Assembly: GCA_029881255.1 (NCBI GenBank) | Contig: JAOUMY010000004.1 | Location: forward strand, 271,313-335,312 | Length of the DNA: 64,000 nt | Source of the DNA: Gammaproteobacteria bacterium | GTDB taxonomy: Bacteria > Pseudomonadota > Gammaproteobacteria > S012-40 | Reading direction: 5' to 3' | Shown: positions 1 to 64,000 of the stretch, in pieces | How the letters are laid out: each line of letters starts with the position of its first letter | Position numbering within the stretch: position 1 is the first letter of the stretch | Notes under the pieces: generated by a model | Told to the model about the DNA's origin: nothing | The model's database searches: none | Seen by the model: only the letters and a program-made list of their open reading frames with translations | Translations under genes and position numbers: made by a program

Positions 1-1
1 T

Positions 2-1423
2 ACTCTCGGCATACGCGGTACCGATTTTACCGTAATGTATTGCCGATCCGATTGTGGCGAAGGTGAGCGAGGTGATACAAGCGCGCAAAACGGATTGTAT
101 GTTGGCGTAATCAGTGGTGGAGTTACGCTCCAGAATGAACTGGGAAACATTAACATCGGCGCCAATGAATACGGCTTTGTAAATGCGCTGGGTGATTTAC
201 CCAAGACCTTACGACAGGCACCTAGCTTTTTAATGTTTGATCGGACTCAGCGAGACGTTAGAAAAATTCAGGAACCAGAATCACGGCGCACCCGAGAAAA
301 TCCACCCGTCGGTAAGGAAGCCAATGAAGGGAAAAACGAATCGTCAACCCAGACGACAACATTTTCACCCGAACCAAGTGCAGTCATCGAATCCATTGCC
401 GAAGATGTACGCAAACAAGCGGCCTTAACTTCGCCATCACTCGGTGCCGCCGACAGTAGTTATGCACTGTTTGGAGACATGATGGAAAGTCGCTTCGGTT
501 CTGATGGAAATGTGCTGCTACCGTCTACGGAAAATGAAACAGTTTCATCGACCGCAGAGAGAGAGACAGTTGGGGAAGGTCTTCTTGGAATGTTAGAGCA
601 GGCAATGTCCAGTGATAGCGCCAACAATCTTGATGATCCTTTGAACACTATTCCAGGCGTGTCGACCAATCAAAACCAGGCTTTTTCTATGGCGACCGGC
701 TCTGTCGGTGGACGGATAGGCAGGCAGGTGATTAATCATAGCGAGGCTCGCGTCACAGGATATCGCGACAATCAGGTCGATGGCGTATTGGCTAATACCA
801 CCAATGATGCCTATTTGTTTACACAGACGCAGTACCTGTTTGACGGCACGCAACTGGATCTGGGTTACGATGCCACCACTGGATTACGCTGGGGGCGGTG
901 GGCAAGTGGAACCGTTACGTTTGAAGGCGAAACAGCCGACCCTTATTACACTCGTATCAAGGATCAGATGCATTGGGTCGCCGGAGACGAAAACAGCATG
1001 ATGCGTAGTCTACCGATTAGTGGAACGGCGACATACAGTCTCTATGGTGGCACGGCACCCACAGACAGCGCGGGCAATGTCGGCCAACTGGGCAGCGTGA
1101 CCTTAACCGCAGACTTCAATGCGCCTGCAATGGTGAGCAATGCGACAGTTGAACTCACCATCGATAACCAAAACTGGAAGGGTGAAGCGTCCACAATGCC
1201 GATACAAGCTGATACCGCGACGTTCTCGGGTCTTATGCAAGTCAATGTTACCTCGGACACCTCTGCGGGAAATCCAGGACTCGGCCATATCAGTGGTTTC
1301 TTCGTCGGCGGTGATAGTAGCACGGTGCCTAGCGGTGCAGGGATTAGTTATGAAATGACCGCTACATCAAATGGCGCCGCAAACACTGTGTCAGGTTCCG
1401 CTGCCTTGCGTAAGGATCCATAA
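2..1423 (+). CDS. FecR-domain protein, 5' end missing
   Basis: The frame is open from the first bases of the window, so the true start lies upstream. The first residues read GIRGTDFTV, followed by a YVGV-SGGV stretch and an 'ANEYGFV' segment. This is the signature of a FecR-type domain, a beta-rich extracytoplasmic domain known from sigma-regulator FecR and from many exported sensory or structural proteins. After a low-complexity, polar linker (roughly residues 70-210 of the visible part) comes a beta-rich C-terminal region full of alternating Gly/Thr/Ser, with motifs such as 'VTFEGE' and 'SGFFVGGD' that recall a small barrel or sandwich. The C-terminal region has no name I can give. No TM segment is seen in the visible part. 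The FecR assignment is family knowledge; the role (periplasmic or surface protein) is inference. The internal ATG at 35 would cut the FecR motif and is not the start. Confidence 0.7.
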   Translation, partial: TLGIRGTDFTVMYCRSDCGEGERGDTSAQNGLYVGVISGGVTLQNELGNINIGANEYGFVNALGDLPKTLRQAPSFLMFDRTQRDVRKIQEPESRRTRENPPVGKEANEGKNESSTQTTTFSPEPSAVIESIAEDVRKQAALTSPSLGAADSSYALFGDMMESRFGSDGNVLLPSTENETVSSTAERETVGEGLLGMLEQAMSSDSANNLDDPLNTIPGVSTNQNQAFSMATGSVGGRIGRQVINHSEARVTGYRDNQVDGVLANTTNDAYLFTQTQYLFDGTQLDLGYDATTGLRWGRWASGTVTFEGETADPYYTRIKDQMHWVAGDENSMMRSLPISGTATYSLYGGTAPTDSAGNVGQLGSVTLTADFNAPAMVSNATVELTIDNQNWKGEASTMPIQADTATFSGLMQVNVTSDTSAGNPGLGHISGFFVGGDSSTVPSGAGISYEMTATSNGAANTVSGSAALRKDP

Positions 1424-1611
1424 GCAACACAAGTAGCGTGCTTCAAATAATTGACATCATAATCCTCGCCAAGGAAGATAGAAGCATAAGCCTCGCGAGG
1501 GAATGCGTCCGTTGAATTTTCTCAATACCCATGCTTTCCCACGAAACTGTTCCTACAGACGTTATAGCGGATCAGCAATTAGCGCATAGCTATTGTTAAC
1601 GGGAGTTGTGT

Positions 1612-2556
1612 ATGGCATTTCCATTTCTAGGTGATGTGTTCAATCATTTTTTCGGTCTCGACTGGAATCTTCCTATACCGATGTTTGGTCTGTTTGTCGC
1701 AACTGCGATAGTTCTCGCTACTTATGTTGCCCGTAAAGAAGTAGAACGTTACCAGGGGCTCTCGCTGTTAGGCAGCGCTCGGGTGATCGTTTCGAAAACG
1801 GGCGAAACACAATGGATTCCTGTTCATGGCGTCATAAGCGATCTTGCTCTGGTATGCGCGATTGCCGGGATAGTTGGCGCGAGAGTTTTTCATATTCTTG
1901 AATATCCGTCTGACTTTCTCGGTGACCCTATGAGTATGATATTCACTCAGGGTGGTTTTTCCATTTATGGAGGCCTGGTATTTGGCTTTGTCGCCGGCAT
2001 AGTCTTTCTCCGCAAACGTGAAATACCCTTGTGGCCCATGCTCGATGCATTGTCACCGTCGCTGATTTTGGGTTATGCCATCGGGCGTGTAGGCTGTCAG
2101 ATTTCTGGTGATGGCGATTGGGGTATCGCAGCGGATCTCGGCTCGAAACCGGATTGGTTACCTCAATGGTTTTGGGCGCAGACCTATGAAAATAATGTCA
2201 TTGGAGTAGTCATACAGAGCCCCGGTGTCTATCCAACACCGCTTTATGAAGTCCTGATGGGCTTGCTTATCTTTGCCATACTCTGGAACGTGCGCAAGCG
2301 TTTTATGCCTTTGGGTATGATGTTTTTCCTCTATCTATTACTGAGTGGATTTGAGCGTCTTTTGATTGAACAGATCCGCATAAACACTGAGTATCGCCTG
2401 TTTAATCTCGCCTTTACCCAGGCGGAATTGATATCCACTTTGCTGATTATCATTGCAACTGTTGGTATCGTACGAGTTGCCCGTATGCATCGTTTGAATA
2501 GCGCGCTATTCGTCAGCTTCGTTAGTATATTGATGACTGCATGTATGTCACTGTAA
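1612..2556 (+). CDS. Prolipoprotein diacylglyceryl transferase (Lgt) family protein
   Basis: Multi-pass membrane protein of about 314 residues with the Lgt core: a 'GGFSIYGGL' segment, then GRVGCQISGDGDWG, then 'PTPLYEV' and a final 'FERLLIEQIRIN' helix. Lgt moves diacylglycerol from phosphatidylglycerol onto the lipobox cysteine of prolipoproteins in the inner membrane. The signature loop ends SGDGDWG rather than the NGE-type loop of enterobacterial Lgt; I know the GDGDWG form from Bacteroidota Lgt. A TTG at 1606 also opens the frame, but ATG 1612 has GGGAG seven bases before it and is preferred. The gene stands alone between FecR and the GFA operon, not next to thyA as in enterics. It may be a second, transferred copy or a paralogue with another substrate. 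Confidence 0.75.
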   Translation: MAFPFLGDVFNHFFGLDWNLPIPMFGLFVATAIVLATYVARKEVERYQGLSLLGSARVIVSKTGETQWIPVHGVISDLALVCAIAGIVGARVFHILEYPSDFLGDPMSMIFTQGGFSIYGGLVFGFVAGIVFLRKREIPLWPMLDALSPSLILGYAIGRVGCQISGDGDWGIAADLGSKPDWLPQWFWAQTYENNVIGVVIQSPGVYPTPLYEVLMGLLIFAILWNVRKRFMPLGMMFFLYLLLSGFERLLIEQIRINTEYRLFNLAFTQAELISTLLIIIATVGIVRVARMHRLNSALFVSFVSILMTACMSL

Positions 2557-2703
2557 TTATTCGGTCTGGCAGGTTTTGGTATTTGATATTGTGCAGTAGG
2601 CTTTAGTATAGCCATACAAATCTGATTGAGATATATCTAGTTAAAGGAATCTGTACGATGCTCGAATTGACGCATCGAGTCCAACAATGAACGGAGAAGA
2701 AAA

Positions 2704-3132
2704 TTGGAAGAAAACAAAGTAAACGGAAGTTGTTTGTGTGGCGCTATTGTCTTTGAAGCGGAAATCATCCCCGAAAAAATCTTTAATTGCCACTGTTCTC
2801 AATGTCGAAAGTCTCATGGCGCAGCGTTCGCCACGCAGGCTTTTGCCAAGGGAGAAACTCTCAAGTTTTTAAAGGGGGAAGAGCTGATTTCGGAATACAG
2901 TGGTCACGGTGGGGTGCGTGTGTTTTGTTCCAAGTGCGGCTCACGTTTGATGAATTACACGCCGGATAAACAATATCTCAGCTTAGCCTTATCCAATATT
3001 GACAGTGAGTTTCACGGAAAACCTGTTGCGCATGCCTTTGTGGGATCTAAAGCAAATTGGCATGAACCTTCGACCGATATCCCTTCATTTAAACGCATTC
3101 CCAGAAATGCGTTAGCCGAAGAAACGAGATAA
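2704..3132 (+). CDS. GFA/CENP-V family zinc protein
   Basis: A 142-residue protein with the cysteine pattern of the glutathione-dependent formaldehyde-activating (GFA) fold: GSCLCGA near the N-terminus, NCHCSQCRKSHG at about residues 30-41 and FCSKCGS near residue 80. These cysteines bind zinc. Family members range from true formaldehyde/glutathione enzymes to proteins of unknown substrate, so the reaction is not assigned. The start is TTG with GGAGAAG just upstream; no in-frame ATG fits. It is followed three bases later by the PNPOx-like gene, and that gene overlaps the GNAT gene, so the three form one operon of small enzymes. Confidence 0.8.
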   Translation: MEENKVNGSCLCGAIVFEAEIIPEKIFNCHCSQCRKSHGAAFATQAFAKGETLKFLKGEELISEYSGHGGVRVFCSKCGSRLMNYTPDKQYLSLALSNIDSEFHGKPVAHAFVGSKANWHEPSTDIPSFKRIPRNALAEETR

Positions 3133-3135
3133 ATC

Positions 3136-3693
3136 ATGGCACAACAATATTCTTATATCAGTGATCTAATACGCCAATTTATCGAAAAGCAGAAAGTATT
3201 TTTTGTTGCCACGGCAATGGAAACGGGACACATCAATGTGTCACCGAAAGGTATGGACAGTTTGCGCGTGCTGGGTCCAAATCGCGTGGTTTGGTTGAAT
3301 GTGACCGGTAGTGGTAATGAGACGGCGACTCATGTGCAACATAGTCCGCGCATGACCTTGATGTTTTGCGCTTTTGAAGGGACGCCATCGATATTGCGCC
3401 TGTATGGAGAATCCAGGGTAATCCACGTTGGTGAAATGGGGTGGAAAGAGCTAGCTCAACATTTTCCATCCATACCCGGTGCGAGACAGATATTTGATGT
3501 ACAGATTTCACTGGTACAGACCTCATGTGGAATGGCGGTTCCTTTGTTCGACTATGTTGAAGACAGGGATTTACTTTGGAATTGGGCCGAGAAAAAAGGC
3601 GAGCAGGGCATACATACGTACTGGGAGGAGAAAAACCAGACCAGTATCGACGGAGTGGCGAGTAATATACTTGAGAAGGCAAGGATTGAGTGA
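3136..3693 (+). CDS. Pyridoxamine 5'-phosphate oxidase-like flavoprotein
   Basis: A 185-residue split-barrel protein. The N-terminal half 'FFVATA...INVSPKG' followed by 'WLNVTGSGNETATHV' is the usual flavin-binding opening of general-stress and PNPOx-like FMN proteins, and 'RLYGESRVI' is the matching barrel strand. It is unlikely to be PdxH, because the C-terminal substrate motif of PdxH is not seen. The expected activity is FMN- or F420-type redox chemistry on an unknown substrate in the cytoplasm. Middle gene of a three-gene operon, overlapping the next start codon by one base. Confidence 0.75.
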   Translation: MAQQYSYISDLIRQFIEKQKVFFVATAMETGHINVSPKGMDSLRVLGPNRVVWLNVTGSGNETATHVQHSPRMTLMFCAFEGTPSILRLYGESRVIHVGEMGWKELAQHFPSIPGARQIFDVQISLVQTSCGMAVPLFDYVEDRDLLWNWAEKKGEQGIHTYWEEKNQTSIDGVASNILEKARIE

Positions 3694-4163
3694 TGAATGA
3701 GATTAGTATTCGTGCAGCCGGGATAGAAGATGCGGAGTTCATGTGCCAGCTATTGATACGATCCATCACACAATTATGTGCTGAGGACCATCACCATAAT
3801 GCTGAAATTCTCAACACCTGGCTGGCGGGAAAGACTAAGGAAAATATGGTCGCCTGGATAGCTAAGCGCCAGATTCATACAGTGGTCGCCTATACGCAAA
3901 ATCAATTGGCAGGCGTTGCTTCTATCGAAAACTCCGGCTTTATCCATCTTTGCTACGTCGCCCCCGAATGGATAGGCAAAGGTATAGGTCATCAATTATT
4001 CAAGCACCTTGAAGCGTGGTCAGTCGCTCAGAATATTTCCGAACTCTCGTTAACAAGCACAGCCACAGCGAAGCAGTTTTACCAAAACCACGGCATGGTG
4101 TTTACCGGCACAAGGACTAATTGCTTTGGTACCGTCGGATATCCTATGAAAAAGATGCTGTAA
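3693..4163 (+). CDS. GNAT family N-acetyltransferase
   Basis: A 156-residue acetyltransferase. It shows 'FIHLCYVAPEWIGKGIGHQLFKHLE', the acetyl-CoA binding motif A with the R/Q-x-x-G-x-G/A loop in the variant form WIGKGIG. A 'LTSTATAKQFYQNHGM' segment follows, the usual motif B in which the Tyr before the NHG turn acts as general acid. It resembles the YhhY/PhnO type of small GNAT protein; the substrate is unknown. ATG 3693 overlaps the preceding TGA; a GTG at 3690 is also possible. Last gene of the 2704-4163 operon. Confidence 0.8.
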   Translation: MNEISIRAAGIEDAEFMCQLLIRSITQLCAEDHHHNAEILNTWLAGKTKENMVAWIAKRQIHTVVAYTQNQLAGVASIENSGFIHLCYVAPEWIGKGIGHQLFKHLEAWSVAQNISELSLTSTATAKQFYQNHGMVFTGTRTNCFGTVGYPMKKML

Positions 4164-4370
4164 TTAATGCAGTCAAATCAATCATTGTCGGTGAACTGGG
4201 TGACGAGCTGGTGAACGTCAATGGTTTCGTTATTAGAAGACTCAGTTGTGAAGATGGAATGGCAGTATTTTTCTCTAGTGGGTTGGATTCGTCGTTGTTT
4301 TCACGTATAAATAGGGCGCTGTTTCGTCGTATCAAAATCCTGTCTAACTTCAAGTGTGGGGTCGATCGTG

Positions 4371-4910
4371 ATGAAAAATAACGAATTATTAGCACCTAAT
4401 CTGGTAAAGTTTCTGATAACCTCGGCAGCCTGTCTGTTTGTCGGTACTGTTCAGGGCGCGGTGCAAGTTATGGAACCTATCCGGAGCTGGCTGGTTTCCA
4501 TCGGAACCCCAAATACCAATCCCGGACATTTAATCGATCCACTCGCACATGCCCATATCAATCTTATCGGTGGCGTGGTGCTATTTCTTATTGGTATGGT
4601 TTATTACCACTTTCCGCGTATGAGCGGAAAACCGCTTTATTCCAATCGACTGGTTGAACACACCTACTGGTGGGTGACCATCGGAATTGTCAGCTTTTAT
4701 CTTTCCTTAATGACGTTCGGGATAGTCGAGGGGATGTTGATGCTGGAAGGGTCGCCGATGCAGGAAGTCGTACACAGCTACTACTCACCGGTCATCGCCA
4801 CTTGTGCGACGATAATGACGGTTGGTTATGGCGCTTTCTTTTTCAATCTGACTTTGAGCGTGATGAAAAAGCCTGAGTTAGAAGGCAAAGCTGCGGCAGA
4901 GCGCGGCTAA
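4371..4910 (+). CDS. Short haem-copper oxidase subunit I-like membrane protein
   Basis: About 179 residues with four predicted membrane helices. A 'PLAHAHINLIGG' segment and 'VVHSYYSPVIATCATIMTVGYGAFFF' resemble parts of cbb3/NOR-type subunit I, where such histidines bind haem. It is far shorter than a catalytic subunit I (about 450-480 residues, 12 helices), so it cannot be a complete oxidase on its own. Proteins like this are annotated in databases as cbb3-type oxidase subunit I. ATG 4371 follows a G-rich stretch (4356-4361); GTG 4356 would add five residues. No other oxidase subunits lie nearby. Possible role: haem-binding or quinol-linked membrane electron carrier (inference). Confidence 0.6.
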   Translation: MKNNELLAPNLVKFLITSAACLFVGTVQGAVQVMEPIRSWLVSIGTPNTNPGHLIDPLAHAHINLIGGVVLFLIGMVYYHFPRMSGKPLYSNRLVEHTYWWVTIGIVSFYLSLMTFGIVEGMLMLEGSPMQEVVHSYYSPVIATCATIMTVGYGAFFFNLTLSVMKKPELEGKAAAERG

Positions 4911-4938
4911 AGACCACGAATTGATTACACCGGGAAAG

Positions 4939-4961
4939 CGGCGCTACCAGGCGCCGTTTTT
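4939..4961 (+). terminator. Rho-independent terminator
   Basis: Stem CGGCGC (4939-4944) pairs with GCGCCG (4951-4956) over a 6-base loop, followed by five T. It sits about 28 bases after the oxidase-like gene. Confidence 0.8.
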
Positions 4962-5029
4962 CATTATGTCGCGTGTACAATATCGGGTAATATCGGAAAC
5001 TTGTTTCTATATTCTTATCTGGAGTCAGA

Positions 5030-5347
5030 ATGAGCAGTTTTGAAAATATCAGTATCGATAGAGCGGCTAACGTTTATTTCGATGGCCGTGTAACCAGTAG
5101 AACCATACGTTTTGCAAACGGTGAAGTAAAAACCCTGGGTATTATGTTGCCAGGTGAATATCGATTTAATACTGATGACAAAGAATTGATGGAAATTCAG
5201 GGTGGTGATGTGTTGGTTCGCCTAAGTGATAGCGACGAATGGGTGGCTTATGCATCAGGCGAAGAATTTGAAGTGCCTGCCAGGTCTGCATTTGACATCA
5301 AAGTCAATTGCGTCACCGACTACTGCTGTTCCTTTACCAAGGAATAA
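5030..5347 (+). CDS. ppnP: Pyrimidine/purine nucleoside phosphorylase PpnP
   Basis: A 105-residue cupin of the former DUF1255 family. The characteristic parts are all visible: 'ANVYFDGRVTSRTI', 'KTLGIMLPGEYRF', 'EIQGGDVLVRL' and 'VPARSAFDIKV...DYCCSF'. PpnP cleaves several purine and pyrimidine nucleosides with phosphate to base plus ribose-1-phosphate in the cytoplasm. Full length for the family. GGAG stands five bases before the ATG. It is followed after 40 bases by the VOC-like gene on the same strand. Confidence 0.92.
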   Translation: MSSFENISIDRAANVYFDGRVTSRTIRFANGEVKTLGIMLPGEYRFNTDDKELMEIQGGDVLVRLSDSDEWVAYASGEEFEVPARSAFDIKVNCVTDYCCSFTKE

Positions 5348-5387
5348 CTCACCTTCCTTATTTGGGAAAAGCGACGGGAAGAACCAC

Positions 5388-6041
5388 ATGGAAATTGATC
5401 ACCTGTTTATCTGCACAAGCAAAGGTGCGCCTGAGGCCAAACATCTGGTTGATTTTGGACTCACCGAAGGACTACCCAACACCCATCCCGGACAGGGAAC
5501 GGCATGTCGACGTTTTTATTTTCACAACCTGATGTTGGAGTTGTTGTGGCTTGAGGACGAAGAGGAGTCAAGTAGCCCACTGACAGCGCCAACGCAGCTG
5601 TTCCATCGGGCAGGTTTGCGCGATCCAGGGACATCACCGTTTGGCGTCTGTTTCAGACCGTCGCCAACGGAAACGGCAGTTTCATTTCCGAGCTGGCAAT
5701 ATCGTCCCCGCTATCTGCCAGCGCATTTGTCAGTGGAAATCGCCAAAGACATGCCGTATGTTGAACCCTTGTGGTTTTATCTCGGGTTTTCCCATCGCCC
5801 TGATCAGGCAGCGACACCACCTAACATGCAACATGCATGTGGTTTTAAAGAAGTCACTCAGGTAAGGATCACAACCGAGTCAGACGACGCATTTTCGTCA
5901 ACTGCGCAAACCGTCATGGGCGAGAATTTACTGAAACTGGATCGCGGTGATACGGCTTTGCTCGAATTGTTTTTTGACGAAGGCAAAGCGGGAAAAGAAA
6001 TGGATTTTCGCCCGCATCTTCCACTGGTGTTTCATTGGTGA
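5388..6041 (+). CDS. Glyoxalase-like (VOC superfamily) protein
   Basis: The start is ATG 5388, preceded by GGGAAG; the frame is open further upstream but overlaps ppnP. The 217-residue product opens with 'MEIDHLFICT', the typical first strand of a VOC/glyoxalase-like domain, then 'GTACRRFYFHNLMLELLWL', the second metal-side strand. The C-terminal half has a weaker second module ending 'HLPLVFHW'. The substrate is unknown. Possibly co-transcribed with ppnP and the small coiled-coil gene downstream. Confidence 0.65.
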   Translation: MEIDHLFICTSKGAPEAKHLVDFGLTEGLPNTHPGQGTACRRFYFHNLMLELLWLEDEEESSSPLTAPTQLFHRAGLRDPGTSPFGVCFRPSPTETAVSFPSWQYRPRYLPAHLSVEIAKDMPYVEPLWFYLGFSHRPDQAATPPNMQHACGFKEVTQVRITTESDDAFSSTAQTVMGENLLKLDRGDTALLELFFDEGKAGKEMDFRPHLPLVFHW

Positions 6042-6061
6042 TTTGAAAAAGGAGTCGTTTT

Positions 6062-6277
6062 ATGACTGAACAGAGTATCGAAGCACTGGAAAGTAAGCGC
6101 CAGGAATTACGTGAGCGTCTGGAAAAAATAGAACAGGACTATCGTTCTGGTCTGGATGCCGATTCTGAAGAACGTGCGTTGCAACTGGAAAATGCCGAAG
6201 TGTTGGAAGGTATCGCAAAGGCCACTGCTGAGGAATTAGCAAAAGTTGAAGAATTGCTGGCCGACTTGAAATCCTAG
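6062..6277 (+). CDS. Small helical (coiled-coil) protein, unknown
   Basis: A 71-residue, highly charged protein with heptad-like Leu spacing over nearly its whole length (LRERLEKIEQDY, LQLENAEVLEGI, LAKVEELLADL). AAGGAG lies seven bases before the ATG. There are no cysteines and no membrane segment. Small proteins of this kind are common in proteobacteria and resemble TraR/DksA-like N-terminal coils without the zinc finger. Function not assigned. It ends about 30 bases before a strong bidirectional terminator. Confidence 0.7.
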   Translation: MTEQSIEALESKRQELRERLEKIEQDYRSGLDADSEERALQLENAEVLEGIAKATAEELAKVEELLADLKS

Positions 6278-6306
6278 TAGAGGATGCGATGAAAATTGGA
6301 AAAAAA

Positions 6307-6335
6307 AGCGGGGCTTGCTTGCCCCGCTCTTTTTG
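6307..6335. terminator. Bidirectional terminator between convergent genes
   Basis: Perfect 8-bp stem AGCGGGGC (6307-6314) / GCCCCGCT (6321-6328), 6-base loop, T-rich tract on the right and an A-run on the left. It serves the small coiled-coil gene (+) and the exported protein gene (-). Confidence 0.88.
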
Positions 6336-6352
6336 AAATCTTTTTCGCGCGC

Positions 6353-6736
6353 TTATTTAAACCGTTGCATCAACGCCTGAAACTCCGGCGAGTCTATCAT
6401 CTGCTGCAAACGTGGATCTTGCTTCAGCGCGGATACATCGTTCATTTCCACCATATTGGCATTTTTAACGGCATCAATTACGTGCAACACCACTTCATCG
6501 GCACTTTCACCCAGGATAGAACGCTGAATAGAATTTTGTGGCGCCAGCTCGCTATCGGAATAATAGTCATTTTCGGCAAATTCCGGTTGCGTGGAGTAAT
6601 TCAGTAGATTCTGGCCCTGATCAGTAAAAGACGTTTCCATGAAAAAAGAAGATTCGTTCTTTACAGCGGCATTCACACCAAAGCTCGCAAAAAGAAGTAT
6701 CAGGAGGAAAGATTTGGAGACATTCTTGATAGACAT
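6353..6736 (-). CDS. Exported protein, unknown
   Basis: Chosen start ATG 6736 gives 127 residues beginning with a clear signal peptide (KNVSKSFLLILLFASFGVNA, cut after AVNA-type site). The mature part is acidic and short; its C-terminal 'DPRLQQMIDSPEFQALMQRF' looks like a small helical tail. An upstream ATG at 6745 is also possible; neither has a strong ribosome site. It lies 84 bases downstream of the DAHP synthase-family gene on the same strand. Function not recognised. Confidence 0.6.
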   Translation of the reverse strand: MSIKNVSKSFLLILLFASFGVNAAVKNESSFFMETSFTDQGQNLLNYSTQPEFAENDYYSDSELAPQNSIQRSILGESADEVVLHVIDAVKNANMVEMNDVSALKQDPRLQQMIDSPEFQALMQRFK

Positions 6737-6820
6737 AGGGCACATCCAGTAAAAGCTCAACCACCTGTTTCGGTCCGTATTCAAAATTCTTTAGGGCATA
6801 TTTATATTTTTTTGTGAAAT

Positions 6821-7948
6821 TTAATTTTCCCATTCCTTGTGGAAACGCTCGGTCAGGCTGACTCTCCTTTCATAAGCTTGGCGCACGATCGCGACATCTT
6901 CCAGAAAGTAAGGTAACTCCCGCATATGTAAGGCCTGTGGGCCGTCTACCAGTGCCTTGTCAGGATGGGGGTGGAAATCCACCAACACCATATTGGCGCC
7001 AGCGATGATGCCTTGGGCGGTGGCATGGAATACATCCAGAATGCCATCCGGGGAAGACGCTCTGGTGCCAACCGAATGGGATGGGTCGATGCACACGGGC
7101 ATGCGTGTAAGGCGTTTTATGACCGGTACATGGCTAAAATCGACCAGATTCCGATGGGGGTCGCCCATATTGGTCTTCATTCCCCGCAGGGCAAAGATCA
7201 CTTTGCTATTTCCCTCACTGGCAAGATACTCGGCGGCGTTGAGTGACTCCTCCAGGGTGATGCCAAAGCCACGTTTCAACAGCACGGGATATTCAGTCTG
7301 GCGGCCTACCGCCTTCAATAATTCAAAATTCTGGGTGTTACGGGTGCCAATCTGCAGCAAGACGCCAGTGGGGCGCCCACTTCTCGCCAGGGCCTGATTT
7401 ATTTCTTCCAGGTGTTCGTCGGAGGTGATCTCCATGGCAACGACCTTGATACCATATTTTCCGGCAAGCTCGAATACCCAGGGTAAGCATTCCTTACCGT
7501 GGCCCTGAAACGAGTAGGGATTGGTACGCGGTTTATACGCACCCATACGCGTACATACCTGTCCATTTTCCTGCAAGGCCTTCATCATGGTTTCGACATT
7601 TTCGCGATTATCCACGGCACACAGCCCGGCAAAAATATTTAGATTATCCTGGCTAAAAGTCACCCCGTTATATTCGAATGAGGTGGCGCGGCGTTCATCA
7701 CGATGTCGACCCAGCACGCGATATTCTTCGGACACGCGAATAACGCGTTCTACCGTGGGCAGCGAGGTCATTTCCTCAATCGTCAAGGGCGAAGTATTAC
7801 CCACCAGATAGATTTCGGTGAGGGTCTGCTGGACGCCTTTAACCATATGAATGCGGGCGTCTATATCAGGTATTGCCTTCAAATAACTCATCAGGCTTTT
7901 GAATTCGCTACCATTTTGATCGGTGTTCGGCTGGAGAATGAGAATCAT
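6821..7948 (-). CDS. 3-deoxy-7-phosphoheptulonate synthase family protein (type I-beta)
   Basis: A 375-residue protein with an N-terminal ferredoxin-like domain (about 1-85), as in regulated I-beta DAHP synthases, and a TIM barrel. Barrel motifs are KPRTNPYSFQG, 'LLKRG', 'DPSHSVG' and 'DGPQAL'. DAHP synthase joins PEP and erythrose-4-phosphate at the start of the shikimate pathway. Substitutions stand out against the canonical family: AGPCSVE is AGLCAVDN (the metal Cys is kept), and the metal-binding Glu before 'HP' is Asp (LVDFHP). The His in PSHS is kept. It could be the main DAHP synthase or a subfamily with altered metal or substrate use. AGGA stands before the ATG. Confidence 0.8.
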   Translation of the reverse strand: MILILQPNTDQNGSEFKSLMSYLKAIPDIDARIHMVKGVQQTLTEIYLVGNTSPLTIEEMTSLPTVERVIRVSEEYRVLGRHRDERRATSFEYNGVTFSQDNLNIFAGLCAVDNRENVETMMKALQENGQVCTRMGAYKPRTNPYSFQGHGKECLPWVFELAGKYGIKVVAMEITSDEHLEEINQALARSGRPTGVLLQIGTRNTQNFELLKAVGRQTEYPVLLKRGFGITLEESLNAAEYLASEGNSKVIFALRGMKTNMGDPHRNLVDFSHVPVIKRLTRMPVCIDPSHSVGTRASSPDGILDVFHATAQGIIAGANMVLVDFHPHPDKALVDGPQALHMRELPYFLEDVAIVRQAYERRVSLTERFHKEWEN

Positions 7949-8152
7949 TCCTAATCCCTTCGCAACTGTTTGATTTGTAAAATATTACTAGATGATCATC
8001 GCAGCGAATAGTTCCGCCGTCAAATTGCATCGGCAAGACTTGAGATAGATTGAGCTTTACGGTAGGGTATGTGCCTTCTCGGCGGCATAAGCCACTTGAA
8101 TAAGCCCATTAGCCATGCGCTAGACCCAAGACCTTTATCCATGGAGGTGAAG

Positions 8153-8359
8153 ATGAACATTGGAACTGTAAAATGGTTTAATCGGACTAAAGGTTACGGT
8201 CTGATCAGTCCCAGAGATGGTGGTAAAGACGTATTTGTGTTTTATCCCACCATCGAAACAGACGGACACCAAACACTCGAATTCGGACAGACTGTTCGAT
8301 ATGAATCGGTAGATTGTCTACATGGAGAACGCACGGTACGTGTTGTTCCTGTCAACTAG
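8153..8359 (+). CDS. Divergent cold-shock (CspA-type) protein
   Basis: A 68-residue single cold-shock domain. GGAGG lies five bases before ATG 8153. RNP1 reads KGYGLISP instead of KGYGFI/KGFGFI, and RNP2 reads VFVFYPTI instead of VFVHFSAI. One aromatic of RNP1 and the RNP2 His are therefore changed, positions that stack on nucleic acid in CspA. The fold is probably kept and binding may be altered. A second, normal Csp is at 19967-20221. The gene is monocistronic, closed by a strong terminator. Confidence 0.85.
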   Translation: MNIGTVKWFNRTKGYGLISPRDGGKDVFVFYPTIETDGHQTLEFGQTVRYESVDCLHGERTVRVVPVN

Positions 8360-8375
8360 GATGAGAATCTGTGAT

Positions 8376-8405
8376 AAAAAACGGCTGATACAGCCGTTTT
8401 TTTTG
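8376..8405. terminator. Bidirectional terminator
   Basis: Stem ACGGCTG (8381-8387) / CAGCCGT (8391-8397), 3-base loop, A5 on the left and T8 on the right. It separates the csp gene (+) from aguB (-). Confidence 0.9.
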
Positions 8406-8418
8406 TCAAAATTTTTTG

Positions 8419-9309
8419 CTAGTCGATGTATCGTCTAACCAGATCGAAGTAATTATCTATACGTCGATCACGTAAGAAAGGCCAGATTCGTCTGACATCC
8501 TCAGTACGCTGCATATCGATGTCGGCGTATAGAATCTCTTCCTTGTCTTCACTTGCATGGGTAACAAACTCACCCTGTGGGCCGGCAATAAAACTATTCC
8601 CCCAGAATTGAATACCATTGCTCTGGCCACTGGGGTCATTCTCATGGCCTGTACGATTACAAGATAGTACAGGTACGCCGTTGGCAATCGCATGTCCACG
8701 TTGTACAGTCACCCACGCTTCGAGCTGGCGTTGTTTTTCATCATTGGTATCACGTGGATCCCAGCCGATAGCGGTGGGGTAAATAAGTAGCTCGGCCCCT
8801 GACATGGCCATTAAGCGTGCTGCCTCGGGATACCACTGATCCCAGCACACTAACACGCCGAGTTTGCCTACTGAGGTCTTGATCGGCGTGAAGCCAAGAT
8901 CGCCGGGAGTGAAATAAAACTTTTCATAAAACCCGGGATCGTCTGGGATGTGCATTTTGCGATAGGTGCCAGCAATACTGCCATCACGTTCAAAAACCAC
9001 AGCCGTATTGTGATACAAACCTGCCGCGCGTTTTTCAAATAGTGAGCTTACTACCACAACATTGTGTTGCTTGGCCGCTGCCGCGATACGTTCACTACCC
9101 GGGCCTGGAATCGGCTCGGCCAAATCGAAATGATCGACGTCCTCTGTCTGACAAAAATACAGGCTGCTGTGCAGTTCCTGGAACACGACTAGCTGTGCTC
9201 CTTGCCTGGCGGCCTCAGTCAGCAAGGAGAGCGTCTTATCGAGATTTGCAGATTTATCTGCAACACAAGTGTGCTGCAATAATGCGACTTTGAGCGTGTT
9301 GTTGCTCAT
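8419..9309 (-). CDS. aguB: N-carbamoylputrescine amidase
   Basis: Nitrilase-superfamily amidase of 296 residues that hydrolyses N-carbamoylputrescine to putrescine, CO2 and ammonia. The catalytic triad is visible: Glu45 (FQELH), Lys118 (YRKMHIPDDPGFYEK) and Cys155 (VCWDQWYPE). The motif IPDDPGFYEKFYFTPGD is typical of AguB rather than of beta-ureidopropionases. The start codon overlaps the end of aguA by four bases, so the two are translationally coupled. Confidence 0.93.
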   Translation of the reverse strand: MSNNTLKVALLQHTCVADKSANLDKTLSLLTEAARQGAQLVVFQELHSSLYFCQTEDVDHFDLAEPIPGPGSERIAAAAKQHNVVVVSSLFEKRAAGLYHNTAVVFERDGSIAGTYRKMHIPDDPGFYEKFYFTPGDLGFTPIKTSVGKLGVLVCWDQWYPEAARLMAMSGAELLIYPTAIGWDPRDTNDEKQRQLEAWVTVQRGHAIANGVPVLSCNRTGHENDPSGQSNGIQFWGNSFIAGPQGEFVTHASEDKEEILYADIDMQRTEDVRRIWPFLRDRRIDNYFDLVRRYID

Positions 9310-10346
9310 GCGAGTACACCTTCTGGTAGTTGCATGGTCAGGCAGTGCAGGCTGCCATGTTGTTCGATGATAGGCAAGCAGTTGATACCGACGATTTCAT
9401 ATTCGGGAAAACATTTTTGTACTTGTTGCAAGGCGAGATCGTCATTTGCATCATCGTATGTCGGTACCAATACCGCGCCATTGATGATAAGAAAATTGGC
9501 GTAGGTTGCAGGTAAGCGGTGGCCGTCATCGGGACTGTATTTGGCTGAGGGCCAGGGCAGGGGAATGAGACGATAGGGTTTGCCTGCAAAATCCACAAGC
9601 TGTTTTAGCTCATCTTCCATAGCCTTCAGATCCTGATAGTGGCTGTCCTGTGTATCGTCACATTGCACATAACAAATAGTGTTTGCATCAGTGTAACGCG
9701 CCAGTGTGTCGATATGGCTATCAGTGTCATCACCTTCGAGATGTCCGTGCTCCAGCCACAACAGTCTTTCCAGACCAAGTTCTTTTTTAAGGTATTCGGT
9801 TACATCATCGCGACTGTATTGCGGATTACGTTGAGGCGACATCAGACAATGCGCAGTGGTCAATACTGTGCCCATACCATCGGATTCAATTGAACCGCCC
9901 TCAAGTACAAAATCAAGTGGCCAATGTGTGGCCAGGGGAAAGCAATCCTGTTTGTAAAGCGCTTGTGTAATAGCGGTGTCTTTTTTGGCGGAGAACTTGT
10001 TTCCCCAACCATTAAAAACAAAATCAAGAAGACGAGCCTGTTCGCCTTCGTAAACGGTTATAGGACCAAAGTCTCGCGCCCAGGTATCATCCGAGGGAAC
10101 ACAGTGCAGACTTACTTGTTGAAGATTGACGTCAGCCTTTTCCAGCAATCGCTGTATGTGCGCACGATGTTCGTCATTGTAGGCGACGATGAGCAGGTTT
10201 TGTCGTTTGGCGATCTCACGACCGATCTCAACAAACACCGGTTCAACGCGATCCAGGATGTCTGCCCAGTCAGAATGCGAATGTGGCCAGGTCAAAAGTA
10301 CGCCGCTTTGGGGGTGCCACTCAGGGGGAAAAAAGCGTTGCTGCAT
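9306..10346 (-). CDS. aguA: Agmatine deiminase
   Basis: A 346-residue guanidino-group deiminase that converts agmatine to N-carbamoylputrescine. It opens with 'FPPEWHPQSGVLLTWPH' and carries 'WARDFGP', 'EGGSIESDG' and a C-terminal 'HGSLHC' with the nucleophile Cys335. Together with aguB it makes putrescine from agmatine in two steps. No arginine decarboxylase gene is in the window. The region just upstream is about 90 bases long and shares its strand with the gene at 10443. Confidence 0.94.
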   Translation of the reverse strand: MQQRFFPPEWHPQSGVLLTWPHSHSDWADILDRVEPVFVEIGREIAKRQNLLIVAYNDEHRAHIQRLLEKADVNLQQVSLHCVPSDDTWARDFGPITVYEGEQARLLDFVFNGWGNKFSAKKDTAITQALYKQDCFPLATHWPLDFVLEGGSIESDGMGTVLTTAHCLMSPQRNPQYSRDDVTEYLKKELGLERLLWLEHGHLEGDDTDSHIDTLARYTDANTICYVQCDDTQDSHYQDLKAMEDELKQLVDFAGKPYRLIPLPWPSAKYSPDDGHRLPATYANFLIINGAVLVPTYDDANDDLALQQVQKCFPEYEIVGINCLPIIEQHGSLHCLTMQLPEGVLA

Positions 10347-10442
10347 GTGTGCGTCTCAAAAGGAATTTAGGAGCGCGATAATAGCAGGGCTAGTCGGACG
10401 GATAAAAGTATAAACCGACCTGTCTGGACTGGTTGAACCAGC

Positions 10443-10754
10443 CTAATTAGTGAGATCGGAATAGGCGGCTTTTTTCACGACCGAATGAATGACGCGATCG
10501 TTCTCGAATACCACGATAAAGCTGTCATAGACCCAGCGCGAGATAGCGGGTTTGCCGACAGGATCGCTCTTGGCGCGGGGTTTACCAAAAACCTGTTCGA
10601 CGCGTTCAGCCGTCATGCCGGCATTGGGGCGAGGAATACCATCCAGAGTATTGGGTGGCTCAGTGTTTATGCCTTCCAGCAGTAACTTGTCTGCGGTTGC
10701 GGTACCGGACAAAAGAAAACTTTGTAATAGAAATATCCACAGCATCTTTTTCAT
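10443..10754 (-). CDS. Exported BamE/SmpA-like small protein (tentative)
   Basis: A 103-residue protein with a signal peptide (KMLWIFLLQSFLLSGTATA). The mature part 'GMTAERVEQVFGKPRAKSDPVGKPAISRW' is followed by 'FIVVFENDRVIHSVV'. This order (GMT-x-x-x-V-x-x-x-x-G-x-P, then an aromatic strand, then F-x-N-x-x-V) is the pattern of the small SmpA/OmlA fold, whose members include BamE. No lipobox is seen. Family assignment is inference from this pattern. Strong GGGGAGA ribosome site. It lies between purB and aguA on the same strand. Confidence 0.6.
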   Translation of the reverse strand: MKKMLWIFLLQSFLLSGTATADKLLLEGINTEPPNTLDGIPRPNAGMTAERVEQVFGKPRAKSDPVGKPAISRWVYDSFIVVFENDRVIHSVVKKAAYSDLTN

Positions 10755-10896
10755 GTGCTTTCTCCCCCTTTGCCACGTACAGTTCAGGTTTATTCCCTGG
10801 TGCGTGGGCCGGATCTGCGGTCTGGCCCTGTTTTTCGGGTTCTGGACCGGACGAGTTTCTGCTATTTATAACAATACCGCCGCCAGTATTGGCGAT

Positions 10897-12342
<1,446 letters not shown>

Positions 12343-12496
12343 TTAACCAGAATTCCACCGATATAGACATGTTGAGCGATATTCCATAGCTGGTGCCACT
12401 TAAAATCGCCATGGCAAGCGCCGCTAAAACAGGTACAATGCGCGGTTATCCAAGCTATTGAATAAACGTTAAAAGTATACGGAAAGAGGTGTAGAT

Positions 12497-15055
12497 GTGT
12501 TAGAAGCCTATCGCAAGCATGTTGAAGAAAGAGCAGTAGATGCACTGCCACCGCGTCCCCTGGATGCGGAACAAACCGCTGCATTGGTGGAATTATTGAA
12601 GAATCCGCCAAAAGGGGAAGAAGACACATTACTGGAATTATTCATTCATCGGGTTCCACCGGGGGTGGACCAGGCAGCCTATGTCAAAGCAGGCTTTCTT
12701 ACCGCCATCGCCAAGGGCGAGGTCAAATCACCTCTGATCGATCCAGCCAAGGCAGCGGAATTACTCGGTACCATGCTCGGTGGTTACAACATCCAACCGA
12801 TGATCGATTTGCTTGACGATAAAACGCTGGCGCCTATAGTCGCCAAAGGTCTGTCAAAAACACTGTTAATGTTCGATGCCTATCACGATGTCCTTGAGAA
12901 GGCCAAATCGAACCCTGTAGCCAAGGAAGTGGTTGATGCCTGGGCCAATGCGCAATGGTTTACCAATCGTCCAGAGCTACCTGAGGACATCACGGTTACC
13001 GTGTTCAAAGTGCCCGGCGAAACCAATACTGACGACCTTTCTCCTGCCTCTGAGGCCTGGAGTCGTCCGGATATTCCGCTACATGCCAAGGCGATGCTGG
13101 TAAGCAAAATGCCGGATGGTCTGTCCACGATTGAAAAACTCAAAGCCAAGGGACATCCATTGGCCTTCGTAGGCGACGTGGTCGGTACCGGCTCTTCACG
13201 TAAATCGGCCATCAATTCCGTTTTGTGGCATATGGGCGACGACATACCTTACGTACCCAATAAACGGCAGGGTGGCGTGGTATTAGGCGGCAAGATTGCA
13301 CCCATATTTTTCAACACGGCTGAAGATTCCGGCGCTTTGCCCATTGAATGTGATGTGTCAAAACTGAACATGGGCGATGTCATTACGATTCACCCATACA
13401 ATGGCAAGATCACTAATGAAAAAGGCGAAACCGTTTCCACTTTTGAAATTCGCCCGACGACTTTGCCTGACGAGGTGCGCGCAGGTGGTCGGATTCCGTT
13501 AATCATTGGACGTTCACTTACGGATAAGACCCGTGAAGCACTTGGGCTTCCTGCATCTGATATCTTTCGTCGTCCTGTTGCTCCCGTGGAAAGCAAAAAA
13601 GGTTTTACTCTCGCACAGAAAATGGTTGGTCGCGCCTGTGGCGTGAAAGGCATACGCCCCGGGACATATTGCGAACCACGCATCACTACCGTAGGTTCTC
13701 AGGATACCACCGGTGCGATGACGCGTGACGAACTCAAAGAACTCGCTTGTTTAGGTTTCTCTGCCGATCTGGTAATGCAGAGTTTCTGTCATACGGCGGC
13801 TTATCCCAAGCCTGTGGACATACAATTACAGCATTCCTTACCCGATTTTATCCAAACCCGTGGCGGTGTTGCTCTGCGCCCTGGCGACGGTATTATTCAT
13901 TCCTGGTTGAATCGCATGATATTGCCCGATACGGTTGGTACCGGTGGAGATTCGCATACACGATTTCCAATGGGGATTAGTTTTCCGGCAGGTTCAGGTC
14001 TGGTTGCTTTCGCCGCCGCATTGGGCGTAATGCCGCTGGATATGCCCGAGTCGGTTTTAGTCCGTTTCACAGGTAAATTGCAGGCGGGTATTACCTTGCG
14101 CGACCTGGTACACGCCATCCCCTATTTTGCCATCAAGCAAGGCTTACTCACGGTGGAAAAAGCGGGTAAGAAAAACATCTTCTCCGGTCGTGTATTGGAG
14201 ATAGAAGGGCTTGAGACACTGAAAGTAGAACAGGCCTTCGAACTGGCCGATGCGTCGGCAGAACGTTCTGCCAACGGTTGTACAGTTAAGTTAGACAAAG
14301 AACCGATCATCGAATATCTGAATTCCAACATTACCTTATTGAAGTGGATGATTGCCGAGGGATATGGTGATGTACGTACTCTTGAACGTCGCATAGAAGC
14401 GATGCAGGCCTGGCTTGAAAAGCCGGCATTGCTCGAAGCAGACAAAGATGCAGAATATGCGGCGGTGATTGAAATCAACATGGATGAGATCAAGGAACCG
14501 ATCCTGTGTTGTCCAAATGACCCCGATGACGCGAAGACATTGTCCGATGTGGCGGGTGAAAAAATCGACGAAGTATTTATCGGTTCTTGTATGACTAATA
14601 TTGGCCATTATCGCGCAGCGGGCAAGGTGCTGGAAGACGTTACTAATGTACCGACTCGCATGTGGATTGCACCACCTACACGTATGGATCAACACCAACT
14701 GACAGAGGAAGGCTATTACGCTATCTTTGGCAAGGCAGGTGCTCGTACGGAAATGCCGGGTTGTTCCTTGTGTATGGGTAATCAGGCGCGTGTTGCAGAC
14801 AATGCTAAAGTGGTGTCGACATCGACGCGTAATTTCCCGAACCGACTGGGCAAGAATGCGGATGTTTATCTTGCATCAGCAGAGTTATCAGCAGTTGCTG
14901 CGAGACTGGGCAAGATACCTACAGCAGCGGAATATATGCAATATGTTGGTAGCATCGCCGCCATGTCTGACAATATCTATCGCTATATGAATTTTCATGA
15001 AATAGCCGAGTATAAATCGATTGCCGATAAGGTGATTCCGATCGCTCAGGCCTAG
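12497..15055 (+). CDS. acnB: Aconitate hydratase B
   Basis: An 852-residue TCA-cycle enzyme (citrate to isocitrate, 4Fe-4S). It starts with the HEAT-like domain of AcnB ('[12 protein letters not shown]') and has the swivelling domain before the catalytic part, as expected for type B. Motifs are '[13 protein letters not shown]', '[11 protein letters not shown]', '[13 protein letters not shown]' and '[10 protein letters not shown]' with cluster cysteines. The start is GTG with AGAGGT upstream. AcnB can also bind mRNA when the cluster is lost (known for E. coli). Divergent from purB across about 215 bases. Confidence 0.97.
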
Positions 15056-15065
15056 AACGAAACAG

Positions 15066-15102
15066 TTTCCCGCGTCAGATCGTGGCGCGGGAAAGATGTT
15101 TT
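15066..15102 (+). terminator. Terminator after acnB
   Basis: Nine-bp stem TTTCCCGCG (15066-15074) / CGCGGGAAA (15086-15094) followed by a short T-tract. It lies just before the hflD stop on the other strand. Confidence 0.7.
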
Positions 15103-15720
15103 CTACATCGTCTGTAAAAACCCCTTCGCCTGTTTCAGGATTTTTCCACGGCTAAAAATCAATTGCCAGCGGCGTCCACCTTTTTGTCGCCACAATACTG
15201 CTGAGCGCATCAGCGCCAGGAGCAGTGTGCGAACTTTTTCGGCATTATGGGGATTGGTGAGATAACCCTGTTCACCTGCAACCACGATGCGTGGCTGCAT
15301 AGTACTGATGGTTTCCGTATAAACACTGGCGAGGTTGGATACGATATTTTCGTGCATAGGACCGAAGCTTTCCGCCTGACGTTGCACGCGTTCTATCCCT
15401 GCCGAGAGTTTATCGAGTAAGTTGCGATCCTTGGCTAGCTTTCTTTCAAGATGAGCGATGCCCAGGACATATCTCGCAATTTCCATGTCGCGTTCTTTAT
15501 TAAGCGAATCAAACAAGGTCGATAGAACCATCATTCCTTGACGTATACTTTGGACACCACCATAAACGTCTTCAGTTGTCTTTGCATCTGAATTCAGAAC
15601 ACTTTTGACCGCTGTTTCAAACTGAGATGCATCGGCCATCCCCGTGCGTGCGATTTGTCTAACTAAATATCCTGCCTGAAACATGCCTGCGAGGGCGATC
15701 AAGCTGTCACGACTAGCCAT
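15103..15720 (-). CDS. hflD: HflD family protein
   Basis: About 205 residues, all helical, matching HflD: 'DSLIALAGMFQAGYLVRQIARTG', 'YGGVQSIRQGMMVLSTLF', 'ARYVLGIAHLERKL' and 'ANPHNAEKVRTLLLA'-type C-terminal part. HflD is a peripheral membrane protein that in E. coli binds lambda CII and raises the lysogeny frequency; its housekeeping role is unclear. Start ATG 15720 (MASRD) is chosen because upstream codons overlap mnmA. It follows mnmA by 20 bases. Confidence 0.92.
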   Translation of the reverse strand: MASRDSLIALAGMFQAGYLVRQIARTGMADASQFETAVKSVLNSDAKTTEDVYGGVQSIRQGMMVLSTLFDSLNKERDMEIARYVLGIAHLERKLAKDRNLLDKLSAGIERVQRQAESFGPMHENIVSNLASVYTETISTMQPRIVVAGEQGYLTNPHNAEKVRTLLLALMRSAVLWRQKGGRRWQLIFSRGKILKQAKGFLQTM

Positions 15721-15740
15721 CTTTTTTTGATGTTCTCCGT

Positions 15741-16856
15741 CTATTGATAAATGATGTCTTTTACGAAATCGATTACGCCACCACCAAGACATACATCGTC
15801 CAGATAGAATACCGCCGATTGACCAGGCGTCATTGCCCGCTGCGGTTCGTCAAACTGAACAATATAATGTTCACCTTGTTTTTCCACGATAGTACATGCC
15901 TGGTCGTCCTGACGATAGCGGGTTTTAGCACTACAACGAAGTGGTAACTGAAGTTCTTCACCGGATATCCAGTTCACATCGATTGCTTTTAACTCCCGGC
16001 TGTAGAGGAGGGGGTGATCATGCCCCTGAGCAATTACCAGAATATTGTCCTGTATACGTTTGCCAACCACGAACCAGGGATCTTCACCGCTGTCCTGTCG
16101 CCCACCTATGCCAATTCCTTTGCGCTGTCCGAGGGTGTAATACATCAACCCCATATGTTCTGAGACAGTTTTACCATCCGGTGTCTGCATTAATCCGGGT
16201 TGTGCCGGGAGATATTGACTTAGAAACTCGCCAAAGTTTTTCTCACCAATAAAACAAATACCGGTGCTGTCTTTTTTGCCGGAATTCTGGAAATGGTATT
16301 GTGTTGCGATGTCTCGTACTTCCGGTTTATGCATCTCGCCCAGAGGAAAAACACTTCGCGACAACTGATATTGATTAAGTGCGTGAAGGAAGTATGTCTG
16401 ATCTTTGTTCAGATCAACGGCTTTTTTTAAAACCTGGAGTCCGTCCTGTTCTTCCAGTCGCGCATAATGTCCTGTTGCAATCTTGTCGGCACCAAGCTCC
16501 ATTGCCCGGTGAAGAAAGAGATCAAATTTTATTTCCTTATTGCACAAGACATCGGGATTCGGGGTACGTCCCGCTTTATATTCATCGAGAAAGTGCGCGA
16601 ATACCCTGTCCCAGTATTCCGGTGCGAAATTTTCCGTATAAAAGTCAATTTCCAGGCGCTCTGCGATATGTCCCGCGTCTTTGAGATCCTCCTCAATAGG
16701 ACACTGGCCGTCTCCTTCAAGGTCAACCCAATTCTTCATGAACAAACCGGCCACTTGGTAGCCTTGTTGTTTTAATAGCAAGGCAGAAACTGACGAATCT
16801 ACGCCGCCGGAAAGACCGACCATAATAAATTGTGAATGAGTAGAAGAAGACGACAT
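15741..16856 (-). CDS. mnmA: tRNA-specific 2-thiouridylase
   Basis: A 371-residue enzyme that thiolates U34 of tRNA Glu, Gln and Lys. Seen: PP-loop 'GLSGGVDSSV', 'NPDVLCNKEIKFD' with the first catalytic Cys, 'GICFIGEKNF' with the second, and 'YTLGQRKGIGIGG'. Upstream of hflD in the usual gammaproteobacterial order. It takes sulfur from the TusE relay in enterics; those genes are not here. Confidence 0.96.
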   Translation of the reverse strand: MSSSSTHSQFIMVGLSGGVDSSVSALLLKQQGYQVAGLFMKNWVDLEGDGQCPIEEDLKDAGHIAERLEIDFYTENFAPEYWDRVFAHFLDEYKAGRTPNPDVLCNKEIKFDLFLHRAMELGADKIATGHYARLEEQDGLQVLKKAVDLNKDQTYFLHALNQYQLSRSVFPLGEMHKPEVRDIATQYHFQNSGKKDSTGICFIGEKNFGEFLSQYLPAQPGLMQTPDGKTVSEHMGLMYYTLGQRKGIGIGGRQDSGEDPWFVVGKRIQDNILVIAQGHDHPLLYSRELKAIDVNWISGEELQLPLRCSAKTRYRQDDQACTIVEKQGEHYIVQFDEPQRAMTPGQSAVFYLDDVCLGGGVIDFVKDIIYQ

Positions 16857-17011
16857 GATGATATGAAGGACAAAAGAATTTGTGGCGAAACCGGCTTCGA
16901 TTTCGGGAGTATACCAAAGTCACGCAGTAGCTTCGATAAATAGTTTCTAATTCCGAGTGGACTCAGGGGGATTTTAGTCCTACACTTTTGCAACATCCCC
17001 GGTAAAAAACA

Positions 17012-19882
17012 ATGATGACACCCAAAGTAATCAGTATTCGGCAACGGTTTTTGGTTATTATGTCCTTGTTCGTCGGAATACTGCTGGTTGCCACCTTATA
17101 TACCTCTCACCAGTCGAAAGACTCTATCAAAAAGCAATACGAAATTGCCCATCGGCAAAACCATTTGAGCGACGTACTGAGTCTCCTTTCTGAGAACCTA
17201 CTGCAACTAGGTGTTTCTATTTACCAAAAGTCGTTTATTAGTGACCACATTGATCAAAAAGAGATCCATTCGCGCATATTGCGCGTTAGAGAACTTGCCG
17301 CAGAACTGGAAGACCCGAGCAATGTCGCCCTCCAGGAAAGAATTCAGACCCTCAGAGCTACACTGGACGTTATTTTTGATCAGGTTGGGACGCTTTTAAC
17401 GGTTCAGAAAGATGTCGAAAAACGCTTTTTGGCCATGCCTATCATGTTAAACGACCTTCGGCCGGCAAATGTGGATTTTATGACGGCCGTTGTCGATGGA
17501 CTCAATGATTTGCGGGTAGAGCGAGGTAATGATGAAGCTTCGGAATTATTTCGCGACATTCGCTATGAATGGTCACAATTAATCAGTTCAGTACGTGTTT
17601 TCGTAGCTAATCGTCTCGGTGCATTTGGGCCACCAGAGCTTTCAATGGAGGCCTCTGAGAACAATCGAAAAGTTTATGCGGAATCGGTTGCACTGGCATT
17701 AGTAAAGCTTGAAACGCTGAAGAAGCAGGGGCGTTTGGGGATAGTGCAGGAAAATGCCGTCGAACGTATGCGTAAGGCATTCGATGTTTATAATGTAAAG
17801 TTCAAACAAGTACAGGAAATCTATTATTCCGAAACCTGGCGTGCCGATCATTCTTTGATGCGCGACGGGATCGACCCCATGCTCAATACCGCGATTGGTA
17901 TTGTCAACGATATGCGCGCCATGCTTTCCGGAAACGTGGTTGAGGGGATAAGTCTCATCGAAGAGAGTACAGCTACTTTTTCTGAGACGATGTGGCTGGT
18001 GCTGGCATTAGTATTACTCGTGACTTTTATCGCCTATATTGGGTTTGAGTTACTAATACGCAGACCGCTTACGCAGATCGGTTTAGCCCTGGTTGCTGAA
18101 GGAGAAGGTAAAAAGTTTCAGCCTGCTCTTAGCCATCGCATATTAGAAACACAATTTCTTATCGATGCACTTGCGCGTATGCGTTCCCAGGTCCACGCGC
18201 GTCAGTTACGCCTCCAGTCTATACTCGACAATGCCGGTGAAGGCATTTTAATTATCGATAAGCTTGGTCGGATCGAAAGCCTGAATAAGGCTGCGGAAAT
18301 CGTGTTTGGCATGGACGAAGCCGAGATTGTTGGCAAGGGCGTAACCACCGTTATTCCTGCGTTTGAATCCATACGCAATCACAAAGATGCGGGCATGATG
18401 TCGGTATTGAAAAATCGAACCACCTTGCACCCGGAACAGGAAATAGAAGGCGTTAACAGCAAGATGGAAAGCTTTCCCATGTCAATACGCTTGGGGCGCG
18501 TATTGTTGGAAGGCGAAATACTTTACGTCGCGCTGGTATCAGATATTAGCGAACGCAAAGCCATGGTTGATCGACTCAAACAGCTTGCTGAACGCGATTC
18601 TCTGACAGGACTTTACAACAGACATTTTTTTATCGACGAACTTGATCGTGCGATTGAGCGCAATTTGCGCAATGAAAAACTCGACATTGCGCTGCTATAT
18701 CTCGACCTGGATAATTTTAAATACGTGAACGATACCTTGGGACATGTGGCTGGGGATAAGGTGTTGACCGATGTTTCCGACGTTCTGATTAATCGTGCAC
18801 GAGGAACCGATTTGGTAGTGCGACTCGGCGGAGACGAATTTGCCATATTGCTGTATAACTCCAGCGCGAAAGAGGCATTGGTGGCAGCTGAAGCATACAG
18901 ACGGCATCTTAGCGAATTTATATTTAACTATGAGGGGCAGATACTGGACATTGGTTGTTCTATTGGCATCGCCTTACTTGATGGGAGCATCAAAAACAAA
19001 GAAGAAATATTGTTACGCGCAGATCTGGCCTGCCATATTGCCAAGCGACTGGGTAGAAATCGAGTTTACTTTTTTGAGGAAAAAGACAAACAGAGCGCCG
19101 ACGCCATGTCACTGGATATGGGATGGGCCCGTAGGATAAAGAACAGCATTGAGAACAATTTGTTTGTCATGGATTGCCAGCCCATTATGTCGTTAAAGTC
19201 ACGACAGATTACCTCACACGAGGTATTGCTGCGTATGAAGGGCGAAAACGGTGATCTGATTATGCCATCAGGATTTTTACCCTCTGCTGAACGTTTTGGG
19301 CTAATTCAGGAAATTGATCGTTGGGTCATTCGTCATAGTATGCGTCATTTAATGCGCAATGAAGGTTATTCAGGTCGACGCTACGCAATCAATTTGTCAG
19401 CAAAATCTATCGGTGATCCGGAGATATTGGAACTCATACAGACGGAATTGGATAGGAATGCGGTCAATCCGAATAACGTCGTTTTTGAGGTCACCGAAAG
19501 TAGCGCGATTCAGAACATCAACGCCGCTGCGGAATTTTTAGCAAAACTTCAGGAATTAGGATTTAAAACCGCACTTGACGATTTTGGTGTCGGATATTCA
19601 TCGTTTTCATATTTAAAAGATCTCGCCGTTGATATCGTCAAAATTGACAAGTCATTTGTACAGAATGTAACGAATGATAAGGTTAAAAGGGCGATTGTTG
19701 CCTCAATGAATGATGTAGCACACGCCCTGGGTAAAGAAACTGTGGCAGAGTTCGTGGAAGATAGAGAAACCGTGGAATTTCTCGCTTCAATCGGAGTGGA
19801 TTATTGCCAAGGCTATTACATAGGTGAACCTCGCAAGACCATTAGAGACAATCACAAGGACAACATTGTCTATCTAAACTAG
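17012..19882 (+). CDS. Membrane GGDEF-EAL protein with PAS domain
   Basis: A 956-residue c-di-GMP enzyme. TM1 spans residues 11-31 and TM2 about 327-349, around a roughly 295-residue periplasmic helical sensor domain. A PAS domain (about 395-520) follows, then GGDEF (606-610) with an intact RxxD I-site (597-600), then EAL. The EAL signature reads EVLLR (737-741): Ala is replaced by Val but the E-x-L-x-R pattern is kept. 'LDDFGVGYSS' (855-864) and 'KIDKSFV' are also intact. Both cyclase and phosphodiesterase activity are possible; activity direction cannot be read from sequence. ATG 17012 or 17015 may start it. Confidence 0.92.
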   Translation: MMTPKVISIRQRFLVIMSLFVGILLVATLYTSHQSKDSIKKQYEIAHRQNHLSDVLSLLSENLLQLGVSIYQKSFISDHIDQKEIHSRILRVRELAAELEDPSNVALQERIQTLRATLDVIFDQVGTLLTVQKDVEKRFLAMPIMLNDLRPANVDFMTAVVDGLNDLRVERGNDEASELFRDIRYEWSQLISSVRVFVANRLGAFGPPELSMEASENNRKVYAESVALALVKLETLKKQGRLGIVQENAVERMRKAFDVYNVKFKQVQEIYYSETWRADHSLMRDGIDPMLNTAIGIVNDMRAMLSGNVVEGISLIEESTATFSETMWLVLALVLLVTFIAYIGFELLIRRPLTQIGLALVAEGEGKKFQPALSHRILETQFLIDALARMRSQVHARQLRLQSILDNAGEGILIIDKLGRIESLNKAAEIVFGMDEAEIVGKGVTTVIPAFESIRNHKDAGMMSVLKNRTTLHPEQEIEGVNSKMESFPMSIRLGRVLLEGEILYVALVSDISERKAMVDRLKQLAERDSLTGLYNRHFFIDELDRAIERNLRNEKLDIALLYLDLDNFKYVNDTLGHVAGDKVLTDVSDVLINRARGTDLVVRLGGDEFAILLYNSSAKEALVAAEAYRRHLSEFIFNYEGQILDIGCSIGIALLDGSIKNKEEILLRADLACHIAKRLGRNRVYFFEEKDKQSADAMSLDMGWARRIKNSIENNLFVMDCQPIMSLKSRQITSHEVLLRMKGENGDLIMPSGFLPSAERFGLIQEIDRWVIRHSMRHLMRNEGYSGRRYAINLSAKSIGDPEILELIQTELDRNAVNPNNVVFEVTESSAIQNINAAAEFLAKLQELGFKTALDDFGVGYSSFSYLKDLAVDIVKIDKSFVQNVTNDKVKRAIVASMNDVAHALGKETVAEFVEDRETVEFLASIGVDYCQGYYIGEPRKTIRDNHKDNIVYLN

Positions 19883-19907
19883 CAAAATGTAGAAAAAGAA
19901 GCCTCAA

Positions 19908-19936
19908 CCCCTGTTTAATCAAAAGCAGGGGGGTTT
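19908..19936. terminator. Hairpin between convergent genes
   Basis: Stem CCCCTG (19908-19913) / CAGGGG (19926-19931) with a 12-base loop and a short T-run after it. Weak but correctly placed between the GGDEF-EAL gene and cspD. Confidence 0.5.
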
Positions 19937-19966
19937 GTGATGTCGGCTATCCTAAGTTAGCTTGGA

Positions 19967-20221
19967 TTACTGTATGGTCGCGTCAGCAGCTTCGGTTGTA
20001 TTGCTGATTGCCTCGCCGCTTGCCATTTGAATTTTCGTCGCCTGTAGACCACGCGGTCCATCGATAAGATCAAACTCTACCTTTTGCCCCTGCTTTAGTG
20101 TTTTGTAACCTTCCATTATTATTGCAGAGAAATGCGCAAAAACGTCTGAGCCCCCTCCTTCTGGTGAAATAAAGCCGTAACCTTTAGCATTGTTAAACCA
20201 CTTAACTGTGCCTGTTGCCAT
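19967..20221 (-). CDS. cspD: Cold-shock protein, probable CspD
   Basis: An 84-residue cold-shock domain with canonical '[20 protein letters not shown]' and [11 protein letters not shown] motifs and a C-terminal tail of about 15 residues. AGGAGG lies eight bases before the ATG. It faces clpS-clpA head to head, the same layout as cspD-clpS-clpA in E. coli, which supports CspD (a replication-inhibiting, single-stranded DNA binding member). Its long AT-rich upstream region may include a structured leader. Confidence 0.85.
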
Positions 20222-20666
20222 GGCAATTCGCCCTCCTTAATCCTTCTTAATTCTTCCCAGCGCCAACCTATCCCTCAAAGAGAGATGCAATTTAACGCCC
20301 CACTTTTCTTATTGAACTTCTTAAATAAGGCCTCACATAAAACTTTATAATGATGAGCGTCTAAGTCAAGTTTTTTCTTGTTTTTTCGGTAGCTTGCACA
20401 TAAATAGGCTTCATTGGCGCATTTACCATTTTGATAATAGTGTTATAAATATTAAGTTAAACGGAATTAAGGTCTGGATTTCGGATCTAGGCTAGAATGT
20501 CGTTGAAATATTATTGGTCTAATTGCAGACACAAGGGCTTAAACTGATGGAATATTTGTGATTATGGTCAACCAATAGGTGGTAATATCGCCCTAACGCG
20601 CTGTATTGGCAGATAATAAAATTGTTATTAAATGAAATGTAATTTTTTTGATTTTAACTAAACTTC
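20222..20666. promoter_or_regulatory. Divergent control region of cspD and clpS
   Basis: The 445 bases hold no gene. The sequence is AT-rich, as expected for divergent promoters and a Csp leader. TGTGA-N6-TCAAC at about 20556-20571 is a partial CRP-like half-site match (one weak half). No clear ribosome site precedes clpS. Confidence 0.5.
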
Positions 20667-20993
20667 ATGGCTATGAGTGACGATCAATATAACGAACACG
20701 ACGGAGACTTGCAGGTCCAAGAAGCCAAACCGGCTCTAAAAAGACCTTCAATGTACAAGGTCGTACTACTGAACGATGACTTTACTCCAATGGAATTTGT
20801 GGTTCAGGTTTTGGAAAAGTTTTTCGCTATGAACCGCGAAAAGGCAACGCAGGTAATGCTGCAGGTGCACACGCAAGGAAAAGGGGTATGTGGTGTTTTT
20901 ACCAGGGAAATCGCAGAGACCAAGGTAGCACAGGTTAGCGATTTCTCGAATCGTAATCACCATCCGCTTCTTTGTGTAATGGAGAGAGCCTGA
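20667..20993 (+). CDS. clpS: ATP-dependent Clp protease adaptor ClpS
   Basis: A 108-residue N-end rule adaptor that brings substrates with destabilising N-termini to ClpAP. Seen: '[24 protein letters not shown]' (substrate pocket), '[25 protein letters not shown]' (ClpA N-domain contact). Start ATG 20667 or 20673; no strong Shine-Dalgarno. Followed by clpA after 31 bases. Confidence 0.96.
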
Positions 20994-21024
20994 TCGCAAC
21001 TACTTATGACGACTGGAAGCCAAA

Positions 21025-23301
21025 ATGATCAGTAAAGAGCTTGAATTTTCCTTAAACCTGGCGTTTAAAGAGGCACGCGAAAAGCGTCACGAATTCGTGA
21101 CGGTTGAGCATCTCTTATTGGCTTTGTTGGACAATCCAGCCGCAGCCTCTGTATTAAGAGCCTGTGGCGCAGATATGTCTCAGCTTAAGCAGGATTTGAC
21201 CGTGTTCGTGGATGAGACAACACCACATCTGGTACACGATGATGAACGTGAGACACAGCCTACGCTTGGCTTTCAACGCGTATTACAACGCGCGGTGTTT
21301 CAGGTTCAGTCTTCCGGCAAGAAAGAAGTGACCGGCGCAAATGTGCTTGTCGCTATTTTCAGTGAGCAGGAATCTCAGGCAGTTTACTTTCTGAATAAGC
21401 AAAACGTCACAAGACTTGATGTAGTCAACTATATCTCCCACGGGATCTCAAAGGTCCATGGTGATGAAGAGGACCAGAGCGTTTCCCCTGCGTCTGAAGA
21501 AGATAGTGGCGGTGAGGGCAGCACTGCGAAATCACCGCTTGAGAGTTATGCAACGAATTTGAATGAGCTCGCCAAGAAAGGTGAGATCGATCCTCTGATC
21601 GGTAGAAAAGAGGAAGTTGAGCGCACGGTACAGGTGTTGTGTCGTCGTCGCAAGAACAATCCACTGTATGTGGGTGAGGCCGGTGTCGGCAAGACAGCCA
21701 TTGCAGAAGGCTTGGCAAAGAAGATCGTCGACAAGGAAGTGCCTGAGGTGCTTCAGGACGCCACGGTCTACTCGCTCGACCTTGGAGCCTTACTTGCTGG
21801 CACAAAGTATCGTGGTGACTTCGAGAAGCGCTTAAAGGCTTTATTGAGTCAGCTCAAGAAAGAAAAAGGCGCGGTCTTGTTCATCGATGAGATCCATACC
21901 ATTATCGGTGCCGGTTCTGCTTCCGGGGGCGTAATGGATGCATCTAACCTGATTAAGCCTATGCTTGCTTCAGGTCAATTGAAGTGTATCGGTAGTACAA
22001 CATATCAGGAGTACCGCGGTATTTTTGAAAAAGACCGTGCACTGGCACGCCGCTTTCAGAAAATTGATGTGGTTGAACCGACGGTAGATGAAACCGTGCA
22101 GATTCTTAATGGTTTGAAGTCGCGTTTCGAAGAACATCATGGTGTTCGTTACACCAAGCAGGCATTGCAGACGGCTGCGGAACTGGCAGACCGTTATATC
22201 ACTGACCGCCAACTGCCGGACAAGGCAATTGATGTAATCGATGAGGCGGGTGCAATACAGCGTTTAATGCCTGTATCCAAGCGCAAGAAGGTCATCGGTG
22301 TTGGTGATATTGAGCACATAGTTTCCAAGATTGCACGGATTCCGCCCAAGAGTGTTTCCCGTTCTGATACTGAGCTGTTGCGTCATCTTGAGCGCAATCT
22401 GAAAATGGTGGTGTTCGGACAGGATGAGGCAATAGATCAGTTGGCAACAGCGATCAAACTGGCCCGTTCCGGCTTAGGTGCAGAACAAAAACCAATAGGT
22501 TCTTTCCTTTTCTCAGGTCCAACAGGGGTAGGTAAGACTGAAGTCACGCGCCAACTGGCTTCTGCACTGGGTATCGAACTTATTCGTTTCGATATGTCGG
22601 AATACATGGAACGCCATACGGTATCTCGACTCATCGGCGCGCCTCCCGGTTACGTAGGGTTTGATCAGGGCGGTTTGTTGACGGAAGCGATTAACAAGAG
22701 TCCGCATGCGGTACTGTTACTCGACGAAATCGAAAAGGCGCATCCGGATGTCTTTAATCTGCTTCTTCAGGTAATGGATCATGGAACCCTGACGGATACC
22801 AACGGGCGTAAGACGGATTTTCGTAATGTGATTATCGTGATGACAAGTAACGTGGGTGCTGAGTTGATCAGTCGTTCTTCGATTGGATTCTCTGAGCAGG
22901 ATCACTCTACTGACGGTACCGAAGCAATTAAACGCACGTTTACACCAGAATTCCGCAATCGTCTCGACGGTATCATCGCCTTCAAACCGCTTATGCCGGA
23001 TACCATCGCCAGCGTCGTCAGCAAGCTGCTGGTGGAACTGGAAGTTCAGTTGGAATCTCGCAATGTCACAATTGAAGTCGACGATGAAGCAAGAGTTTGG
23101 TTGGCAGAGCATGGTTACGACAAGATGATGGGCGCCCGACCAATGGCTCGCCTGATTAAGGAAAACATCAAAAAGCCACTTGCCAATGAGTTGTTGTTTG
23201 GAATTCTGGCAGATGGTGGATTGGTAAAAGTCACTGCTACTGACGAAAAGATCGAGTTGGAATACGAGCCAAGAAAGAAGGCTGCTTCGGAAAAAGCTTG
23301 A
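21025..23301 (+). CDS. clpA: ATP-dependent Clp protease ATP-binding subunit ClpA
   Basis: A 758-residue AAA+ unfoldase. It has a ClpN repeat domain (1-150), Walker A '[12 protein letters not shown]' with '[14 protein letters not shown]' in module one, and '[15 protein letters not shown]', '[15 protein letters not shown]' and the pore and 'GYVGFDQGG' elements in module two. The short linker acidic region (about 150-170) and length fit ClpA rather than ClpB or ClpC. It pairs with ClpP, encoded elsewhere. Confidence 0.97.
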
Positions 23302-23322
23302 TCGATAAAATGCAATATAGGA

Positions 23323-23347
23323 AGGCGCCTCTATGGCGCCTTTTTTT
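23323..23347 (+). terminator. Terminator after clpA
   Basis: Stem AGGCGCC (23323-23329) / GGCGCCT (23335-23341) with 5-base loop and seven T. It overlaps the 3' end of the FnIII-like frame on the other strand. Confidence 0.9.
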
Positions 23348-23634
23348 ATTCTGCAACGGTGAATTCAAAAGGTTCACTTAATGAACCATGATTGAAATCG
23401 CCATAATACACATCCTCATTGCGGTCACGTGCATGTATCCGCCAATTGTAATATCCACCGGGTGTCAACAGACCTGGAGGCAGGGTGAGCGATGGTTGTG
23501 CAAGAAGTTGGCTGGTGTATATGACTTTTTCGCCGTCCCACACATCACGTATGTAAACCTGATACCATTTTGCATCCGGTACAGGTGTCCAATGCAGAGT
23601 CGCTGAGGAAACTATTGGCGGTTTTGCGCGACAT
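23346..23634 (-). pseudogene. FnIII-like small gene, frameshifted after its start
   Basis: Reading on the minus strand, an ATG at 23634 overlaps the TAA of the upstream CNB gene (TAATG). That frame gives MSRK and then stops after about 29 codons. The next frame is open over 95 codons and encodes 'LHWTPVPDAKWYQVYIRDV', 'LPPGLLTPGGYYNWRIHARD' and 'FEFTV', the strand pattern of a fibronectin type III domain. Dropping one A from the AAAA in CGCAAAACC joins the ATG to this frame as one 98-residue protein. It may be a true frameshift, a programmed shift or a sequencing error. Third member of the translocase/CNB operon. Confidence 0.55.
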
Positions 23635-24074
23635 TATTGTTTTTCCACTTTATTTGCGCGACGCAGGCGCAGACTCAGACTCTTTAACATTCCAAGCGCC
23701 AATTCCGGGTATTGAATGATCAGCGTGCGTAGTTTTTCCTTGTTTAAGGAGAGTACGGAAGTCTCCTCCAGTGCGTGAGCAGTGCCGGAACGGGGTTGTT
23801 CGTCCAGCAATACCATTTCGCCAAAACATTCTCCCGGTCCAAGTAAACAATAAAAGCCCTGCTCACTACTGCTGCCATCGAAAGAGATACCTATTTGGCC
23901 TTTTTGAATGAGGTACATCTGTTCACCGTAATCTCCCTGAGAAAATATTACATCATCCGTGTTGAACAGCTCTTCATCCAATACTCGGGCGACCACGGCG
24001 AGATCTTCCGTTCTGACACTGGAAAATATTTGCGAGTTTTTGAGTACTAATACCCGGTCAAAAATATCAAGCAT
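23634..24074 (-). CDS. Cyclic nucleotide-binding domain protein
   Basis: A 146-residue single CNB domain with no DNA-binding helix-turn-helix, unlike CRP/FNR regulators. The cassette reads 'GPGECFGEMVLLDEQPRSGTAHALE', with the Glu and the Arg that bind ribose and phosphate in cAMP-binding members. ATG 24074 has GGAG at good spacing; a GTG at 24086 is the alternative. It overlaps the translocase-HEAT gene by eight bases and probably acts with it, as a cyclic nucleotide switch. Confidence 0.85.
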   Translation of the reverse strand: MLDIFDRVLVLKNSQIFSSVRTEDLAVVARVLDEELFNTDDVIFSQGDYGEQMYLIQKGQIGISFDGSSSEQGFYCLLGPGECFGEMVLLDEQPRSGTAHALEETSVLSLNKEKLRTLIIQYPELALGMLKSLSLRLRRANKVEKQ

Positions 24075-26733
24075 AGCGTTCTCCACTATCTTGACCTGGA
24101 TTGAAGCTGTTTAGACATCCCCACATCCAAGGATCGGATAAGGGACTGCATTGTTGTTTCATTTTATCCAAAGTCCATGTATCCCGGCTGTGTATTTTCT
24201 CACTGATGTCGTAGATTCTGCCGACGGAGTCTATCAGTGAATTGGCAGACGGTTTGTCTCGAAATTCCAATAAGGTTTCCATCGCACTCTCAATAACATC
24301 TCGGCTTTTTGAATTAATGCCTGCAATGACTGATTCCACTAGATTCACGTCTTCAACGAATCCCGCTATGCGTAAAGAAAGTAGTAACATGTCTTCACAC
24401 CGTTCATTCAATAGCACAGGTAAGAGACTGCGATAATCATCATGTGTCTTCAACTGCTGTATGATAGCTTCATGCATCTCGGCATAGGCTTTGGTCTTGG
24501 AGACCGCCCATCGGTAGAGTTGTTTGTATTCATCGGTTTTTGGTTCTTTTTGCATAATCACGTCAACAATACTTTCTAAGGCGCGTGGCGGAAGCGGCGT
24601 CGATTTAAGCCACGCAACCAATGATGCCGCACTAAAGCCTCTATGAAAAAGGCTTACCGCACTTTCGCGACGCACATCGGGATGTGGGTCACAAAGCTTG
24701 CCGAGTAACAACTGATATCGCTGCTCCCAATCGAGCTGTGTGGCAATGCGCGCCGCAATTTGTCTGGCACGTGCATCATCGCTAGAGAGTAGCCTCTTTA
24801 CAATTGCAGCGATCTTTTTATCGTTTTCCAAGGGCATTTGACTGATCGCCCGTGCAGCCTGTCGTTGTACGCGTCGATCTGGGTGTAACGTCAACTCAAA
24901 GAGTCGTTCAAGGTGTTCTACGCCGTTTAGTCTTATCACGAGTTCCAGCCCAGAAAGGATCTCACCAGGATTGTCCGCATATAACAATTCAAACCACGCA
25001 TGTTTCGCCTGGTCTCGGAGACTATGTAAATCGTTTATCAATGCACCATAAACTCCGGTTGCGACCATGCGTGGATTTGTACTATTCATGGCAGCGTTGA
25101 TCTCATCGAGCATCGAAGCGCCATAGCGTCTGAACTGGTGGCGAACGATGGTAGCCTGTAAATGGACATCGCCCTGTAAATGTAGCTCTTCCAGTAATCG
25201 TTGGTGGTTGGTGTCGATGTAGTCGAAAAGAAGCACCATTAACCTGTCTTGATACGGCGGAGAAAAGCTGCGTACTACGGGCAAGACCAGCGATAATGAT
25301 TCTCTACCTAACACCCGCACGAGAGTCTTACAGGCTGCAAAACGGATCTCTTCGTCGTCCAGCATGACCCCTTTTTTAAGCATTTCCAGGGTTTCTGAGT
25401 GTTTGTCACTGGCAGTGAAGATGCTGCGGTCGGGGACGTAGACTTTCTGTCTAAGATTAGCAATTAGCGTTGGCGCATAGGCCCGGTTCATTTTGTAATT
25501 ACTAATTAGAAAACCAAGTGAAAACACGAGACCAGCGATAACAAGCCCGATGTCCCATTGCAGAGACTGCAGGCCATATAAAACCAGCCCGGAGGCGATT
25601 AGGGCGAAGGGTAGAATTAACCCTACCGAAACTGCTCTTATGCGTCCCTGAACTTGCCTTGGAAAGGCCGTATAGAAAATACTCTGCACCGGATTGCGAA
25701 ACACCGGCATGATGACGTCACGAGCAAAATAGGCAAATGCTGCCATAGGCAATACAAACCAACCCAGCAGACCGAGATAGCTGATGCACAGCGCAAATGG
25801 AAAAATCAGGTTGACCTTTTGTACGCCGAAGCGACGCATCACGCGATTGCTGGCAACTAATTGTAAGACCAGCGCCAGCGCAGCATTTACCGCTAGCAAC
25901 AGGCCAAGAAACGCAGCAAGCTCAGATTCCAATGCGAAGGCTTCAGTGAATATTTTGTTTCCGGTATAGGTAAGGACGTAAAAAGAAATAACCATAAAGA
26001 AAAACGCGAAGCCCATGGTGGTCAACAAAGCTGACCTTGTTGCGTAAGCTATTCCTTCACGCAAATGAGAAACTGCTTCGCCCAATAAGTTTTGGCTTTT
26101 TCGACCCGGACGGAAGTAGGGTGAGGCACCGTTCTTTTGGTGATAACGGTTAACCAGTGAGGCTGCCAGTACGAAACAGCCAAACCAAATGAGCAAGGTA
26201 TGATGAATATCCAGTACAGGGCTGAGAAGTGCTAGCAACACTCCACCCACTATAAAACCCGCTTGTGATCCGGCAAACACAAGAGGCAATAGGCGTTTGA
26301 CTTGTTGCGTGGAAAAGTTCTGTGTCACGTACATCGAGAGGTGGAGCAGGAGGACTTCTGAAACGATTTCATAGACGACGTAATAGACCGGGTAAATCGT
26401 ATCGGTCACGTGTCTTGCCATCACTAGCCAGCAAACCAATAGCGTTGTGCTGGTCAGATAGAGAAAACGGGTCAATAGTTTATTCGAGGAAATCTGATCT
26501 ACGACGGCGGTGTAAATTAGGAACACCAGTATCAGCACCAGTCCGTTGATAGAGAATAGAATGGGGAGAAATTCTATTCCGTAACGTTTGAGAAATAAGA
26601 CATCGACCGAGCCTCTGCCCAAAGAAAGGCCACAACCAACAAGAAAAAATACGAAGGCAAAATACTGCACCGCACGCCGCTCGTTTGGGCGTATCAGTAG
26701 TCCCTCATATAACTTGTTTGTCCCGGATTGCAT
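24067..26733 (-). CDS. Nucleotide translocase (NTT)-like membrane protein fused to HEAT repeats
   Basis: Start ATG 26733 has AGGA upstream and gives 888 residues. Residues about 15-420 form 10-12 membrane helices with the MFS/NTT-like start 'NERRAVQYFAFVFFLVGCGLSLGRGSVDVLF' and the 'RGRIRAVSVG' loop; the likeness is to ATP/ADP-translocase-type proteins. From about 450 to 880 runs a cytoplasmic series of HEAT-type helix pairs ('DDEEIRFAACKTLVRVLG', 'HPDRRVQRQAARAISQMP', 'HPDVRRESAVSLFHRG'). It is transcribed with the CNB gene. Substrate is not shown; free-living bacteria have such fusions of unknown role. Confidence 0.75.
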   Translation of the reverse strand: MQSGTNKLYEGLLIRPNERRAVQYFAFVFFLVGCGLSLGRGSVDVLFLKRYGIEFLPILFSINGLVLILVFLIYTAVVDQISSNKLLTRFLYLTSTTLLVCWLVMARHVTDTIYPVYYVVYEIVSEVLLLHLSMYVTQNFSTQQVKRLLPLVFAGSQAGFIVGGVLLALLSPVLDIHHTLLIWFGCFVLAASLVNRYHQKNGASPYFRPGRKSQNLLGEAVSHLREGIAYATRSALLTTMGFAFFFMVISFYVLTYTGNKIFTEAFALESELAAFLGLLLAVNAALALVLQLVASNRVMRRFGVQKVNLIFPFALCISYLGLLGWFVLPMAAFAYFARDVIMPVFRNPVQSIFYTAFPRQVQGRIRAVSVGLILPFALIASGLVLYGLQSLQWDIGLVIAGLVFSLGFLISNYKMNRAYAPTLIANLRQKVYVPDRSIFTASDKHSETLEMLKKGVMLDDEEIRFAACKTLVRVLGRESLSLVLPVVRSFSPPYQDRLMVLLFDYIDTNHQRLLEELHLQGDVHLQATIVRHQFRRYGASMLDEINAAMNSTNPRMVATGVYGALINDLHSLRDQAKHAWFELLYADNPGEILSGLELVIRLNGVEHLERLFELTLHPDRRVQRQAARAISQMPLENDKKIAAIVKRLLSSDDARARQIAARIATQLDWEQRYQLLLGKLCDPHPDVRRESAVSLFHRGFSAASLVAWLKSTPLPPRALESIVDVIMQKEPKTDEYKQLYRWAVSKTKAYAEMHEAIIQQLKTHDDYRSLLPVLLNERCEDMLLLSLRIAGFVEDVNLVESVIAGINSKSRDVIESAMETLLEFRDKPSANSLIDSVGRIYDISEKIHSRDTWTLDKMKQQCSPLSDPWMWGCLNSFNPGQDSGERYA

Positions 26734-27435
26734 GATTCCTATTCTATACGTAACTACGCAAAATCCCACAGCTTTTGCGTCCATACTAAATCTGTACCAG
26801 TTGGGTAACAATTTAGGGGATGAGATGGAAGTTTTAGAATTCGATAGTAGAGCAACAGGACGCGTGTCATCTACATACCATCCCGCGTTGAAAAGTGCAG
26901 GGGAAGTCCTAGGTAAAAAGTTTCGTGGAGTAGGCTCGACGCAATACTGAGCTGGTGGCTATGAAAGCAGGAACACTGATATGTCTCCGAAGATTTTGGC
27001 TTGCCGGGTTTTACCTCTCGATGGGGACGAATTGCAGACGAAGACCAGGAATTATTCATAGAAACTACGCTCGAATGCGTATGGTTTCATCTGTCCACGC
27101 CTCGTGGGGTGTCATTCACCAGGGCAAGGACGATTTCCCTGGTTAGATCAAGAGGCTACAGGGATGAAGGGCGTGATTATGGGAGATCGGCCGCATTTGT
27201 CTGTGTAAACAGGAAATACCCACCTATGGTGAGTGCGACGAAAGTCAGGAAGCTGCTTAATAGCCTTCGACAAGGCCTTCTAACATATGGAAATTGCCAA
27301 TGTTTTGTTATTAAGTGCGGGCTTGCTTAGTAAACAATATTAAAATTCCCTAATATTTTGATTACAGGCATTCAGCCCACAGGCATTTTCCTCTAGAATA
27401 TCGACCGGTTTAATTGTTGCTATTGGTTGATCGAG
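26734..27435. other. Gene-poor region between the translocase operon and cysG
   Basis: No gene of recognised family on either strand. An ATG at 26824 with GGGGATGAG upstream opens a 41-codon frame to 26950. Between about 26958 and 27330 the + strand has a 110-codon open frame in which the first part looks protein-like ('SRWGRIADEDQELFIETTLECVWFHLSTPRGV') but I know no family. It might be the remains of a gene or a fast-changing small one. Confidence 0.4.
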
Positions 27436-28848
27436 ATGGAATTTTTCCCCGCTTTTTTCAATATTAGAGGTCGTCCCTGCCTGGTGGTAGGCGGCGGCGA
27501 GGTGGCTTCGCGTAAAGTAAAACTGCTGTGTGATGCTGGTGCAAGCGTCAAGATAATTTCTCCTGAGATTTGCAATGACTTACAGGCCAGAATCAATTCG
27601 GGAGAAGTCAGTCTTATTGCTCGGGACTACCAGGAAGGTGATTGTTGCGATGTGGACATTGTTATCGCCGCCACCGACGACATGACCGTTAACCGCAAGG
27701 TCTCAGAGGAAGCTAAGGCGGCCAATATTCCGGTCAATGTCGTCGATGCCCCTGAACTCTGTAGTTTTATTGTGCCTTCGATTATTGACCGATCGCCCGT
27801 TATGTTGGCGGTATCCTCTGGCGGGAGTTCTCCGGTTTTGGCAAGGTTATTAAGGGCCAGGCTTGAAACACTGATACCGGCTTCCTATGGGCGTTTGGCG
27901 ATCTTGTTGAAATCCTATCGAGAAAAGGTCAAAGAACGTTTCAATACCGGAAATCAACGTCGCCAGTTCTGGGAAAAGATTCTACAGGGCCCACTAACCG
28001 AATTAATGTTTTCTGGCCAGGAAAACAGTGCCCGTAAATTGCTGGAAGAGGCGATTGAAAAAGGTGAGGGTGCCATTGGTGCCGATGGAGAAGTCTACCT
28101 GATAGGTGCCGGACCTGGTGATCCTGACCTGCTAACCTTTCGCGCTTTACGCCTGTTACAACAGGCCGACGTTATTGTGTATGACAGACTGGTTTCAAAA
28201 CCGATACTCGAACTGGCGCGCAAAGATGCCGATCGCATTTACGTAGGTAAACGCAAAGCCGATCATGCCTTGCCACAAGATGAGATCAATCTGTTACTGG
28301 TCAGACTGGCGAAAGAGGGTAAACGCGTTGTTCGCCTGAAAGGTGGCGATCCGTTTATCTTCGGACGCGGTGGTGAGGAAATCGACACCTTAATGGACCA
28401 CGGCATACGCTTTCAGGTTGTTCCTGGCATTACCGCTGCTGCTGGTTGTGCTGCCTATGCCGGTATTCCGCTTACCCATCGTGACTATGCGCAGTCGGTT
28501 GTGTTTGCAACAGGGCATTTGAAAGACAACACAATTGATCTGGACTGGAATGCGCTAGTTCAAAAACAGCAGACAATAGTTTTCTATATGGGGTTAACCG
28601 GGTTGACGGTTATTTGTGAACAGCTTACTCAGCACGGTATGCCTGACTCGACACCGATTGCCCTGGTGGAACGCGGCACGCGCCACGATCAGAAAGTCCA
28701 TATTGGCACGCTGGCCACCATGCCCGAACTCGCGGCGGGCAAGGATATCAGGCCACCTACCTTGATTATTGTTGGTCATGTGGTCAACCTTCATGAGAAG
28801 CTTTCCTGGTTTGATCCAGCAGAAGTCAGCTTTGCTGACGATCTCTAG
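27436..28848 (+). CDS. cysG: Siroheme synthase CysG (fused)
   Basis: About 470 residues. The N-terminal half is precorrin-2 dehydrogenase/ferrochelatase ('GRPCLVVGGGEVASRKV'); from about residue 215 comes uroporphyrinogen-III C-methyltransferase ('YLIGAGPGDPDLLTFRALRLLQQADVIVYDRLVS', 'RLKGGDPFIFGRGGEE', 'VVPGITAA', 'THRDYAQS'). The product makes sirohaem for sulfite and nitrite reductases, which fits the nasA fragment at the window end. A TTG at 27427 also opens the frame; ATG 27436 matches the usual N-terminus. Confidence 0.95.
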   Translation: MEFFPAFFNIRGRPCLVVGGGEVASRKVKLLCDAGASVKIISPEICNDLQARINSGEVSLIARDYQEGDCCDVDIVIAATDDMTVNRKVSEEAKAANIPVNVVDAPELCSFIVPSIIDRSPVMLAVSSGGSSPVLARLLRARLETLIPASYGRLAILLKSYREKVKERFNTGNQRRQFWEKILQGPLTELMFSGQENSARKLLEEAIEKGEGAIGADGEVYLIGAGPGDPDLLTFRALRLLQQADVIVYDRLVSKPILELARKDADRIYVGKRKADHALPQDEINLLLVRLAKEGKRVVRLKGGDPFIFGRGGEEIDTLMDHGIRFQVVPGITAAAGCAAYAGIPLTHRDYAQSVVFATGHLKDNTIDLDWNALVQKQQTIVFYMGLTGLTVICEQLTQHGMPDSTPIALVERGTRHDQKVHIGTLATMPELAAGKDIRPPTLIIVGHVVNLHEKLSWFDPAEVSFADDL

Positions 28849-29017
28849 TGAATAAAGTCTATTGTTTTACTTATTCGTCGACGTGACGCCTACAAGCCCG
28901 CGTCGCGTCGGCGCAATTCCCCATAAGAACAACGCTTCTTTCTGACGGCATTACGTACCGTGAAAGCGGCAGGTGTCCCTGACCACGTTCGTCACTATAG
29001 AGAATTAGCGTTACATA

Positions 29018-29044
29018 AAAAAATGAGGGGCATTGCTGCCCCTC
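29018..29044 (-). terminator. Terminator of the propeller lipoprotein gene
   Basis: Stem GAGGGGCA (29025-29032) / TGCCCCTC (29037-29044), 4-base loop; on the minus strand it is followed by seven T. Confidence 0.88.
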
Positions 29045-29076
29045 TAGTATCCACGGATCTAATGGAATTCTCTAAA

Positions 29077-32000
29077 CTAATCGAAATGTGCCGGGTATCC
29101 TACAGAGAACGACGTGCTTTCCCCTGAATAACGATCGGCGATATGAACGCCGTACTCGTCTCCTATGTAGACAATTCCGTCTTCAGCATCAATCGCCATC
29201 GAGTAAGGGCGGTTGAATGCTGGGATACTGTTACGTCGAGCATACACAACACCGTCTCTATCTCCTGTCGAAGGTTCAACCGACATCACGGCGTTTAAAT
29301 CATTGTCTACTGTGTATAACATTCGAGTGGATTTATCGAAGCGCAAATCTTGAATGTCATCGAAATTCACGCCCCAGCCGATTGTATAGTCCTGATCGGT
29401 AATCTCGTCATAATAGTAACCGGAAACAATCTCCGCGTTTGGCGTCTCAGCATTGAGATCTATTTCCAGGACTTTCTCAGAATCGTCCAGCACGTACAGC
29501 AAGCCCTTTTCTTCATCAAGAGCGAGTGCAGTAGGATTGGACAACCAGTAATAATCGTTTGGAACGCTATCTTCATCATCTATATATCCATATACGTAGG
29601 TGCGATTTCCATTTGTGAGATCGATTGCAAAAATGACATCGTCGCCTGAATCAGAAACTAAAAGACGATTGTGCGTTTTATCCAACACGATATCCTGCGG
29701 TCGGTCAAAACTCGATCCTTCCCCGACATATTCCCCAGTATCGTAATCATATCCCGAAAATATGGAACGATTGCCGGTATCCAGATCGACCTTGAAGATT
29801 GCCTCATAGTCCTCATCCGTTACATACGCCATATTGGCGTCTACATCGACGACAAAATCATTGAGGTCATCAAACTCAGGACCATCACCGACACCGTTAC
29901 CGGATAGTATTGTTCTTTCGCCAGCTGAAAGGCTAACCTGGAACATTACGGCTTGACTTTTATCCAGACCAACCAGCCTATTGTGTACCTTGTCCAGTTC
30001 CAATTCGTCGGCACTGAACGCCGGACCGGTACCAAGAACGGTGGCGTAAACAGTCGTTCGATTACCGTTTACGGGATTGATACTAACTATTTTGCTTCCA
30101 TACGACAGAATGGCGATTATTTGATTTGTCGCTTGGTCAAAATGAATTTGCGTCATGTTTAAAAGTGAATCGCCAGTCCCTCGGCTGTCACTACTGATCA
30201 CACTGCGATTTCCGTTACTAATATCAATTGCCAGAATGCGATTTTCATTCGGTTCCATTAAAAAGACGCGGCCATTGATGGAATCATTCTCGAGCAAGCT
30301 TGAATTCGCGCCGAATGATTCACCACTACCAATTTCATCAAACTCCGAAACCGTTGTACGGTTTCCCGTTTCGATATCAACAGCTACCAGTCGCTGTGAT
30401 GATGAGTCATAGACGTAGATAACTTCACCGTTGACTGTTAGTCCTGAGGGCGCAGAAAACGCACCGCCAGTTCCGTATGCTGCATTCGATACAAAGCGTC
30501 GTTCACCGGTGGAACGATTAATGGCGGCGACTGCGTTATTCGCGGCATCAAGATAGATGATATCTTCTCCGAGTATAGCCAGTTCCTTAACTGAGTAAAG
30601 AACCAATCGGCCAACCTGATTGTTTGCAATAATCTTGGAAGTGTTATCTGCAAGAAAATACGATCTTAATTCATCGTTTATCCAATCTATTGTCAATAAT
30701 CGGTCATTCACATCGTCATATACCAGATCAGAAATATATGTACTCGTTGGCGGCGTTTTACTTGTACGATTGCCAGTTTCCAGATCGACCTCTATGACGC
30801 TGCGATACCAGTTACCGAACCAGACTTTACTTCCATCCGAACTGGCTGTCATACCATATCCGCTTGACCAATTACTTCCTGTGCCAATACCATCTGCTGA
30901 ACTCGAGAGTATTGTTTTTTCGCCATCGCTTATTGCAACGCCTACCAATTTATTTGAATCAGACACTAAAAGCGAACTCGCATCCCCAGACATCACCATA
31001 TCAGCTGGGTTACTAAAACCACCGGTCAGCTCAACACGGTCCCCGATCACAGTAGTTTCTGTAGCAGATAACAGAACCTCTACAATTGTTGCACTCGATC
31101 CACTTCCACTCAGAACGAACAGTCTATTGCTGTCGGCGTCATGAGCGAGTGCACGTGGCGAAATTGTTGGACCAGTTCCTACTGAGCCACTAGAGAGAAC
31201 AGTCCGATCTCCACTCGTTAGGTCGACTGCGATGATATGTCCTGAGTAATAGCCGGCAACCAGCAATCGAGTATTTGAAGAATCGACAACCATGTCATAG
31301 ATCGAACCAAAATGTGTTCCTGCACCAACAGACGGGGAGGACAAAATTCTACGTTCCCCTGTGCGAACATTAACTTCCGCAATGCCATTTCCGTTGTCAT
31401 CGGCTATATATGCCTTTTGAGATTCTGGGTCGTAAGCGATACGTTTTGCATAATTGCTGATATTCGGTCCGGCCTGAGATTCAGATGACACAATTTCGCC
31501 ATCGCCGGTTCCCAGGTCGATGCTTTTTAAGTCGCCTTCGTTAGTATCAACAAATATTATTCGGCCTGTGGCTTCCTCACGCACCATTGCACCTATGCGA
31601 CCCACATAAATACTTTCGTTGTTGCTATAGGAATAAATCTTTTCCCCAAAACCGGTTGTTGGATCGATAGAGTACATGCCACGCAGTGAAGAATCCGCCA
31701 CCAGCGCTCGGGAACTACCTGGTAAGTACGAAATATCCAATACGTTTTTGAGTAAAACGCCTTTATTTATAACCGTAACTGTTTCGCTCGTAATACCTTT
31801 GGTACCATTTGCGTTGGTTATTTCCACCTTTAGGGTGTTTTCTCCGAGGGTCAGCGGTACTTCTGCCACCCAGTTTTGGAAACTGTTGTCGCTTTGTGCT
31901 TCAGACGCATTGACCTTAATGGCAGTAATCTGGCTACTTTTCTCACTTATGCCTGAGACGCGTAAGACATTGGTGGCGACTATGGCATTATTGTAGGGGA

Positions 32001-32220
32001 AGGTTATGACCGCCGGAGAAGTAGTTAAGCGTCTGACTGATCCAGATCCGGAAAAGCCACTACTACCACTACTACTATTCCCGCCACTGCCACCACCGAC
32101 GGTTGAGCTTGTTCCAGGACTTGTCGTATCCGATACATCAACTGTTGTGGCTTTACCACAAGCTAATAGCAGCACGGAAATTAGACTGGTTAAAATTAAT
32201 GATGCGAAAGTATTCTTCAC
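29077..32220 (-). CDS. Large lipoprotein with about 18 beta-propeller-type repeats
   Basis: A 1047-residue exported lipoprotein. Lipobox LLAC with Cys21 and Gly at +2 suggests outer-membrane sorting. After a Gly/Ser-rich linker comes an Ig-like part (about 68-152), then from about 157 to the end roughly 18 units of 45-60 residues. Each unit has the form 'xRLLVxDxxxxxIxAVDLxTGxRTxLS' followed by a loop such as GxGTGP. This is a propeller repeat related to NHL/YWTD-like folds; 18 would make two or three propellers. The target is unknown. Own promoter and palindromic operator at 32254-32285; GAGGAG ribosome site. Confidence 0.85.
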   Translation of the reverse strand: MKNTFASLILTSLISVLLLACGKATTVDVSDTTSPGTSSTVGGGSGGNSSSGSSGFSGSGSVRRLTTSPAVITFPYNNAIVATNVLRVSGISEKSSQITAIKVNASEAQSDNSFQNWVAEVPLTLGENTLKVEITNANGTKGITSETVTVINKGVLLKNVLDISYLPGSSRALVADSSLRGMYSIDPTTGFGEKIYSYSNNESIYVGRIGAMVREEATGRIIFVDTNEGDLKSIDLGTGDGEIVSSESQAGPNISNYAKRIAYDPESQKAYIADDNGNGIAEVNVRTGERRILSSPSVGAGTHFGSIYDMVVDSSNTRLLVAGYYSGHIIAVDLTSGDRTVLSSGSVGTGPTISPRALAHDADSNRLFVLSGSGSSATIVEVLLSATETTVIGDRVELTGGFSNPADMVMSGDASSLLVSDSNKLVGVAISDGEKTILSSSADGIGTGSNWSSGYGMTASSDGSKVWFGNWYRSVIEVDLETGNRTSKTPPTSTYISDLVYDDVNDRLLTIDWINDELRSYFLADNTSKIIANNQVGRLVLYSVKELAILGEDIIYLDAANNAVAAINRSTGERRFVSNAAYGTGGAFSAPSGLTVNGEVIYVYDSSSQRLVAVDIETGNRTTVSEFDEIGSGESFGANSSLLENDSINGRVFLMEPNENRILAIDISNGNRSVISSDSRGTGDSLLNMTQIHFDQATNQIIAILSYGSKIVSINPVNGNRTTVYATVLGTGPAFSADELELDKVHNRLVGLDKSQAVMFQVSLSAGERTILSGNGVGDGPEFDDLNDFVVDVDANMAYVTDEDYEAIFKVDLDTGNRSIFSGYDYDTGEYVGEGSSFDRPQDIVLDKTHNRLLVSDSGDDVIFAIDLTNGNRTYVYGYIDDEDSVPNDYYWLSNPTALALDEEKGLLYVLDDSEKVLEIDLNAETPNAEIVSGYYYDEITDQDYTIGWGVNFDDIQDLRFDKSTRMLYTVDNDLNAVMSVEPSTGDRDGVVYARRNSIPAFNRPYSMAIDAEDGIVYIGDEYGVHIADRYSGESTSFSVGYPAHFD

Positions 32221-32253
32221 AACCCACTCCTCTATAACTAGGCTTTTTTAGAA

Positions 32254-32285
32254 TTATATAATTGACATGCCAAATGGAATGTCAA
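32254..32285 (-). promoter_or_regulatory. Promoter and palindromic operator upstream of the lipoprotein gene
   Basis: On the minus strand TTGACA (32285-32280) is followed after 18 bases by TTATAT, near-consensus sigma70 elements, 30-40 bases before the start codon. The -35 is one arm of a 24-base imperfect palindrome (arms TTGACAT at 32262-32268 and ATGTCAA at 32279-32285, inner CC/GG also paired), which suggests a repressor site over the promoter. Confidence 0.6.
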
Positions 32286-32731
32286 CAACGTGGGAATACA
32301 ACAGGATTCTACGAAACCAACCCCCCCCCAATGCAAGAGCAGCTAACCATAACTCCCGCCCAGAATTTGGTCAACAACTTCTCATAGACAACATTAATAT
32401 ATGCTCCTATTAGTGCGGCTAGTATGAATTAAACAGATCCGTTCCCGCTTGAAGTGTCGCCAAACCAAGACGCTAAGACACTTCGCAAAGTAGGTTCAAA
32501 TAGCGCCATAAAACCATCACCGTAAATTTAAACAACGAAACACCCAATAGTGGGGCAAAACACCCAATCCAACGCTTGTCAAAACGTCTGAACGAAAGAC
32601 CTAAACACCATCCGCTTGTTTTCTTACAGAATGTCTATTGAGAAAAGTAATTGGCACAAAACATGTGTATGCATTGCTGCCTGCATATTGGATTCAGGCC
32701 TTCGAAAAAAAGTAAGTTTGAATTGGAGAAA
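32286..32731. promoter_or_regulatory. Intergenic control region with C9 tract and direct repeats
   Basis: No gene is present. A run of nine C lies at 32321-32329, 36-44 bases upstream of the lipoprotein -35. An 11-base direct repeat AAACACCCAAT occurs at 32538-32548 and 32558-32568, start-to-start 20 bases (about two helical turns), upstream of the helical-protein gene at 32732. Confidence 0.5.
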
Positions 32732-33094
32732 ATGATGAGAAAAATTATTACTGCTTGTTCAGCTCTTGTATTCCTGACTGCTATGTCAACTGCGCATGCA
32801 GCAATGACAGAAGTTTGTGACACCGCTTTGTCGATGACAAAAAACTATACTAACGCTGTTGAGATAACTGGGCGACAGGCCGATCGTGATCGCGCTACTT
32901 TGTTAGGCAAAATTGACGATGCAAGGTTGAAGATGTTGTTAGACAAACCGGAAGACGCATGGCAGAAGCTGGAAGATTATAAAACTAAGGTCGCAAGCAT
33001 GGTGGAAAGTCTAAAACCGAGTTTGAGTCAGACGGATGCTGAGTCTCTAACAACTGCAGCAATTGAAAGTCAGATGGTATGCACTGGAATGTAG
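32732..33094 (+). CDS. Exported helical protein, FIMAH-like
   Basis: ATG 32732 has GGAG upstream and begins a signal peptide (MMRKIITACSALVFLTAMSTAHAA). The mature part of about 95 residues is all helical: 'ATLLGKIDDARLKMLLDKPEDAWQKLEDYKTKV' then 'SLSQTDAESLTTAA'. This order of a KL-A pair, a D-K-A-x-x-L helix and a final D-A-x-x-L-x-x-A is like the FIMAH domain found on the surfaces of bacteria. A Cys near each end of the mature part could form one disulfide. FIMAH likeness is my reading, not a search result. Confidence 0.6.
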   Translation: MMRKIITACSALVFLTAMSTAHAAMTEVCDTALSMTKNYTNAVEITGRQADRDRATLLGKIDDARLKMLLDKPEDAWQKLEDYKTKVASMVESLKPSLSQTDAESLTTAAIESQMVCTGM

Positions 33095-33307
33095 TGTTAA
33101 TGGTCGAAAGTATCTCGTTTAGCCTTATATATAAAGACTAAGAATTGCGCCTTTCCTGATCCGAGTCGGACACGGGAGGCGCTGTCTTACCATCCGGCAA
33201 TCCACTCGCGAAGATCCATAAAAGTCCTGATAATCAGCGATATATCCACAGCTCACAGGTAGGAGTTTTTAGTTTTCGGCGAACAAAACTTCGGCTATGA
33301 TGCCCGA

Positions 33308-33595
33308 ATGAAATATGCCTCTCGCATTCTGCCGATTCTGTTGCTAACGCTATGTTTTGCTGGCTATCTGTTGCATCAGACCCAACACCAAATTGACCCT
33401 GGCACTGTTGATGAGAGCACCAATTGCGAGTTTTGTCTCACCGGACATGGCCCTACAGCGCTGACTTCCTCGTCCGATCCGCTGGTAACAGGCGAGTTTC
33501 AAGCGTGTGATATACCAGCAGTTTCCCATCAAATATCTTTAAGTTTCAGAGGCTTTCAGTTTTCCTCCCGCGCACCACCTACGATAGGCGCGTAA
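33308..33595 (+). CDS. Exported metal-site small protein of the metal-uptake operon
   Basis: A 95-residue protein with an N-terminal hydrophobic segment (signal or anchor, about 8-22), followed by HQTQHQ, then 'NCEFCLTGHGP'. Histidines plus a CxxC and His are suited to bind metal. It sits about 100 bases upstream of the porin-like gene in the metal operon, a place where small His/Cys proteins are often found. No family name is given with confidence; some DUF2946-type proteins have this look. Confidence 0.5.
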   Translation: MKYASRILPILLLTLCFAGYLLHQTQHQIDPGTVDESTNCEFCLTGHGPTALTSSSDPLVTGEFQACDIPAVSHQISLSFRGFQFSSRAPPTIGA

Positions 33596-33701
33596 TCAGT
33601 CCTTATAGTCTTAGTGTTTTTGCTCGTCGGCATCGGTACAGATACCGCAGGCTACATGTTAAGACCCGTTCTAGTCGGTATTTAGATTCGTAGGTAAGCA
33701 T

Positions 33702-34937
33702 ATGTTGTCAGATAGAAAATCCTTTAATTCAGGGCTTGTTCTGTTGTTATCTGTCAGTCTTTCGTTTGGCGCCCAGGCGTCTGGTGAAGGTCTGCAAATA
33801 GGCCTTTCGGGCACTTCTGCCGTCGGTATGGGTACGGTAGGCGATGGCACAATCGCTAAATTACAGGCCGGTGGTCATGATCCAAAACGCAACGGTTTTA
33901 CCGTGCAGAACATCGAACTCTCTTTGTCTGCCGCCGTCGACCCGTATTGGGATGCACAGTCGAATATTGTGTCGCAGATTTCTCCCGATGGGGAAAGCGT
34001 TTTCGAACTGGAAGAAGCCTATTTTGTTTCGCGGGCGCTTCCGCTGGGATTACAACTCAAAGGCGGACAGTTCTATACCGAGTTCGGTCGTCACAATCCG
34101 CAACATCCTCATGTTTGGTCTTTTGTGGATCAACCTATCATCGCCAGTCGCCTGTTAGGCGGGGATGGTTTACGCAGTCAGGGTGGACGACTGTCCTGGT
34201 TAGCCCCTTTGCCCTGGATGTCAGAATTTTTCGTCGCGTTGCAAAATGCCAACGGTGAAACAACACATAGTTTTATGAGCAGCGGTGAACAGCACAACCA
34301 CGGAGGGGAAATACAGGCGGAAGCTAGTTTCGCAGAGTTTGCTCTGGTCGATAGACCGGTAAAGAATGCGGGGGATCTGTTGTATTCCGTGCGTTGGCTG
34401 AACGGCTTCGATGTGGGTGAGACACTCGGTGCCAATCTTGGTTTGTCCGCATTGTATGGACCGAATAACACCGGCTATGAAACGGACACGCAAATCCTTG
34501 GCGCAGATGTATTCGTTAAATGGCAGGCGCAACAAAGCCATCGTGGTTTTCCTTTTGTCGCATGGCACACAGAAATTATGCGACGGGATTATCTTGCAGG
34601 AGATGAGGGCAATACGGCACATGCAAAACTGATCGACGTGGGCATGTTCAGTCAGTTGACCTGGGGGTTTCGGCAGGGATGGGTAATGGGTCTGCGTTAT
34701 GAATGGGCACAAGGTAATGAGGCCCATGCCCATGATGCGTTGGCTGAGGAAGAAATTGATCCTATGCGTGACAAGCGCCAGCGAATGTCGACGAATCTCA
34801 CGTATTTCCCGAGCGAGTTTAGCAAGGTTCGACTGCAATACAATCAAGATCATGCCGATCACCTTGGCGGTGTCGCACATAGTTTTTGGTTGCAGATTGA
34901 ATACACCATAGGTGCGCACATGGCGCATCAGTTTTAG
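33702..34937 (+). CDS. Outer-membrane porin-like protein of the metal-uptake operon
   Basis: A 411-residue protein with a signal peptide to about residue 27 (AQA). It then has many alternating amphipathic strands, aromatic-rich ('HVWSFVDQP', 'WLAPLPWMSEFFVALQNANG', 'VMGLRYEW') and a C-terminal aromatic (QF), as in outer-membrane barrels. Loops are His-rich (GEQHNHGG, NEAHAHDA, QDHADHLGG). Large exported proteins like this precede zinc-type ABC genes in many proteobacteria. Role as metal porin is inferred from context and the His loops. Confidence 0.65.
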   Translation: MLSDRKSFNSGLVLLLSVSLSFGAQASGEGLQIGLSGTSAVGMGTVGDGTIAKLQAGGHDPKRNGFTVQNIELSLSAAVDPYWDAQSNIVSQISPDGESVFELEEAYFVSRALPLGLQLKGGQFYTEFGRHNPQHPHVWSFVDQPIIASRLLGGDGLRSQGGRLSWLAPLPWMSEFFVALQNANGETTHSFMSSGEQHNHGGEIQAEASFAEFALVDRPVKNAGDLLYSVRWLNGFDVGETLGANLGLSALYGPNNTGYETDTQILGADVFVKWQAQQSHRGFPFVAWHTEIMRRDYLAGDEGNTAHAKLIDVGMFSQLTWGFRQGWVMGLRYEWAQGNEAHAHDALAEEEIDPMRDKRQRMSTNLTYFPSEFSKVRLQYNQDHADHLGGVAHSFWLQIEYTIGAHMAHQF

Positions 34938-34946
34938 GAGTTGGCT

Positions 34947-35852
34947 ATGATGCGCTTTATTCAAATAGTGATTACGACTTTGTCGCTGCTAACATCGGGC
35001 ATTGTGAGTGCGCAGCTCAATGTGGTGACAACAACGCAAGACCTGGCGGCTCTGGCGCAAGCGGTGGGTGGTTCACACATCCACGCAGAGGCGTTGACTA
35101 TGGGTACGCGAGACCCACACTTTGCCGAGGCAAGGCCGAGTATGATACGCGTCGTACATGGGGCTGATGTGTTAGTTGTTGTCGGCGCTGACCTGGAAAT
35201 TGGATGGCTGCCAGCAGTTTTACGTTCTGCGCGCAATGCAAAGGTACAAACAGGTGGCGAAGGCTTTCTTGATTTGTCTGAGCATGTGGCGTTGTTAGGC
35301 AAGGCCTCTGGCCCAGTTGATCGAAGTCTGGGAGATGTACATGTACAGGGCAATCCCCATTACTGGCTGGACCCGCAAAATGGTTTGGTCATGGCCCGAA
35401 CGATTGCCGACAAACTCATTGAAATGGATAAAACTCATCGCGTAGATTACGAAGCAAATTTTGCCAGTTTCGAAAAGACTTTACAGACAAAAATAAAACA
35501 GTGGCATGACGCGCTTTCGATTCTAAAAGGCAAGAAGATTATTGTGTATCACAATTCTCTTTTGTATCTGGCCAAAACCTTTGGCTTTGAGATCGTCGCC
35601 GAGATCGAACCAAAACCGGGCATATCGCCAAGTGCCGCTCATTTGGCCAAGTTGGTGTCGACAATTAAAAGCCAGGATATCGATTTATTACTCATGGAAC
35701 CATATTACGAAAGACGTTCCGCAGAATTTCTACAACGAAATACCGGTATACAGGTGTACGTCATACCGCAATCAGTAGGATCGACCAGTAAAGTCACTAA
35801 CTATATTGAACTCTTCGACGAAATTGTGTTTGCTTTACGCGGAGTCAAGTAA
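34947..35852 (+). CDS. Metal ABC transporter substrate-binding protein (ZnuA/TroA family)
   Basis: About 301 residues with signal peptide (to SAQ). Metal-binding family marks: 'TRDPHFAEARPSM' (first His), 'GNPHYWLDPQNG' (second His) and 'EIEPKPGISPSAAHLAKLV'. The His-rich loop of many zinc ZnuA proteins is absent, so the metal is open (Zn or Mn). AGGAG six bases before ATG 34947; TTG 34941 and ATG 34950 are alternatives. Its stop overlaps the permease start (TAATG). Confidence 0.85.
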   Translation: MMRFIQIVITTLSLLTSGIVSAQLNVVTTTQDLAALAQAVGGSHIHAEALTMGTRDPHFAEARPSMIRVVHGADVLVVVGADLEIGWLPAVLRSARNAKVQTGGEGFLDLSEHVALLGKASGPVDRSLGDVHVQGNPHYWLDPQNGLVMARTIADKLIEMDKTHRVDYEANFASFEKTLQTKIKQWHDALSILKGKKIIVYHNSLLYLAKTFGFEIVAEIEPKPGISPSAAHLAKLVSTIKSQDIDLLLMEPYYERRSAEFLQRNTGIQVYVIPQSVGSTSKVTNYIELFDEIVFALRGVK

Positions 35853-36670
35853 TGGAATATTGGCTGCTATTACCCGCGTTTACCATGATGGCGCTTATGG
35901 CGCTCACACATTCCTATCTGGGCATACACATACTCGCTCGGGGCATTATTTTTGCCGATCTTGCCCTGGCGCAAATCGCGGCCCTGGGAGCCAGTATCGC
36001 TTTTTTAATGGGCGAGGACGCTCACGGAAGCTCGGCTGGGTTTTATGCGTTTGCCGCTACTTTTGTCGCCGCGGCGCTCTTTTCTCAGCTTCGTCGTATT
36101 GAAGACAACACGACACGAGAAGTAGCAATAGGTGTCGCCTACGTTGTTTCGACAGCACTCTCTGTGGTGATACTTAGTCGTTCCTCGCAGGGAATGGAGG
36201 AACTCAAATCTATCTTCAATGGCAATATATTGTGGGTGAGTTGGGACGATATCGGTGTAGTTGCGGCGACATATGCGCTGGTCAGCATAATACATATCGT
36301 TTATCGACGCGCTTTTTCTCAACTGTCCTTCGGTGACGCATCGCGGAAGCCTAATTATCTGTGGGAGTTTTTCTTCTTTCTTTCATTCGCCGTCGTAATC
36401 ACTGTTGCGGTGCGTATCGCTGGTGTGTTGCTGGTGTTTGCTTTCCTGATTATTCCGGCGTTCAGCGCGTCATTGGTTAAGCCAAACTACCGAACTCGCT
36501 TATGGATAGCTTTTCTAATGGGACTCGCAGGCGCGCTTATGGGACTCTATGTTGCGTTTGTCTTGGATTTGCCCGTAGGTGCAACCGTGGTTTCCCTATT
36601 GGGATTGTTGCCATTGCTGGCACTTGTGCTGCGTATCTTTATACGGGGAAACAACGTACACCGGCAATAA
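35852..36670 (+). CDS. Metal ABC transporter permease (ZnuB family)
   Basis: A 272-residue inner-membrane protein with 7-9 helices, typical of the ZnuB/TroC family: 'HSYLGIHILARGIIFADLALAQIAALGASIAF', 'EVAIGVAYVVSTALSVV', 'RIAGVLLVFAFLIIPAFSA'. ATG overlaps the stop of the binding protein. The operon ends here at a terminator, with no ATPase (ZnuC-type) gene before or after it. The ATPase may be elsewhere in the genome. Confidence 0.88.
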   Translation: MEYWLLLPAFTMMALMALTHSYLGIHILARGIIFADLALAQIAALGASIAFLMGEDAHGSSAGFYAFAATFVAAALFSQLRRIEDNTTREVAIGVAYVVSTALSVVILSRSSQGMEELKSIFNGNILWVSWDDIGVVAATYALVSIIHIVYRRAFSQLSFGDASRKPNYLWEFFFFLSFAVVITVAVRIAGVLLVFAFLIIPAFSASLVKPNYRTRLWIAFLMGLAGALMGLYVAFVLDLPVGATVVSLLGLLPLLALVLRIFIRGNNVHRQ

Positions 36671-36673
36671 AAA

Positions 36674-36702
36674 AAGCCGACCACCATTTCGATGGTCGGC
36701 TT
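36674..36702. terminator. Terminator between convergent genes
   Basis: Stem AAGCCGACCA (36674-36683) / TGGTCGGCTT (36693-36702). On the minus strand it is followed by a run of T (strong); on the plus strand the T-tract is weak. It serves the SoxB-like gene best. Confidence 0.88.
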
Positions 36703-36724
36703 CATTCCAGAGGCTCTCTCGGAA

Positions 36725-39121
36725 TTATTGATTAGGACAAACTGTTGGTGCTGCTTCGACTACGCCAGTAGTAGGATTCAGCGCTGGAATGGTACCACAC
36801 AGTGGCTGCATTACAGGGAATCCAAACACGTCACGACCTGGCAGGCTTGCACCATCAACCAAGGTAATGCGGTTTTGAACTGGATTGGCCGGACCATTTG
36901 CCGCCAAATACTTCTCGATTACAGTAACCAACTCGATTGCTTTACCTGCAACCTTTGGACGGTTGTCGGCTTCACGTAAGATGTTGCCATCCGCATCGTA
37001 AAGCAGAACTGGCTTGCCACTGGCATCCAGAGCAGGTGTGCCGTCGTCGTTTACGTTAACTGGCAAAATGTAAGGTGCTTCAGCGCTATTGTCGTCGTTC
37101 GACAAACCAGCTGGATTACAGTTTGGACAGTTATTCAATTTCAACGGGCTGCGCTCATACCAGTAACCAGCAACAGAAAGTGCAGGTAACTGGTTTTGTT
37201 TGCTAGCAGTACCAGACTTAAAGTTCCAAGGTAATTTACCGGCTGGAACTGGATCTGTTTGCAGTGCGTATGTTGTCAAAGGTGCTGGAAGATTTGCACC
37301 CCAGTTTGCCATCCACGCGCCATTTGTTCCATTGGTGATTTGCGTTACCGCTTTATCCGTACAGCCAGCTTGTTCAGCGGCTGGTAGACGGTCACAAGGA
37401 ACGGCTACAGTCAGTTCACGCGCACGTGAATCAACGTTAGCAGTACGGTAGTGGTATGGGTCGAACTTCACGCTGAAGTTGTCAGCACTGTAAGCAAACA
37501 ACCAACCACCGGCCCAACCGTTGTTGTTCTTAGGCGCGGCTTCAACCAGTGTGCTACCTGGGTCCGAGCTAAAGACGGCTTGTGAAGAGTTGTCTACCTG
37601 GTTACGCAACTGACCAACGTGAATACGGCTGGCCTTACCGATGCGTGCACCGATGGGAATGAAGTGATACAAGTCGTTACGAGTAATCGGACCTGGTTTT
37701 ACATGTGTTCCATAACGGAAACCACGTACGGTTGCCAGGTCAGACTGCGCCCACCAGCGAATCGCATCAGCGATGAAGTCATGCGATGTACCTTCAAGTA
37801 CGGCAGGCATGTTTTCATCGGAATAGTTGCTACGGTGTAGACCGACTTCAGTTGAACCTACAACTTCGTCGAGTGAACCGGTCAAGCAAGTACCGCTGAA
37901 TGTGTTGTAGTATGGGCTGCTTTCGTTACAAGGAATGGTGCTGTCGAAGCCCTTGGTGAAGATGTAGCGCACGTTCTTAACTTTGCGAGCAACGTCTTCG
38001 TTTTCCTCGATACCGTCATGAATGCGGTGACCACGGAAAGAAGAGTCAACGACTTTCTTGTTACGAATCGTCAGCTTCAGCTCGCCCAACATGGTGCCGT
38101 CCTGACCTTCTTCAATCAACAAGGTTTCAGCAGTGCCGCTCTTGTTCTTGATACGGATAGGCTCACGAGTTTCTTCGTGCATATCTGAGTTCAGGATAAC
38201 GTCGATGTGGTTAGCGCCATCAAGTGCCGCAGAAGTGCGCACCATCTGGATGTTTACGCCGACTTCGATCTCGGTGATCAATACCAGCAAATCAACATTG
38301 TGGCCGTTTGGATCGCGTAGGATCGGTGTATAGTATTCCACTTCTTTTTGACAGTCAGTGAATTCAATACCGTCGACTACCCAGCTACCAACCACTTGAG
38401 GACCACGGCGTGTAGTACAGCCGATGATACCGACTTTTACACCGTCTACGTCTTTAACAGAGTATGCAGGTAAAATGCGTGTACCGTTATTCAAATACCA
38501 GTTTGACCAATCATCATATTGGGCAACGGTGTGTACGCGAGGCAGTGTGGCTGGAATCAGACCAGAGGTGAAGTTTGCGCTGGTTGCGCCTATGATGTTG
38601 CCATTGCTATCGACGTCGGTAATGGTATTGTAAAGGTTACTCGCCAAAGCACCCCAGCGATTGCCCTTGCCGTCTTTACCGGTTCCGTTGCCAAAGAATT
38701 CTTTGAAACGATCTGGTCCGTATACAAATTCCCAGTTTCCAGCAGCAAAGGCTTGTACGTTAAACATGTCGACCACGTCGACGAGTGCCTTACCGCGGGT
38801 GTAAAGTGCTTCACCAGAACCTTGTGTGGTGTCGCCAGTATTGATCAACAGTGTGCGTGAATTATTTTCACGAATACGTTTGATCTTGGTATACATACGT
38901 GCCAGACCACCTTCCATACGGCCATCACCATCGCTACGCAGGTTAGGGCGTGGTGTGGTATGTCCATGAAGGTCGCCCATATGGATCAAGGTGATTTCCT
39001 TGCTATAAGTGCTATAGCTGCTCTCATGGTCGTCATCACTGGCGGCGACGTATGCAGATGGCAGAATACTACCAAGCACCATTGCCATCGCGACAACAAT
39101 CGGTTTTCGTATAAAACTCAT
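36725..39121 (-). CDS. SoxB-like / 5'-nucleotidase-family exported metallophosphoesterase
   Basis: Start ATG 39121 has AGGAG upstream and opens a signal peptide; mature length is about 770 residues. N-terminal calcineurin-like domain: 'LIHMGDLHGH' (DxH), 'LLINTGDTTQGSGEALYTRGKALVDV', 'FAAGNWEFVYGPDRF'; then the 5'-nucleotidase C-terminal domain. The motif is GNWEF. Canonical nucleotidases have GNHEF and SoxB has GHWEF, so it fits SoxB-like enzymes better. SoxB hydrolyses the sulfonate from SoxY in thiosulfate oxidation; no other sox genes are near. Nucleotidase activity is not ruled out. It is longer than SoxB (about 560 residues). Confidence 0.75.
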   Translation of the reverse strand: MSFIRKPIVVAMAMVLGSILPSAYVAASDDDHESSYSTYSKEITLIHMGDLHGHTTPRPNLRSDGDGRMEGGLARMYTKIKRIRENNSRTLLINTGDTTQGSGEALYTRGKALVDVVDMFNVQAFAAGNWEFVYGPDRFKEFFGNGTGKDGKGNRWGALASNLYNTITDVDSNGNIIGATSANFTSGLIPATLPRVHTVAQYDDWSNWYLNNGTRILPAYSVKDVDGVKVGIIGCTTRRGPQVVGSWVVDGIEFTDCQKEVEYYTPILRDPNGHNVDLLVLITEIEVGVNIQMVRTSAALDGANHIDVILNSDMHEETREPIRIKNKSGTAETLLIEEGQDGTMLGELKLTIRNKKVVDSSFRGHRIHDGIEENEDVARKVKNVRYIFTKGFDSTIPCNESSPYYNTFSGTCLTGSLDEVVGSTEVGLHRSNYSDENMPAVLEGTSHDFIADAIRWWAQSDLATVRGFRYGTHVKPGPITRNDLYHFIPIGARIGKASRIHVGQLRNQVDNSSQAVFSSDPGSTLVEAAPKNNNGWAGGWLFAYSADNFSVKFDPYHYRTANVDSRARELTVAVPCDRLPAAEQAGCTDKAVTQITNGTNGAWMANWGANLPAPLTTYALQTDPVPAGKLPWNFKSGTASKQNQLPALSVAGYWYERSPLKLNNCPNCNPAGLSNDDNSAEAPYILPVNVNDDGTPALDASGKPVLLYDADGNILREADNRPKVAGKAIELVTVIEKYLAANGPANPVQNRITLVDGASLPGRDVFGFPVMQPLCGTIPALNPTTGVVEAAPTVCPNQ

Positions 39122-39748
39122 ACGTAATACTCCTGATGTTTCCCTAGTCAGTCGGATATGTCTAAAAGAAAAGCAATACACACTTGGGTGGCAACCGTTA
39201 CTTGTTATGCTTTTCTTGTCGGATACGTTCTAAACTGCCTTTTGGCAGTTCCGGGAAATGCTAGATCAAAATTCTGATTTTGTCCGCAAGTTCCACCCGC
39301 TTTTCCGATGAATTCTTTTTGTTACAACGATCTTATTTTTGGATGGGTAGTCCAGAATGCAACAAAAAAGTATTAAATATGAAGAGTTAATCCGGGTTGA
39401 AAACAGGTATAAATACCCTTGAAAGACTCGGGCGTATCCTGTGACGCCTTCGTGTAAGATAGGGGTGACTTAAGGAAGACAGTAAATGTGGACGTCATAA
39501 GTCGGAGATTTTTTATTTATTCTATTATATTAATATCATCTGTCACCTTTTTAGGCGATTGCTCTCGCTTTTTCCTTGGGCTTACGATGCTCCTCCACAT
39601 AACGATTTTCCCCGAAGTCAGGTCCAGGTTGACACGCGACCGACAACTTTAATTTTAGTTAGAAAAACCTGGAATATTTGGGAACAAAAATACTCGCAGC
39701 GAATCAATATGTAATGCGAGTTATTTGAATGGGACAAAGGGAATTCGA
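39122..39748. promoter_or_regulatory. Divergent region between SoxB-like gene and diguanylate cyclase
   Basis: The 627 bases have no recognisable gene. The centre is AT-rich (about 39500-39560). No riboswitch consensus, sigma54 spacing or clear terminator was seen. Confidence 0.5.
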
Positions 39749-40609
39749 ATGTCACTTACACAATTGGATCTTGAATTGATTCCGTTGCCTGCTTTGCAAC
39801 TAAACAGCAAGTTAGAGATTGTCGGTTCGAATCTTCTTTTTGTTCACACGTTCGATCAGGATAGTTCTCAAGTTCGGCCACTTGTAGATTTTCTGGATCT
39901 TCAGTCATACGAACAACTCATCGCCGGAATTCAAGAATCACCTTCAGAATCGTCTGCGCCACTTAATTTGTGCCTCACAAGTTCTGATATTTCTCACTCT
40001 GTCGAAGTAAGCTGGAAGCGGATAGGGGACATGACCAATAGTGCCTATCTCCTGGTACTCAATTGCGTCGATAAATATGTCGATGAAATCGAAAAGCTTC
40101 GCTTCTACGCGACGCGAGATTCCCTGACGGGTAGTTTGAATCGCTGGGCATTTTTTTCGCGCTTTGATGAGGAGTTTAAAAAGGCGGACCGTTATGACTT
40201 ACCTTTGTCAGTCGTGATTTTTGATGTGGATTTGTTCAAGCGGATAAACGATACCTATGGTCATCCGGTGGGTGATGCTTTGTTGATACACATAGTCAAA
40301 ACCGCGAGAGACAGTCTACGTAACAGCGATATACTCGCGCGTATTGGTGGCGACGAATTCGCCATTTTGATGCCGCACACCGGATATGTTCAGGCTGGGG
40401 AGGTTGCTGAACGACTATTGCACAATATCAATCACTCGGTCATGGCTTACGACGAGCACCGCATTACCCCAAAAATCAGTCTTGGCGTAGCCTCAACAAA
40501 AGGGGCTCAACATACTGTTCAAACCCTGATGGCGCAATGTGATCGTGCCTTGTACCAGGCCAAACGCAAATCGCATGGGCGAATAGATGCCATAAGCGAT
40601 GTTGCATAG
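39749..40609 (+). CDS. Diguanylate cyclase (GGDEF)
   Basis: About 286 residues. The N-terminal 115 residues look PAS-like (strands then 'NSAYLLVLNCVDKYVDEIEKL' linker), with no membrane segment, so it is cytoplasmic. The catalytic domain has 'RDSLTGSLNRWAFF', 'FDVDLFKRINDTYGHPVGDALL' and GGDEF at residues 200-204 with an I-site RNSD (191-194), so product inhibition is expected. AAAGGGA precedes ATG 39749; TTG 39725 is less likely. Confidence 0.93.
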   Translation: MSLTQLDLELIPLPALQLNSKLEIVGSNLLFVHTFDQDSSQVRPLVDFLDLQSYEQLIAGIQESPSESSAPLNLCLTSSDISHSVEVSWKRIGDMTNSAYLLVLNCVDKYVDEIEKLRFYATRDSLTGSLNRWAFFSRFDEEFKKADRYDLPLSVVIFDVDLFKRINDTYGHPVGDALLIHIVKTARDSLRNSDILARIGGDEFAILMPHTGYVQAGEVAERLLHNINHSVMAYDEHRITPKISLGVASTKGAQHTVQTLMAQCDRALYQAKRKSHGRIDAISDVA

Positions 40610-40937
40610 ATGGGAAATTACGTGGCTACTCCTGGTGAATATCGTCGTTTGCTAGCTGGTTAGCTCTATGAAAGCCATATTATCTCCGTGCCCGCCAATT
40701 ATTAACATTGAATAGACAATCGGTTATGATGTAATCATAAAGTAAGAATATGCTTATATTAAGAGGGATCTGTGGTCCTGGGTGGCGGATAGGTGCTGGC
40801 GTTGGCGTGAGCTCGCTGACTATAGCTACACCGTAAGCCGAAATACTGAAACGCTAAATTTCATACGTATCGACTATTCCCGGGCTGGGAATTTGCATTT
40901 CAGATCAAACCAGATTTTTTGGAAGGCTTACGACGGT
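40610..40937. promoter_or_regulatory. Upstream region of the MgtC gene with a perfect dyad
   Basis: No gene is seen. A 17-base perfect inverted repeat TTATGAT-GTA-ATCATAA lies at 40724-40740, near AT-rich promoter-like sequence. The open frame upstream of the MgtC start at 40938 (from 40782) has no family likeness. Confidence 0.45.
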
Positions 40938-41426
40938 ATGCAGGCATTATTTGACATAGACCCCTTCAACTGGCCGGCCATTGTAACGGCTTTACTCTGC
41001 GGCACCATTATTGGGTTGGAACGACAACTGCGCGGCAAACCGGTTGGGATACGCACATCAGCACTAATCGTACTGGGAACCTATGTCTTTGTGAAATCTG
41101 CGTCCACCTTGGTGGGTAATGTTGACGCAGGCAGGGTTATCGGCCAGGTCATTACCGGCATTGGATTCCTCGGTGCAGGTGTGATGCTAGCACGAGAAGG
41201 AATCGTCGTTGGTGTTACCTCTGCATCCGCCATCTGGGCGCTTGCGTCCATCGGTGTGACTATTGGCCTGGGCTATCATCTCACCGCAATAAAACTCTCC
41301 TTCGTAGTCATTTTTATCTTACTCGGCGTCGACTTACTCGAAGACTATTCCGCCGCATTCACCCGTGGCGTACACGCTAAAATACGCGACTGGCGAGGGC
41401 GCGGAATACAACCGCGGCAAGAGTAA
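40938..41426 (+). CDS. MgtC/SapB family membrane protein
   Basis: About 162 residues. The core 'ALLCGTIIGLERQLRGKPVGIRTSALIVLGTYVFV' followed by 'VITGIGFLGAGVML' and 'VTSASAIWALASIGVTIGLG' is diagnostic for the MgtC N-terminal membrane domain. The soluble C-terminal domain of Salmonella MgtC is missing, as in SapB-type proteins. Likely tied to magnesium or ATPase regulation. ATG 40938 with GGAAGG 11 bases before it; the frame is open upstream from 40782. Confidence 0.85.
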   Translation: MQALFDIDPFNWPAIVTALLCGTIIGLERQLRGKPVGIRTSALIVLGTYVFVKSASTLVGNVDAGRVIGQVITGIGFLGAGVMLAREGIVVGVTSASAIWALASIGVTIGLGYHLTAIKLSFVVIFILLGVDLLEDYSAAFTRGVHAKIRDWRGRGIQPRQE

Positions 41427-41798
41427 AATGTCGCAAATTATTCGCCTCGCGTTTCGACAATTTCTCACGCTCTAACATCGCTCATTCCACTTAAACGAAC
41501 CCACGCGTATTTGTATGGCGGCCATACGGTGCATTTTCCCTTGTGCGTCTGATGAAATTGCTATTAAATCAGTATAATTCTGAATTGACAGACAGGTTTT
41601 GCGTTGCACTTCAAATTACCCGGAAACAAGGGTGTTATATGACATTAGTCGCGGAGATTGAAGTTTAAAATGTTCTCCCGAAGGAGCTGAAGGCATAGAG
41701 CTTGTTTTGGAAAGGGCAGTATTTCCGTCCGTGACAACTTAGCAAAAGGGCGTTTCTTGGTTGCTATCCCATGCATAATCTGCGACACCTAAAGGACA
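41427..41798. promoter_or_regulatory. Intergenic region with a perfect 15-base dyad
   Basis: No gene is seen. GTATGGC-G-GCCATAC at 41513-41527 is a perfect palindrome without a T-tract, so it looks like an operator rather than a terminator. Lies about 270 bases upstream of the cupin gene. Confidence 0.45.
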
Positions 41799-42269
41799 AT
41801 GATGATTACTAAAAAACCAATTAGCGCGAGAGAAGTATCAGGCTCAGACCGGTCTGTTTATCCAGAACCTTTCGCTTCAATGATGAAAGGTCGCTTCAAA
41901 AGAAAATTGGGAGAATTTTTTGGTCTCCAAAACTTTGGTGTAAATCTAACAGAATTGGCGCCTGGGGGTATTTCCGCGTTGAAGCATTATCATTTAACGC
42001 AAGACGAATTCATTTATATTGTTTCTGGATGTCCAACCCTTTTATTGGACGACAAAGAATTTTCAATGTCGCCTGGGGACTGCTTTGGCGTTCGAGCAGG
42101 CGAAAAATGCGGAGCCCAATTGAAAAATGGATCCAATGAGGCTGTTGTATATCTGGAAGTTGGTGATCGTACGGCAGGGGATATCGTTGAATATCCCGAC
42201 GATGACTTAAAAGCATTTGATACCGAGTCTGGCTGGGTATTTACGCATAAGAACGGTGATAAGTATTGA
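41799..42269 (+). CDS. Cupin-domain protein
   Basis: A 156-residue single cupin. Motif 1 reads 'GGISALKHYHLTQDEFIYIVSG' (HxH and Glu) and motif 2 'PGDCFGVRAGEKCGAQLKNGS'. The HxH...E triad suggests a bound metal. Reaction unknown; small cupins of this kind are isomerase- or dioxygenase-like. AAAGGA ribosome site. Confidence 0.8.
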   Translation: MMITKKPISAREVSGSDRSVYPEPFASMMKGRFKRKLGEFFGLQNFGVNLTELAPGGISALKHYHLTQDEFIYIVSGCPTLLLDDKEFSMSPGDCFGVRAGEKCGAQLKNGSNEAVVYLEVGDRTAGDIVEYPDDDLKAFDTESGWVFTHKNGDKY

Positions 42270-42568
42270 TTCATCAATATTCAGTTTTCCGCTGTGTTCC
42301 CACCGTACAATGATGAAGTCAGGTAGGAGCGGAGTAGTGGGAATCGTTGCAAGTAGGAAAAATATGGTTATCCCGCTTAATTTATGTTTTTATCAAGTCT
42401 GTGCGACAGCGCGATTATCATTTAACGGAGTTTTGATGAAATGATAATTGGCGAATATTTAGTCTTTGGTGGGTTTGCCGCTGGGCGATCAATGATATTT
42501 AGTTCGAGTATCGGTGTCGGTCTATCGCTTCCTGGTTTTTAAACGCTGCAGACGTAAAAGAGGTGACC

Positions 42569-43048
42569 TTGCACATTACTGTATTATTGGCGATATGTAT
42601 TGTGACATTTAATGCCTTATTGAACCCCACGCTTGCCAGCGATTCTGCGTCTTGGGGAACGGCAAAAGGTGTGGATTATCGTTACGCACCACAAAAGGTG
42701 TTATACGATCTCACCACCGGCGATGCAGAACATCTCAAAAATATTATGGATAGAGTGGGACTATTGTATAAATTGTATGATTCAGATCCATTTGAAAGTT
42801 CGATCGTTGTAATCATTCATGGGGACAGCATACCTTTCTTCAGTATAGCCAACACGCAGAATTATGAATTGATGAAAAGAGCCTATAATTTTACGTTAGG
42901 CTCGACGATTGAATTTCGCATGTGTCAGGCAGCCGCGAAGGTCAGGGGTTACGAGCCGCGTGATATCCATGGGTTCGTAAAGATGGTGCCGATGGCGGAT
43001 GCAGAAATTGTAAAACTGCAAAAGGAAGGTTATGCCTATATGCAATAG
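42569..43048 (+). CDS. DsrE/DsrF-family exported protein
   Basis: TTG 42569 has AGAGG six bases before it; GTG 42563 is also possible. The product of about 159 residues starts with a hydrophobic signal (ITVLLAICIVTFNALLNPTLAS), then a DsrE-like fold: 'KVLYDLTTGDAEHLKNIMDRVGLLYKLY', 'IVVIIHGDSIPFFS', 'CQAAAKVRGYEPRDI'. The single Cys sits at the place of the sulfur-carrying Cys in DsrE-like proteins. Exported versions exist; role not known. Confidence 0.7.
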   Translation: MHITVLLAICIVTFNALLNPTLASDSASWGTAKGVDYRYAPQKVLYDLTTGDAEHLKNIMDRVGLLYKLYDSDPFESSIVVIIHGDSIPFFSIANTQNYELMKRAYNFTLGSTIEFRMCQAAAKVRGYEPRDIHGFVKMVPMADAEIVKLQKEGYAYMQ

Positions 43049-43134
43049 AGTATGGTTTCGCATTCTTTACTTGAATAAACTTTCGTCATTCTATTGATGG
43101 CCTAAAGTCATCGTCAATTGCACAGGAAGTACAT

Positions 43135-43536
43135 ATGGATATGCCAGTCACTCGCGGTGTTCATCATATCGGTCTAACAGTCTCAAAACTGGAAGAAAGT
43201 GCACGGTTTTTCACCACTATACTTGCTTGGAAGGAAGTACGTAGGCGCGAAGATTATCCTGCGATATTTGTTAGTGACGGGCATATTATGCTCACGCTGT
43301 GGGCAACGAAAGAAGAGCCTTTTATAGCGTTCGATAAGAACAGAAATGTTGGATTGCATCATGTTGCGCTCGCGGTCGCCGACGAGACTGGGCTCAACAA
43401 AACATACGAGCGATTAAAAGAACATCATGTTGAGATTGAGTTCTCTCCGGAGTTATTAGGGGCCGGGCCTGCCAAGCATATGATGTGTTATGACCCGAGT
43501 GGCATTCGTGTGGAATTTATTTGGCCTGGTAACTAG
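43135..43536 (+). CDS. VOC family protein (glyoxalase/bleomycin-resistance type)
   Basis: A 133-residue vicinal-oxygen-chelate protein with both half-domains: 'GVHHIGLTVSKLEESARFFTTIL' (first His), 'GHIMLTLW', 'GLHHVALAVADET' (second His), 'YDPSGIRVEFIW' (Glu). Metal-binding His and Glu are all present. GGAAG ribosome site. Substrate unknown. Confidence 0.88.
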   Translation: MDMPVTRGVHHIGLTVSKLEESARFFTTILAWKEVRRREDYPAIFVSDGHIMLTLWATKEEPFIAFDKNRNVGLHHVALAVADETGLNKTYERLKEHHVEIEFSPELLGAGPAKHMMCYDPSGIRVEFIWPGN

Positions 43537-43588
43537 CAGGTATTACGCGAGAATTATGCAAACACTTTTAATTATATAGAGAATTACT

Positions 43589-43927
43589 ATGAGTGAGTTA
43601 CCCAGTTGTCCAAGTTGTAGTTCTGTTTATACCTACGAAGACGGAAATATGTTGGTCTGCCCGGAGTGTGGTCATGAGTGGAAGATCGGCGATGAGGCTC
43701 AGCAAGTCGAAGGACTTGCCATTAAGGACTCCAATGGCAATCTATTGAGTGATGGTGACACGGTTAGCGTAATTAAGGACTTGAAGGTGAAGGGTAGTTC
43801 CTTAGTCGTTAAGGTCGGCACCAAGGTCAAAAATATCAGGCTGGTGGAGGGCGATCATAACATCGATTGCAAGATAGACGGCATTGGACCAATGAAACTC
43901 AAATCGGAGTTTGTTAAAAAAGTGTAG
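43589..43927 (+). CDS. yjdM: YjdM (PhnA) family zinc-ribbon protein
   Basis: A 112-residue protein with an N-terminal zinc ribbon CPSC...CPEC (about 7-27) and a C-terminal SH3-like part: '[47 protein letters not shown]', '[19 protein letters not shown]'. This is the YjdM/PhnA family, once thought to be phosphonoacetate hydrolase; the function is uncertain. Confidence 0.92.
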
Positions 43928-44178
43928 CGGCATGCCGCCTGGTTTTTCGCTAAGTACGGGGTTTCCTATAAAGCGCTATCCGATAATTCTCATAACACAA
44001 GGCCGGAAGGGTTAGTGTTCGCTTCGTGAGCAAAACGTGAGTGCGTTGAAATATAGTAGCCATATGCTTTCTCGGTAATCCATAAGGTGTTTCCGGAGAG
44101 CTTGCGCGGACGAAGGAGTCGCCGCGGATTATAAAAGTGCGAGTTGAAACTATTAAAACCAGGACATAAGGACACAAC

Positions 44179-45735
44179 ATGAAAAGTCTAAGTAAATTTA
44201 TAATATTTCTTTTATTTACCACACTGATGGCAGCGTGTTTCCATGAATCGCTGTTCGAGGTAAAAGAAGAAGATAAAGTCGACGGCAGTAAGGTAGCCGT
44301 AGTCAATTCAGAAAAATTCGAAGAGAGTAGTACACCGGTTGCACTTTCAGAAACTGATGCGAAAGATGCGGCCAGGGCCAGCATGAAAAAAGCCCTCAAT
44401 GATGGTGTCTACGCGCTGAGAGATTCCGTTGAAAGCATGGACGCTGAGAATAGTCTCTCTTTTGCGCTGAAGGCCCAGACCCTCCGTAATAAACCGGCTT
44501 ACAAGGCGCTTAGTTCCCCACAGATGTCGCGTTTTCTAAATGGTCGATTCGGTCAGAAAATGTCGAAAACCTTTCTAAACGGACGCAGTTTGGTCGGACG
44601 TACAATGCACGAGGAGGATGAACTTGCGGACGCAATCGACATGTTATTTGATGAGATACTTGATGCAGGTGTGAAGGACGGAAATACTGTTACCTATTCA
44701 CTACAGGACAGTGTATGCGACGACATTTCCGATGAGGATGACCTTGCTGCCTGTGAAGAATTGCAAAAGCATGTGTTTGTGGACATCGTCCTAAATTCTG
44801 ACACCTCTGGCGTAATCAAGCTTAGATACGATGATTACGCACCCATGGCATTCGGCTATAGCCAGGACGAATGGTATTACGAGGTGAATCTCTCGGTGAT
44901 TAAGGCTTTGGCGGAACAAATTCAAGAAGACTTTGATTTATCACAAGACGAAATAGATGCCCTTGAATTGCCTGAGAAGCTATCAGGCAGTTTCCGTGTA
45001 ACGCTTGCGTTACCAGCCGAAAACAAGGTCCGCATGGCTTTTGGTATTACGAATGATATAGATGTTATCTTTTCTGATAGCAGTGGCAGTAGCAGTGAAA
45101 AAATCACATTTTTTGTCGCAACGGCTGAAGTAGTGTCCTTAACTGTAGATATTGAAGATACAGACTCAGATTTAGTGATTGATCTTCACCGGACGGAATT
45201 TTCATATGCAGAGACTAATGAAAATAAAACAGAGTCTGTAAAATTCGCAATGGCAGGCGTCACCGGAACGTTTAGCGGAAAGATCGACGGCGATACTCTG
45301 GTAGCGACCAACGTCGGTTTAAGGGGCCAGCCAGTAACGTTTGACATAAATGGTCAACGCGCCGTAACGATAGAGGCCGATACTATAGATATTACTGCGG
45401 GTGAAAGCGAAGATAAATTTTCGATCACTTTAGACAAAGCATTGTCGGCGAAGGTAACGGTGAAGAACGTCAATGGTGAATTCGCATATGAAATTTTCTC
45501 AAATGCCGATAATCCGAGAGATCCAAATTTGAGTGCATCTTTTTCCGTAACCGCACCGGCTGGAACGGTATTGGCGGATTCTCAGGAGGAGTGGATGCGA
45601 GTGGATGAAGGTGGGCCATTTAAACTGACGGTAACCGGTCCGGACGCAGGAAGTGTGACGGTGAACCAGGGTGAGTGTCTCATCATCCCAATTGACGATT
45701 CGTTTCCAACAGCGGAAGAGTGCGCTGCACTATAA
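44179..45735 (+). CDS. Lipoprotein, unknown
   Basis: A 518-residue protein with lipobox LMAAC (Cys20). The first third is acidic and helical; the later part is beta-rich ('SVKFAMAGVTGTFSGKIDGDTLVATNVGLRGQPVTFDINGQ'). I know no family. It is acidic over most of its length, as is usual for surface proteins of marine bacteria. AAGGA ribosome site; strong terminator after it. Confidence 0.7.
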   Translation: MKSLSKFIIFLLFTTLMAACFHESLFEVKEEDKVDGSKVAVVNSEKFEESSTPVALSETDAKDAARASMKKALNDGVYALRDSVESMDAENSLSFALKAQTLRNKPAYKALSSPQMSRFLNGRFGQKMSKTFLNGRSLVGRTMHEEDELADAIDMLFDEILDAGVKDGNTVTYSLQDSVCDDISDEDDLAACEELQKHVFVDIVLNSDTSGVIKLRYDDYAPMAFGYSQDEWYYEVNLSVIKALAEQIQEDFDLSQDEIDALELPEKLSGSFRVTLALPAENKVRMAFGITNDIDVIFSDSSGSSSEKITFFVATAEVVSLTVDIEDTDSDLVIDLHRTEFSYAETNENKTESVKFAMAGVTGTFSGKIDGDTLVATNVGLRGQPVTFDINGQRAVTIEADTIDITAGESEDKFSITLDKALSAKVTVKNVNGEFAYEIFSNADNPRDPNLSASFSVTAPAGTVLADSQEEWMRVDEGGPFKLTVTGPDAGSVTVNQGECLIIPIDDSFPTAEECAAL

Positions 45736-45758
45736 AATTGAAGTTTTCAGTTAACACT

Positions 45759-45790
45759 AAGCCCCCAATGAACTCCTTGGGGGCTTTTTT
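45759..45790 (+). terminator. Terminator of the 44179 lipoprotein gene
   Basis: Stem AAGCCCCCA (45759-45767) / TGGGGGCTT (45778-45786), then six T. Confidence 0.9.
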
Positions 45791-45821
45791 AGTTTATGGG
45801 ATGGATAAATCGTAGTGTTTT

Positions 45822-46106
45822 TTACACTTCTGGTTCGCTATCCCAATTGTCGAATGGGAAGGGTTTATATTCAGAGTTAAAGGTGAGAAAACGAAGTATC
45901 TGATAGACATAAAGGGACAATTGCTGGCCGAACGCCGTTAATGAAACATTAGGCGCACCTGTCACGACTGCAAAGCCGAAATTAATAACCACTACGCCGA
46001 ATATGACAAACTTAGCAATCCAGTAGATAAAGCCAAATAGCAACATATGAAATCCGCGTGACCAGGTGGTGGAATTTTCCAGGTGTTCTTTGATTTCGTC
46101 ATTCAT
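45822..46106 (-). CDS. DUF4389 membrane protein
   Basis: A 94-residue protein with one or two hydrophobic segments: 'RGFHMLLFGFIYWIAKFVIFGVVVINFGFAVVTG' then 'QLSLYVYQILRFLTFNSEYKPFPF'. This is the DUF4389 pattern, often coded with lipases or with small membrane genes; function unknown. GGGAG ribosome site. It ends between the lipoprotein terminator and the next gene. Confidence 0.82.
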   Translation of the reverse strand: MNDEIKEHLENSTTWSRGFHMLLFGFIYWIAKFVIFGVVVINFGFAVVTGAPNVSLTAFGQQLSLYVYQILRFLTFNSEYKPFPFDNWDSEPEV

Positions 46107-46202
46107 GTCTGTCTCCCTATGGGTGGGTACCGAACCCCAAGACTATATTGGGGGTATAGTTGACCTTTCAACACCCCTGACGGGGAAATCTGATACCTAA
46201 TT

Positions 46203-46409
46203 TCAGTTTTTTGTTCGAAATAGCATTTTTGAAAATATCAAACCTGGGCAAATCCCTGTAATTGCGGCCATCAAAAGAAAACTGGAAGGGATATAGAGCA
46301 CCCAGTGCGCGACCGAAAATCCGGTTAAACCAATTCCAAGCCATAAAACGCCTGATGTAACTAGTAGAAAAAACCGTACAGCGGGTGGCGCCATATGTTC
46401 CTTGAGCAT
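46203..46409 (-). CDS. Small DUF2892-like membrane protein
   Basis: A 68-residue protein with two helices ('VRFFLLVTSGVLWLGIGLTGF', 'WVLYIPSSFLLMAAITGICPGL') and a G-x-CP turn, the pattern of DUF2892/YgaP-tail proteins. AGGAG ribosome site. Its upstream region holds the repeats at 46446-46482, so it may be the regulated gene. Confidence 0.65.
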   Translation of the reverse strand: MLKEHMAPPAVRFFLLVTSGVLWLGIGLTGFSVAHWVLYIPSSFLLMAAITGICPGLIFSKMLFRTKN

Positions 46410-46445
46410 TGAAGGTCTCCTATGTTGCAGTCAAAAACCCAATTT

Positions 46446-46482
46446 AGTACTTAAACAGTACTTTAGTCGGTACGACTAAAAG
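46446..46482. promoter_or_regulatory. Direct-repeat plus perfect dyad operator cluster
   Basis: Two AGTACTT copies (46446-46452, 46457-46463) are 11 bases apart, start to start. They are followed by the perfect dyad TTTAGTCG-GTA-CGACTAAA (46462-46480). It lies 37-73 bases before the DUF2892-like start codon. The form with a 3-base centre is like TetR-type operators (inference). Confidence 0.6.
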
Positions 46483-46791
46483 CGGCAAGAATCGTAATAC
46501 CCGCTACTTCAATTTTGCAATATCTCAAGGAGCGGGCTATGGACACCGAAATCAGATTTGGCGAATATGTGGAGATTTAGTGAAGATTGTCCAGGAGGAT
46601 TAAGGTCGCATCGACTTAACCACGTGTATCCATTGATTCTCAAACATGCCAAGGACGTATGCTGACCGGCAAGAGCTTGAATATTACATTCTCCTGTAGC
46701 ACTATTGATCTTCACGAACTGGGGCAGCCATCAAGGATTCCGGTGTTACAGAGCTCTAGTATTTTTAATGGAATTATCAAAGGAGGATGTT
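46483..46791. other. Leader region upstream of the zinc-ribbon gene
   Basis: No recognised gene. CAAGGAGCGGG precedes ATG 46539, which opens a 13-codon frame to 46580 (MDTEIRFGEYVEI). CCCGCT (46499-46504) and AGCGGG (46531-46536) could pair around the ribosome site. Confidence 0.4.
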
Positions 46792-46986
46792 ATGGCGACA
46801 TATGAATGCAAGAAATGTGGAATGTCGGTTAATGCGACATGTGGGAAGTGTGATGCGCCTCTCGTAAATGGCAACTTAAAACTCGACGATAATTCTAATG
46901 TACAAATTTCTGAATGCCCAAATGGGCACGGAAAGATCAAATCGCCTATGTGTTGTGGCGAAGACATGAGTTGCACCGCATCTTAA
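46792..46986 (+). CDS. Small zinc-ribbon protein
   Basis: A 64-residue protein. CKKC and CGKC at the start (about 5-22), then 'CPNGHGKI' and 'PMCCGEDM' near the end, so about eight Cys in four pairs fit two zinc sites. AAGGAGG ribosome site. Small proteins like this are found in many proteobacteria; the function is unknown. Strong terminator after it. Confidence 0.75.
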   Translation: MATYECKKCGMSVNATCGKCDAPLVNGNLKLDDNSNVQISECPNGHGKIKSPMCCGEDMSCTAS

Positions 46987-47011
46987 CCAGTATTCCTCCA
47001 ATAGACCGAAT

Positions 47012-47046
47012 AAAAAAATGCCAGCCTATACAGGCTGGCATTTTTT
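47012..47046. terminator. Bidirectional terminator
   Basis: Stem TGCCAGCCT (47019-47027) / AGGCTGGCA (47032-47040), A-run on the left, T-run on the right. It ends the zinc-ribbon gene (+) and the protease gene (-). Confidence 0.92.
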
Positions 47047-47095
47047 GTTTACACAATGTACTGAATTACTTTAGTGCAATTGCAATAAAGTTGAT

Positions 47096-49027
47096 CTAAC
47101 GCGCGTAATCCACCCACTGCCGTCCAATCGAATCATGACACAACATATCGTCTTTGCCGTCACCATTGAAATCGCCGGTGTGGACTTTTGCGCCTGAGTG
47201 ACTGCACCAATTGGTTACACGAGCCCAATCAGCGCCGCTCAATCGACCAGCACTGTCGCCAAAGTCTACCGATTTATTGCCAGAACTTTCGTGGCAGAGT
47301 AGGTCGTCGCGATAGTCATTATTGAAATCGCCCACCAACAATGTGTTACCACTCCCCGCGCAAAAACCTGTGTTTGCACTCCAGTTGCTACCATTGAAGC
47401 GTCCGTAATTATCGGCAAGGTCAACCCACTTATTTCCAGCGGTGTCGTGACAAAGCATATCGGTTCGGCCATCGCCGTTGAAATCGCCCATGCGTATCTG
47501 CGCGCCCGTGTGGCTGCACCAGTGTGCATCGCGTTCCCAATTTGTACCGTAAAAACGTCCATAAGTATCCGCATAATCAATCCACTTATAGCCACTTGCA
47601 GTGTCATGACAAATCAAATCGGCACGGTGATCACCATTGACGTCGCCAACGAGCAATTCAGCGCTACCGTGTGAACACCAGTTTGTGGTCCGTGACCAAT
47701 CTGTACCTAAAAATTGACCACTGTTGTTTGCATAGTCGATGTACTTATTACCGGCACTTGAGTGACACAACATGTCATCCCGTCCATCACCATTGTAGTC
47801 GCCGATAATGAGCTTCGCAGTTGTGCCTCCACACCAGTTAGCTGCCCGAGACCAATCTGTGCCATTGAATTGACCCAATGCGTCGGCAAAGTCTATCCAC
47901 TTGGTTCCATTCGTATCGTGACACAGTAGGTCGGTTTTTCCGTCGCCGTTAAAGTCGCCGCGAAAGAGGCTAGCGCCACTATGGCTACACCAACCTGATT
48001 CTATTCGCCAGTCTGTGCCTTCAAACAAGCGTGTAGACTTGTTTACACAGCCGTCACAATTTTCAGTCAGGTTCTCTGTCGTCCAACTTGTGAGCCTTGG
48101 GATGACGTTTGCACCAGGAATGGTTGTCAGCCATGTACGTGCGTTGCCAAGACGGGCACCGATGGCATCGCCTGGGTCAGTTTGACCCCAAAGATCGATT
48201 TGCCAACTCGCCGTATAAACGAGCGGCCCCTGCAATACCGCCATAACCACACCGTGGCGCGCCAGTGCCTGTGTTCTTGAGGAAATTCCAAAAGACGAAT
48301 TTGTCATTCCCGGTGCAAACTTTAGAAACGGACCGCCACTGTCTCCGCCTTCAAATCCCCAAACACCATCAAAGGTCGAACGTGGTATGTGAAAAAACTC
48401 TTCACGAAAATTGTTGTAGTACTTCATCCAGTCCGTGAAACCGCAGGTCAGTCTGCTTGTTACGCCATAACCGCATAGTGAGTTGGTTCTGTCTGGAGAA
48501 GATGCCGTATTGTCCGCAACTTCCAACGGATCGCCGACATAAATCGCCCGTTCATATTGCGCAATCGGGTTTCCGCTTGCATCATTTACCGGGAGGTAAT
48601 CCTGAATTCGGACAAAGGCGATGTCCGCCGGTCCAAACCACGAGGTATGCCCGCCATTACTGAGCCAATCTGGATGGACAAAAACTCTGGAGTCCAGGGT
48701 TTGTGTTGTAGTTCCATTGTAATTTACCCATGCTCTTGGGTCGGTAAAATGGCTGTGTACATAATACAAATCGTCATGATTACTAAAACAGTGGGCAGCT
48801 GTGACAATCCAGGTTTGATTCTCTGAAGCAGAGGAGTACAAAATAGTCCCGGTACATCGACCGCCACCTGACCCGGAGTTATCAAGAGTATTCAGTCGAA
48901 CTATGCCGGTTTTATCCAATACGCCGGTCATATCATCTCCACCAGGAACCGCGTAACTCATCCCTGACCAGGAGCAGGCCAGGAGCATTAAAGCGCCTCC
49001 AAGACTACCAAATATGCGATTTTTCAT
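47096..49027 (-). CDS. Secreted trypsin-like serine protease with six FG-GAP-like repeats
   Basis: A 643-residue exported protein. N-terminal signal (to SYA, about residue 26; an internal LLAC at 15-18 makes a lipoprotein possible). Trypsin-fold domain has His79 (TAAHC), Asp135 (ADIAF) and Ser230 (GGDSGGP), so the triad is complete. From about 333 there are six repeats of about 52 residues, each with a DxNGDGxxD Ca-binding loop and a W-C and L-C-H pair. Fibre- or surface-binding is likely. AGGAG ribosome site; CRP-like site upstream. Confidence 0.9.
   Translation of the reverse strand: MKNRIFGSLGGALMLLACSWSGMSYAVPGGDDMTGVLDKTGIVRLNTLDNSGSGGGRCTGTILYSSASENQTWIVTAAHCFSNHDDLYYVHSHFTDPRAWVNYNGTTTQTLDSRVFVHPDWLSNGGHTSWFGPADIAFVRIQDYLPVNDASGNPIAQYERAIYVGDPLEVADNTASSPDRTNSLCGYGVTSRLTCGFTDWMKYYNNFREEFFHIPRSTFDGVWGFEGGDSGGPFLKFAPGMTNSSFGISSRTQALARHGVVMAVLQGPLVYTASWQIDLWGQTDPGDAIGARLGNARTWLTTIPGANVIPRLTSWTTENLTENCDGCVNKSTRLFEGTDWRIESGWCSHSGASLFRGDFNGDGKTDLLCHDTNGTKWIDFADALGQFNGTDWSRAANWCGGTTAKLIIGDYNGDGRDDMLCHSSAGNKYIDYANNSGQFLGTDWSRTTNWCSHGSAELLVGDVNGDHRADLICHDTASGYKWIDYADTYGRFYGTNWERDAHWCSHTGAQIRMGDFNGDGRTDMLCHDTAGNKWVDLADNYGRFNGSNWSANTGFCAGSGNTLLVGDFNNDYRDDLLCHESSGNKSVDFGDSAGRLSGADWARVTNWCSHSGAKVHTGDFNGDGKDDMLCHDSIGRQWVDYAR
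47099..48031 (-). repeat. Six tandem protein-coding repeats of about 52 codons
   Basis: These are the six Asp-rich Ca loops of the protease C-terminal half, centred near residues 358, 410, 462, 515, 567 and 619. Each unit has conserved 'WCSHxGA', 'GDFNGDGxxDxLCHD' and 'KWxDxAD' parts. The unit is about 156 bases long. Confidence 0.88.
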
Positions 49028-49145
49028 GAATGTCTCCTTGTTCTATAAAAGAAATCTCGTACGGATTGCCGAGTGCATTACAGATGCTTTCTACAGTAGG
49101 GGAAACTTGTTGGTGTGTATGTGTGGAAAGACACAAGGGCGCCTG

Positions 49146-49161
49146 TGTGATATTCATCACC
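49146..49161. promoter_or_regulatory. CRP-like site
   Basis: TGTGA-TATTCA-TCACC matches the TGTGA-N6-TCACA consensus at nine of ten fixed bases. It lies about 120 bases upstream of the protease start and may make that gene depend on carbon supply. Confidence 0.5.
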
Positions 49162-49265
49162 TTGTTTTTCATCGAAAGTGATTTGGGTAATAGCTAACCT
49201 TGCACTGCTTCTCCGCAGATTATACTGCGCATAATATATATTATGTTAAATCAAAGAACCTAAAA

Positions 49266-49297
49266 GAAAAGCCGGAGGATCCTACGACTCTCCGGCT
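49266..49297 (-). terminator. Terminator of the 500-residue kinase gene
   Basis: Stem AGCCGGAG (49270-49277) / CTCCGGCT (49290-49297). On the minus strand it is followed by TTTTCTTTT. It stands about 110 bases after the kinase stop. Confidence 0.8.
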
Positions 49298-49408
49298 TCT
49301 ACTTGTCTGTACGACCGAATCTTACTGTTTAGTGTATGGATGGTCCTTATCCAGGTTTGTCGGCCGTTTGCTTATAGACGAGCCGTTATTGGTAGTGAAA
49401 AATAGCTT

Positions 49409-50911
49409 TTATACGCTTGGCTTTAACGGAAGCTCGACGACAAAATTCGAGCCCACGCCGGGCTGGCTTTGTGCTTTGATTGTCCCGCCGAGAAGATTGC
49501 ACAGATGGCGCGTAATGGCCAATCCCAGGCCCGTACCACCATATTTACGCGTAGTCGAATTGTCTGCCTGTTTAAAGGCTTCGAAAAGATTTTCGATTTG
49601 TTCCTGATTCATACCGATGCCGGTGTCAGAAACCGTCAGTATCAGTTTGCCGCTTGTTACCGAACCTTCCAAGCTTATCGCGACTGTTAATTGTCCATTG
49701 TCCGTAAACTTATTGGCATTTCCTATTAGGTTATACAATATCTGATGCAACTTGGTTGAGTCGGTGTGAATGTAGTCGTTGTTGGTAATATTTTTTGTTT
49801 CTAGTTTGATCGTATTGTGTTTTTCCTGGGCCAGGTTTTCAAGACTGGCAATCACCTCTTGCGCTGTTCGCACCGGTGACACCTCTTCGAGTTCGACACT
49901 CACCTCGCCCGCCTCAATTTTTGATAGATCAAGGACGTTGTTAATCAAGGAGAGCAAATGTTTTCCAGACGTGTTTATCCGGTTGATGTCCGATAACGTG
50001 TCGCTATCAAATTGTTCTTCTGATTCGGCCAACATTTCGCTATATCCGATAATCGCATTCAGTGGCGTACGTAATTCATGACTCATATTCGCCAGAAAAA
50101 AACTTTTGGCGCGGCTGGCGTCCAATGCCTTGTCGCGGGTACTCTCGAGCTCTTTGGCCTGTTCCGAAATGCGCTGCAGCGATTCTTTCAGGCTGCTGTC
50201 CTGATGAGACATTACCCGGTCTGCGCGTTTTACAATAAAATAAAGTACCCAATACAGGACAAAAATCGTCCCAATCATAATGCTAAAAAAAGTCGCCTGC
50301 TGCTGCCAGATACTGCGAAATCGTTCGGTGACATCGTAGTAAACTACGAATACGCCAACGACGGGTTTTTCATGTAGCGATGTATCATGTATAGGCAAAT
50401 AACTTGAGACGACATCGATATCGTGAACCACCCCTGATATGGCATTAAAACTGTCGCGATGAGACAGTTCACTTATGACGCGCCCGGTTCGCGCGGATAC
50501 GCTACCGGGATACCCAGGGTCTTTTACCGTGCCGATTTGCGGTTTTTGAGTAGAGAAAATTACACGTCCACCCATATCAAAGATATTGACCTTTAACACT
50601 GGTGTATCGCGTACGGCCTCCTCCACCATGGCGGATATCATACGGGTATAGGCATGTTCGGCCAGGACACTGCTTTCCAGCGTCGACGCCTCTTTGGCGA
50701 AGGGATGAAAATGTGGCCAAATGGTGTTTTGCATCACCTGCGTCAGTGTAACTACACTCCCCTCCCCATGCGATACAAGTGTTTGAATTGATTGAGATCT
50801 GTAAAAATAAGACAGCGTGACCGTTGCCGCAACGATACACACCAGCGACAGCACGGAAAAGTACTTAAGTAACGGAAAACTCAAGTTTTTATTAGTCAAG
50901 GCACACGACAT
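49409..50911 (-). CDS. Sensor histidine kinase (membrane, no receiver)
   Basis: A 500-residue kinase. TM1 about 15-37; a 165-residue periplasmic sensor part with '[15 protein letters not shown]' (Cache-like); TM2 about 205-227; a coiled coil (237-265). HisKA has His278 ([14 protein letters not shown]) and the ATPase domain has N400, G1 DTGIGM (429-434) and G2 GGTGLGL (458-464). No receiver or HPT domain. It looks active. No response regulator gene is next to it. Confidence 0.92.
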
Positions 50912-50994
50912 CCCGTGGAATAGACAATCCCATATGATTTATCGGAACGCGGGCAAGATTAATTAATGACCAACGAGCAGTTAATTTAGCGTAG

Positions 50995-51750
50995 TTATTT
51001 TGAATTTATACGTGGTCCAATGTCTTTCAATGCTTTTTTGAAAAATGGCCATAGAGAGGCCTTTAGAAAGGGCTTTACCTTCTGCTTGTCTATGCCTTTA
51101 TAGGTACAGAAAATCGCCAGCGCGTAAGTCATATCCCATTGCGACAGAAAATTCGTACGTTCTACGATGGGACCGGCACAGCTACCGCAAGAACGGACTT
51201 TATTCGTGAAGGCCGTATTCGCCATGATGACGCCAAACCCCAAAAACACCGCTAGCAGTTCCGTAATATGTGGCCAGTTTTCCTGGCCGCCAGGCGGCGG
51301 TTCCTTAGCCAGAGAGCCCAGATAATGCGCCAGTACATGGGCGAAATGGGCAATAAGCACCTCTGGGTTGTTTACGGCATAGGGGCTGTAGGTTATGGGA
51401 ATAGCTGCCTGGCCTGGGGCCGTTGTCTGCATGGAGTTTTTGCCTCTGGCGGCATCTGGCAGTGTTAGCGTGGGTGTTAAAAGTCCCGTGGCATCGTTTT
51501 CATCTATGAGCTGCAAAGGCCAGTGATTTAAGCCCGAATAGTTCACAACGCGCTCAAATACCATCCCCGCCATTTCATGTGCGCTGCTTGCGCGGCCTGG
51601 AAACATATCATTTGACGGCACAACCAGTATTGTCTCTTCTCGAAACGTCTTCGCGTCGAAGTTACGCAATGCCCAGGCAAAGGTGTCCAACATCCAGTTG
51701 ATATATTCTTCTTCAAGTAGCGGTTTTGTTTTAAAAAGTGCGGTGAACAT
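50995..51750 (-). CDS. Hypothetical protein, HxxxH-containing
   Basis: A 251-residue protein, soluble, with no signal peptide. N-terminal 'YINWMLDTFAWALRNFDAKTFREETILVVPSNDMFPG' and central 'VLIAHFAHVLAHYLGSLAKEPPPGG' with a HxxxxxH pattern, then two cysteines in 'CGSCAGP' (about 193-196). The His-containing helix recalls metallopeptidase-like proteins, but HExxH is not present. I recognise it only as a conserved gammaproteobacterial type, without a function. Confidence 0.6.
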   Translation of the reverse strand: MFTALFKTKPLLEEEYINWMLDTFAWALRNFDAKTFREETILVVPSNDMFPGRASSAHEMAGMVFERVVNYSGLNHWPLQLIDENDATGLLTPTLTLPDAARGKNSMQTTAPGQAAIPITYSPYAVNNPEVLIAHFAHVLAHYLGSLAKEPPPGGQENWPHITELLAVFLGFGVIMANTAFTNKVRSCGSCAGPIVERTNFLSQWDMTYALAIFCTYKGIDKQKVKPFLKASLWPFFKKALKDIGPRINSK

Positions 51751-51966
51751 ATGGCGATATTTGATTGATTTCCAAACTGCCTACATTGTATTCCCTAAAC
51801 AGACATTTGTCCGCTGGCGAATACACCTGTTAACGGCATGGTCTAATCCAGACAGATCGGTGCCTATACCATTTGTATCCCCGGTATAGAAAACTGTGTC
51901 AATTACCCTATAATGTGCCTCCAGAATAATGCATTTTCAAAATTAAAACAGAACGGTGAGGGAGAT

Positions 51967-53934
51967 ATGGGAAGGTCCTTTCTGGCGGTCGCCAGTCTAG
52001 TACTTTTTTCATTGCTAGTCTCTGCCTGCGGCGAAGGCGCGCCTTCAAGCGATGGGACAAAAAGCAAGTTTGAAATCAAGTCAGTCAACCCGGAAGAAGG
52101 TTCGCGTGAAGCGTTTGAGTTTCCGGTTGATGGGGTTATTACAGCTACCTTTAGTAGCGCAGTCGATCCCGAAACATTAGATCAGTATTCGTTCAAGATC
52201 GAAAATGCGATGAACGAAGAGGCGGTTCCGGCCACTGTTGAATACGATGAAGAAACTCTCACCGCTACGTTAATACCCCAAGGATTAGAATACGCGGGGC
52301 ATTACAAGATCACTCTAACCGAAGATATCAAAAGTACCCGTGGCAGCGCCCTTGCTGAACCCAAGTCATGGGAAATCAAAACGGTTCTGGCTATTGGTCG
52401 AATCGAATTTTCACCTGCTTCCGGCGATACTGAAGTCGGCGTCGATACAGTTTTACGGGTAAGTTTTTATGCCCCAATAGACGAAAACTCGCTTAATGAC
52501 ACAACGTTTAAACTCACGAATATCGCCAATAAGTTTCTTCTACTCGGTGGAACGGTGGAATACGATGCAAGCTCCTACACGGTGACTTTTACGCCAGATG
52601 AGCCGTTGCTGCCGAATAGTAACTACGAATACATCCTGTCCAGCGAAATTCTCGGTGAAGAAACCGGTATGCCGCTACTCCCCGTGCCTCAGATCATCCA
52701 ATTCTCAACCGGCGGTGGTGCGGAATATGACCAGATTTTTGGAACGACTGGCGAAGACAGAACCGCAGGAATGGTCAGCAATTTTGTAGAAGGATGGCAT
52801 TTTATCACCGGCACCACTGATGACAGTTTCGCAGAATCGGAAGGTGACAATGACGTCTTTATCATTGCTGTCGACGTGGCGACTGGAGAAAAACTGGCTG
52901 TACATCAATTTGGAACGCCGGAAAGCGATATTGCAACAGGCATTGCGCTGGACAGCGAAGGAAACATATACATCTCAGGAAAAACGCAGGGCAGCTTTGC
53001 CGAGGCCGAGCCGCCGACAAAGCAACGTATGTTCCTTGCCAAGTTCATCTTTGATGGAGACAAATTTACCCGTGTATGGATAGATGAACGCGGTACGGGA
53101 AATACCTTTGCGCAAGGCGTTGCCATTGACGCGCTAGATGATATCTATGTATTGGCTGCGACCGATGAACCTCTCGCCGAAGAGTCGCTGTTCGGCGAAA
53201 TCGATCTTGTGGTATTGAAATACACAAAAGATATGACGATCGAATGGAGTGTTCCCGTGGGCAGTACCCACACCGAAATGCCCAGAGGTATTGCGGTCGG
53301 TGATGACTTCGTCTATGTGTTGGGTGATTCGGACGGTGATATTGCCAATCCGTTTTCTACCGTGAGTGATCCCAGTCCGTTTCTCGCGCAAATTGAGAAA
53401 GAAGAAGTCACTCTTAAGATATTTCCCTTTGAGCATAGCGAAACCGTTGAGGCGCATTATGTCAACACCATAGTTGCAAGCGGTAATAATGTGTATGTTG
53501 GCGCAACAGTTATCGATAGCGAAGTCAATTCCACTGAAAGTAATTCTATCCTCATTAGTCATATTGATGATAATGGCGTGACTAAGGATGAATTCAAGAT
53601 TGATCTCAATGGTATAGGAAAAGTGGGCTCTATCGCCGTTGGACCAGGAGACTACGTCTTTCTTTCCGTTTGGCAGGAAGCCGAAAACGAAGCCATTCCT
53701 GCGCTATCTATGAAGATATATCAATTCGATGCAGACCTGCGCAACCAAACCTGGGGAGATAGCGCTGGCCGTATAAGTGGTACTGAACATATCGATCCTA
53801 CTACAATGACAATTGATAATAGCGGCAACATCTATGCTGCAGGCTATGTTCATGGTGAGTTGGGCGGACTAACAACTAAGGGTGGCGCTGATGCCTTTCT
53901 GCTGAAGTTTAATTTTAACGGGGTGAAGCAGTAG
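51967..53934 (+). CDS. Lipoprotein with two Ig-like (Big_5) domains and a propeller-like part
   Basis: Start ATG 51967; lipobox LVSAC with Cys21 and Gly at +2. Two Ig-like domains of the Big_5/SbsA type lie at about 37-135 and 140-255 ('PVDGVITATFSSAVDPETLDQ', 'GVDTVLRVSFYAPIDENSL', 'VTFTPDEPLLPNSNYEYIL'). From about 260 there are SBBP/propeller-like units ('TGIALDSEGNIYISGKTQG', 'DNSGNIYAAGYVHG'). A surface-anchored binding protein is likely. It ends two bases from the convergent kinase stop. Confidence 0.8.
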   Translation: MGRSFLAVASLVLFSLLVSACGEGAPSSDGTKSKFEIKSVNPEEGSREAFEFPVDGVITATFSSAVDPETLDQYSFKIENAMNEEAVPATVEYDEETLTATLIPQGLEYAGHYKITLTEDIKSTRGSALAEPKSWEIKTVLAIGRIEFSPASGDTEVGVDTVLRVSFYAPIDENSLNDTTFKLTNIANKFLLLGGTVEYDASSYTVTFTPDEPLLPNSNYEYILSSEILGEETGMPLLPVPQIIQFSTGGGAEYDQIFGTTGEDRTAGMVSNFVEGWHFITGTTDDSFAESEGDNDVFIIAVDVATGEKLAVHQFGTPESDIATGIALDSEGNIYISGKTQGSFAEAEPPTKQRMFLAKFIFDGDKFTRVWIDERGTGNTFAQGVAIDALDDIYVLAATDEPLAEESLFGEIDLVVLKYTKDMTIEWSVPVGSTHTEMPRGIAVGDDFVYVLGDSDGDIANPFSTVSDPSPFLAQIEKEEVTLKIFPFEHSETVEAHYVNTIVASGNNVYVGATVIDSEVNSTESNSILISHIDDNGVTKDEFKIDLNGIGKVGSIAVGPGDYVFLSVWQEAENEAIPALSMKIYQFDADLRNQTWGDSAGRISGTEHIDPTTMTIDNSGNIYAAGYVHGELGGLTTKGGADAFLLKFNFNGVKQ

Positions 53935-53936
53935 GC

Positions 53937-55763
53937 TTAGCTAACAAAGTGAAATGGAATCGATAGCGTGAAGGTGCTGCCTCTTCTTTCCGAAGAGTCC
54001 ACATAGATTTCGCCGTGTAACGCGGCGGCAAATTTTTTACAGGAAGCGAGGCCGATTCCCGTTCCACCAACGGTGCGGGTTGATGATCCGTCGAGTTGAA
54101 CGAACTCCTCGAAAATTTCTTCCTTTTTATTGCTATCGAAACCAACACCGGTATCTTTGATCGTAAATAGTAGGAAGACTTCACCCTGCTCCGCCTGTTT
54201 TACGCCCAAATCCAGTTCAACGCTGCCTTGGGCAGTATATTTGACTGCGTTATCCATTAACTCGCGAAGAATTAAACGCAAAGTGGAACGGTTACCTGAT
54301 ACTCTCAAAGGTACGTTATCTTCCGTTTTTTGTACGAGAGAAATTCCGGCCTTTATGCATTTGGGTTGAAACTCGCTTACCATCTCCTTGACGACATCTC
54401 TTGGATTGAAAACTTCCAGGCTTCCTATTTTTATTTCGTCAGATGTTTCTGTATACGAAACCATGCGGTCAACGATTTCATTTAATTGCTTCGCGGAGTT
54501 CATACCGGCCAATAAGTATTCACGTTGTTCTTCGGTTAAATCATCGGCGTCGAGTAATGAGAGAATGCCCATAATGCCATTTAGAGGTGTTCGAAACTCA
54601 TGACTGACATTCCGTAATATTTCGCTCTTCAGTCTATCATTACGTTCTGCCGCCTCACGGGCATGCAGTAGTTCATTTTCGTACGCTGCCTGCAGATCGG
54701 CGTCATGCAATGTTACCGAGTAACGTTTTTCATTAGAGATTGAAATTTCTTTTATCGCAATCTCTACATGTATTTCCTCGCCATTTTTCTTAACACCAGA
54801 GACGCGGCGCTTTAGGCGAGAATAAGGCACCTTATCCTCTTTTGACAAATCGATTAATAGCTGATGATGTGCGCCATGATGATAGCTTGGCGTCAGTATG
54901 TTGATATGCTTACCCTGTAGCTCCATTGCGGTATAGCCGAAAATATCTTCACAAGCGGTATTGGCACTCACGATATTGCCCATAGTGTCAACAACCATAA
55001 TACCGTCATGAGAGGATTCGACGATGGCTTCTTTCTCTTCCAGACTGTTTAACAGCTTTGTGTGTGCCTGTACCAGTCGTTCCGACATGCGGCGAAATGA
55101 CGCGGACAAGGCGCCAATTTCATCTCGTCGATTGAGCAAGGACATGGCGAGGTTAATCGGCTTTCCCAAAGATACGACATTGGTCGCTTCGGTCAGACTT
55201 TCTATCGGCTTGGTAAATCGATTTGCAATCATAAAGGTGCCGGCGAACAATATGATGAACATTATGCCCATTACCAAAGAAATACGCTGTTGGGTTGAAC
55301 CTAATATCTCGTGATTAACGTCGGTATAGTAGGCAACATAAGCTGAAGCAAAATATTTACTCCCTATGTTTATCGGATGAGAGACGACATTTACCGGGCG
55401 ATTTTCAAAGAATACTTCCGCATGTGTCTCATCATAGGTATTTATCTCTCCCAGATATTTTCCAATATAATATCCATTGGTATGAGAGATGATTTGCCCA
55501 TCAGGTCTAGCGATTGCGGCATAGGCGTAGTCTTCTGAAGGGATAGAAGATCGAACCCAGCGCTCTATTAACTCATAGTCTTCGGAAATTAGCGCATCCA
55601 GGCTTCCCTCAGCCAGCGTATAGACCTGGTGAGTCGCATCGGTTTCTCGCACTTTTTCGATTCGGGTGTTCGCATCGGATATGAGAATTTTGCCAACGAT
55701 AAAAATACCGATAACAAAAAGAATCGCGAGACTGACTAGGAGACGTGTTTTTATACTTAGCAT
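53937..55763 (-). CDS. PAS sensor histidine kinase paired with a PhnD-like binding protein
   Basis: A 608-residue kinase. TM1 about 8-28, a periplasmic domain, TM2 about 163-183, HAMP (184-240), PAS (250-360), HisKA with His388 (NVSHEFRTPLNG) and ATPase domain with 'DTGVGFDSNKKEEIFEEFVQLDGSSTRTVGGTGIGLASC'. No receiver. Only three bases separate it from the upstream binding-protein gene, so the binding protein is likely to present its ligand to this kinase. Confidence 0.9.
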   Translation of the reverse strand: MLSIKTRLLVSLAILFVIGIFIVGKILISDANTRIEKVRETDATHQVYTLAEGSLDALISEDYELIERWVRSSIPSEDYAYAAIARPDGQIISHTNGYYIGKYLGEINTYDETHAEVFFENRPVNVVSHPINIGSKYFASAYVAYYTDVNHEILGSTQQRISLVMGIMFIILFAGTFMIANRFTKPIESLTEATNVVSLGKPINLAMSLLNRRDEIGALSASFRRMSERLVQAHTKLLNSLEEKEAIVESSHDGIMVVDTMGNIVSANTACEDIFGYTAMELQGKHINILTPSYHHGAHHQLLIDLSKEDKVPYSRLKRRVSGVKKNGEEIHVEIAIKEISISNEKRYSVTLHDADLQAAYENELLHAREAAERNDRLKSEILRNVSHEFRTPLNGIMGILSLLDADDLTEEQREYLLAGMNSAKQLNEIVDRMVSYTETSDEIKIGSLEVFNPRDVVKEMVSEFQPKCIKAGISLVQKTEDNVPLRVSGNRSTLRLILRELMDNAVKYTAQGSVELDLGVKQAEQGEVFLLFTIKDTGVGFDSNKKEEIFEEFVQLDGSSTRTVGGTGIGLASCKKFAAALHGEIYVDSSERRGSTFTLSIPFHFVS

Positions 55764-55766
55764 GGA

Positions 55767-56618
55767 TTACATTGACGCTTTATTCATCAACTCCTTGGTT
55801 ATTAACTCCATTTTCGGATCGTACTCCTGGAATTTTTGTATCTTCATGCTATACATGTCCTGGAGAACCTGTGCGCCTTTCAATTCGAGGTCCATATGCG
55901 TGATGATTTGACTAAGGTTTTTGACTATGTTTTTATCAAGCGTCGTACGCGCACCTATGACATTTTCCGGATAGGGTTCGCTTTCACCGATAATCAAAAG
56001 ATCGCCTGTACGTAAACGTTCGGTCATCAATTTGTAGCTAGCACCACACATTACTCCGGCCTTGGAATCTCCCAAAATGACTTTATGAATAGATGACGTC
56101 AGATTGCCGGTAAATTCTTCTTTGAGACTTGTCTTAGTAGGCAGCCCGCTGCTGTAAAACTTGGCGCGGGGAGCTAGATATCCACCTGCTGCCATTGGCG
56201 CTACGAAAGATACCGTCTCACCTTTTAGCTGATCAATGGTTTTAACTTCAGAATTCTTGTTTACGAAAATTACGGCATAACTCAGCGTCGAATTATTGAT
56301 ATTCACCATTTGTGCAATCGGTTGCGCCTTTTTTGAAGAAGCCAACAAGTAATAAATATGCGAGTTGACATAAAAGATATCGATCGAGCCTTGGTCTATG
56401 GCCTCTTTTATTTTGTTGAATCCTTTAGGCACCACAATCTCTATATTCAGGCCAGATCTTTCAGACAAATATTCGACAAACGGTTGCCACTCACGGTAGA
56501 CCTTCGCTGGTGGTGACAGCGAGATTATCCCCATTCTGATTTTTTCATTCGCGTAACTTGTTGAATTTAATAAAACTAACAACAAGACTGAGAAAGCCAT
56601 GCGGTAGTACCGTTTCAT
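55767..56618 (-). CDS. PhnD-like periplasmic binding protein
   Basis: About 283 residues with a signal peptide (MAFSVLLLVLLNSTSYA). PhnD/phosphate-type fold: 'RMGIISLSPPAKVYREWQPFVEYLSERSGLNIEIVVPKGFNKIKEAIDQGSIDIFYVNSHIYYLLA', 'VNKNSEVKTIDQLKGETVSFVAPMAAGGYLAPRAKF', 'IGARTTLDKNIVKNLSQIITHMD'. No ABC permease or ATPase gene is near; it stands at the head of an operon with the PAS kinase. It probably senses a small phosphorus- or other anion ligand rather than importing it. ATG 56618 is chosen over 56657. Confidence 0.82.
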   Translation of the reverse strand: MKRYYRMAFSVLLLVLLNSTSYANEKIRMGIISLSPPAKVYREWQPFVEYLSERSGLNIEIVVPKGFNKIKEAIDQGSIDIFYVNSHIYYLLASSKKAQPIAQMVNINNSTLSYAVIFVNKNSEVKTIDQLKGETVSFVAPMAAGGYLAPRAKFYSSGLPTKTSLKEEFTGNLTSSIHKVILGDSKAGVMCGASYKLMTERLRTGDLLIIGESEPYPENVIGARTTLDKNIVKNLSQIITHMDLELKGAQVLQDMYSMKIQKFQEYDPKMELITKELMNKASM

Positions 56619-56952
56619 ATCCGCAGAATCCCGAAATAATTGCTTGACAACGTACACTATCGGCCCGGCGTATCGACTCTTTACTCGAATCGCCTTTATT
56701 TTAATGGGCTTGAATTGGTCCCAGTCTGAATAAAAACCCAGTATTTATCTACGAATTACCCCGTTCCGGTTTGTATCCGTATTTGTCGAAAACACGATGA
56801 TTTATCTTCATTAGCCAAACGGCATAAAGCATTAGAACGAATAAATACCTGGACAACTATTTCGACGAAAGTCGCAAGTAGTTCACACAACTGCTTGTAA
56901 AGCAGACAACTCACCGTCCGAAAAACAACACAAAAGAAAGGTGGGTATAGGT
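56619..56952. promoter_or_regulatory. Divergent control region of the sensor operon and the 56953 gene
   Basis: No gene is seen. Inverted repeat CTGCTT-GTA-AAGCAG at 56891-56905. AT-rich stretches on both sides could hold promoters. Confidence 0.4.
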
Positions 56953-57528
56953 ATGTATAAGAAAATTGCGTCTATAACAATAAGCATGTTTACAGTAACG
57001 TATTTAACATTTTCTGGAAACGAAAACCCAATCGACAATCAACAAGCTATTCAGCTTTTGACGACAACGCATGAAGTAGCTGTATCGCCTATTTTGTCCG
57101 CAGCACCGGCGATTGCATCATATCCGCAAGCGACAATAAAAACACAGGCGCCGGTACTGATGGAAGCGCACGATAAATACAACAATATAAGTGATGAAGA
57201 AAGGATAGCGATTACATACGCAGAGCAAAGCAATGTGGAACGCGCTCGTAATGAATCATTGCAAGACCTTACGATGGTAATTGTCTATTCGAGCTATATG
57301 TTTTTCGAAGAGAAATGGGAATTCGACTTTGAATATGTAGCAGCTACCATCCGTGACCTGGATTCCAATCAGATGCCTTCTGTCGCGATGCCTTATTATT
57401 GCTGGGACTCTAATGGAAAATTTCACCATGAAGGAAAAACGCTGCAACTTGGCCAATATAGCTATACATGCAGAAACATTGGGAATGAAGGAAACGCACC
57501 GCTACATTACTGGGAAATGTTTATTTAA
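56953..57528 (+). CDS. Exported protein, unknown
   Basis: ATG 56953 with AAAGGTGGG upstream gives about 191 residues with a signal or anchor segment (KKIASITISMFTVTYLTF). After a polar stretch the C-terminal part has strands and two cysteines ('YYCWDSNGKFHHEGKTLQLGQYSYTCRN') that may make a disulfide. No family recognised. It lies between the PhnD-like sensor operon and the large hybrid kinase. Confidence 0.6.
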   Translation: MYKKIASITISMFTVTYLTFSGNENPIDNQQAIQLLTTTHEVAVSPILSAAPAIASYPQATIKTQAPVLMEAHDKYNNISDEERIAITYAEQSNVERARNESLQDLTMVIVYSSYMFFEEKWEFDFEYVAATIRDLDSNQMPSVAMPYYCWDSNGKFHHEGKTLQLGQYSYTCRNIGNEGNAPLHYWEMFI

Positions 57529-57561
57529 CGTTGCATTGTACTCGAGAAACAACAAGGTGTA

Positions 57562-60500
57562 TTAAGTACCAGAGGCGCGATGTTTCATCGACTCATCATC
57601 CCCATCGCCTGACATATTAATACCGTGTTGCGATTGCAGTGTACGAGACAGCTCGTCAAACTCGACGCGTAGCTCAGACAACAGTCGCTGGCAGGCATCC
57701 AAATCTTCCTCCCTCGCGGCCAATTCCAATTCTTTAGATAGTTTGCTGACGATATTGGCGCCTATCTGACCACTAGCACTCTTTAGCGTATGTGCCGCAA
57801 GCTCTACCGCTTTGGCTTTATTACTGTCTATGCCATCAAACATATCCTGAATATTGTGTCGGCTGGTAGTAAGAAACTGCTGTAGAGTTGCTTCATACTT
57901 GTTTCCCATCAATTTCTGCAAAAGCTGTAGTTGGCCATTATCGAGCTGAACGTCCTGTGGGACAACGAGGTCTTCGCGGAGAGCGACGGTTCCTCCGGTA
58001 CTCGACTTGCTCACCTCATCTCCAATAATACGGTGATCCGGCAGCCACTTAATTAGTACCTGTTCGAATGCTTCCTGGGAAATGGGTTTTGATAAATAGT
58101 CATTCATACCTACGGCCAAACACTGTTCCTTGTCACGATTCATGGCGTTTGCAGTCAAGGCAACTATTGGCGTCTCCTTTCTATTACCGCTGTCGATTCT
58201 TTGAAACTTTCTAATTTTCTCGGTCGCCTCAAAGCCGTCCATTTCTGGCATCTGGCAGTCCATAAGTATTAAATCAAATTGTGCAGCCGTGACTGCCGCC
58301 ACTGCCTCAATGCCGTTACCGGCGGGCGTAGCCAAACAACCATAGCCTTCCAACATTTCCGTTACGACCATTAGATTTACCGGATTGTCTTCCACCACTA
58401 ATACGGTTGGGCTTGAAAACTGTGGCTTTTGTCGGCCGTCATTTATCGCCTCATGTAATGTGTAGCGGGTTACTAAAGGAATATCTTGTCCATTTACTTT
58501 AGAACTCCATGCCAGAGCCAGAATCTGTGCGAGTTCTGATGGATAGGTGGGTTTACTGAGTCCTGCACCAAAACCCAAAGACTTCAGCTGGTGGGACTCT
58601 TCATGTTTTGGAATACAGCTTACAAAAACTGCAATGCCTTCGCTTAGTGTTCCACTTCGGTGTATTTTTTCTACGAGTTCCACCCCACTCATGTCAGGCA
58701 TATTAAGATCTATGATCACGAAGTGAAATGGATTTCCGGATTTTTCTGCCTTTTCCAAATCTACCAATGCCTGTTTTCCATTAGATGCTGTATGAGTAGC
58801 AATTGACAAATATTCGATTTGTTCGGAGAGTATAATTCTCGATTCTTCAAGATCATCAACTATTAGGGCTCGCAATCCTGTTAATACGGCCGCATCGACT
58901 TCACCATGCATTTTCGCTTGTGATCTATCCGTTCGTTGCAATGCGAGATTGAGGCTAAATACGGAACCTACGCCTTTTGTGCTTTTGACGGATATGTCAC
59001 CGTCCATCAGGCTACAAAGTTGTTCGCATATCGCAAGCCCTAGCCCTGTGCCACCAAACTTTCTTGTGGTGGAGGTATCCTCCTGATCAAATTTATTGAA
59101 TATATGTTCGATGCGATCACTAGATATACCGATTCCGGTGTCTGTTACTGTCGCATAGACTATTGTTTTGTCTTCTGTGTCAACAGTTTCCACGGTTAGC
59201 ATGACGAATCCCTGTTCGGTAAACTTCACCGCATTGCTTAACAGATTTAGAAGAATTTGCCGCACGCGGCCTGGGTCTCCTATAGCGAGACGTTTGCTTC
59301 CAGGTTTGTACCGCAATAAAAGTTCAATTCCTTTTTCGCGACATTTTAGTGAAAGTATTTCGACAACTTTTTCTGACAGCAACTGCAAATCAAATGGAAC
59401 ATTTTCCAATTCCATTTTACCGGCTTCAATTTTTGAAAAATCGAGTATGTCATTAATAATACCAAGCAATGCCTCTGCAGAATTCATGGTGGCTGTTGCA
59501 AAATTTCGTTGTCTTGCCGTAAGCGCGGTATCCAATAACAAACCGGTCATGCCAATAATGCCATTCATGGGCGTTCTGATTTCGTGGCTCATATTGGCCA
59601 GAAACTCGGATTTATGCTGGTTTGCCTTTTCGGCAACTTCTTTCGCTTCTAACAGAGAATCTTCTGCAGTTTTTCGCTTTGTGATGTCTGTGCGTATAGC
59701 GACATACGCCCGTGGCTTATGTTTCTCATTCATCAGAGGTACAATCGTCGTGTCTACCCAGTACAACTTGCCATTTTTTGCACGATTGCATATCTCAGCA
59801 TTCCAAACCTCACCTCGGGCAATCGTACGGTACATTTCACGGAAGAAGTTTGCTTCGTGGTGTCCAGAATTGAGTAGTCTATGATTCTTTCCAATCAACT
59901 CATTATTTGAATAGCCGCTAATTTCTGTGAACTTTGTATTCACGGAAGTGATAGTGCCGGTGACATCCGTAATAGCCACGATGGCATGATGATCCAGGGC
60001 AAACTGCATACTCGCTAGCTCAGCGCTCATTCTTTGCAATTCCTGGACTTTTATCTCTATCTGTTCTTCGTATTTATTGCGTGTATCTACCATGTAATTA
60101 AACGCAGCGCTTAGATCACCAAATTCGTTGATGGCACTCGTATTGACTTTCCTGTCTCGGTTACCTTCTGCAATGGCGATGCTGGCGGAAACCATTTCGG
60201 TGACTGGTCTCGTGATTTTTCTTGCTAGATATGCGGCCACAAAAAATACAATTGCAGACGTAATGAGTACCGATACTATCACGAGAAATTCTATCGCAAT
60301 TACTTTCGACAGAGCCTGCTCTTCATCAATTTCACTTATTAGAACCCATGAGACGCCGGGAATATGTACTGTTTGACTGATGCCGATGACTGCTGTGCCC
60401 TGCGGTCCGAGGTAGAATGATGACTTTTCCTGTCTATTGTCGTGCCTGTGGTCGTTGGCAATATGATCGTTATACCAGAATCTGAATTGATCTGTATCAA

Positions 60501-61335
60501 TTTTACTCCGCAATATGACGTTCTGGTTTCCCGCGTTTAGACTGCTTCGCAAGAATCCGTCCTCTCCAACAAGATAGCCGTTATAGGCCTGATCAGCGCC
60601 GTATATCTCACCAACAACGCTGTTGATATTTTCAAGTAAAATCTCAATAACTAATACACCTGAGATATCGGCATGGGACTCTTTTACAGCACTGGTTAAG
60701 AATCCGGTAATTAAATCATCGCCTATTTTTCGGTGCTCGATATCAGAAAACAACGCATCTCCAGAATCTAGCGTTTTTTGAATCGTGTGCGAAAATCGCG
60801 AAGAAGACAACGGGGTATCAGAAATGTTTTTACCTATAATTTCTCCCTCATCAGCGGAAAACAATATGGTCCCATTTTGATCGACTAGATAAATATTGTG
60901 GACGTAATCGTAATGCTTTATGAACCCATCTAACTCATCTCTGTATGTTTTGACTATATTGTGTCGTTTGGCGCTGGAAAGGTAATTCTCTACGCTACCC
61001 TTATTTTCAAGGAGCACATCTTTTAGTTTGGCCAGCAACTCGGTCGTTTCGTTTTGCGCAGCCATAAAACGCACATCTGAAAACCGATACAAGAACCAGT
61101 TATCGATAAATCGGAGGTTATACTTCGCACTTTGTTCCAAACTGTACAAAGCTCTTTCCACCAGGCTATTCTTCGTTTGGTGGTAGCCTATCCAGGAAAT
61201 GGCAAGTAAAGGAGACAATGAAAGTACAAGAAACCAAAAGACGAGTCCATAAACAAGTTTGTTATGAATTATCTCTATCAAAACTCGATAGAGATGAACG
61301 GGAGACAGTCGTGAAAGATTGTGCGCTAATTTCAT
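57562..61335 (-). CDS. Large hybrid sensor kinase: dCache-HAMP-PAS-HisKA-REC-REC-HPT
   Basis: A 1257-residue kinase. TM1 about 31-50, large periplasmic dCache sensor, TM2 about 345-366, HAMP, PAS (about 440-565), HisKA with His584 ([15 protein letters not shown]), ATPase domain, receiver 1 with Asp876 (IIDLNMPDM), receiver 2 with Asp1026 (LMDCQMPEMDG) and HPT with His1182 (AAHTLKSASGQIGA). All phosphorelay residues are present, so it can carry a full relay but still needs an output regulator. No such gene is close. Confidence 0.93.
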   Translation of the reverse strand: MKLAHNLSRLSPVHLYRVLIEIIHNKLVYGLVFWFLVLSLSPLLAISWIGYHQTKNSLVERALYSLEQSAKYNLRFIDNWFLYRFSDVRFMAAQNETTELLAKLKDVLLENKGSVENYLSSAKRHNIVKTYRDELDGFIKHYDYVHNIYLVDQNGTILFSADEGEIIGKNISDTPLSSSRFSHTIQKTLDSGDALFSDIEHRKIGDDLITGFLTSAVKESHADISGVLVIEILLENINSVVGEIYGADQAYNGYLVGEDGFLRSSLNAGNQNVILRSKIDTDQFRFWYNDHIANDHRHDNRQEKSSFYLGPQGTAVIGISQTVHIPGVSWVLISEIDEEQALSKVIAIEFLVIVSVLITSAIVFFVAAYLARKITRPVTEMVSASIAIAEGNRDRKVNTSAINEFGDLSAAFNYMVDTRNKYEEQIEIKVQELQRMSAELASMQFALDHHAIVAITDVTGTITSVNTKFTEISGYSNNELIGKNHRLLNSGHHEANFFREMYRTIARGEVWNAEICNRAKNGKLYWVDTTIVPLMNEKHKPRAYVAIRTDITKRKTAEDSLLEAKEVAEKANQHKSEFLANMSHEIRTPMNGIIGMTGLLLDTALTARQRNFATATMNSAEALLGIINDILDFSKIEAGKMELENVPFDLQLLSEKVVEILSLKCREKGIELLLRYKPGSKRLAIGDPGRVRQILLNLLSNAVKFTEQGFVMLTVETVDTEDKTIVYATVTDTGIGISSDRIEHIFNKFDQEDTSTTRKFGGTGLGLAICEQLCSLMDGDISVKSTKGVGSVFSLNLALQRTDRSQAKMHGEVDAAVLTGLRALIVDDLEESRIILSEQIEYLSIATHTASNGKQALVDLEKAEKSGNPFHFVIIDLNMPDMSGVELVEKIHRSGTLSEGIAVFVSCIPKHEESHQLKSLGFGAGLSKPTYPSELAQILALAWSSKVNGQDIPLVTRYTLHEAINDGRQKPQFSSPTVLVVEDNPVNLMVVTEMLEGYGCLATPAGNGIEAVAAVTAAQFDLILMDCQMPEMDGFEATEKIRKFQRIDSGNRKETPIVALTANAMNRDKEQCLAVGMNDYLSKPISQEAFEQVLIKWLPDHRIIGDEVSKSSTGGTVALREDLVVPQDVQLDNGQLQLLQKLMGNKYEATLQQFLTTSRHNIQDMFDGIDSNKAKAVELAAHTLKSASGQIGANIVSKLSKELELAAREEDLDACQRLLSELRVEFDELSRTLQSQHGINMSGDGDDESMKHRASGT

Positions 61336-61544
61336 TAAAAAGTTATTACCACTACTAATTCATGGATATTCAATTACTCTTACTATATAGGTATGGTGAT
61401 ATATCGATACGTTAACGGCAGGAAAGACAGATCGATTGACCGGCATTATGTTTCTAATTGTAAAGAACTATAATGACGATAAATACATAGTGGTTATAAT
61501 CGTGCTTGCAAAGAACGGTAGGCTAGTGAAATACCGGAAAATAT

Positions 61545-62183
61545 TTATTCCGAGACTAATTGCGCCAATTTTCTGCTTAACTCTACTTTGTCGAATCGAT
61601 TAATTTCTAGGGACAACAGCTGTCGACAACGCTTTTCTATGGTATTAATGACTGAGAAAAAGGCGGATCTTTGAGTCTCTTCATCGCCTTCTAATTTAGA
61701 CGGATCCGGTAAACCCCAGTGTAGTTTGATGCCTTTATCAAACCAGACGGGACAGACCTCGTTGGCCGCGTTATCACACACAGTAACAATAATATCCGGT
61801 TTGACAGACTCAAATTCATCCCAGGATTGACTACGCAAACCCTTAGTCGAATAGCCTTTTTCCTCTAGATATTTAATGGTCAGAGGATGTACCTGTCCAG
61901 CAGGTTGGCTGCCTGCGCTATACGCGACCAGCCTCCCCTCGCCAAGTTGATTGCTTATCGCCTCACTCAAAATACTACGACAACGATTATGTGTGCATAT
62001 GAAGAGAATACTAAGTGGTGAGTCAGGGTTTTCGCGCAATGATAACCTCCGATTTATTAAAGCCAGCATTACTGTCATATAAGGCTGCATTATCTTTATC
62101 GGCAACATACGCGTCAATATCGCGTGTAGGTCAAATTGATGAGCCGAACGGACGCCACGAAGGCAGTGCTTATTTGGGAGCAT
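61545..62183 (-). CDS. arsC: Arsenate reductase ArsC (LMW-phosphatase type) with N-terminal extension
   Basis: A 212-residue protein with the low-molecular-weight phosphatase loop at Cys63: 'LFICTHNRCRS' (CxxxxCR; Cys63, Cys68, Arg69), 'YSAGSQPAGQVHP', 'SQSWDEF', 'DIIVTVCDNAANEVCPVWF' and 'HWGLPDPS'. This is the thioredoxin-linked ArsC type. Typical members start about 5 residues before the loop; here the frame opens about 60 residues earlier, overlapping the DUF486 stop by 14 bases. Internal ATGs (62108, 62090, 62069) may be true starts. Confidence 0.85.
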   Translation of the reverse strand: MLPNKHCLRGVRSAHQFDLHAILTRMLPIKIMQPYMTVMLALINRRLSLRENPDSPLSILFICTHNRCRSILSEAISNQLGEGRLVAYSAGSQPAGQVHPLTIKYLEEKGYSTKGLRSQSWDEFESVKPDIIVTVCDNAANEVCPVWFDKGIKLHWGLPDPSKLEGDEETQRSAFFSVINTIEKRCRQLLSLEINRFDKVELSRKLAQLVSE

Positions 62184-62484
62184 GAAAGATAAAATACGCC
62201 CCTAGTGCGATTAACGCAAAACCACCGATATGGTGTAGTGTGATTTTCTCGCCGAGATAGAAAAACGAAAAAACGACGAAGACTATCAGGGTAATCACTT
62301 CTTGTATAGTCTTCAACTCCGCGGCGCTGAAACTGCCATAGCCTATGCGATTGGCAGGCACCGCCAGACAATACTCAATAAAAGCAATACCCCAGGATGC
62401 GAGGACGACCCAGTGAAGCGATGCGTTGGGAAATTTCAAATGTCCATACCAGGCAAAAGTCATGAAGACATTGCTTAATAGCAA
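62170..62484 (-). CDS. DUF486 (DMT superfamily) membrane protein
   Basis: A small four-helix transporter-like protein: 'LLLSNVFMTFAWYGHLKFPNASLHWVVLASWGIAFIEYCLAVPANRIGYGSFSAAELKTIQEVITLIVFVVFSFFYLGE'. This is the DUF486 family of small-multidrug-resistance-like proteins. TTG 62484 is the first usual start codon, but the frame stays homologous-looking upstream (HINTSIYLPVVLL), where only ATA codons (62517) are available. Coupled with arsC. Confidence 0.8.
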   Translation of the reverse strand: MLLSNVFMTFAWYGHLKFPNASLHWVVLASWGIAFIEYCLAVPANRIGYGSFSAAELKTIQEVITLIVFVVFSFFYLGEKITLHHIGGFALIALGAYFIFHAPK

Positions 62485-62749
62485 CAGTACAACGGGAAGA
62501 TAGATTGAGGTGTTTATATGTATCGTTCCAAAAGAATAATAGAAAACACTTTAGCATTATTAGCCGTAGTAGAAATCTACACCAATTTTCAGGATTGGCA
62601 AATACATTTAAGAGCGGCGAGACAACTCAGCCCGTATTTGCAAGCCTCGGAGCAAATGACCGGACACATATTTCGGCAGGTCTCTACAACCTCATAAGAA
62701 TCCACGCTGCTCGATCTGGGTAGTCACAGAGTCAGTCATGCAACACTGC

Positions 62750-64000
62750 TTAGACAGTTTGAATATTCGACTGATCTAACTGAGTCTTGATGAGTTGCTT
62801 TAATTCAGGGACGCAAGACCCGCAATTGGTACCTGCCTGTAGTTGTTTGCCCAACTGCTCGACGGTCACCGCGCCAGCTTTGATCGCCGAAACAATCTGA
62901 ATCTTTCCAACACCAAAACAGGCACAGATTTTACGTCCCGTATCCTGGACTCCTTGTGGTGGTCGGCCTGTTAGCAATACGGCTCGCTGTGCGGAATTTA
63001 GTTCGCCAAACTGGAACAGACTCGCCAGCCAGTCTCTGTCGGGGAGTTGCGCATCAGGGCCAATAAATAACACACTTTCCAATTTCCCGTCTTCCATGCG
63101 TACCGCGCGATAACGTTTCGCTCGGTTGTCTGCAAACTCCACCCAGTTTATGCCATCGTCGGCGGTACACAGTATCTCGCGCGCCCATACTGACCAATCC
63201 TGCTGTAATTGTTCACCGGCAAGTTCGTAACGATAATAGTCCTTACCTCGCGCTCGGACCCAATAAGCGACATCCTTAATATCGAGTTTGCGGCGACTGA
63301 GTACAAAACCAAACCACAGCGGTTGATAAGCCTCCACCTTGACCGGTGTATGTTTAAGTTCCGGTTGCCCGGAAACAGGGTCGACTGCGGGATTCACCAC
63401 GGCGCCTATGCGTGCCTGCGACGCAAATTGCCCGCTCCAGTGCATCGGCATAAACACGCTGCCCTCACCTTGGTTCGCGTCGACACGCACGCGCATCACG
63501 GCCTGCCCCCAGCTACTGGAAATTCTTGCCAGGCCATTCTTGCCTAAACCAAAACGAATCGCATCTGCCGGATGCAACATTACAAATGGCTCCGGCGTGT
63601 GTTCGTTAAGGCGCGGCGCCTTTTCGCTCCTTGTCATTGTGTGCCACTGATCGCGAATGCGACCGGTGTTAAGCACCAAAGGAAACGCTTCACCGACGTG
63701 ATTGACAGGTGAACGCGGAATGATTGGGATAAACTTTGCGCGCCTGTCCACCGTGTAGAATTGGCCATCATGGAACATTCTCTGTTTTCCACCGGGAAAG
63801 GCGCGATTGACTGGCCATTGCACAGGCTGTAATCCATCGTATGCCTCTTGACCCAGGTCTTCGAACAAAGAGATGTCGAGATCTCGTTGACCACGATTCT
63901 CATACCCCGTCATACGCGCGTATTCGCGAAAGATCTCAAGGCTGCTTGCAAAATTGAAAGCATCGACGAAGCCCAAACGCCTGGCGACTTCCTGCACGGC
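62750..64000 (-). CDS. nasA: Assimilatory nitrate reductase catalytic subunit, 3' part
   Basis: The gene runs off the right edge; 416 C-terminal residues are seen. It has the molybdopterin-dinucleotide binding part ('PLVLNTGRIRDQWHTMTRSEKAPRLNEHTPEPFVMLHPADA') and a C-terminal BFD-like [2Fe-2S] domain ('KICACFGVGKIQIVSAI', 'AGTNCGSCVPELK'; cysteines at CxC and CxxC). This tail is typical of NasA/NarB from gammaproteobacteria. It reduces nitrate to nitrite in the cytoplasm; cysG supplies sirohaem to the matching nitrite reductase. Confidence 0.92.
   Translation of the reverse strand, partial: AVQEVARRLGFVDAFNFASSLEIFREYARMTGYENRGQRDLDISLFEDLGQEAYDGLQPVQWPVNRAFPGGKQRMFHDGQFYTVDRRAKFIPIIPRSPVNHVGEAFPLVLNTGRIRDQWHTMTRSEKAPRLNEHTPEPFVMLHPADAIRFGLGKNGLARISSSWGQAVMRVRVDANQGEGSVFMPMHWSGQFASQARIGAVVNPAVDPVSGQPELKHTPVKVEAYQPLWFGFVLSRRKLDIKDVAYWVRARGKDYYRYELAGEQLQQDWSVWAREILCTADDGINWVEFADNRAKRYRAVRMEDGKLESVLFIGPDAQLPDRDWLASLFQFGELNSAQRAVLLTGRPPQGVQDTGRKICACFGVGKIQIVSAIKAGAVTVEQLGKQLQAGTNCGSCVPELKQLIKTQLDQSNIQTV

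Follow-up and report, generated by a model that had tools for sequence, protein, structure and literature searches.

A conserved NTT-like transporter with a HEAT-repeat tail and its cyclic-nucleotide-binding partner in a gammaproteobacterial genome and its relatives

A transporter carrying a long HEAT-repeat tail and a small stand-alone cyclic-nucleotide-binding (CNB) protein form a conserved unit, which is encoded on the reverse strand at 26733–23634 of a 64,000-nucleotide stretch of gammaproteobacterial DNA (the window). We infer that the pair most likely works as a transporter gated by cAMP, whose substrate is something other than ATP or ADP, and consider the chances of this reading, in which gating, ligand and substrate are all deduced, to be about even. 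The transporter, with the NTT (major facilitator) fold, and the CNB subunit would constitute one membrane complex, in which the cytoplasmic HEAT tail carries the CNB subunit. Binding of cAMP, or possibly cGMP, to this subunit would alter the HEAT tail and so turn transport up or down. It is improbable that the substrate is ATP/ADP in an exchange of the classical NTT type. An exported Ig/Fn3-like protein of two domains may, in most relatives, act together with the complex from the periplasm, as an accessory, receptor or substrate-presenting subunit.

Gene organisation and conservation of the pair

The open reading frames and their translations resolve the region into two intact genes and one remnant. 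The transporter (P0001, 888 aa, 24067..26733, reverse strand) was delimited by its reading frame, Pfam, profile comparison and the model of a relative. It consists of an NTT/MFS-fold membrane domain at approximately residues 10–425 and HEAT repeats at approximately residues 436–870. The CNB protein (P0002, 146 aa, 23634..24074, reverse strand) was delimited by its ATG start, Pfam and homologues. The ORF caller placed the start at GTG 24086, and ATG 24074 is preferred as the likely true start on the basis of homologues and sequence. This ATG lies inside ATGCTTGA, so that the CNB gene overlaps the transporter stop by 8 nt, an arrangement that recurs in seven relatives. The remnant of a third gene follows at 23346..23633 on the same strand, encoding 94 aa with a C-terminal Fn3-like domain only; the preliminary description had taken 23633–23346 into its range without naming it. 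The convergent clpA is separated from the operon remnant by a GC-rich hairpin (23319..23345, no strand assigned), whose 11-pair stem is the longest among ten candidates and which is likely a terminator common to clpA and the operon. An Rfam search returned no RNA elements. Elsewhere in the window, the reverse strand at 29077–32220 encodes a large protein of 1047 aa, which has a lipoprotein-like N-terminus (LISVLLLACG) as well as many beta-propeller-blade-like repeats.

Relatives were collected by searching the whole class and scanning named genomes, which yielded 43 non-redundant close relatives. A relatives search with the lone window protein returned none, and an alignment query returned 44. 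The named records belong to Gammaproteobacteria, Proteobacteria or lower gammaproteobacterial groups, with one labelled Betaproteobacteria. The window genome itself has a single transporter copy, and a search of 12 genomes from its family yielded none.

Conserved pairing across genomes had been set beforehand as one test of the proposed unit, and it was borne out. In 40 of the 43 relatives the contig runs far enough for the pairing to be judged, and in all 40 the CNB gene either adjoins the transporter gene (36 relatives, gap -74 to +15 nt) or is fused to it (4 relatives). At more distant NTT-HEAT loci, at approximately 20–25% identity, a CNB gene likewise often adjoins, sometimes upstream, and several of these loci show it in either order. 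Tree distances of the two proteins, computed for the close clade, correlate with r = 0.76, a value reached in 0 of 999 permutations. Chance adjacency of unrelated genes, for which no evidence was found, is ruled out for practical purposes by the 40 adjoining or fused cases, and the occurrence of CNB genes in either order at distant loci makes it vanishingly improbable. As fusion, overlap and co-inheritance all occur, the transporter and the CNB protein may be expected to form one complex. One fused transporter-CNB protein (L052, 5329–7572) has only 747 aa and is devoid of most of the HEAT region.

The membrane domain and its exchange residues

In Pfam, P0001 matches HEAT_2 (2.4e-11) and, under the cut-off of that family, MFS_1 (1.1e-05). 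No match over the curated cut-off of TLC (PF03219) was obtained for P0001 or elsewhere in its own genome, and one of 12 aligned proteins matched TLC, at 0.0033. Comparison of the clade profile with canonical NTTs by hhalign gave a probability of 98.4% and an E value of 7.5e-15 across the whole domain. The predicted model of L114, a relative in which transporter and CNB are naturally fused (1041 aa, mean pLDDT 91), has AtNTT1 (9j3m) as its top structural match (Z 38.4, rmsd 2.6 Å, 408 residues), above LacY (Z 29.4). Given this profile homology and structural match, the membrane domain is NTT-derived. The window protein thereby joins an NTT-related membrane domain to C-terminal HEAT repeats, in agreement with the NTT/MFS-like transporter with a long HEAT tail first described for this locus.

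Four charged residues of AtNTT1, K155, E245, E385 and K527, are reported to be crucial for ATP transport (PMC10654386). They were placed by sequence, and the matching clade columns were taken from two alignments, a joint one and that of hhalign. At the K155 column, all 34 aligned clade members carry Tyr or Phe. Cys, Thr, Ala, Ser, Gly or Asn predominate in the E385 column; these six commonest residues, none of them acidic, account for 30 of the 34 sequences. The K527 column holds Leu in 33 members and Tyr in one in the joint alignment, and a residue other than Lys in that of hhalign. Only the Glu equivalent to E245 is retained, in 32 of 34. Although this reading rests on alignments at 10–18% identity, the two independent alignments agree on the loss of K155, E385 and K527, so that the essential residues of NTT ATP/ADP translocases are not retained as a set. 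Distant NTT-HEAT proteins likewise have neither K155 nor K527.

Because three of the four key residues are replaced by others conserved in the clade, classical ATP/ADP exchange appears unlikely for this transporter. The name "nucleotide translocase" used in the preliminary description is thus apt for the fold, but doubtful for the function, and the residue loss speaks against a default annotation as an ATP transporter. The membrane domain of the clade has many invariant polar residues of its own and therefore looks like a working transporter for a different substrate.

A cAMP-gated nucleotide transporter, for ATP/ADP or an NAD-type substrate, would correspond to the view of Major et al. (PMC5381601). 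In such a system, the CNB subunit would read cAMP as an energy signal and adjust uptake accordingly. The NTT fold, the profile homology and the E245-equivalent Glu in 32 of 34 sequences are all consistent with this, and departures at K155 and E385 occur in some NTT homologues of microsporidia as well (PMC10654386). However, the replacement of K155, E385 and K527 extends across the clade and P0001 stays under the Pfam TLC threshold, which leaves nucleotide transport an unlikely alternative to a cAMP-gated transporter of another substrate.

The CNB protein and its second-messenger context

P0002 is matched by the Pfam family cNMP_binding (PF00027) at 9.8e-22, with 77.2 bits against a cut-off of 27.5. 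The phosphate-binding cassette region, located by alignment of homologues at 23787..23846 on the reverse strand (LGPGECFGEMVLLDEQPRSG), reads FGEM...PRSGTA and contains the ligand-contacting Glu and Arg, which grip the cyclic phosphate, as had been claimed for this domain. These are E90 (23819–23817) and R99 (23792–23790), both on the reverse strand; together with G89, they are invariant in 15 aligned homologues. The pocket is, judged by its residues, of the cAMP/cGMP type, and the small protein is very probably a sensor of cAMP, or possibly of cGMP. A c-di-nucleotide, which had been offered as another possible ligand, finds no support in a pocket with the FGE...PRSGTA signature of the cAMP/cGMP type. 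Since the CNB partner is a stand-alone protein, ligand binding and gating are easily testable.

Not all CNB folds bind nucleotides, and the CNB subunit might be a ligand-free, purely structural part of the complex. The window protein reads RSGTA, as against RSATA or RSASA in nearly all homologues, which could point in this direction. Such a role is nevertheless improbable, given the invariance of E90 and R99 and the stronger conservation of the CNB protein, which is 46–55% identical to its counterparts at the same position in close relatives, whereas the transporter is only approximately 30% identical.

The window genome encodes six class III cyclases, none of them close to the locus (the nearest is 45 kb away), and has 17 CNB-domain matches. 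Class III cyclases occur in the fetched flanks of the locus in 8 of the 43 relatives, compared with 0.44 expected from the background density (Poisson p ~2e-8, for a count made post hoc over related genomes that are not independent). Five of the eight have CHASE2 sensor domains, and several are convergent with the operon. This neighbourhood backs the link to cyclic nucleotides as supporting evidence only. With the cyclases of the own genome and the enrichment beside the loci of relatives, the earlier suggestion that a cyclic-nucleotide-gated unit is plausible gains weight.

The window also encodes a membrane protein of 956 aa in which GGDEF and EAL motifs occur (17012–19882, forward strand). 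Together with the 17 CNB matches and the six cyclases, it makes this genome rich in parts for nucleotide second messengers. In one relative, a CNB-GGDEF protein lies immediately upstream of the operon (L043, 4815–5798), hinting at cross-talk between cAMP and c-di-GMP.

The exported third protein and comparison with known systems

A gene of approximately 240–250 aa accompanies the pair in 31 of the 43 relatives (29 downstream, 2 upstream), is present as fragments in two more and is absent in six with sufficient sequence. An N-terminal hydrophobic segment of the signal-peptide type is found in all 29 full-length copies aligned, one of which has a lipobox, and the protein is by this feature a predicted exported one. 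The model (pLDDT 88.7) comprises two beta-sandwich domains of the Ig/Fn3 type. Pfam and NCBIfam searches gave no meaningful match for the protein. Structural matches to cytokine-receptor ectodomains were dismissed as having no functional meaning, as they lie below Z 10 and reflect the common Fn3 fold.

Among 368 other genomes of the class, the full-length third gene occurs in 11 of the 15 with the locus and in none of the 353 without it (p = 4e-18, uncorrected for phylogeny). In a phylum-wide search, genomes that do not bear the locus returned weak partial matches only. The third gene is a new and specific handle on the function of the system. Two further copies were observed: one stands alone, away from the NTT-HEAT locus, and is convergent with a nearby class III cyclase (genome G055, L082, the two genes at 1498–2181, reverse strand, and 123–932, forward strand). 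The other, a second copy on contig C265 of genome G164 (L083, L084), has internal stop codons and represents a further case of decay.

In the window, the remnant corresponds to family positions 154–247 of 247, shares the frame of the CNB stop codon and has neither a signal peptide nor an early in-frame ATG. The TAATG start is still there, overlapping the CNB stop, and opens into another frame. The third gene is broken here, and the two-gene core can therefore exist without the third protein, which cannot be indispensable. A programmed frameshift joining CNB to the third domain was also considered, and judged unlikely because the remnant runs in frame past the TAA, the persisting start is in another frame and approximately 150 family codons are missing.

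The exported partner bears on the role of the membrane domain, which could instead be a receptor or scaffold that senses a ligand, perhaps with the Ig-like protein, while the HEAT and CNB parts relay its state to cAMP-dependent partners. The two domains of the exported protein are arranged like those of receptor ectodomains, cyclases are close by, and HEAT repeats usually bind proteins. This role seems rather doubtful, as the many invariant polar residues of the membrane domain and its well-formed MFS-type model fit an active transporter better. For the cAMP-gated transporter itself, a more ambitious version can be proposed tentatively, though it is rather unlikely in its full form: a three-part trans-envelope device in which a transporter of NTT descent with a new specificity works together with a cytoplasmic cAMP-sensing subunit on its HEAT tail and with a dedicated partner, an exported protein of two Ig domains, often beside an adenylate cyclase. 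In that event, a cue from outside and the cAMP level of the cell would jointly control one transport step.

The architecture and the cAMP hypothesis have been known since 2017. Major, Embley and Williams reported NTT-HEAT proteins in free-living bacteria, whose genes are followed within a few nucleotides by a cNBD gene or fused to it, and proposed control by cAMP; NTT-HEAT-cNBD proteins occur widely among bacteria and also in oomycetes (PMC5381601). The statement in the preliminary description that the role had not been described holds for experiments, but not for the architecture and the hypothesis. A literature search found no experimental study of NTT-HEAT-cNBD proteins, and none after 2017 characterising them. 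The window locus shares this architecture, its cNBD gene adjoining with the 8-nt overlap or being fused in relatives. The text of that paper says nothing of the residues essential to NTTs, of an exported third gene or of cyclases nearby (PMC5381601). New, as far as searched, are the replacement of the transport residues, the third partner with its predicted export, and the cyclases beside the loci.

With canonical NTTs (AtNTT1, Chlamydia NTT1; PF03219; PDB 9j3j-9j3o), the clade shares fold and profile homology, as well as the (A)KR motif and the Glu that corresponds to E245 of AtNTT1. Unlike them, it has K155, E385 and K527 replaced and a HEAT tail and CNB partner added, and the window protein has no TLC match. 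A functional analogue is SLC9C1, the cAMP-regulated sperm Na+/H+ exchanger, in which a cytoplasmic CNB domain also regulates transport. It differs in its unrelated transporter fold, its single chain and its voltage sensor. Foldseek ranks SLC9C1 first, but with a TM of 0.12 in a piecewise match. A solute transporter directly gated by a cyclic nucleotide would be rare, SLC9C1 being the clear example known. SthK, other CNB-gated channels and the CRP family likewise have a CNB domain with this ligand cassette. There, the output is a channel or, in the CRP family, DNA binding, whereas here it would be a transporter with a HEAT tail.
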